Assembly: GCA_002449695.1 (NCBI GenBank)
Contig: DJXI01000071.1
Span: forward strand, 21,836-38,520
DNA length: 16,685 nucleotides
From: Verrucomicrobia bacterium UBA7008
GTDB taxonomy: Bacteria > Verrucomicrobiota > Kiritimatiellia > RFP12 > UBA1067
Direction: 5' to 3'
A program made the position numbers and the translations under genes. Of the stretch, positions 1 to 16,685 are shown piece after piece. The stretch's first letter is position 1, and every line of letters begins with the position of its first letter. The notes below the pieces were generated by a model. The model was not told the origin of the DNA. It saw only the letters and a list, made by a program, of their open reading frames with translations, and did no database searches.

Positions 1-62
1 ACCCCCCCCCCCCTGTTTTTGGAAAGATAGCGCAATGGGGTTGGGGTCCGCGTCGTTTTCAT
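1..62 (-). CDS. Partial 5' end of an unrecognised gene running into a poly-G tract
   Basis: An ATG at 62-60 follows a very good Shine-Dalgarno sequence, AAGGAG at 76-71, with an 8-nt spacer. The frame reads MKTTRTPTPLRYLSKNR and then glycine codons produced by an uninterrupted run of 12 G on this strand (plus-strand C2-C13), where the window ends. Only about 20 codons are visible, so no family can be assigned. The basic N-terminus is not a clear signal peptide in what is seen. The gene lies 52 nt downstream of the LuxR-type HTH gene in the same direction and could be co-transcribed with it. The G tract could be real (a slippage-prone tract) or an assembly-edge artefact. The start assignment rests on the RBS alone. 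Confidence 0.4.
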   Translation of the reverse strand, partial: MKTTRTPTPLRYLSKNRGGG

Positions 63-114
63 TGGTTCATCTCCTTATCTTAGGTGGTTGGGCGATGCGA
101 GCAAGAGCGGGATG

Positions 115-393
115 TCAATTGCCTGTTCCCTCCGCCGGCCGGAGGATGCCGAGCTCGAAGCCGCGCCGCACGGCGAACGGCACGTTGCTGACGTTCAACT
201 TCGTGCGAATGCTCTTGGCGTGCGATTTGACGGTGTCGAGGCTGATGCCGAAAAGTTCTGAGACTTCCTGCCGCGTCTTGCCGAACGAGAAACAGGTCAG
301 AATCTCGGCCTCGCGCGATGACAGGCGATGATCGGGGCGCAGATAGGTCGCCCGCGAGACGAAAAGCTGTCGTCTGTGTACTGTCCGCTTCAT
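115..393 (-). CDS. Small stand-alone LuxR/GerE-type helix-turn-helix regulator
   Basis: This 92-residue protein consists of a short basic leader (residues 1-23) and one LuxR C-terminal-like HTH domain. The domain begins LSSREAEIL at about 24-32, continues with a scaffold helix (EVSELFGIS) and ends in the recognition helix TVKSHAKSIRTKLNV, the signature of GerE/LuxR DNA-binding domains. No receiver, PAS or autoinducer-binding domain is attached, so it resembles the small GerE type rather than a response regulator. I chose the ATG at 393: the longer in-frame extension to 564 is low-complexity Arg-rich, crosses the palindrome and promoter, and has no domain. The start is preceded by a purine-rich stretch (AGAGAGAAGAAGAACAG) but no perfect Shine-Dalgarno. 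It is divergent from the XylR-like gene with a 221-nt shared control region. Its target genes cannot be inferred. Confidence 0.8.
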   Translation of the reverse strand: MKRTVHRRQLFVSRATYLRPDHRLSSREAEILTCFSFGKTRQEVSELFGISLDTVKSHAKSIRTKLNVSNVPFAVRRGFELGILRPAEGTGN

Positions 394-434
394 CTGTTCT
401 TCTTCTCTCTTTCTCTCTCCAACAGATGGTACAC

Positions 435-443
435 AGTATACCA
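435..443 (-). promoter_or_regulatory. Extended -10 promoter for the LuxR-type gene, inside a 17-bp imperfect palindrome
   Basis: On the minus strand the sequence reads TGGTATACT (443-435), an extended -10 (TGn plus TATACT), which predicts a start near 428 and a leader of about 35 nt before the ATG at 393. No convincing -35 hexamer precedes it. It sits inside TGGTACACAGTATACCA (427-443), an inverted repeat of two 8-bp arms around a central A with one mismatch. The 10-mer TGGTATACTG recurs exactly, on the other strand, at the divergent promoter. Confidence 0.45.
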
Positions 444-462
444 AGTTTCCAGCGCGGCCGCA

Positions 463-478
463 CTCCCCTGCAGGGGAG
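463..478. promoter_or_regulatory. Perfect 16-bp palindrome, candidate operator
   Basis: CTCCCCTGCAGGGGAG is identical to its reverse complement. Its centre (470/471) is about 42 bp upstream of the predicted LuxR-type transcript start, where a -35 box would be and where class II activators bind. It is about 140 bp upstream of the predicted XylR-like start. It lies in non-coding DNA between two divergent regulator genes, so a binding site for one of their products is plausible; the ligand is not identified. Confidence 0.4.
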
Positions 479-577
479 CATCGCGCATTTTCTTTTCCCG
501 CCGCGCGTCTCTTGCGCCTCCCGACCGGCGCAGTGCCTCGTCCCCGTTCTCCAATCACTTGCATTTTTCACGCGAAC

Positions 578-608
578 TTGCGTTTTCCGCTCACAGTATG
601 GTATACTG
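578..608 (+). promoter_or_regulatory. Promoter with overlapping inverted repeat for the XylR-like gene
   Basis: TTGCGT (578-583), an 18-bp spacer and TATACT (602-607), extended by TGG (599-601), resemble a sigma70 promoter. The predicted start falls at about 614-615, on the A of the ATG at 615, so the mRNA would be leaderless. No Shine-Dalgarno precedes this ATG, in agreement. The -10 is embedded in CAGTAT-GGT-ATACTG (594-608), a perfect 6-3-6 inverted repeat. A protein bound there would block the promoter, so autorepression is a reasonable guess. Confidence 0.5.
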
Positions 609-614
609 CGCGTC

Positions 615-1748
615 ATGACGACCAAGAACATCCTCCTCCTGATCACGCCCTCGTCGCCGGGTCGGCTCAAGGGCATCTCCGTCTACGCGCGCTCGCACAA
701 CTGGCACCTGACGGTCTCCGACCGCCTGACGCACATGCTCGACGGCTGGGACGGCGACGGCGCGCTCGTCACGCTGCGCGACGACGAAGGGATGCTGCGG
801 CAGGTCCGCGACCTGCGCCGGAAGCGCATCCCGGTCGTCGACCTGAGCTTCACCCGCCCGGACATCCATCTGCCGCGCGTCGCGAGCGACAACGTCGCGA
901 TCGGGCGTCTGGCCGCCGCGCACTTCGCGGACAAGCGGTTCCGCCACACGGCCTGGTTCTCCACCGGCTGGGGCCATCAGCACGAACTGCGCTTCAACAG
1001 CTTCGCCGACGCGCTCGCCGAGACGCCGCGCCGCTGGGCCTGGGCGCTCGATCCGGAGCGGACCAAGGCGGACGACTGGCATTCGCTCTCGCGGTGGCTG
1101 GAGAACCGGATCGCCGACGCGCCCAAGCCGCTCGGCATCTTCTGCTTCGACGACGCGGACGCCTCGCGCGCCGAGTCCGTCGCCCTGTCCGTCGGCTGCA
1201 ACATCCCCGACGACGTCGCCATCCTCGGCGCGGGCGACGACGAGCCCATCTGCGAAAGCCAGATCGTCCCCGTCTCCTCCGTCCGGAACAACATGACGCG
1301 CAACGGCTATGCGGGCGCGGCCCTGCTCGACCGTCTCATGTCCGGGGGACGCGCGCCGCGCCGGCCGCTCCTCGTTCCGCCGCACGGGATCGCCGAGCGG
1401 CGCTCGACCGACACGCTGGCGGCGCCGCACGGCCTGGTGCGCGACGCGCGCGACATCTATATGGCCGAGCTCGCCCATCCGCCGACGACCAAGGCGCTCG
1501 CCGAACGGCTCGGCATTTCGCGCCCCACGCTCGACCGCGCCTTCGCGTCTGAAATCGGGATGTCGCCCGCGCGCTTTCTGGCGCGGCTCCGGCTGGACGA
1601 GGCCAAGCGCCTCCTGCGCGCCTCTGCGCTCCCGGCCACGGACATCGCCCGGCGGCTCGGCTACTGCAACAGCGCCTACTTTTCCAACCTCTTCCGCGAA
1701 ACCTTCGGCCTCTCGCCCCGGGAATGGCGCCGGCAGCGGGCGCGCTGA
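615..1748 (+). CDS. XylR-like transcription regulator: LacI-type sugar-binding domain plus AraC HTH
   Basis: This 377-residue protein matches the architecture of E. coli XylR (about 390 residues). Residues 1 to about 265 form a periplasmic-binding-protein-like sensor without an N-terminal LacI HTH: GRLKGISVYAR near the start, ASDNVAIGRLAAAHF in the middle, then IPDDVAILGAGDDEPICE. Residues about 273-377 are an AraC domain with two HTH motifs, TTKALAERLGISRPTL and DIARRLGYCNSAYFSNLFRETFG, ending SPREWR. Such proteins bind a sugar in the sensor and activate or repress catabolic genes. The start at 615 gives the family N-terminus; an in-frame extension upstream would cross the promoter. It is the only clear plus-strand gene here, it ends 12 nt before the convergent GGQ gene, and no sugar catabolic or transport gene is adjacent. 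Its inducer and targets are unknown, and autoregulation is suggested by the inverted repeat on its -10. Confidence 0.88.
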   Translation: MTTKNILLLITPSSPGRLKGISVYARSHNWHLTVSDRLTHMLDGWDGDGALVTLRDDEGMLRQVRDLRRKRIPVVDLSFTRPDIHLPRVASDNVAIGRLAAAHFADKRFRHTAWFSTGWGHQHELRFNSFADALAETPRRWAWALDPERTKADDWHSLSRWLENRIADAPKPLGIFCFDDADASRAESVALSVGCNIPDDVAILGAGDDEPICESQIVPVSSVRNNMTRNGYAGAALLDRLMSGGRAPRRPLLVPPHGIAERRSTDTLAAPHGLVRDARDIYMAELAHPPTTKALAERLGISRPTLDRAFASEIGMSPARFLARLRLDEAKRLLRASALPATDIARRLGYCNSAYFSNLFRETFGLSPREWRRQRAR

Positions 1749-1760
1749 CGCGGGCGGCGG

Positions 1761-2162
1761 CTAGTCCGGGTCGACCTTGCGGCGGGCGGCCTTCTTCTCG
1801 GCGTGCGCGTGCTTGTCGTCGAGCATCCGCTGCTTCTGGCGGCGCGACCGGCGGCGCTTCTGGCGGCGGCGCTTCTCGCGCGCCTGCTGCTCCGCCGACT
1901 TGCGGCCCTGCTCGCGCTGGAGGATGAGCTCGGCCAGCGTCCGGCGCGCGAGCCAGCGGTTCGTCTCGCGGCTGCGAGTCTCGCCGCAGCGCACCATCAG
2001 GCCGCTCGGCCCGTGCGCGAGGCGGACGACGTTCGACGTCTTGTTCGTCTTCTGTCCGCCCGGCCCGCCGCCGAGAATGTAGCTTTCCTCGAGGTCGTCC
2101 TCGAAGACCGACGCCGCTGCCATCAGCTCGCGGATCTGCGCGATCTTTTCCGGCGAGATCAT
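1761..2162 (-). CDS. Release-factor-like GGQ-domain protein (ArfB/YaeJ-type)
   Basis: At 133 residues this is an RF-1 catalytic domain without codon-recognition domains. The hydrolysis motif is GGGPGGQKTNKTSNVVRL (residues 31-48), with GGQ at 35-37. The C-terminal third is extremely basic (for example EKRRRQKRRRSRRQKQR, about 96-112), like the tail with which ArfB probes the empty mRNA channel of stalled ribosomes. The likely role is hydrolysis of peptidyl-tRNA on stalled ribosomes, inferred from domain and length. The N-terminus differs from E. coli ArfB, so it may belong to the related generic peptide chain release factor-like group. The ATG at 2162 overlaps the stop of the DUF2062 gene (ATGA), so translation is probably coupled; a longer in-frame extension would lie over that gene. 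It is the last gene of its string and converges on the XylR-like gene. Confidence 0.82.
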   Translation of the reverse strand: MISPEKIAQIRELMAAASVFEDDLEESYILGGGPGGQKTNKTSNVVRLAHGPSGLMVRCGETRSRETNRWLARRTLAELILQREQGRKSAEQQAREKRRRQKRRRSRRQKQRMLDDKHAHAEKKAARRKVDPD

Positions 2163-2647
2163 GCGGCCGCCGCCTTTTTTTTCTTCTCCGCCCGCGCGCG
2201 GTGGACGACGACGAGGCGCTTCACCGTGAAGTAGGCAATCGGCGTCAGGATGATCGCGAGCAGGAAGCCGCCGAGGAAGAACGACGCGACCACCTCCACG
2301 CCGAGCCGACGGATCGCGTGCCACGTCCACTCCGTCTCCATCAGCTTCGTGTAGGTGAGCGAACCGCCGAAGAGCAGCTTGTTGACGATGAACGTCTGCG
2401 CGGGGTAGATGACGAAGATCGTCGCGGGGTTGGTGATGAACGTGCCGACCGTCGCACCGAGGCGCGAGACGCGCAGCATCAGCGCGAGCGGGATGGCGAT
2501 GACGAGCTGCATCCCGAACGGGATCGCGCAGCCGACGAAGACGCCGAGCGCCCAGCCGCCGGCGATGTTCTCGGGCGGGAGCGGCTCCTTGACGATCTTG
2601 CGCCTCAGCCGCCCCCAGAACAACGCCGCTCGCCGCCCGACCGTCAC
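2159..2647 (-). CDS. DUF2062 family membrane protein
   Basis: This 162-residue protein has the DUF2062 pattern. A basic N-terminus is followed by IAGGWALGVFVGCAIPFG (about 28-45) and a hydrophobic segment to about 57. A second membrane segment with the conserved TNPAT (72-76) spans about 65-85, and a third spans about 117-141. The tail is Lys-rich (EKKKKAAAA) and probably cytoplasmic. Its function is not established; the domain also occurs near lipid- and glycosyl-transfer genes in other bacteria. The start is GTG at 2647, which overlaps the DUF1015 stop (GTGA); the stop overlaps the GGQ gene start (ATGA). It is therefore the middle gene of a translationally coupled trio. No internal ATG gives a complete domain, so the GTG start is preferred although the Shine-Dalgarno is weak. 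Confidence 0.8.
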   Translation of the reverse strand: MTVGRRAALFWGRLRRKIVKEPLPPENIAGGWALGVFVGCAIPFGMQLVIAIPLALMLRVSRLGATVGTFITNPATIFVIYPAQTFIVNKLLFGGSLTYTKLMETEWTWHAIRRLGVEVVASFFLGGFLLAIILTPIAYFTVKRLVVVHRARAEKKKKAAAA

Positions 2648-3840
2648 TTGACCAGATGGATGAAGAGGCCCGAGCGCAGCTTCGGCTCGAACCAGGTTGA
2701 CTTCGGCGGCATGATCGCGCCCGCGTCGGCGATTGCCATCATCTCCTCGACCGTGACCGGCTCCATCGCGAACGCGACGGCGGCTTCGCCCGCATCGACC
2801 TTCGCGGCCAGCGCCGCGTCGCCGCGGATGCCGCCCATGAACGAGATGCGCGGATCTGTGCGCGGGTCGGCGATGCCGAGGACGGGCGCGAGCAGGTTGT
2901 CCTGGAGATACGACACGTCCAGCGACGAGACGACGTCCGCGCCGGCGGGGACCGACCAGCCGAGGTCCGTCCAGCGGCCGCGGAAATACATGCGGCAGCC
3001 TCTCGCGCCCTTCGCGCCGACGGTGAAGCGCGCCGCGACCTGCGCGAGGAACGCGTCGTCGCTCAGGCCGTTCAGGTCGGCGACGAGGCGGTTGTAGGCG
3101 AGAATCTTCAGCTGGCTCGCCGGGAAGATGACGGCCATGAACCAGCGCGACTCGCCCGCGAAACCGTGCGATTCGGCGTAGCGCGCCGCCGCCGCGCTGC
3201 GGTGGTGGCCGTCGGCGATGTAGGCGACGGGGATGCGCGCGAAGAGCTCCTGCAGCTCGTCGCCGAGGCAGCTCGCGCCCGTCGCAATCTCCCAGACCGT
3301 GTGCCCGATGCCGTCCGGCGCGACGAAGTCACAGAGCGGCGTCGTGCGGCACGCCGCGCGCACGATCTCGTCGATCGCCCGGTCGTCGCGGTAGGTGAGG
3401 AACGCCGGGCCCGTGTGCGCCGCCAGCGTCTCGATGTGGCGCGTGCGGTCGTCCTCCTTGTCCTTGCGCGTCTTCTCGTGCTGCTTGAGGACGCCCGCGC
3501 GGTAGTCCTGCGTGTCGAAGCACGCGACGATGCCCGTCTGCGCGTGCGCGCCCATCGTCTGGCGGTAGGCGTAGTACTTCGGCTCCGCGTCGCGCACGAG
3601 CGTGCCGTCGGCGATCAGCGCGTCGAGCGCCCGCTTCGCCTGGGCGTAGGCCGCCGGCGAAGAGCAGTCGGTGCCGTCGGGCATGTCGATCTCGGGGCGC
3701 GAGACGTGCAGGAAGCTCTTGGGGTTGCCCGCCGCGAGCGCCTTCGCCTCGGCGGTGTCGACCACATCGTAAGGAACGGACGCGACCGAAGCCGCGTCCT
3801 TCTCGTTCGGCCGTACGGCCGCAAAGGGATGGATGTTCAT
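2644..3840 (-). CDS. DUF1015 family protein
   Basis: This 398-residue cytoplasmic protein is full length for DUF1015. Family landmarks are SVPYDVV (21-27), the charged run KQHEKTRKDKEDDRTRH (119-135) and AYIADGHHRSAAAARY (206-221). The last contains the ADGHHR motif, which looks like the phosphate/nucleotide-handling DGHHR motif of ParB/Srx-fold proteins such as free-serine kinases. That resemblance is my inference and not an assignment; the biochemical role of DUF1015 is not established. The ATG at 3840 is 7 nt after the stop of the surface-repeat gene, with no strong Shine-Dalgarno, and the gene is followed by a GTGA overlap into DUF2062. It is probably transcribed from the promoter at 4466-4494 together with the repeat protein. 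No serA/serC homologue lies in the window. Confidence 0.87.
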   Translation of the reverse strand: MNIHPFAAVRPNEKDAASVASVPYDVVDTAEAKALAAGNPKSFLHVSRPEIDMPDGTDCSSPAAYAQAKRALDALIADGTLVRDAEPKYYAYRQTMGAHAQTGIVACFDTQDYRAGVLKQHEKTRKDKEDDRTRHIETLAAHTGPAFLTYRDDRAIDEIVRAACRTTPLCDFVAPDGIGHTVWEIATGASCLGDELQELFARIPVAYIADGHHRSAAAARYAESHGFAGESRWFMAVIFPASQLKILAYNRLVADLNGLSDDAFLAQVAARFTVGAKGARGCRMYFRGRWTDLGWSVPAGADVVSSLDVSYLQDNLLAPVLGIADPRTDPRISFMGGIRGDAALAAKVDAGEAAVAFAMEPVTVEEMMAIADAGAIMPPKSTWFEPKLRSGLFIHLVK

Positions 3841-3847
3841 CGCCGTC

Positions 3848-4432
3848 TTAGAAGCCGACGTTGACGAGCGGGCAGAACGTCAGCTCCGCGTCGCGGATGA
3901 CGTTGATGACGCCCACCTGGAAGCCGTACATCTCCTCCGCGCGGTTGATGAGGCCGACCTGGACGCCCTGCGCGATGCCCGCCGTGTTGACGAGACCGGC
4001 CTGGATGCCGCGGTTCGAGCCCGCCTCGTTCCAGAGACCGACCTGGATGCCGAGCATGTCCGACTGGCCGGCGGAGTTGTAGAGGCCGACCTGCACGCCC
4101 GAGAGCTCGTCACGGACGTCGTTGCGCAGGATGTTGATCATGAAGCCCTCGAAGTACTGCGCGCGCCCCCACAGGCCGAGATCGAAGCCCGTCACGTTCT
4201 CGTGCTTCGTCGAATAGGGGATCGTGAGCCTCAGGCCGATCACGTCGGGCGCGACGTTGGTCGAGGGGATTTCGCCGATCGCGAAGAACGCGGGCCAGAC
4301 GCCGACCTGCTTCTGCGGCGCGTCGACGACCTCGGTCTCGACGGTGGTTTCGTCGTTCTCGCCCGCTTCGGCGGCGCGGATCGCACCGACGCACGCGACA
4401 GCGACGGCGGCGGCAAAAAGAATCTTCTTCAT
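3848..4432 (-). CDS. Secreted surface-repeat protein (GxQxGLxN repeats, LA_2272-like)
   Basis: This 194-residue protein has a Sec signal peptide (MKKILFAAAVAVACVGA, likely cleaved near 20-23) and a short acidic linker. A C-terminal array follows with the pattern G-[VIF]-Q-[VA]-G-[LV]-x-N-x-A-G-x4. Units begin at 112, 128, 142, 156 and 170: one 16-residue step and then an exact 14-residue period. A related GFDLGLWGRAQYFEGFMIN precedes them at about 82-100. This resembles the surface repeats annotated as LA_2272-type in Leptospira, with alternating residues suited to a beta structure. The likely site is the outer membrane or periplasm; function is unknown. The start is firm: AAGGAGT at 4448-4442 with a 9-nt spacer, below a near-consensus promoter, so expression may be strong. 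It is the first gene of the string leading to DUF1015, DUF2062 and the GGQ protein. Confidence 0.82.
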   Translation of the reverse strand: MKKILFAAAVAVACVGAIRAAEAGENDETTVETEVVDAPQKQVGVWPAFFAIGEIPSTNVAPDVIGLRLTIPYSTKHENVTGFDLGLWGRAQYFEGFMINILRNDVRDELSGVQVGLYNSAGQSDMLGIQVGLWNEAGSNRGIQAGLVNTAGIAQGVQVGLINRAEEMYGFQVGVINVIRDAELTFCPLVNVGF

Positions 4433-4465
4433 GTTTCGATGACTCCTTGTTTGAGTGTTGGGGCT

Positions 4466-4494
4466 ATTATACGATTTTCTGCGGAATTTTGCAA
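4466..4494 (-). promoter_or_regulatory. Near-consensus sigma70 promoter of the surface-repeat gene
   Basis: On the minus strand, TTGCAA (4494-4489), a 17-bp spacer and a perfect TATAAT (4471-4466) predict a start near 4459, about 27 nt before the ATG at 4432. The leader carries AAGGAGT at 4448-4442. The -35 begins only 3 nt after the cyclophilin stop codon, and the block is conspicuously AT-rich against the GC-rich surroundings. I saw no terminator between the cyclophilin and this promoter. Confidence 0.8.
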
Positions 4495-4497
4495 GCC

Positions 4498-4992
4498 TCA
4501 GCCGACAGATACTTTTTTGATGACGACCGCCTCCTCGGGCACGTTCTGGTGCGGTCCCGAGAACCCGGTCTTCACCTTGGCGATCGCGTCTACGACCGCC
4601 ATGCCGTCCGTCACCTTCCCGAAAACGGCATACCCGAAGCCCTGCGGCGTCGGCGCGGTGAAGTCGAGGAAGTCGTTGTCGACGAGGTTGATGAAGAACT
4701 GGCTCGTCGCCGAATCGACGACCATCGTGCGGGCCATCGCGATGGTGCCGCGCGCGTTCCTGAGCCCGTTCATCGCCTCGTTGCGGATGGGCGCGCGCGT
4801 CGGCTTCTGGTTCATGTCCTTCGTGAACCCGCCGCCCTGGATCATGAAGCCGTCGATCACGCGGTGGAAGATCGTGCCGTCGTAATGGCCCGCCTGCGCG
4901 TATGCGACGAAGTTGCGCACCGTCTCGGGCGCCTTCGCCTCGTCGAGCTCCAGCGTGATCGTGCCCAGCGAAGTTTCCATCAGGACTTTCAT
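4498..4992 (-). CDS. ppiB: Cytoplasmic cyclophilin-type peptidyl-prolyl cis-trans isomerase
   Basis: This protein has 164 residues, the usual length of cytoplasmic PpiB, and no signal peptide. The catalytic block is [14 protein letters not shown] (41-54), with Arg44, Phe49 and Gln52 matching CypA Arg55, Phe60 and Gln63. It is followed by [20 protein letters not shown] (residues 86-105) and FGKVTDGM (124-131). Phe occupies the position of the CypA active-site Trp, as in many bacterial members, which implies weak cyclosporin binding. It catalyses proline isomerisation in protein folding. The start at 4992 is set by a perfect GGAGG (5004-5000) with a 7-nt spacer and by an ATGA overlap with the gatA stop. 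A long in-frame extension across gatA is a shadow frame. It is the last gene of the argJ-tolB-gatCA string. Confidence 0.95.
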
Positions 4993-6428
4993 TTCGTTTC
5001 CTCCGTTTTGTGAAGCGTGTCGCGCGTGCCGACGCAGTCCTCGAACGCCTTGCAGGCCTTGAGGAGCGTCGCCTCCCGGAACGCGCCGCCGATGAACTGC
5101 ACGCCCACCGGCAGACCCGCGCGCGTGAAGCCCGCCGGCACCGACGCGGCGCAGACGCCCGCGAGCGCGGACGGGATCGTGAAGAGATCGTTCAGGTACA
5201 TGGTCAGCGGGTCCTGCAGCTCGCCGAGCCTGAACGCGGGCGTCGGCGCGCACGGCGTCAGCAGGACGTCCACCTGCCCGAACGCCGCGTCGAAGTCGCG
5301 CGTGATGAGCGTGCGCACCTTCTGCGCGCGGCCGTAGTAGGCGTCGTAGTAGCCGCTGGAGAGCACGTATGTGCCCATGATGATGCGGCGCTTGACCTCC
5401 GGGCCGAACCCTTCCGCGCGGCTCTTGACGTAGAGCGAGTAGACGTCCTTCGCCGCCGCGCTGCGGTGGCCGTAGCGCACGCCGTCGAAGCGCGCGAGGT
5501 TGGCGCTCGCCTCCGCCGGCGCGATGATGTAGTAGACCGCCATCGCGTACTCGGTGTGCGGCAGCGACACCTCCGTGATCTCCGCGCCCGCCGCCGCGCA
5601 GGCCGCGACGGCCGCGTCGGTGATGCGCTTGACCTCGGGATCGAGGCCCGCGACGTTGAAATACTCCTTCGGCAGGCCCACCTTCAGGCCCTTGAGCGTG
5701 GCGCGCGGCAGTTCCGCCGCGTAGTCGGGCACGGGCTCGTCGGGCGTCGTGCCGTCCATCTCGTCGTGGCCCGCGAGCGCCTTGAGCAGGATCGCCGCGT
5801 CCTCGACCGTCTTCGTCATGGGGCCGACCTGGTCGAGCGACGAGGCGAACGCCGTCACGCCGAAGCGGCTGACGCGCCCGTAGCTGGGCTTCACGCCCAC
5901 GCAGTTGCAGAAGCTCGCCGGCTGGCGGATCGACCCGCCCGTGTCGGTGCCGAGCGCCGCGAGGCACAGGTCGCCGCCCACCGCCGCCGCGCTGCCGCCC
6001 GACGAGCCGCCGGGCACGCGCGTGAGGTCGTAGGGGTTGCGCGTGACGCCGAGGCCCGAGTTCTCGGTCGAGCTGCCCATCGCGAACTCGTCCATGTTGA
6101 CGCGCCCGCACGGGATGAAGCCGTTGGCCTTGAGATTCCTGACGACCGTCGCGTCGTAGGGCGAGACGTAGCCCTTGAGGATCTTCGACGCGCACGTGCA
6201 CGGCTGGCCCGCGACGTTGATGAGGTCCTTGATCGCGACCGGCACCGCCGTCGGGTTCGCCGCCGCGAGCTTCAGCGCCGCCTCTTCGTCGAAGGTGAGA
6301 TACGCGCCGATCTCGCCGTTCTTCGCGCGGTAGCGGTCGGCGACGGCCTTCACGAGATCCGTGCTCGTCACCTCGCCTTTCGCGATGAGGTCCTGCGCCT
6401 CCTTGATACCGAGTTTGTACAGTTCCAT
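4989..6428 (-). CDS. gatA: Glu-tRNA(Gln)/Asp-tRNA(Asn) amidotransferase subunit A
   Basis: This 479-residue amidase-signature enzyme is full length for GatA. The Ser-cisSer-Lys triad is complete: Lys67 (VAIKDLI), Ser142 in [12 protein letters not shown] and Ser166 in [14 protein letters not shown]. The spacing (75 and 24 residues) equals that of Staphylococcus GatA Lys79/Ser154/Ser178. GatA hydrolyses glutamine and feeds ammonia to GatB for amidation of mischarged Glu-tRNA(Gln) or Asp-tRNA(Asn). I chose the ATG at 6428: CGGAGAG lies 5 nt upstream and the gene then follows the gatC stop after one base (TGACATG); an ATG at 6443 would overlap gatC by 14 nt. It forms a complex with GatC, encoded immediately upstream. 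GatB is not in the window, so the complex must be completed from another locus. Confidence 0.96.
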
Positions 6429-6429
6429 G

Positions 6430-6720
6430 TCAGCTCTCCGCACCTTCCACGATCTTGGGCAGCAGAAACTCCTCGCCGACGCGCGCGGGCGCGTTCGCGA
6501 GCGCCGCGTCGCGGTCCATCGACGGGCGCACCGTGTCCTCGCGGAACGCGTTGACGAGCGCGCGGCCGTGCATCATCGGCTCGACGCCCGAAACGTCCAC
6601 TTCCGAAATCTTCTCGACGTACTTGACGATGTTCTCCAGCTGCGGCTGGAACACCGCGCGCTCCTCGTCCGTCAACTCCAGCCGCGCCAGTTCCGCGACA
6701 TATCCGACATCGATCTTCAT
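6430..6720 (-). CDS. gatC: Glu-tRNA(Gln)/Asp-tRNA(Asn) amidotransferase subunit C
   Basis: This 96-residue protein is the normal length for GatC. It shows the family pattern MKIDVGYVAELARLELTDEE (1-20), then QLENIVKYVEKISEVDVSGV (27-46) and a C-terminal REDTVRPSMDRDAALANAP block that threads between GatA and GatB. It stabilises and helps fold GatA. The start at 6720 is supported by GGAG at 6730-6727 with a 6-nt spacer and by an ATGA overlap with the TolB-like stop. gatA begins one base after its stop. The order gatC-gatA without gatB occurs in several phyla. Confidence 0.93.
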   Translation of the reverse strand: MKIDVGYVAELARLELTDEERAVFQPQLENIVKYVEKISEVDVSGVEPMMHGRALVNAFREDTVRPSMDRDAALANAPARVGEEFLLPKIVEGAES

Positions 6721-7877
6721 CGCCTGCTCCACGAAGGGGTGATCCAGTTGCCTGCATTCCTGAAAACGGCCTTCGGCTCGACGCCGCCCTTCTCCTTCGG
6801 GTACGTGTCGACCACGTAGAGGAGCCGGCGCGAGCTCGCGACGACGTGGCGGCTGTCGCGCGCCCACGACGGATGCTCCCAGTCGCCCGCCTCGCCGACG
6901 AGCGTGACCGACGGTTCGCCGACCGCCGGATCGAGCACCGCGATGAAGCTGCCGCCCGCGCGCTTCGTGACGTAGACGATCCGCCCGTCCTCGCCCCAGT
7001 CGGGGTCGACGTTCTGGGAACCCGCGGACGTCAGGCGCGTCTTCCGGCGCGTCGCGACGTCGATCTTGTAGAGCATCGGCCGGCGCGTCTCGTCCGAGAC
7101 GTAGACGATCTCGCGCCCGTCGGGGCTCCAGCACGGCTGCCCCTCGTTCGCGTATTTCGTCGTCGTCAGCCGCGTCCACGTGCCCGAGGCGATGTCGATG
7201 ACGTAGAGCTCGGGGTTGCCGTGCACCGACAGGATGATCGCGACGCGGCCGCCGTCGGGCGAGACCGCCGCGCCCGTCGACAGGCCCTTGAAGCTCCACT
7301 TGAGCGCGTTCGCGCCGCTGTCGGCGTCGATCTCGAACACCTGCGGGCCCGCGTCGAAGATGCCGGTGTAGAAGAGCGCGTGCGGCGTGCGCCAGCGCGG
7401 GCCGACGATGTTCTTCCCGCGGTTCGTCAGCTGCCGGAGGTCGGCGCCGTCGGGATAGCACGTGCACAGCTCCGAGACGTCGCCGCTCTTCTTCATGACG
7501 AGCGCGATGCGGTCCTGCGCGAAGCCCTTCTGGTTCGCGTACGCTTCGCACATCTTGTCGGCGAGCTTGCGCGCCTCCATCCGCGCGGCCCTGTCGTCCG
7601 TCGCCTTCGAGGGCAGCGTCAGCGCCTTGCCGCGCCCCTCGGCGATGACGCTCGCGCCGACCGCGCCCGTGACCTTGATCGCGCCCTTGGCCGCAATCTG
7701 GAAGCAGCCCGAGAGGTCCAGGTTCTTCTTGAGGCTGCTGGCGAACGCCGGCGAGCCCTGCACGTCGACCGAGACGGGGATCTTCTCCGCGCCCGCGCCC
7801 TGCAGCTTGACGACCGTCTCCGCGTCCGCGCCGAGCGCGGCCGCGAGGAGAGCGGCGGCAAAAACGATCTTTTTCAT
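6717..7877 (-). CDS. tolB: TolB-like periplasmic beta-propeller protein
   Basis: This 386-residue secreted protein has the signal peptide MKKIVFAAALLAAALGADA with AxA cleavage after residue 19. An N-terminal TolB-like alpha/beta domain (about 20-160) contains KNLDLSGCFQIA. A six-bladed-type propeller follows with WD40-like/PD40 repeats, for example GLSTGAAVSPDGGRVAIIL and PCWSPDGREIVYVSDETRR. TolB works in the Tol-Pal envelope system, but no tolQ, tolR, tolA or pal is nearby, so a generic TolB-family role is possible. The start at 7877 gives the signal peptide directly, one base after the argJ stop (TGACATG); a 7-residue in-frame extension would precede the signal peptide and is less likely. 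There is no Shine-Dalgarno, which suggests translational coupling to argJ. Its stop overlaps the gatC start. Confidence 0.82.
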   Translation of the reverse strand: MKKIVFAAALLAAALGADAETVVKLQGAGAEKIPVSVDVQGSPAFASSLKKNLDLSGCFQIAAKGAIKVTGAVGASVIAEGRGKALTLPSKATDDRAARMEARKLADKMCEAYANQKGFAQDRIALVMKKSGDVSELCTCYPDGADLRQLTNRGKNIVGPRWRTPHALFYTGIFDAGPQVFEIDADSGANALKWSFKGLSTGAAVSPDGGRVAIILSVHGNPELYVIDIASGTWTRLTTTKYANEGQPCWSPDGREIVYVSDETRRPMLYKIDVATRRKTRLTSAGSQNVDPDWGEDGRIVYVTKRAGGSFIAVLDPAVGEPSVTLVGEAGDWEHPSWARDSRHVVASSRRLLYVVDTYPKEKGGVEPKAVFRNAGNWITPSWSRR

Positions 7878-7878
7878 G

Positions 7879-9099
7879 TCAGGTTGTGTAATCCGCATTG
7901 ATGTGAACGTAATCGAGTGAAAAATCGCAGGTGTAGATTGTGGCCTCGCCCGCGCCGAGGTGCAGGTCGACCGTCACCGTGAACGCGTCCGCCTCCAGGA
8001 CCTTGGCGAGCTTCGCGAGCTGCCGCTCGTCGGCGATCCGGCCGCGCCGGTACGCCCACTCCCGGCCGTAGAAGACCTCCGCCTTCGTGTCGTCCGCCGC
8101 CGCGCCCGAATAGCCGACCGCCGCGAGGACGCGCCCCCAGTTGGGATCCCTGCCGAACCAGCTCGTCTTCGCGAGCGGCGACTTCGCGACCGCGCGCGCG
8201 GCGCGTTCCGCGTCCTTCGCGCTCTTCGCGCCCCGGACGGTCACGGTCACGAACTTGGTCGCGCCCTCGCCGTCCGCCGCCATCTGCTGCGCGAGCGAGA
8301 CGCAGACCGCCGTCAGCGCCGCGAGGAACGCGTCGAAGTCCGCGCCCGCGCGCGTGATCGGCGCGTTTCCCGCCTGTCCGCTCGCCAGCAGGAAGAGCGA
8401 ATCGTTCGTCGATTCGTCGCCGTCGACGACGACGCGGTTGAAACTCCGGTTGAGCGCGAGGCCGAGCGCGCGGCGCAGCAGCGCGGGCGAGATCGCCGCG
8501 TCGGTCGTGACGAACCCGAGCATCGTCGCCATGTTCGGCTCGATCATGCCCGAGCCCTTCGCCATGCCGCCGACCGTCACCGTCCGGCCGCCGATCGTCA
8601 CACGCGCGGCCGCCTGCTTCGGCTTCGTGTCGGTCGTCATCACCGCCTGGTTCGCCGCGAGGCCGTGCGCGTCCGTGCGCCCGAGCGCCGGCACCGCCGC
8701 CTTCACGCCCGCGAGGAGCCGGTCCATCGGCAGCCGCCGCCCGATGACGCCCGTCGAGGCGACGAGCACGTGACGCGGGTCGATGCCGAGCTCGCCCGCC
8801 GCGACGAGCGCGGTCAGCCGCGCGTCCTTCAGGCCCTCTTCGCCCGTGCACGCGTTGGCGCAGCCCGAATTCGCGACGATCGCCTGCACCCTGCCGCCGC
8901 GGACGATAGCGCGGTCGTAGAGGACGGGCGCCGCCGCGACCTGGTTCGTCGTGAAGACCGCCGCCGCCGCGCACGGCGCGTCCGCGACGATCAGCGCGAC
9001 ATCGTTGCGCCCGGCGTACTTGATCCCGGCCGGCACGCCCGCCGCGCGGAACCCTTTGGCGGAGCAGACTCCGCCCGTGATCATCTTGACCTTCTGCAT
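7879..9099 (-). CDS. argJ: ArgJ: glutamate N-acetyltransferase / ornithine acetyltransferase
   Basis: This 406-residue protein has the full ArgJ length. Landmarks are TTNQVAAAPVLYDR (50-63), IVANSGCANACTGEEG (74-89), VLVASTGVIGRRLPMD (111-126), the self-cleavage site KGSGMIEPNMATMLGF, and the C-terminus INADYTT. Autoproteolysis is expected between Ala191 and Thr192, which frees Thr192 as the nucleophile of the beta chain. It transfers acetyl from N-acetylornithine to glutamate in arginine synthesis; whether it also uses acetyl-CoA cannot be read from the sequence. The start at 9099 gives the family N-terminus MQKVKMITGGVCSAKGF; upstream in-frame sequence belongs to the sirtuin shadow frame. 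No Shine-Dalgarno precedes it and an extended -10 lies 11-19 nt upstream, so the message may be leaderless. It is the first gene of the string into tolB, gatCA and ppiB. Confidence 0.96.
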   Translation of the reverse strand: MQKVKMITGGVCSAKGFRAAGVPAGIKYAGRNDVALIVADAPCAAAAVFTTNQVAAAPVLYDRAIVRGGRVQAIVANSGCANACTGEEGLKDARLTALVAAGELGIDPRHVLVASTGVIGRRLPMDRLLAGVKAAVPALGRTDAHGLAANQAVMTTDTKPKQAAARVTIGGRTVTVGGMAKGSGMIEPNMATMLGFVTTDAAISPALLRRALGLALNRSFNRVVVDGDESTNDSLFLLASGQAGNAPITRAGADFDAFLAALTAVCVSLAQQMAADGEGATKFVTVTVRGAKSAKDAERAARAVAKSPLAKTSWFGRDPNWGRVLAAVGYSGAAADDTKAEVFYGREWAYRRGRIADERQLAKLAKVLEADAFTVTVDLHLGAGEATIYTCDFSLDYVHINADYTT

Positions 9100-9109
9100 A
9101 GAGAAGAAT

Positions 9110-9118
9110 AGTATATCA
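9110..9118 (-). promoter_or_regulatory. Extended -10 promoter of argJ, possibly giving a leaderless mRNA
   Basis: On the minus strand TGATATACT (9118-9110) is an extended -10 (TGn-TATACT) in an AT-rich patch. No -35 hexamer is visible; the region upstream is a run of alternating CG (9134-9145). A start about 7 nt downstream would fall 3-4 nt before the ATG at 9099, leaving no room for a ribosome-binding site. The TATACT hexamer is the same as at the two divergent regulator promoters. Confidence 0.5.
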
Positions 9119-9146
9119 TAAAAGCCCGCCCTCCGCGCGCGCGCGT

Positions 9147-9899
9147 TCAGGCGAAGGCCTGTTCGATCGCGGCAGCGAACGCGGCAAGATCGCGCGCGCA
9201 CCCGGCGGCGCGACCGTCGAGCGCGGTTTCCTGCGCATTGACGATGAACACCTGCCCGCCGCGCCGGAGCGTCAGCTGCGGAAGCGCGGCCGCCGGAAAG
9301 ACCGTCAGCGACGTGCCGAGCACGAGCAGCACGTCCGCGCGCGCGGCCAGTTCCTGCGCCTGGCGGAACGCGGCCTCGGGGAGTGCTTCGCCGAAGAACG
9401 TGATGTCCGGCTTGAACGCGCCGCCGCACGCGCAGCGCGGCACGTACGGGTCGCCGAGCGCCGCCGCGCCGCCGTTCGCCGCGATGAGGCGCAGGATCTC
9501 CGCGAACGTCTTTTCGGCGCCGCACCGCCGACAGTGGTGCAGGACGGGCGAGCCGTGCACTTCGTAGACGCGCGACGAGCCCGCCTTCTGGTGGAGCATG
9601 TCGATGTTCTGCGTGATGATCCCGTCGAGGTGGCCCGCGTCCTCGAGCGTCTTCAGCGCGCGGTGCACGGGCCCGGGCGCGAAGTCGCCGAGGCCGTAGA
9701 CGAGTTCGCGGCAGCCGCGGTAGTAGATGGCGGGATCGCGGTCGAACCAGTCGATGTCGAAGATGCGTTCGGCGTCGGGATTGCGGTAGAGCCCCTGCGG
9801 TCCGCGGAAGTCGGGGATGCCGCAGAGCGTGCTCACGCCTGCGCCCGTCAGCGCCGCCGTGCAGGTTGACTTTTTAATCGCTTCAATCAGCTTGTCCAT
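9147..9899 (-). CDS. cobB: Sirtuin (Sir2-family NAD-dependent protein deacylase)
   Basis: This 250-residue protein is a complete class of small bacterial sirtuin. The NAD-binding motif is TGAGVSTLCGIPDFRG (18-33). TQNIDMLH (96-103), the catalytic His115 (YEVHGS) and FGEALP follow, then GTSLTVFPAAALP (195-207) and VNAQET. A structural zinc site is formed by Cys123, Cys126, Cys156 and Cys158; the second pair is spaced Cys-x-Cys rather than Cys-x2-Cys. It removes acyl groups from lysines using NAD. The Ala/Tyr/Arg residues that mark the desuccinylase (SIRT5-like) class are not evident, so a deacetylase is favoured. The start at 9899 follows AAAGGAG (about 9912-9906) with a 6-nt spacer. The gene stands between the 9-mer repeat block and argJ, 47 nt from the latter. 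No promoter hexamers were convincing upstream. Confidence 0.94.
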   Translation of the reverse strand: MDKLIEAIKKSTCTAALTGAGVSTLCGIPDFRGPQGLYRNPDAERIFDIDWFDRDPAIYYRGCRELVYGLGDFAPGPVHRALKTLEDAGHLDGIITQNIDMLHQKAGSSRVYEVHGSPVLHHCRRCGAEKTFAEILRLIAANGGAAALGDPYVPRCACGGAFKPDITFFGEALPEAAFRQAQELAARADVLLVLGTSLTVFPAAALPQLTLRRGGQVFIVNAQETALDGRAAGCARDLAAFAAAIEQAFA

Positions 9900-9930
9900 A
9901 GGATGCTCCTTTCAAGGGGTGCTGCTTTTT

Positions 9931-10116
9931 TTAAGGGACTTAAGCGACAGAAGGGACTGAAGGGACAGAAGGGACAGAAGGGACTTAAGCGACAAAAGCA
10001 CCTGAAAGGACCAGCAAGTCCCTTTTATCCTTTCCATCCCTTCTGTCCCTTCCGCCCCTTTTGTCTCTTTTGTCCCTTCCATCCCTTCCGTCCCTTTAGT
10101 CCCTTCCGTCCCTTTC
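9931..10116. repeat. Inverted arrays of a degenerate 9-mer (AGAAGGGAC / GTCCCTTCT)
   Basis: The 241-nt gap between the sirtuin and the pyrophosphatase holds two arrays in strict 9-bp register. Nine units from 9931 to 10011 follow the consensus [TA][TG]AAGGGAC: TTAAGGGAC, TTAAGCGAC, AGAAGGGAC, TGAAGGGAC, AGAAGGGAC twice, TTAAGCGAC and two decayed units. A 6-nt centre CAGCAA (10012-10017) follows, and then eleven units from 10018 to 10116 follow the reverse complement, GTCCCTT[CT][CT]. The whole could fold into an imperfect hairpin with arms of about 81 nt. It contains no U-run typical of an intrinsic terminator. The rest of the gap (9900-9930 and 10117-10140) holds only the sirtuin RBS and C-rich filler. 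Confidence 0.9.
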
Positions 10117-10140
10117 CTTCCCCTGCCCCGCCTGCGCGCG

Positions 10141-11424
10141 TCAGCCGAGCGCGGCGAGGATTTCGGGCAGGAGCTGCTTCTTGCGCGAGACGACGCCCGG
10201 CATCAGCAGCACGCCGTCCTTGTCGCGGCGGTACGGCAGCGCGCGGCGCACCGATTCCAGCCCGCGGTAGAGCAGCTCCGAACTGCCGCGCACGGGATCG
10301 GTCACCATCAGCATGAAGAAGTCGAGTCCGCCGGCGCGCCGCGCCGCGTCGATCGCCGCCGTCAGCTCCGCGAGATGCGCGTGGAACTGGGCGAGATTCG
10401 TCTCCTCGATCTGCGCGACGACGAACCGCCGCCCGCCCTCGGCGTACGTCTTAGCGTCGCTCTTGATCGCGGCCTCGGCGGACATGCTCGCGAGCGGGCT
10501 GCCGACCGACGCCATCCCCTCGAAGACCGCCTCCGCCGTCTCGCCGCACAGCTTCTCCAGCCACGTGCACATCGCGCGGTCGTCGTCGGTCGTCGTCGGC
10601 GACTGAAAGAGCAGCGTGTCGCTCACGATGCCCGCGATCAGCACGCCCGCCGTCTCGCGCGTCGGCCGCTCGCCGATGGCGCGGAACATCCGCGCGACGA
10701 GCGTGCAGGTCGAGCCCACCACGTCCGCCGTGTAGCGGATCGGCTCCTTCGTCGCCGCGAACGCGATGCGGTGGTGGTCGACGACCTCCACGACCGGCAC
10801 CTCGTCGAGGCCCGGGATGCCCTGCTCCGTCTCGTTGTGGTCGACGAGGATCATCCGGAACGGCGGCTCCTCGGCGAACGCGCGCTTGAGCACGGTGCCC
10901 AGCAGCCGCCCCTGCTCGTCCACGACCGGGAAGTGGTTGTGCGCGTTGCGGATCGTCGCGAGGCGGATGTCGTGCACGGGATCCGATTCGAGCAGCGTCG
11001 CCGCGCAGTGGTGGAGCGGCGCGCGCGCGACGGGGATCGTCAGGTCGCCGCGCGACAGGAAGAGGTTCAGGAGCTTCGCGGGCGAGAGCATGCCGAGGAA
11101 GCGGCCGTCCTTCGCGCGCACCGGAAGCGACGATTCGCCCGACGCCTCCAGCTTGCGCAGCGCGTCCACGAGCGACATGTCCGCGTCGATCATCGGCACG
11201 TGCGCGTCCATCAGGTGGCGCACGCGCACGTAGACGTCGCGCTTGGCGCGCACGGGCGCGAGATGAAAATGGTCGAAGACCCACTTCGCCTTGTCGGGCA
11301 GCCGCCCCGCGCAGATCGCCTCCACGTCCGCCAGCCCCGTGCGGCGGCGCAGGTCGGCGAGCGCGTAGGCGCTCATCACGGAATCGACATCGGGGTTGCG
11401 GTGGCCGCAGACGTATGTTTTCAC
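10141..11424 (-). CDS. Family II (DHH) inorganic pyrophosphatase with CBS-domain insert
   Basis: This 427-residue protein combines DHH and DHHA2 domains with a regulatory insert. Metal-site motifs of family II Mn/Co pyrophosphatases are present: GHRNPDVDS (7-15; His8, Asp12, Asp14), LVDHNE (193-198) and VVDHHR (214-219). GSTCTLV, SDTLLFQSPTTT and the DHHA2 signature SRKKQ near the C-terminus follow. Two CBS motifs occupy about 65-180 (YVRVRHLMDAHVPMIDADMS and LATIRNAHNHFPVVDEQGRL). No DRTGG domain is evident, and the length fits the shorter CBS type. It hydrolyses PPi and is probably controlled by adenine nucleotides through CBS. The start is GTG at 11424, overlapping the radical SAM stop as GTGA; the only purine-rich signal is AAAGG about 8 nt upstream. 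Longer in-frame sequence upstream is a shadow of the radical SAM gene. Confidence 0.92.
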   Translation of the reverse strand: MKTYVCGHRNPDVDSVMSAYALADLRRRTGLADVEAICAGRLPDKAKWVFDHFHLAPVRAKRDVYVRVRHLMDAHVPMIDADMSLVDALRKLEASGESSLPVRAKDGRFLGMLSPAKLLNLFLSRGDLTIPVARAPLHHCAATLLESDPVHDIRLATIRNAHNHFPVVDEQGRLLGTVLKRAFAEEPPFRMILVDHNETEQGIPGLDEVPVVEVVDHHRIAFAATKEPIRYTADVVGSTCTLVARMFRAIGERPTRETAGVLIAGIVSDTLLFQSPTTTDDDRAMCTWLEKLCGETAEAVFEGMASVGSPLASMSAEAAIKSDAKTYAEGGRRFVVAQIEETNLAQFHAHLAELTAAIDAARRAGGLDFFMLMVTDPVRGSSELLYRGLESVRRALPYRRDKDGVLLMPGVVSRKKQLLPEILAALG

Positions 11425-12302
11425 AGGGGGACCTTTCGTTTGGCACCGGGCACGTCGCTGACGAAGCGCGGCAGGGCGAGCCCGCCGATCCGCTCGGCGC
11501 ACGCGCGTTCGATGCGCCGCGCCTTGTCGAGCGGCACGCGGAAGCGGTCGATGCCCGCGACCGGATCGCACGTGAAGACGTAGTAGGGGCGGATGCGCGC
11601 GGCCGTGAGCGCGCGGAAAAGCCGGAGCATCTCGGCCGCCGAATCGTTGACGCCCTTCAGGAGCACCGTCTGGCACGAGACGGGGATGCCCGCGTCGACG
11701 AGCCGCGCGGCGGCGGCGCGGGCCTCGTCCGTCACCTCGTCCGCGCAGTTGAACTGCGTGTTGACCCAGACCTTCTTCGACCGCGCGAGGATCCGCGCGA
11801 GGCGCGCCGTGACGCGCGCCGGATTCGTCGCGAGCGCCCGCGTGCAGACGCGCACGACCTCGACCTGCTCCAGCGCGGCGAACGCGTCGACGAACGCGCG
11901 GACCCGCGCGTCGGGGAGCGTCAGGATGTCGCCGCCCGAGAGGAGCACGTCGCGCACCTGCGGATGCGCCTTCACGTAGGCGACGCACGCCGCGAGCCGC
12001 GCGGGCGTGTCGACGACGGCCGTCCGGCCGAAGAGCCCGCGCCGCGTGCAGTGGCGGCAGTTCATGAAGCAGCGGTCCGTCGTCATCACGAGCACGCGGT
12101 CGGGGAAGCGCTGCTTCAGGCCGGGGCACTTCGCCGCGTGCGTCAGCTCGCCGAACGGGTCGGGGCCGTAGGCCTCCGCCGTCCGCGGCGCTTTCGCCGC
12201 GCCGTCGTAGACCTGGCGCGCGAACCGCTTCGAGCGCGCGGCCAGCCGCCGCGCGTAGTCGCACGCATATTCGGGAAAATCGCAGTCAGCCGTTTTCATC
12301 AT
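11421..12302 (-). CDS. Short KamA/EpmB-type radical SAM lysine 2,3-aminomutase-like protein
   Basis: This 293-residue protein has the radical SAM cluster motif CFMNCRHC (Cys78, Cys82, Cys85), LLSGGD (120-125) and the KamA-family pattern downstream. Residues that hold lysine in KamA appear kept: Asp246 (FTCDPVAGIDRFRVPL) and Asp283 (VSDVPG). The PLP-lysine motif PGGGGK is altered to PGAKRK, with Lys290 in the expected position; the chain ends three residues later. Clostridial KamA is about 416 residues and EpmB about 340, so this copy is short at the N-terminus and lacks the clostridial C-terminal extension. It could make beta-lysine, for example for modification of elongation factor P, but no epmA or efp gene is here. 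The start (12302, or 12299 for the second Met) lies inside the end of the synthase gene, with a 17-nt overlap and no Shine-Dalgarno, so coupling is expected. Confidence 0.85.
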   Translation of the reverse strand: MMKTADCDFPEYACDYARRLAARSKRFARQVYDGAAKAPRTAEAYGPDPFGELTHAAKCPGLKQRFPDRVLVMTTDRCFMNCRHCTRRGLFGRTAVVDTPARLAACVAYVKAHPQVRDVLLSGGDILTLPDARVRAFVDAFAALEQVEVVRVCTRALATNPARVTARLARILARSKKVWVNTQFNCADEVTDEARAAAARLVDAGIPVSCQTVLLKGVNDSAAEMLRLFRALTAARIRPYYVFTCDPVAGIDRFRVPLDKARRIERACAERIGGLALPRFVSDVPGAKRKVPL

Positions 12303-15300
12303 CGTTGAAGAGCGCCGCGGGGATGAGGCAGAACGCGAGCGCGTGTTCGCGCATCACGCGCGTCGACACCTCGATGTCGCGGCCCTTGAAATTCTTGAAC
12401 GCCTGCACCCAGCCGCCGTCGAGCCGCACGACGAGCCGGCCGGTGTCGGCGCGGTAGCCGGTCACGTTCAGTTCGCGCGGTGAATAGCGGATGCCCGTGC
12501 CGAGCGCCTTCGACACCGCCTCCTTCGCGCACCAGAAGCGGATGATCGCCTGCGGCGGGTTCGACGACTCGGTCGCGAGCGCGAGCTCGTCCGGCGTGAA
12601 GACGCCGCGCGTGAACTCCTCGGACAGGTCGCGCGTGATCGACTCCACGTCCACGCCGACGCGCGCGTTCGCCGCCGCGACCGCGATGACGAACTGCGCC
12701 GTGTGGGCGATGGCGATGTCGAACTTCGTCGTCAGGTACTTCGACCAGTCGCCGATGGCGATGGGCTTGCCCATCTCGTTCGGCCAGATCTGGACGTCCG
12801 CGTAGCTCCAGCGCGCCTGGTAGTAGTCCTTCAGGTAGCGGCGCACGGCCTCCTTCGCCGCGATGCGCCCGTACAGCCACTCGGTGCGCCGCGACGTCGA
12901 GCCGCTCATGCCGAGGAACTCCTTGCGCTCGGGCGAGCTGAGGATGACGTTGCTGAGGATCTTGAGCCAGAACTCCTCGTTGCGCTCGAAGAGCGCGTAG
13001 GGCACGTCCGTGACGAACGCGCTCGCCACGTCGGTCGCGGGGTCGCCCAGCATCGCGCGCGAGACGCTTTCGGTGAGGAACTTCGTCGCCGGCTGGAGCA
13101 CGACCTCGCAGAGCGACTGCGGCACGCGCTCGGTGATCTCCTCCCAGCCGCCGATCTCGAGGATCTCGTTGCCGTCGCCGCCCGTCACCGTGATGTCGCA
13201 GATGTGCGACTTCGGCGTCACGCCCGTCAGGCGCAGGTAGCAGTTGAGCCGCGCGCCCTCCTTCGGCGCGGGCCCCTTCAGCGCGAGCCGGCGCAGGCGG
13301 CACGGGAACGAGAACGCGCCCGGGAAGCGCTCGTGGCTGCGCCACAGCAGGAAGCCGCTGACGATCGTCTGGAGCAGAAGCGGGTTGATCGCCCAGAGCG
13401 GGAAGCGCGTGTAGCCGACGCTGCCCGCGAGCGGCGGCACGGCCACGGCGTAGTCGAGCCCGCCCTCGCCCCACGTCTCGGCGAACGTGATGCCCCTGAG
13501 CCGCCGCCCGAAGCCGATCTTCGCGGGATAGATGTCGCGGCCCGACCAGTGCACGGAGCGCGGCCGCGTGAGCGGGTCGATCCGCGCCGGGACCGGCTCG
13601 GGCGTCTCGGTCGAGAGGAGCACCGTCGCCTCCATCACCGGCCACGTGTAGGCGGCGTTCGGCGAATCGTCGCGGATCTGCACCTTGACGGCGGCGGCCT
13701 GCGCGCCGGCGGCCGCCACGCGCTCGGCCTTGATGAAGACCGTCAGCTTCCCCTTCGTGAACGCGACGAGGCGGCGGCAGACGAAATCCTCGATCGCGAC
13801 GAGGCGGCGGTTGGGCATGAGGCGCATCGCCGTCTCCGCCATCAGCTCCGCGCCGACGGGGATCGACAGGAGCACCAGCCCGCGCAGGTTCGGATCGGAA
13901 TAGGACAGCTGGCTCGCGCCGTAGGCGGCGTCGGCGAGGAACGGCGCGGCGTTCAGCGTCAGCGTCTTCTCGAGCTCGCAGGAGACGCCGGGGCTGGACG
14001 CGATCTCGTCCGCGTCGGAGATGAGCGGATAGGCCGCGCCGAAATCGAACTGCTGGTGGCGGCGCTTCTGCTCCGCGATCACCGCCGCGCGCTGGGCCGC
14101 CTTGCCGCCGCGCACGCGCGGCTCCTGCGCGAGATACGCCGTGCCCGGCACCGTCGCGTCGTCCCCGAGGAGCGTCAGCTTCGGGAAGGTGCGCGACAGG
14201 CGCATCTCCACCTCCTCGCGCACCTGGAGCGCGATCGCCGCGTCGAAATCGAGCTTCCGCGCGCCGCGCCGCGCGTAGCCGGGCGAGATCGAGACCGCCG
14301 CGCCCAGCGCGATCAGCTGGGCGAAGCCGTGCTGCACCTGCAGCATCCCGCGCCGGTGGATCGAGTTGAGCGCGATCGCCGCGTGCGCGTCCTCGCCGAG
14401 GATGTCGGCGATGGCGGACGTCATCAGCCCGCGCGGGCCGACCTCGAGGAAGACGCGGTAGCCGTCGGCGTACATCTGGCGAATCGTCTCGGCGAAGCGG
14501 ATCGGCGTCGCCCAGCGCTCGGCCGTGTCGCTGCGCGCGTGACGCGGCTTGCGCGAGAGGAGCGCGGCCGTGCGGCACGAATAGACGTCGCAGACGGGCT
14601 CGCTCTTCAGCCAGCGGTCGGCGAACTTGCGCACGGCCGGCACCATCTTCGCGGCGAGCGGCGTGTTGAACGGCCGGTCGAGCGGATTCTTGACCGCGCG
14701 GATGCCCGCGCTCGCGAACGCCGCGAGCGCCGACTCCTCGAAGTCGGGCGTGACGACGTACGTCTTCTGGCGCGGCGACAGGTCCATCGCCAGCGTCACC
14801 CTGCCCTTCGGGAACGACGCGATCACCGCGTCCGCCTCGCCCTCGTGGCGCAGGAGGATCGACACGAGCGCCGTCTTCGGCAGCCCCTCGTGGTCCACCG
14901 CCTTGTCGACGATGCGGTAGATGTCGCCGATGATCTTCACGCGGTCGGGGCGCGGGATCGCCGCGCCCGCCGCGCCCGCGCGCATCATCGCCGCGAGGTC
15001 GCCGCCCGCGCAGCCGACGACGCCGTCGGGCGCCAGGCCCTGCGCCTTGACGAGCCGCGCGAGCGCCGCGCTCGCGGCGTAGGTCGCGACGAGCGCCTGC
15101 GCGTACGCGCCCGAGCTGAAGATGTCCGCGTCGTGGCGGTAGTAGGACGCGGGCGGAAAGACGAAGTTGGACGGCGTGAACGCGTCGACGTCCGCCAGCG
15201 CCTCCTCGAGCTCGTCGAAGGCGGTGCGGCATTCGGGATGGAGGATCGCCAGGTCGCGCATCATGTCGGGGTAGAACGACGGCACGCCGGGGAAGACGAA

Positions 15301-15630
15301 CGCGAGGCGGCCGCGCCCCGGGCCGAGGAGCGGTTCGCGGAAGTAGTACGTGCCGCTCTTGTCCTTGAGGCGCCGGAGGCTGCCCGGCGCGAGCCGGTCC
15401 GCCGCGCTCGCGAGGCGCGCGCGCAGGTCGTGGACGTCGCTCGCGATGAGGCAGAGCCGGGCCGCGCCCGCCGCGAGGCTGCACGTGTAGGCGATGTCGA
15501 CGAGCGCCACGTTGCTGACGCGGTCGATGAACGCGACGAGACGGCGGCACTCCGCGACGAGCGCCGCCTCGTCCGGCGCGGAGACGACGACGAGCTCGGT
15601 GCCGGTCGATTCGGAAAATTCCGGCGTCAT
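12286..15630 (-). CDS. Synthase subunit: degenerate AT-like and DH-like domains fused to an intact phosphopantetheinyl transferase
   Basis: This protein has 1114 residues. Residues 1-100 resemble the KS-AT linker. 108-415 are an acyltransferase fold (RLAFVFPGVPSFYPDMMRDL, FLEVGPRGLMTSAIADIL), but GHSxGE is replaced by GCAGGD (206-211) and the second catalytic His by Asn322 (RPFNTP). About 550-850 form a polyketide-synthase-type double hotdog dehydratase (LSYSDPNLRGLVLLSIPVGA), with Ala568 where the catalytic His belongs and no Asp at LLLQ (751-754). About 905-1105 are a phosphopantetheinyl transferase with His976, VGVDVES (Asp994, Glu996), FTPDEL (Glu1015) and RFWCAKEAVSKALG (Trp1033, Lys1036, Glu1037), all intact. 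I saw no acyl-carrier motif. The start is firm: GGAGGT 6 nt upstream and an ATGA overlap with the KS-like gene. The frame is unbroken with codon use like the neighbours. The architecture resembles Pfa/heterocyst-glycolipid-type synthases; the product is unknown. Confidence 0.85.
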   Translation of the reverse strand: MTPEFSESTGTELVVVSAPDEAALVAECRRLVAFIDRVSNVALVDIAYTCSLAAGAARLCLIASDVHDLRARLASAADRLAPGSLRRLKDKSGTYYFREPLLGPGRGRLAFVFPGVPSFYPDMMRDLAILHPECRTAFDELEEALADVDAFTPSNFVFPPASYYRHDADIFSSGAYAQALVATYAASAALARLVKAQGLAPDGVVGCAGGDLAAMMRAGAAGAAIPRPDRVKIIGDIYRIVDKAVDHEGLPKTALVSILLRHEGEADAVIASFPKGRVTLAMDLSPRQKTYVVTPDFEESALAAFASAGIRAVKNPLDRPFNTPLAAKMVPAVRKFADRWLKSEPVCDVYSCRTAALLSRKPRHARSDTAERWATPIRFAETIRQMYADGYRVFLEVGPRGLMTSAIADILGEDAHAAIALNSIHRRGMLQVQHGFAQLIALGAAVSISPGYARRGARKLDFDAAIALQVREEVEMRLSRTFPKLTLLGDDATVPGTAYLAQEPRVRGGKAAQRAAVIAEQKRRHQQFDFGAAYPLISDADEIASSPGVSCELEKTLTLNAAPFLADAAYGASQLSYSDPNLRGLVLLSIPVGAELMAETAMRLMPNRRLVAIEDFVCRRLVAFTKGKLTVFIKAERVAAAGAQAAAVKVQIRDDSPNAAYTWPVMEATVLLSTETPEPVPARIDPLTRPRSVHWSGRDIYPAKIGFGRRLRGITFAETWGEGGLDYAVAVPPLAGSVGYTRFPLWAINPLLLQTIVSGFLLWRSHERFPGAFSFPCRLRRLALKGPAPKEGARLNCYLRLTGVTPKSHICDITVTGGDGNEILEIGGWEEITERVPQSLCEVVLQPATKFLTESVSRAMLGDPATDVASAFVTDVPYALFERNEEFWLKILSNVILSSPERKEFLGMSGSTSRRTEWLYGRIAAKEAVRRYLKDYYQARWSYADVQIWPNEMGKPIAIGDWSKYLTTKFDIAIAHTAQFVIAVAAANARVGVDVESITRDLSEEFTRGVFTPDELALATESSNPPQAIIRFWCAKEAVSKALGTGIRYSPRELNVTGYRADTGRLVVRLDGGWVQAFKNFKGRDIEVSTRVMREHALAFCLIPAALFNDDENG

Positions 15631-16685
15631 GTGCGCACCTCCGGCTCCTCTTCGAGGACGAGCACCGCGCTGCGCCCGCCGCGGCTCGTGATGCCGATGG
15701 GATTGTACGGGTCGAAGTTCGCGCCCGTCACCGCCGCGCGGCGGGGGCGCGCGCTGTCGCCCGTGATCCACGGCCGCGCCTCCGTCAGCAGATACGCGCT
15801 CGAGCCGAGGTTGGCGATCGCCTCCAGCGGCTGTTCGGGCGCGACCTGCGGCGGCAGCACGCGGTAGCGCAGCGCGAGCGCGGCCTTGACGACGCCCGCC
15901 GCCATCGACGCGCGGAACGTGTGGCCGATGTTGCCCTTCACGGAGCCGACGCCGACGAGCGGGCCGCCGGGGCGGTGCTCGCCCCACAGCGCCTGGATCG
16001 CCTGCACCTCGCGCGCCTCCATCGCCTTGACGCCGCTGCCGTCCGCCTCGATGAGGCCGATGGACTTCACGGGGATGCCGCGCGCCTCCGTCGCCGCGCG
16101 GAAGATGGCCGACGGGTCGCCCTCGGGGTTGTGGCCGATCTCGATGGAGCGGATGAGCGCATAGATCTTGTCGTGGTCGCGCAGGGCGTCCTCGCGCCGC
16201 TTGAGGACGAAGAAGGCGCCGCCCTCGCCGGGGATCGTGCCCGACGACTCCTCCGCGAACGGATGCAGCTCGGTGCGCGTCGAAAAGTCGATCTCGCCCG
16301 ACAGCCCCTCCAGGTACGAGCGGCTCAGGGGCGGCGTGAGCGAGCCCGCGAGCGCGACGTCGGCCGTGCCGCCGCGCAGGTCGCCGATCGCGTCGAGCAG
16401 GGCGGCCGCGGCGGTGAGGTTGCCCGCGTCCATGACCGTCGCCGTGCCCGCGAACGAGCATTCGCGCGCGATCCACGACACGAAGCGGTAGCCCGAGCCG
16501 AGCAGGAACGACGCCGCGTTCGGCGCGGGCAGCGACTCGACGAGCTTCTTCCGCACGCCGTCGAGCGCCTCGTTCGGGGCCTTGGGCATGAAGCGGCGGA
16601 TGATGTCCATCGTCTGGTCGAGGAAGGCGGTGTGCTGGAGCCAGTTGATCGTCGACGCGTTGAACGGCGGCGCGTAGCCGAAGCG
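15627..16685 (-). CDS. Ketosynthase-like subunit lacking the catalytic Cys (partial; N-terminus outside the window)
   Basis: 352 residues are visible and the frame is still open at the right edge (RFGYAPPFNASTINWLQHTA before the Met at 16610). The fold is a Pfa-type condensing domain: WIARECSFAGTATVMDAGN, GGTADVALAGS, HPFAEESSGTIPGEGGAFFVLKR, LIEADGSG, GVGSVKGNIGHTFRASMAAG, VLPPQ, and a C-terminal VLVLEEEPEV. Ungapped alignment of VMDAGN to VDAACA/VDTACS puts Asn (codon 16421-16419) at the nucleophile. EAHGTG reads EADGSG (Asp, codon 16043-16041), while the NIGH His (15923-15921) is kept. It is therefore probably a chain-length-factor-like (KS-beta) domain, perhaps following an active KS in the part not seen. 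It overlaps the AT/DH/PPTase gene by ATGA, so the two are made together. Confidence 0.85.
   Translation of the reverse strand, partial: RFGYAPPFNASTINWLQHTAFLDQTMDIIRRFMPKAPNEALDGVRKKLVESLPAPNAASFLLGSGYRFVSWIARECSFAGTATVMDAGNLTAAAALLDAIGDLRGGTADVALAGSLTPPLSRSYLEGLSGEIDFSTRTELHPFAEESSGTIPGEGGAFFVLKRREDALRDHDKIYALIRSIEIGHNPEGDPSAIFRAATEARGIPVKSIGLIEADGSGVKAMEAREVQAIQALWGEHRPGGPLVGVGSVKGNIGHTFRASMAAGVVKAALALRYRVLPPQVAPEQPLEAIANLGSSAYLLTEARPWITGDSARPRRAAVTGANFDPYNPIGITSRGGRSAVLVLEEEPEVRT

Follow-up and report, generated by a model that had tools for sequence, protein, structure and literature searches.

We consider it probable that a former KS / AT-DH-PPTase synthase lost its biosynthetic residues step by step and yet, since the PPTase built into it took over as the sole PPTase of the genome, became a core system of two proteins. 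The strongest fact behind this reading is invisible from the window alone (the window being the whole stretch of DNA analysed, 16,685 nucleotides): the PPTase encoded here is the only one found in the genome. The window corresponds to positions 21836–38520 of contig C35 within a 2.52-Mb assembly that is 81.85% complete. It carries a KS-like gene and a gene for a 1,114-aa AT-DH-PPTase protein, both on the minus strand, and the preliminary description was right that these are two coupled genes with unbroken frames and a good Shine-Dalgarno context: both frames are open, the genes overlap by 4 nt (ATGA, 15630–15627), as in the majority of loci having both, and GGAGG precedes the start of the second gene. 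Residue positions in the following features were assigned by alignment to an intact homologue, L065.

15627–16685, minus strand: KS-like gene, thiolase-fold ketosynthase; 352 of about 467 codons, the 5' end cut by a scaffold gap
16419–16421, minus strand: KS catalytic Cys position, now Asn (P0001 residue 89)
16041–16043, minus strand: KS first His position, now Asp (P0001 residue 215)
15921–15923, minus strand: KS second His (NIGH), kept
12286–15630, minus strand: 1,114-aa gene comprising a KS-AT linker, an AT-like domain, a helical linker, a DH-like double hot-dog and an Sfp-type PPTase
14356–15312, minus strand: AT-like domain, from Pfam and AF2/Foldseek
15007–15009, minus strand: AT catalytic Ser position, now Ala (P0002 residue 214; GCAGGD for GHSxGE)
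14665–14667, minus strand: AT catalytic His position, now Asn (P0002 residue 328)
13099–14028, minus strand: DH-like domain, borders approximate, from a PS-DH match below cut-off and the predicted structure
13927–13929, minus strand: DH catalytic His position, now Ala (P0002 residue 574)
13369–13371, minus strand: DH catalytic Asp position, now Gln (P0002 residue 760)
12307–13029, minus strand: Sfp-type PPTase, two AcpS-like halves, borders approximate; Asp-Glu-Glu, Lys and Trp intact
11421–12302, minus strand: KamA/EpmB-like radical SAM gene, 293 aa, overlapping the end of the PPTase gene

The N- and C-terminal KS domains of Pfam were both matched on the KS-like protein (P0001), of which about 115 N-terminal residues fall outside the window. 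The contig ends 181 bases beyond the window in a scaffold gap, seen as N letters with one and the same sequence on either side, so the missing N terminus is an assembly matter, and the proposed extension of the contig yielded only these 181 bases. A full-length KS, P0125, is near-identical in appearance to the window KS over the overlap. On the long protein (P0002, printed with six residues ahead of its Met, which is residue 7), Pfam placed the AT and ACPS (PPTase) domains above cut-off and PS-DH at 20.4 bits against a cut-off of 23.7; no ACP domain was found in the chain with Pfam.

All seven KS, AT and DH residues are present in L065, and the window codons were rechecked against the alignment. 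The residues of a functional type I PKS are KS Cys-His-His, AT Ser-His and DH His-Asp; the corresponding residues here are N/D/H, A/N and A/Q, and no ACP was found in the chain or adjoining it. The residue assignments of the preliminary description were therefore not shifted, and its changes of KS Cys to Asn, AT Ser to Ala, AT His to Asn and DH His to Ala hold. Its change of KS His to Asp applies to the first His and not to the second, so one KS His is gone; its five changes are right, and a sixth, DH Asp to Gln, had been overlooked. The PPTase was correctly described as intact: Asp, Glu, Trp, Glu and Lys are all present, together with the Sfp-type marks of two AcpS-like halves, Asp-x-Glu and a W-x-x-K-E motif. 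Two acpS stretches occur in many of the fused proteins, the own one included. By sequence, the KS, AT and DH sites are dead and the PPTase site is intact.

An AF2 model of the long protein, made from the alignment, had a mean pLDDT of 82.5 and a pTM of 0.54. Foldseek aligned it to the KS-AT didomains 2hg4, 7s6b and 4mz0 at about 4.6–6 Å rmsd over about 460–480 columns; its top-ranked matches were KS-AT-DH synthases over about 850–1000 columns at 30–48 Å, a deviation that would be expected if the domains are placed differently. The KS was modelled on L020, which is 76% identical to the part in the window, and this model was weaker (pLDDT 71, pTM 0.75; Foldseek rmsd 8–11 Å, TMq about 0.6), the best 50 matches listed being ketosynthase-fold entries. 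The models suggest that the folds of KS, AT and DH have been retained.

The changes extend far beyond this genome. A protein search gave 498 homologues at E ≤0.001 among 7988 scored candidates, and the best 120 of the 498 were full length at 63–97% identity. The residue table for family f1 holds 64 rows (51 with KS), with the different PKS L071 left out; some genomes occur twice (for example, L028/L098, L031/L090, L033/L105 and L029/L049), so that counts of loci or pairs do not equal independent genomes. The AT Ser site reads A41 S12 V6 G4 and the AT His site N62 D1; the DH His site reads F40 Y16 plus others, the DH Asp site E21 Q14 D8 G7 A6 H5 plus others, and the KS-Cys site, in the 51 rows with KS, M17 L10 I7 N4 A4 V3 G3 T2 C1. 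Each of the five PPTase residues (D, E, W, K, E) is present in 63/63 rows with sequence there, one row being short. The clade alignment that the preliminary description had suggested shows the substitutions to be clade-wide in f1, and the pattern that would have spoken for a private change, intact homologues in the same clade with only this copy altered, was not seen. The residue losses are thus shared by a family of Kiritimatiellia and are not private decay.

Relatives from outside the order are intact at the sites that could be read, and partial intermediates are found inside it. In a wider search, 955 of 7995 scored candidates matched; among the best 120 of the 955, 103 have all four AT/DH residues, and the 17 that do not are proteins of 1096–1113 aa, the form seen in this order. 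Relatives with KS-AT-(ACP)-DH-PPTase on a single chain, about 1600–1900 aa long, are frequent among the same best 120, and the PPTase motif is changed or missing in some relatives with AT and DH intact. The outside-order loci L065, L066, L110, L111 and L127 are intact at the sites covered (AT only in L111, without the PPTase in L110, without the KS in L066). A survey of the phylum, with two candidates scored per genome and 51 of 288 genome rows listed, so that misses are possible, found matches in at least 31 of the 288 genomes; among the matches listed, 27 are in f1–f3 and 4 elsewhere. In the tree, f46 and f3 keep the AT and have lost the KS Cys and DH His; f2 and f1 follow, sharing the change of AT His to Asn, and AT Ser, KS His1 and DH Asp are then lost within f1. 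Family f2 lost AT Ser and KS His1 independently, f47, which has partial losses of its own, falls with the outside rows when the tree is rooted at the midpoint, and one f1 row (L081) still has the KS Cys. This order, the independent losses in f2 and f47 and the state of L081 suggest that the losses were stepwise and partly parallel. Two KS genes are useful intermediates: that of L081 (G265) retains Cys-His-His beside a partner that lost AT His and DH His, and that of L074 (G159, f47) retains Cys-His-His beside a partner that lost AT Ser, DH His and DH Asp.

Across the clade, the domain bodies behave differently from their active sites. For close pairs (34 pairs, 80–99.5% identical), dN/dS was mostly 0.03–0.2 in KS, AT, DH and PPTase, and higher in few pairs, chiefly in f2: L056/L057 gave 0.51 in DH, about 0.6 in the PPTase parts and 0.75 in the AT-DH linker, and L058 gave 0.28 in DH against L053 or L063. 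Within f1, the KS-AT linker reached 0.28, and the PPTase reached 0.26 in one very close pair. Once near-duplicate rows had been removed (leaving 51 AT-DH-PPTase and 42 KS rows), mean pairwise identity was 60.4% for KS, 63.0 and 62.1% for the PPTase parts, 53.3% for AT and 54.5% for DH, and 50.6% and 47.5% for the KS-AT and AT-DH linkers. These values point to purifying selection on the domain bodies with the active sites released.

The KS gene was found in 52/58 genomes of the genus, whose mean completeness is 80%, and in 10/10 of the good ones. It is present but unlinked, on another contig, in three genomes of the genus (G213, G215, G225) and one of another genus (G187), where the 3.1–4.8 kb upstream of the PPTase gene lack a KS. 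G185, G163, G250, G261, G235 and others also have the KS on another contig and were left out of this count because a contig break may intervene. G192 (90% complete) yielded no dedicated KS, and the 4.0 kb upstream of its PPTase gene lack one as well. Overall, this distribution suggests that the KS gene is also needed, and the clade-wide changes, the purifying selection and a KS kept when non-adjacent bear out the earlier proposal of selection for a non-canonical role.

The same data weigh on the idea that KS, AT and DH are a decaying PKS dragged along by an essential PPTase. This idea was already disfavoured, and we regard it as unlikely: drifting active-site columns, stepwise losses that occurred more than once and the f2 pairs with higher dN/dS are what it would lead one to see, but the best 120 of the 498 homologues are full length, f1 pairs mostly keep dN/dS within 0.03–0.2 in KS, AT and DH, and the separate KS gene is retained even when it is not adjacent.

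An equally improbable alternative is that different residues at the former active sites, such as the KS Asp/His pair or the AT Asn, let the complex carry out a new chemistry, a role that the preliminary description had entertained. Column variability was assessed after rows more than 98% alike and AT-DH-PPTase rows of 900 residues or fewer had been removed, which kept 51 AT-DH-PPTase and 42 KS rows. Some sites are close to fixed in this set, as new chemistry would have it: the AT His position is Asn in 50/51, the KS second His is kept in 40/42 and the KS first-His position is Asp in 33/42. However, variability at the KS-Cys column exceeds that of 96% of KS columns, and at the DH-Asp column that of 89% of DH columns, a drift that argues against new catalysis, and neither the Cys nor the Ser site has a nucleophile shared across the clade. 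The near-fixed Asn, Asp and second His may leave room for a binding role. Nor did the flanks provide the second, active KS/AT or the ACP repeats for which the preliminary description had proposed to look upstream: across 89 loci (1.09 Mb; the flanks differ in length and many are short), a search at E 1e-5 gave no second KS or AT stretch, and no ACP gene was detected near 88/89 loci with the five carriers of the own genome as queries, a sensitivity at which very different ACPs could be missed. The exception is L027, in which a free ACP-like gene (L027:4796–4990) lies downstream of the shell genes and is 55% identical to the 'WDSLTAFA' carrier of the own genome on contig C84. No AT other than FabD was found in the own genome (82% complete).

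Still less probable is that the KS-like subunit acts as a CLF-like chain-length or partner subunit for FabF or another active KS, the PPTase being incidental. CLF subunits likewise have no KS Cys, and an active FabF and further KS genes are encoded in the own genome; however, the partner to which the KS is coupled in most loci is the AT-DH-PPTase gene and not FabF, and the retention of AT and DH would be left unexplained. Gln at the Cys position is typical of CLF/KSQ proteins and occurs in 0/42 f1 rows, and a KSQ/CLF pseudo-ketosynthase was rejected on this count.

The PPTase itself was traced with PF01648. In the own genome, the fused domain is the one match over cut-off; a weak match on C31 (E 0.106) was below cut-off and uncounted, and in our reading that stretch also holds an IspH-like frame. 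Carrier proteins are encoded in the same genome, AcpP (with a DSLD site) and four more, as are intact FabD and FabF. Free carrier proteins such as AcpP require a PPTase, and therefore one is required here. We extended the census to 161 genomes of the order, taking a match as fused when its frame was 850 aa or longer; all are assemblies, many of them incomplete. In f1 (114 genomes), 94 have a single match in such a frame, 7 a single match in a shorter frame, 3 multiple matches and 10 none; a PPTase match is thus present in 104/114 against a mean completeness of 82%, which is as frequent as assembly completeness allows. The match is single and fused in 16/17 f2 genomes, with none in the other, and in 3/3 of f3. 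In f47, two are long, two short, one multiple and one without a match, and the two f46 genomes (G146, G147) carry fused plus separate PPTases and part-dead synthases. Among f1–f3 genomes at least 90% complete, 39/42 have a single fused match, 2 (G098 and G265) have a second match and one, G194, which is 8% contaminated, has none. Further matches are few: a second, weak one over cut-off in G098, on a contig that also carries another large KS-bearing frame; one below cut-off in G265; and one further unlisted match each in G207 and G163. In most genomes of the clade, therefore, no PPTase other than the fused one was found.

A canonical AcpS elsewhere was rejected, TIGR00516 having given no match over cut-off in 53 genomes of the order (the own genome and 52 at ≥90% completeness), although this model passes its cut-off in just 5/14 control genomes. 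In f1–f3 and f47, almost all of its weak matches fall within the fused domain, and five sub-cut-off matches lie outside the fused protein in f1–f2, the best at E 0.008 in G155. That a canonical AcpS or other PPTase was missed, leaving the fused one a side enzyme, is very improbable even with draft assemblies and so insensitive a model, since PF01648 matches 98/100 good genomes of the class, mostly in short frames outside the f1–f3-type families, and the fused match is single in nearly all the well-assembled f1–f3 genomes.

Our preferred reading is that of a synthase turned PPTase carrier. An ancestral KS / AT-DH-PPTase synthase would have lost its biosynthetic residues step by step, while its integrated PPTase would have taken over as the only, housekeeping PPTase of the genome. 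The loss of the other PPTase may have locked the fused one in; two genomes outside the order with AT and DH intact, G027 and G059, have a separate second PPTase and fit this idea, although they are few. We infer that the PPTase would act in trans, transferring 4'-phosphopantetheine to the free carrier proteins, AcpP included. With less certainty, the KS-like protein and the AT/DH-like arms would persist without catalysis as a scaffold, probably a dimer, on which the PPTase is held and the carriers dock. PPTase function in general does not depend on such a shell, because in f4 the PPTase stands alone, and no dead synthase shell was found in 12 f4 genomes searched. The f4 census gave 15 single matches in frames below 850 aa and 4 genomes with none; the f4 match is weak, and this shorter, stand-alone PPTase may have replaced the fused enzyme or may have been released from the shell. 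More speculatively, the carrier-protein activation of the whole lineage, and hence its lipid synthesis, might depend on a two-subunit dead PKS whose empty KS, AT and DH pockets bind acyl- or malonyl-carriers without turnover and present apo-ACP to the PPTase or gate it, a carrier-protein hub that we put forward only tentatively.

Comparison with known systems places the whole protein nearest to type I KS-AT-(ACP)-DH-PPTase synthases of about 1600–1900 aa in one chain, such as a 'Beta-ketoacyl synthase' of Solibacter usitatus (P0351), with which it shares the AT-DH-PPTase order. In those proteins AT and DH are intact, the KS is often in the same chain and an ACP is often present, whereas here the system is split in two, without ACP and with dead sites. 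The earlier label 'Pfa-like' is thus not supported: PfaA/PfaC PUFA synthases and KSQ/CLF pseudo-KS share similarity in KS sequence, but the Cys site has no Gln here and the Pfa models fall far below cut-off (TIGR02813, 136.6 bits for the KS part and 83.9 for the AT part against 1010.1; TIGR02816, 16 against 144.3), these models being built for longer proteins and the window KS being cut. A Pfa synthase was rejected. The group III PPTases integrated in fungal FAS and in certain PKS, the enediyne PKSE included, are likewise synthase domains. The present PPTase resembles group III in being a domain of a FAS/PKS-type chain, but its own peptide carries no ACP for it to modify, and the search of the genome turned up no further PPTase. 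A passage of PMC4103896 states that group III integrated PPTases modify ACPs in the same peptide and that few bacteria live with one group II PPTase. The single broad-spectrum Sfp-type PPTases of Legionella and Pseudomonas offer the other likeness, one Sfp-type enzyme. For Legionella, a single Sfp-like PPTase and no AcpS are described in a passage of PMC5126622, and as far as that passage goes the Legionella and Pseudomonas enzymes are of ordinary size, whereas here the PPTase belongs to a large fused protein. No integrated PPTase without an ACP in its chain, in a dead synthase and as the only PPTase, was described in the open-licence literature searched. Single Sfp-type PPTases such as those of Legionella and Pseudomonas are not known to belong to a synthase.

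A synthase of patchy occurrence elsewhere apparently became a core gene by capturing an essential function, with intermediates readable in living relatives, and the fold of its KS, AT and DH domains has been separated from their chemistry under measurable purifying selection. Dead PKS domains as ACP-docking scaffolds are now a testable proposition. For these genes of gut Kiritimatiellia, labels such as 'polyketide synthase' mislead and conceal a probably essential enzyme.

The KamA/EpmB-like gene was considered as a constant third component and rejected: a relative lies directly downstream of the AT-DH-PPTase gene in 31/81 loci only, with 0/13 in f1 loci assigned to other genera and none in f2, f3, f46, f47 and outside loci, some of which have less than 1 kb of flank. 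The protein itself scores below the cut-offs of the models matched. Next after this gene, in the same direction, positions 10141–11424 (minus strand) encode a 427-aa Mn-dependent inorganic diphosphatase-like protein, and positions 9150–9899 (minus strand) hold a gene for a Sir2/CobB-type deacylase.
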